A stretch of 6,232 nt of DNA from a bacterium ADurb.Bin374 (GTDB lineage Bacteria > Riflebacteria > Ozemobacteria > Ozemobacterales > Ozemobacteraceae), in assembly GCA_002068715.1 (NCBI GenBank), contig MWAR01000147.1:1-6232 (forward strand), written 5' to 3'. The translations under genes and the position numbers were made by a program. How positions within the stretch are numbered: the first letter of the stretch is position 1; each line of letters starts with the position of its first letter. Below the pieces are notes generated by a model, which saw only the letters and a program-made list of their open reading frames with translations, made no database searches and had not been told where the DNA came from. Positions 1 through 6,232 of this stretch are shown one piece after another.

Positions 1-3000
1 CGTGGAATGTTGCAGCACGGGCGATATCTGCACGCTGGGAACGGGCATCGAGTCTCACCTTCTGGGCCGAAACCGCGGCGGCGCGATTCCGCAATCGGAT
101 CGAGATGCGGCTCCCGCCGTCCGCATCGGCACCGTTCGATCAGGATCTGCTCGGCAGGATCGGAGCGAAAGCCCTGCGCACGCCGATGTCCCGTGGGCTT
201 GCCAGCCCCTCAATCTGGCTGTTCGCGCTGGCCGGGCGTCCGACGGATGCCCCCGTGTCCTGCCCGGGCGAGGGACTCCAGACACGCTTCACCCGCCTCA
301 TCGGATCGATCATGCATGAGATAGACCGTCGCAACCGGTTCGAGCCGGGGCGACCCCGGCCGGCGGCGTGGAAACAGTCGCTGGACCGGCTGTTCGGATT
401 CGGCGTTTCCCCCGAGCTGTTCGACCTTCCCTCCCGCGGGCGAGCATTTCCTGTAATTTTTCAGAATGGCTATCACATTTGTGTCTGGGATTTCATTCAG
501 GCCGACGGCCGGTTCGTCGGGGTGTTTCTGATGCTTCTCCCCTCGGGCCCGGGGGACGCGGATACGGCACGACGCCTCTGCTTCGCCAACTGGCGTTTCA
601 TAGCCCGAAACACCGCTCTCGAACCAGTTTTCATTCCCTTTCCCCTCGGCCCCGCCAAGTCAGGCAAGATTCTCGTCCGGCGCGGTTCGCCGTTGCAGAA
701 CCAGTCAGAGGTCCGCACATTCATCCGGAAGAAAGCCTCGGAAATCAGCCTCAGACGCCCGGAAGACCCGGATATTCTTTCCCCGTCTGATATCGGCATC
801 TGGTATGTATCCCGGCAGGTATACGACATGTCCGGGGAAATCCGTCTTCCCGACCGGGATCTCCACCGGGTATTCGAGGCCGGAAACCGCCATCTCGCCT
901 GCTGGAACTCTCTCGACACCATGGCAGGGGGAGTCGGTCTCCTGATCGGTCCGCTGCCGGCCGCAACGGATGAGGTTTCCAATCATGCCAGAGCCATGCC
1001 TGTCGTTGTCTGGGGGCTCCTGTGGCTGCTTCTGCTGGCCCGCAGCGCATTTTCAGGCTCTCTTCCTTCGTTCGGCATTCGTTCACAGCTGGCTTTCTGG
1101 TTTTTGTGCCTGGCGTCCGTTCCCCTCATCATCGCACTTGGTGAGACAGGAAAGCTGCTTGGAGATCTCCGCGGGAATCTCCTGCGCGAATACGATCAGG
1201 AACTCAACCAGGCACTGCAGGAGCTCGAAAACGAGGACACGAGGCTGACGCGGAGATTTGCCGAGATCTGCAACCGGCTGACGGAAAACGCCTCCAGAAC
1301 CCTCGCTCTCCGGGAGCATCAGCAGGAGAAGCGTCCCGTCGATGCACTCATGAACACCCTCTGGGCAGACCTCTCGGGGCTCGGCATTCCGATACGCAGC
1401 ATGGCGCTTTTCGGGCATGGCAACTTCGTATGGGGCAGGCATGACGCCGCCATTTCCCCCGAATTCGGCATTTCCCTCGTCAATTTCATGCGACCAATGG
1501 CAAACAGGCTGCTCAAGATCCTCTCGCCGGAACTCGAAACCCAGGTTCCCCAGCGGAAAGCCGACGTCATCAGCACCCAGCTCGACCAGCTTGTTTCTCC
1601 CGATGTAGAGCAGCTGACGCAGAAAGACAGGCAGATCGCCGAGACGATGGCTGACAACAAGCGCATGCTGAAGTTTCACCAGTTTCTGAAGCTGGACGGC
1701 AAGACCTGGTTTCTCCTGGTCGTGCTCTGGGAACAGAGTGAGGCCTATGTTCGTCACATCCGGACGCGCATAGGCGACATTGCATCGAAATACTCCGTCG
1801 ATCTCGAAATCACACGACATACAGCCGCCGGCGATATTTCCATCGCCCGATCCGGCAAGCCGCTCCGGGCGCACGAACCGGGCATACGCTCGACACGCCT
1901 GGACCGGATCATCTCGATCCGGAGCACCCGGCTTCCCAGCTTCGTCATGGCGGCATCGAGACCTCTGGACCCCCTTCGGCAGCGTCTTTTCAAGGAAACG
2001 GGACAGGTCATCGCCGGTGTATTCGGAAACCTGCTGCTGATTCTCCTGTCAGGAGGGATTCTCGCCGCCTGGCTGACAACCCCGCTGAGGAAAATGGCGG
2101 CCGCCCTCCGGGAGGTTGCGTCGGGACGGCTTGACAGGCGGCTCTGCCTTAACCGCCCCGATGAACTCGGCCAGGCCGCCGACACCCTCGATGCCATGAC
2201 CGACTGGCTTCGGGAGCGCCATGCCATGAGTCTGTTCGTCAACCCGCAGGTCATGGAGGCCGTTGCATCCGACTCATCGTCTTCCCGAACACCGCAGCGC
2301 CGGAGGATCGTCGCGCTGACATCCGACATCCGGAATTTCACCACGATTTCCGAATCACGCCCTCCCGATGAGGTGTTTTCGGCCTTGAACCGGCATTTCC
2401 GGGCCATGACCCCTGCCATCAAGGATCAGGGAGGCTTCATCGATCGATTCATCGGTGACGCCATCCAGGCGGTTTTCTACGAGGACCCGGCATCCGATGA
2501 GGAACCGCCTGCCGTGCGCGCGCTCCGCGCCGCGCGGACGATGATGCGGGAACATCGGGCGCTTCAGCGAGAACGGGCACAGGCCGGCCTGTTCACCTAC
2601 GAGATCGGCATCGGCCTCGCGTCGGGAGATGCCGTCTGCGGCATTCTGGGCGCCGAGGGAGTTCGTCTCGATCACTCCGTCGTCGGGGAACCCGTCCAGC
2701 GGTCCGCAGACCTCGAAGCCGCCTCGAAGGCAGGCCGGGCGACCCGCATCGTCTGTGATTCCGCGACAGCCGCATCAGCAGGCTCTCCCGGTGATTTCCT
2801 CTTTCTCTCGGGCCATCCGGGCGCGCTCGAAGCAGCCGGCGGCACGTCATCCCGGGATGTCGAGGCGGCAGCATCCGCCTCGGAACGGACGGATCTGCCA
2901 CATCAAGGCACGCTTCCAGGGTTGCCATCTTCATCTCCCGCCGCCACGGCGGCAGAGAAGGAGAACAATACCGCGAAATATATACTTATTTCCATACTCT

Positions 3001-5972
3001 TATTTGCCGCGCTCATGCTCTTCTCGTTTTCCAGGACACTGACCTCCTCGTTCAGGGAGCGCGCGATCGCGCACGAGCAGTCGGAACTCCAGCAGGACCT
3101 CCGGCTCGCCGCCTCCACCGACATTCCCGCCCTGCACATCGCAAATCACCTCCGGATCATCCTTCTGAAAGGCATTTCCGGGAAACCGGATCTGGGCTCG
3201 TCTCCCCGGGACACCTTTTCCCATCTGAGGAAGCGGCTTCGGATGGCGCAGAGGTTTTATCCCACATTGTCATGGAGTCTGATCAGGCACCTGCCCACAC
3301 GCGACCCTGACCGCCATTCGATCTCGCTTCGCAGCACGAAGACCGTCGAATCGCGCGGCATTCCGTTCGCCGGAAAAGCCTCCGAAATGGCAGCCTTGTT
3401 TTCCGCGATGAAGGGGCTGCTGGTTCACGGCGTTCATGACGCACGAACGAGTGCTGCCATTGCCCCGCTGATTCACCGGGCATTTCCGGTGCTCCAGGAC
3501 AAGGCCTACGCCCTTTCTTTCGAGTCATACGGGCATTTCAACCAGTGCGAGGCCTTCGGCGTCAACGGCTTTCTGATGTGGGAACCGATCGTTCCCCCGG
3601 GCTGGTGGGACACATATCAGCATTTGATCGATACCGTTCCCGGCAGCACCAGCCTTCCAGAAGCCTGGTGGCGGGAGATGCGGGGCGGCCTGCTGCTGTT
3701 CCTCCCGCTCGATGCCATGGATGAACCAACAGGCCTTCGGGCGATGACACAGACCATGAAAGAACGCGGCACCCGTCTTGCTTTTCTTCCCCGCGGCGGA
3801 ACGTTGAAAACAGCGATCGGAAGTGAGACCTTCGACATCCGCCTGACGAAGAGCAACGCCGTGATCGCTCGGAAGAAGACGAATCTGGATGCCTTCCCGG
3901 AAATGATCGCCGCCCGGCTGATTCCTTCCCCACCCATCTGGATGGTTCTCCTGGAACGACTTCTTGCATTTTTTTCGTGTTTTCTTTCGATTGCAGCCTT
4001 CTGGTTTGCCTTCGCCGATCGCAGATTCGCAAGCGTGGCGTTGCTGCCAAGAAATATGGTCCCCCTCCTCGCGGGCGCCTTCACCCTGACTCTGCTGCCG
4101 TCGCTGCTAGCTGGCTGGGTGGCCGGCGAACGCAGTTTGATCGAACGGAAGGCGCGCCTCTTCGATGTGACTGCCGACCGACTCGAGACCGTTCTGAGTT
4201 CCATCGACAAGGGAACGAATTGGTATATCGGTCAGAATATGTCCGCCTTCCGGCATCTCTCGGCCCTTCCCGAATTCACAAACCGGCTTCATGCCACGCG
4301 CACCCTGAAAACCAGGCCGGAGCAGGAGGAGGCTCTTGCCGATCTTCTGGACACGTATTATCAGCAGGCGATGAAATACGGGCTGGCCATCGGGAACATG
4401 CAGTTTTTCGGCCCTGGCGGCATCAGCGTTCTCAACGCGGGAAAAGCCTCCGAACACGAATCCTCGATCATGCGCGAGCTCTACGGGAACCTTCACGCCC
4501 AGGCCATGCAACGGCTCTCACCGGCCTTTTTGGCGACCGATGAAAACGGAGACGAAAACAAACGCACGCTGGAGAATCTGAAAGGCGAGGAAATAAAATA
4601 TCTTTTGTTATCGATGCTCTCCGCTTTCGATGTCGCCGCCATGATGTCGGCTCCGGCCCAGTATCAGTTCATCACCTGGGGCCTCAACTCGCACGAGTCC
4701 TTCCGCATCCATATTCCGGATGTCACCGGTCAGCCCCACTATGCCTTTCAGGTGCATCTCGCCGACAACATGCTCCGTCACCAGCAGCTCCGCAACCTGT
4801 ATGAAGACCGGGGGCAACCCGACACGCCACACGTGTCGGTGACCCGCAACAATCCCCGCATAACCCTGCCATTCACGACACTCAGAATACACCTGTCCGA
4901 CCTGGGAAACAGATTCACCGCCGATGTGAATTCCTACCTGGCACACCCGGAAGAAGCCGCTGCGGATCTTCTCGCAGGCGCCTCGCTCATGCCCGTTCAC
5001 ACATTCCTCGAACACGACGGTTCCACCGAGTTTCTGTTATCGCGGACGGGAAACAGCCAGCGTGATCACATCCTGAAAGCCCGCATTCCCTATTCCCCCC
5101 TTCTCGCGAAGCTCGACCGGGAAGCTGCGGCAAGCCGTTTGTTGCTGGCTTTTCTGTTCTTTCTCATGCTGTTCATGTCGTTCCGCACGGCATCCCGATT
5201 CCTGGAACCGGTCCAGGCGTTGAGCCGTGCGGCGGAAGCCATCATGAACGAACGATTCGACACACGGCTTCCCGTGGATCGCCGGGACGAGTTCGGCGAT
5301 CTGGCGGCAGCCTTCAATGCGATGGCGGCAGGGGTTGAAGAGGGGCGGCGCCTTCGCTCCTTCGTTTCCGATTCCGTCCGCACCGCCGCGAGCGACGAGG
5401 CCAGAAGCAAAGCCGCGATGGCCGGGGAAAACAGGTCTGCCGCCATCCTGTTCGTTGCCCCGGCTGGATTCGCCCGGCTGCTTCGGGAACGGTCTCCCGA
5501 GTCGGTGGTCCTGCTGCTGAACCGGTATCTCGCGGTCATGTCGGAGGTGATACGCCGGCATGGCGGTGAGGTCGACAAGTTCATCGGCGAAAAGATCCTG
5601 GCAGTCTTCGATGCAGAAAGGCATGGAACACTCGACGAAGCGACCCGGGCCGCCGCGGGGACAGTGACGGAGATGCTCGATGCCATGCACCAGTTCGGAC
5701 AGGAACTGCCTTGTCCGCTGGGCATCGGCATTGTTGCCGGACCGGTCCTCGCCGGCATCATGGGAGCGCCCGAAGTGCGGCTGGAGTATACGGTCATCGG
5801 CGACACGGTCAACTCGGCCGCCCGCCTCTGCGACCTGGCGGCGAAGGCCGGCGGCGGCACGATCATCGACGGCACCGCGGCGTCTGCCCTGGACGGCAGG
5901 AGCATGTCGCCAGTCGGCGAAATTCTCGTGAAGGGCAAAGCCCGCCACATCGCCGCCTTCCGCCTCGAATGA
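1..5972 (+). CDS. Tandem two-unit transmembrane class III adenylate cyclase (5' end outside window)
   Basis: Predicted inner-membrane enzyme converting ATP to cAMP in response to extracytoplasmic signals. The frame has no stop from base 3 to TGA 5970. The first ATG is at 105 (1,955 residues from there), but neither it nor the ATGs at 189 and 312 has a ribosome binding site, and the frame is open to the left edge, so the gene is treated as 5'-partial. Residues are numbered from 105. Order: module A1 (to 297), membrane helices about 300-316 and 329-346, module B1 (348-634), helix 635-656, HAMP1 (657-706), CHD1 (732-900), Ala/Ser/Pro-rich linker (905-958), helix 959-976, A2 (977-1277), helices about 1284-1303 and 1319-1340, B2 (1341-1678), helix 1679-1693, HAMP2 (1696-1749), CHD2 (1776-1955). 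Each cyclase domain alone lacks essential residues, but together they supply a full set. Family assignment is secure. ATP specificity is inferred from the K1825/T1896 pair. Cofactor, signals and activity are unknown. Confidence 0.9.
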   Translation, partial: WNVAARAISARWERASSLTFWAETAAARFRNRIEMRLPPSASAPFDQDLLGRIGAKALRTPMSRGLASPSIWLFALAGRPTDAPVSCPGEGLQTRFTRLIGSIMHEIDRRNRFEPGRPRPAAWKQSLDRLFGFGVSPELFDLPSRGRAFPVIFQNGYHICVWDFIQADGRFVGVFLMLLPSGPGDADTARRLCFANWRFIARNTALEPVFIPFPLGPAKSGKILVRRGSPLQNQSEVRTFIRKKASEISLRRPEDPDILSPSDIGIWYVSRQVYDMSGEIRLPDRDLHRVFEAGNRHLACWNSLDTMAGGVGLLIGPLPAATDEVSNHARAMPVVVWGLLWLLLLARSAFSGSLPSFGIRSQLAFWFLCLASVPLIIALGETGKLLGDLRGNLLREYDQELNQALQELENEDTRLTRRFAEICNRLTENASRTLALREHQQEKRPVDALMNTLWADLSGLGIPIRSMALFGHGNFVWGRHDAAISPEFGISLVNFMRPMANRLLKILSPELETQVPQRKADVISTQLDQLVSPDVEQLTQKDRQIAETMADNKRMLKFHQFLKLDGKTWFLLVVLWEQSEAYVRHIRTRIGDIASKYSVDLEITRHTAAGDISIARSGKPLRAHEPGIRSTRLDRIISIRSTRLPSFVMAASRPLDPLRQRLFKETGQVIAGVFGNLLLILLSGGILAAWLTTPLRKMAAALREVASGRLDRRLCLNRPDELGQAADTLDAMTDWLRERHAMSLFVNPQVMEAVASDSSSSRTPQRRRIVALTSDIRNFTTISESRPPDEVFSALNRHFRAMTPAIKDQGGFIDRFIGDAIQAVFYEDPASDEEPPAVRALRAARTMMREHRALQRERAQAGLFTYEIGIGLASGDAVCGILGAEGVRLDHSVVGEPVQRSADLEAASKAGRATRIVCDSATAASAGSPGDFLFLSGHPGALEAAGGTSSRDVEAAASASERTDLPHQGTLPGLPSSSPAATAAEKENNTAKYILISILLFAALMLFSFSRTLTSSFRERAIAHEQSELQQDLRLAASTDIPALHIANHLRIILLKGISGKPDLGSSPRDTFSHLRKRLRMAQRFYPTLSWSLIRHLPTRDPDRHSISLRSTKTVESRGIPFAGKASEMAALFSAMKGLLVHGVHDARTSAAIAPLIHRAFPVLQDKAYALSFESYGHFNQCEAFGVNGFLMWEPIVPPGWWDTYQHLIDTVPGSTSLPEAWWREMRGGLLLFLPLDAMDEPTGLRAMTQTMKERGTRLAFLPRGGTLKTAIGSETFDIRLTKSNAVIARKKTNLDAFPEMIAARLIPSPPIWMVLLERLLAFFSCFLSIAAFWFAFADRRFASVALLPRNMVPLLAGAFTLTLLPSLLAGWVAGERSLIERKARLFDVTADRLETVLSSIDKGTNWYIGQNMSAFRHLSALPEFTNRLHATRTLKTRPEQEEALADLLDTYYQQAMKYGLAIGNMQFFGPGGISVLNAGKASEHESSIMRELYGNLHAQAMQRLSPAFLATDENGDENKRTLENLKGEEIKYLLLSMLSAFDVAAMMSAPAQYQFITWGLNSHESFRIHIPDVTGQPHYAFQVHLADNMLRHQQLRNLYEDRGQPDTPHVSVTRNNPRITLPFTTLRIHLSDLGNRFTADVNSYLAHPEEAAADLLAGASLMPVHTFLEHDGSTEFLLSRTGNSQRDHILKARIPYSPLLAKLDREAAASRLLLAFLFFLMLFMSFRTASRFLEPVQALSRAAEAIMNERFDTRLPVDRRDEFGDLAAAFNAMAAGVEEGRRLRSFVSDSVRTAASDEARSKAAMAGENRSAAILFVAPAGFARLLRERSPESVVLLLNRYLAVMSEVIRRHGGEVDKFIGEKILAVFDAERHGTLDEATRAAAGTVTEMLDAMHQFGQELPCPLGIGIVAGPVLAGIMGAPEVRLEYTVIGDTVNSAARLCDLAAKAGGGTIIDGTAASALDGRSMSPVGEILVKGKARHIAAFRLE
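3..2072 (+). other. Unit 1 sensory region: modules A1 and B1 with three visible membrane helices
   Basis: Module A1 (up to residue 297) is followed by a helix near 300-316, a short Arg-containing loop, a helix near 329-346, module B1 (348-634) and a helix at 635-656 leading into HAMP1. The positive-inside rule places A1 and B1 outside the cytoplasmic membrane if a further helix precedes the window. B1 starts with a long charged helix (about 355-395). It then has a strand-turn segment at 432-444 matching 1431-1443 of unit 2, and an LSPEL segment near 473-477 matching LSPAF near 1471-1475. This layout resembles Cache-type extracytoplasmic sensors, but I see no diagnostic ligand motif, so Cache is a guess. 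A1 shares an RAFPV segment (113-117) with 1125-1129 of unit 2 and is otherwise not recognised. Confidence 0.6.
2073..2222 (+). other. HAMP domain 1
   Basis: Residues 657-706 directly follow the membrane helix. They show the HAMP pattern: the helix-1 proline P660, a connector with G674, and the helix-2 DELG signature at 686-689, then a heptad-like helix to about 706. HAMP domains carry signals from periplasmic sensors to output domains as parallel helical bundles. The P-to-E spacing (P660 to E687) is identical in HAMP2 (P1702 to E1729). The short segment after it (711-723, FVNPQVMEAVASD) matches the FV..SV..A segment at 1753-1765 and sits where cyclases carry a transducer element between HAMP and the catalytic domain. 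Confidence 0.85.
2298..2804 (+). other. Cyclase homology domain 1, C1-like (metal-binding half)
   Basis: Class III cyclase fold, residues about 732-900. Both metal-binding aspartates are present: D741 in SDIRNFT (codon 2325) and D785 in FIGDA (codon 2457). The substrate lysine position is R781 (GGFIDRFIGD). The late motif reads VRLDHSVVGEPVQRSADL (853-870) where active homodimeric enzymes read close to VRLDYTVIGDTVNLAARL. The transition-state Asn is therefore Q865, the Arg is D869 and the adenine-site Thr/Asp is S858. The terminal VKGK strand pair is not recognisable. Alone or as a homodimer this domain should be inactive, but it can supply the metal side of a heterodimeric site. Confidence 0.9.
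2817..2978 (+). other. Low-complexity linker joining the two cyclase units
   Basis: Residues 905-958 are rich in Ala, Ser, Pro, Gly and Glu, have no predicted secondary structure of note, and match nothing at the end of CHD2. They replace the last strands of CHD1 and lead straight into the first membrane helix of unit 2. The DNA at the 3' end contains an AAGGAG stretch (2958-2963) followed by markedly AT-rich sequence, which resembles a former gene start (see findings). Confidence 0.6.
2979..5183 (+). other. Unit 2 sensory region: modules A2 and B2 with four membrane helices
   Basis: A helix at 959-976 leaves the cytoplasm, followed by module A2 (977-1277), helices near 1284-1303 and 1319-1340 joined by an Arg-rich loop (DRRF at 1305-1308), module B2 (1341-1678) and a helix at 1679-1693. 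The helix count and charges fit CHD1 and CHD2 both facing the cytoplasm and A2/B2 facing outward. Homology to unit 1 is visible but weak: RAFPV at 1125-1129, an FFGPGG turn at 1434-1439 and LSP at 1471-1473. B2 is about 50 residues longer than B1. The sensor modules have diverged far more than the HAMP and cyclase parts, suggesting the two units sense different things. Ligands are not predictable here. Confidence 0.65.
5190..5351 (+). other. HAMP domain 2
   Basis: Residues 1696-1749 after membrane helix 1679-1693. P1702 begins helix 1 and the DEFG signature at 1728-1731 begins helix 2, with a heptad pattern in the segment around AAFNAMAAGVEEG (1735-1747). The spacing matches HAMP1 exactly from the proline to the glutamate. 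Because both HAMPs sit in one chain next to CHDs that must pair, HAMP1 and HAMP2 probably pack against each other as an intramolecular heterodimer. That packing is inference. Confidence 0.85.
5430..5969 (+). other. Cyclase homology domain 2, C2-like (substrate and transition-state half)
   Basis: Residues about 1776-1955, ending with the gene. It aligns without gaps to CHD1 over 57 residues from the first metal motif to AVF after the second. The first metal Asp is replaced by A1785 (ILFVAPAGF, codon 5457) and the second by E1829 (KFIGEK, codon 5589). Retained are K1825 (substrate lysine), T1896 (adenine-site residue of class IIIb enzymes), N1903 and R1907 (transition state, in VIGDTVNSAARL) and the terminal VKGK at 1942-1945, whose lysine contacts the triphosphate in animal C2. 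It should be inactive as a homodimer but completes CHD1. A Lys/Thr pair favours ATP; guanylyl cyclases use Glu/Cys. Confidence 0.92.
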
Positions 5973-5995
5973 CAAGGGCCGGAGCGAATCGCAGA

Positions 5996-6009
5996 AAACC
6001 CACGGGTTT
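5996..6009 (+). other. Small inverted repeat just after the cyclase stop codon
   Basis: AAACC and GGTTT flank a CACG loop, giving a five-base-pair stem 24 bases after the stop. No T-tract follows (next bases CATGATATGAT). It could slow or partly end transcription or protect the 3' end, but it does not qualify as an intrinsic terminator. Confidence 0.3.
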
Positions 6010-6011
6010 CA

Positions 6012-6020
6012 TGATATGAT
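6012..6020 (+). promoter_or_regulatory. Extended -10 promoter-like element
   Basis: TGATATGAT contains TGN followed by TATGAT, a five-of-six match to the vegetative -10 hexamer with the extended TG. No good -35 hexamer lies 17 bases upstream, which extended -10 promoters tolerate. Transcription would start near 6027, leaving a leader of about 30 bases before the ATG at 6057. An AT palindrome (AAATATTT, 6024-6031) and an ATGAT/ATCAT inverted repeat (6016-6020, 6033-6037) overlap the likely start and could form an operator, but both are short. Confidence 0.4.
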
Positions 6021-6043
6021 CCAAAATATTTCATCATCGGCAC

Positions 6044-6050
6044 AGAGGAG
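6044..6050 (+). promoter_or_regulatory. Ribosome binding site for the downstream gene
   Basis: AGAGGAG lies six bases before ATG 6057 and only two before the overlapping ATG 6053. The spacing therefore selects 6057 as the start, and that frame also encodes the signal peptide. Confidence 0.7.
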
Positions 6051-6056
6051 TCATGC

Positions 6057-6232
6057 ATGGCTTTCTTTTTTTCCGAGCAATCGAATCTCCCGTTGAGAAC
6101 GGCACCCGTTGCCAGGGCGCTCCTTGTTTTGTGTCTATTTTTTGGGGTATTCGCGGGAGCTCCGGCCTGGTCTCGGGATGATTCCGAGATCGACCGTCTC
6201 AAGGCCCGCGCAGAAGAAAGGCCCCAAGATTC
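6057..6232 (+). CDS. Secreted or envelope protein, N-terminal part only
   Basis: The first 58 codons are visible and remain open at the right edge. The protein begins MAFFFSEQSNL, has arginines at 14 and 20, then a hydrophobic core (about 21-36, ALLVLCLFFGVF) and small residues ending in AGAPA before WSRDD, a typical Sec signal peptide with cleavage probably after residue 38. No lipobox cysteine is placed correctly: the only Cys lies inside the core. The mature start, DDSEIDRLKARAEERPQD, is charged and helical and resembles the opening of TPR-repeat or coiled-coil periplasmic proteins, but that is a weak guess from 18 residues. It lies 84 bases after the cyclase stop on the same strand, with its own candidate promoter, so it may be co-transcribed or independent. 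Function is not known. Confidence 0.75.
   Translation, partial: MAFFFSEQSNLPLRTAPVARALLVLCLFFGVFAGAPAWSRDDSEIDRLKARAEERPQD

Follow-up and report, generated by a model that had tools for sequence, protein, structure and literature searches.

Complementary class III cyclase domains in a Riflebacteria membrane protein point to a single composite site of the C1-C2 type

In the animal transmembrane adenylyl cyclases (AC1-AC9) a single membrane chain with two hexahelical domains carries two cyclase domains (CHDs), of which C1 holds the metal-binding aspartates and C2 the Lys, Asn and Arg. The sAC enzyme (ADCY10) and sAC-like proteins likewise have two CHDs per chain, but are soluble, lack transmembrane segments and HAMP, and continue beyond the CHDs into AAA and TPR regions. 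In bacteria, homodimeric class III cyclases of the HAMP-linked type combine a membrane sensor, HAMP and CHD, with one CHD per chain, the full residue set in that domain and two sites expected per dimer. In heterodimeric soluble guanylyl cyclase and the fungal NeoR/RGC rhodopsin cyclases, as far as the accessible parts of their descriptions go, two chains contribute the catalytic unit, although these are eukaryotic and guanylyl cyclases. The accessible text of PMC9552081 describes fused dimeric class III cyclases as unknown in bacteria, for which it cites up to 30 isozymes per strain. The bacterial protein analysed here is very probably a membrane class III adenylyl cyclase of the C1-C2 type, built of two sensor/HAMP/cyclase halves with one composite site and derived from one ancestral duplication.

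The window, i.e. the whole stretch of 6,232 nucleotides analysed, holds one long open frame (3..5972, + strand), open at the 5' edge and with its first in-frame ATG at 105. Residues are numbered from this ATG (frame 105..5972, 1955 aa); P0001 is the frame from nucleotide 3, with numbers 34 higher. As the frame is open to the edge, and a close copy of the protein (P0002, 2040 aa, 98% identity over the last 300 aa) runs, by eye, 51 residues further upstream with a hydrophobic stretch, the true start is probably upstream of the window and 105 probably not the real start codon. Pfam places two HAMP stretches and two Guanylate_cyc stretches in the protein (PF00211, scoring 74.3 bits where 21.9 is required), the two halves are 28% identical over 348 aa (E 8e-21), and hydropathy gives seven likely membrane segments for the window frame and one more upstream in P0002, set around large extracytoplasmic regions. 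The features are as follows.

996..1142, + strand: two hydrophobic segments ahead of the first dCache-like sensor (aa 298-316 and 328-346; hydropathy)
1155..1988, + strand: first-half sensor, dCache-like (P0001 aa 385-662)
2007..2063, + strand: hydrophobic segment (aa 635-653; hydropathy)
2061..2210, + strand: HAMP 1, approximate limits (Pfam)
2289..2786, + strand: CHD1, metal-only (D741 at 2325, D785 at 2457, with R781, Q865 and D869)
2973..3029, + strand: hydrophobic segment at the start of the second half (aa 957-975; hydropathy)
3960..4112, + strand: two hydrophobic segments (aa 1286-1304 and 1318-1336; hydropathy)
4389..5090, + strand: probable second sensor, in the place equivalent to the first dCache-like domain (model secondary structure only)
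5127..5183, + strand: hydrophobic segment (aa 1675-1693; hydropathy)
5187..5336, + strand: HAMP 2 (Pfam)
5415..5969, + strand: CHD2, Asn/Arg-only (A1785, K1825 at 5577, E1829, T1896 at 5790, N1903 at 5811, R1907 at 5823, VKGK at 1942)

Before the dCache-like domain, at about 144-960 (P0001 aa 47-320), lies a well predicted extracytoplasmic alpha/beta region, to which a fold search that barely probed it assigned no fold. The chain stops after CHD2, and Pfam gives no AAA or TPR match in it. By eye, a next frame begins within 6057-6232, preceded by AGAGGA and with a signal-peptide-like N-terminus, and is cut by the window end; among the open frames that flank the relatives L001, L002, L004 and L005, also scanned by eye, no common neighbour is evident.

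Every CHD1 and CHD2 residue listed is, in the frame from 105, the one named in the original prediction, and the full class III set (two metal Asp, Lys, Asp/Thr, Asn, Arg) is present only in CHD1 and CHD2 combined. Homologues were taken from a search with CHD2 (the best 120 of 219 above threshold, with 66 HAMP-plus-cyclase proteins, P0002-P0067, ranked before other architectures) and a search with CHD1 (15 more, P0122-P0136), both of which scored only candidates sharing most words. The organisms named among the HAMP-cyclase relatives are Candidatus Riflebacteria, Ozemobacteraceae, Ozemobacter, Rifleibacterium or plain 'bacterium'. The resulting two-CHD set held 75 proteins including that of the window; P0067, its CHD1 cut, was dropped, leaving 74, the window protein and its 98% copy included, with pairwise identity down to 0.23 in CHD1 and 0.19 in CHD2. 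All 74 have Asp at both CHD1 metal positions and none has the CHD1 Asn or Arg, Arg replacing Lys there in 65. In CHD2 the Lys, Thr, Asn and Arg are each present in 74/74, the first metal Asp in a single protein (P0038, whose second position is Asn), the second Asp in 31 and both in none. The homologue alignment thus gives the reciprocal substitutions that had been forecast, between the two CHDs of one chain in every case (74/74), and no fused relative among the 74 keeps a complete set in one domain. The two CHD1 metal positions and the CHD2 Lys, Thr, Asn and Arg have zero entropy, and all six are invariant columns in a 60-protein alignment; the CHD1 Asn and Arg positions exceed 60-63% of columns in variability, and the corresponding figure for both CHD2 metal positions is 28-35%. 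Since the kept positions are without entropy in 74 diverged proteins and the lost ones vary, it is confirmed that the complementary pattern exceeds chance. Both metal positions, the Asn and the Arg are invariant in 64 comparison CHDs from loci not titled Riflebacteria.

The predicted structure also agrees with what had been proposed, the AF2 single-chain model (pTM 0.62, last 24 aa of CHD2 excluded) pairing CHD1 with CHD2 intramolecularly, head to tail in the C1-C2 arrangement, although AF2 may bring together two CHDs of a chain whichever they are. This model matches AC9 as one body, as well as human sAC and, over both CHDs, PDB 6yii. The protein resembles AC1-AC9 in being one membrane chain with two cyclase domains, the same predicted pairing and the same order of metal Asp domain and Lys/Asn/Arg domain, but it is bacterial, has HAMP domains and sensors outside the cytoplasm (that of the first half dCache-like), and its hydropathy does not give the two hexahelical membrane domains of the animal family. 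One specificity position is Asp in AC1-AC9 and Thr here. The analogy suggests an animal-like C1-C2 mode of working, and we claim no membership of the animal family.

In place of the soluble chain with AAA and TPR of the sAC-like proteins the window protein has HAMP and hydrophobic segments. Nine of the 95 other proteins among the matches listed have two CHDs; in P0084 the second is complete, and P0068-P0070 have Asn/Arg in the first CHD and not in the second. Reciprocal loss, which holds throughout the fused membrane relatives, is found also in three of these proteins that are unrelated and sAC-like (P0078, P0093 and P0121, with AAA/TPR regions), and is to that extent not peculiar to the membrane form. 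These three, together with the Pseudomonas aeruginosa single chain 6yii (473 aa in the structure, named a transcriptional regulator, and compared by title and model match only), qualify the 'unknown in bacteria' in the accessible text of PMC9552081.

A search of the genome contigs with the whole protein returned no relative; a CHD1 alignment search did, and several related loci encode the halves separately, in neighbouring frames of ~1000 aa each that run in the same direction. Every PF00211 stretch was read in genomes G001 (53 matches, 33 stretches) and G003 (61 matches, 37 stretches), 114 CHDs with G002 (31 matches) left out, and a pair was called complementary where one CHD had both metal Asp without both Asn and Arg, and its partner Lys, Thr, Asn and Arg without both metal Asp. 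All 35 pairs found, 17 and 18 in the two genomes, are complementary: 12 are fused, 17 are split with the metal-only gene first and 6 are split in reverse order. Thirty-four come from a pairing rule that passed over pairs containing a complete domain, the other being L151, a fused frame of 2240 aa; with no such rule there are 41 co-directional adjacencies, 40 of metal-only with Asn/Arg-only and one of complete with Asn/Arg-only (L093). The 45 leftover CHDs comprise 41 complete and four degenerate (L096 second frame, L102, L125, L135). The reciprocity originally predicted extends to all 35 pairs, with the loss partial in nine, where the metal-only CHD retains either Arg (L087, L104, L105, L109, one L117 pair and L119, which is fused) or Asn (L090, L110 and the other L117 pair). 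The description of the pair as obligate and intramolecular is good for the fused members only, since 23/35 pairs of the two genomes have this complementarity between separate neighbouring genes. In these split pairs two chains would share the catalytic unit, as they do in soluble guanylyl cyclase and the NeoR/RGC cyclases.

Eight further stretches from other genomes were read. Reversed split pairs are present in G034 (three), G036 and G033 (one each, the G033 pair adjoining a metal-only frame that is cut). G010 has a fused pair with Ser for Thr, G035 a metal-only frame by itself on a short contig, and G038 a single complete domain; the top-scoring matches in other genomes searched are mostly complete single domains. 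The Asn/Arg-only gene is first at L090, L093, L110, L121, L129, L182 and L184. At L185 (2439-8030, - strand) and L188 (3369-8913, + strand), from G037 and G039, a complete CHD stands beside a neighbour lacking only the second metal Asp, adjacent genes that may represent a transitional stage or else a case apart. As L093 too has a complete beside an incomplete domain, complementarity does not hold across the whole phylum. Two contigs titled Candidatus Methylomirabilis (L016, L017) contain a complementary pair in split form, along with a complete CHD that groups with L131 of G003 (100/99); the MAG title may be wrong.

The tree was built from 85 HAMP-CHD rows (from 173 and a few complete) with the six catalytic columns removed, under LG+C20 PMSF, and rooted on the complete rows. 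It separates 39 metal-only rows (98/92), 38 Asn/Arg-only rows (99/90) and, apart from these, eight complete rows (100/94); among complete rows from the same genome, L127 and L131 lie nearest. A quick 173-row tree agrees, with weaker support for the Asn/Arg-only clade (97 and 82). For each half, the fused proteins fall into two clusters, and split pairs branch both between these and below them, an arrangement that two fusions, or one fusion then fission, would fit equally. Partner distances correlate, with r of 0.78 over 49 pairs against 0.25 for the best of 2000 permutations, and 0.71 for the 23 split pairs, and nearest neighbours agree in 31/49 pairs. Related rows inflate this agreement, which is not a probability. 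Because the same complementary pair is found as separate adjacent genes, reciprocal loss before fusion is the simpler, if not proven, order of events.

Since the C1-C2 division of residues holds in the window protein, we infer that the CHD1-CHD2 interface forms a single ATP site. CHD1 would supply both metal-binding aspartates and CHD2 the substrate Lys and Thr with the transition-state Asn and Arg, head-to-tail pairing would give one site for conversion of ATP to cAMP and one dead pseudo-site, and neither CHD would be expected to work as a homodimer. The architecture suggests that two diverged sensors would feed and jointly gate this single site via the HAMP coils. Its putative origin is one duplication in an ancestor within Riflebacteria, followed by reciprocal loss, and the pairs would have been kept there both as co-evolving genes and in fused, single-chain form. 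A Lys and a Thr at the specificity positions favour ATP. Domains that bind cNMP give 14 matches in G001 and 19 in G003.

Split pairs show that two chains can supply the halves, so that CHD1 of one copy might meet CHD2 of another; we think this unlikely, as the single-chain model, which does not strictly test the oligomeric state, pairs them within the chain. Two degenerate domains could also make a catalytically dead receptor that binds nucleotide or signals by contact and forms no cAMP, and the model-matching single chain 6yii bears the title of an adenylyl cyclase-like ATP-binding protein. Drift, however, would not spare just the six residues of one composite site, invariant in 74/74, which makes such a receptor highly improbable. 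A guanylyl cyclase is marginally harder still to credit: one of the closest solved sequences, 2w01, is titled guanylyl cyclase Cya2, but the Lys and Thr of ATP preference are invariant in CHD2 (74/74). Many independent reciprocal losses, one per protein, would accord with the reversed gene order of 6/23 split pairs and with the reciprocal loss in some unrelated two-domain proteins; as each domain type forms one clade spanning fused and split members, we give this account the least credence of the four. The interpretation of a single composite C1-C2 site that arose by duplication and reciprocal loss is, as amended above, supported.

Titles and abstract openings, mostly from outside the subscription journals, gave nothing on Riflebacteria cyclases or cAMP, and no bacterial membrane example among pseudoheterodimeric, heterodimeric or tandem class III cyclases, as the original prediction had supposed; titles and abstract openings likewise gave no bacterial membrane receptor of the C1-C2 kind, split form or such expansion. 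The cyclase profile matches in 39/39 genomes of the phylum, 9 to 87 times each, complete CHDs included, which is not a count of the paired system; the 87 matches, also with complete CHDs, are in the single genome G018. It is a tentative suggestion, which we would not favour at present, that Riflebacteria run a large obligate heterodimeric cyclase network in which each half carries a sensor of its own and every receptor is therefore a built-in two-input gate, unfused halves might swap partners and stages of the animal route coexist. If true, the phylum would keep complete single domains, complete domains beside a neighbour with metal-ligand loss (L185, L188), split pairs and fused chains side by side. 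The residue pattern cautions annotators not to count every such domain as a working cyclase in its own right. This bacterial membrane family has the C1-C2 division of labour, with fused, split and complete forms in the same genomes, and such close relatives make the effect of fusion on regulation, and the joint reading of two sensors, testable.
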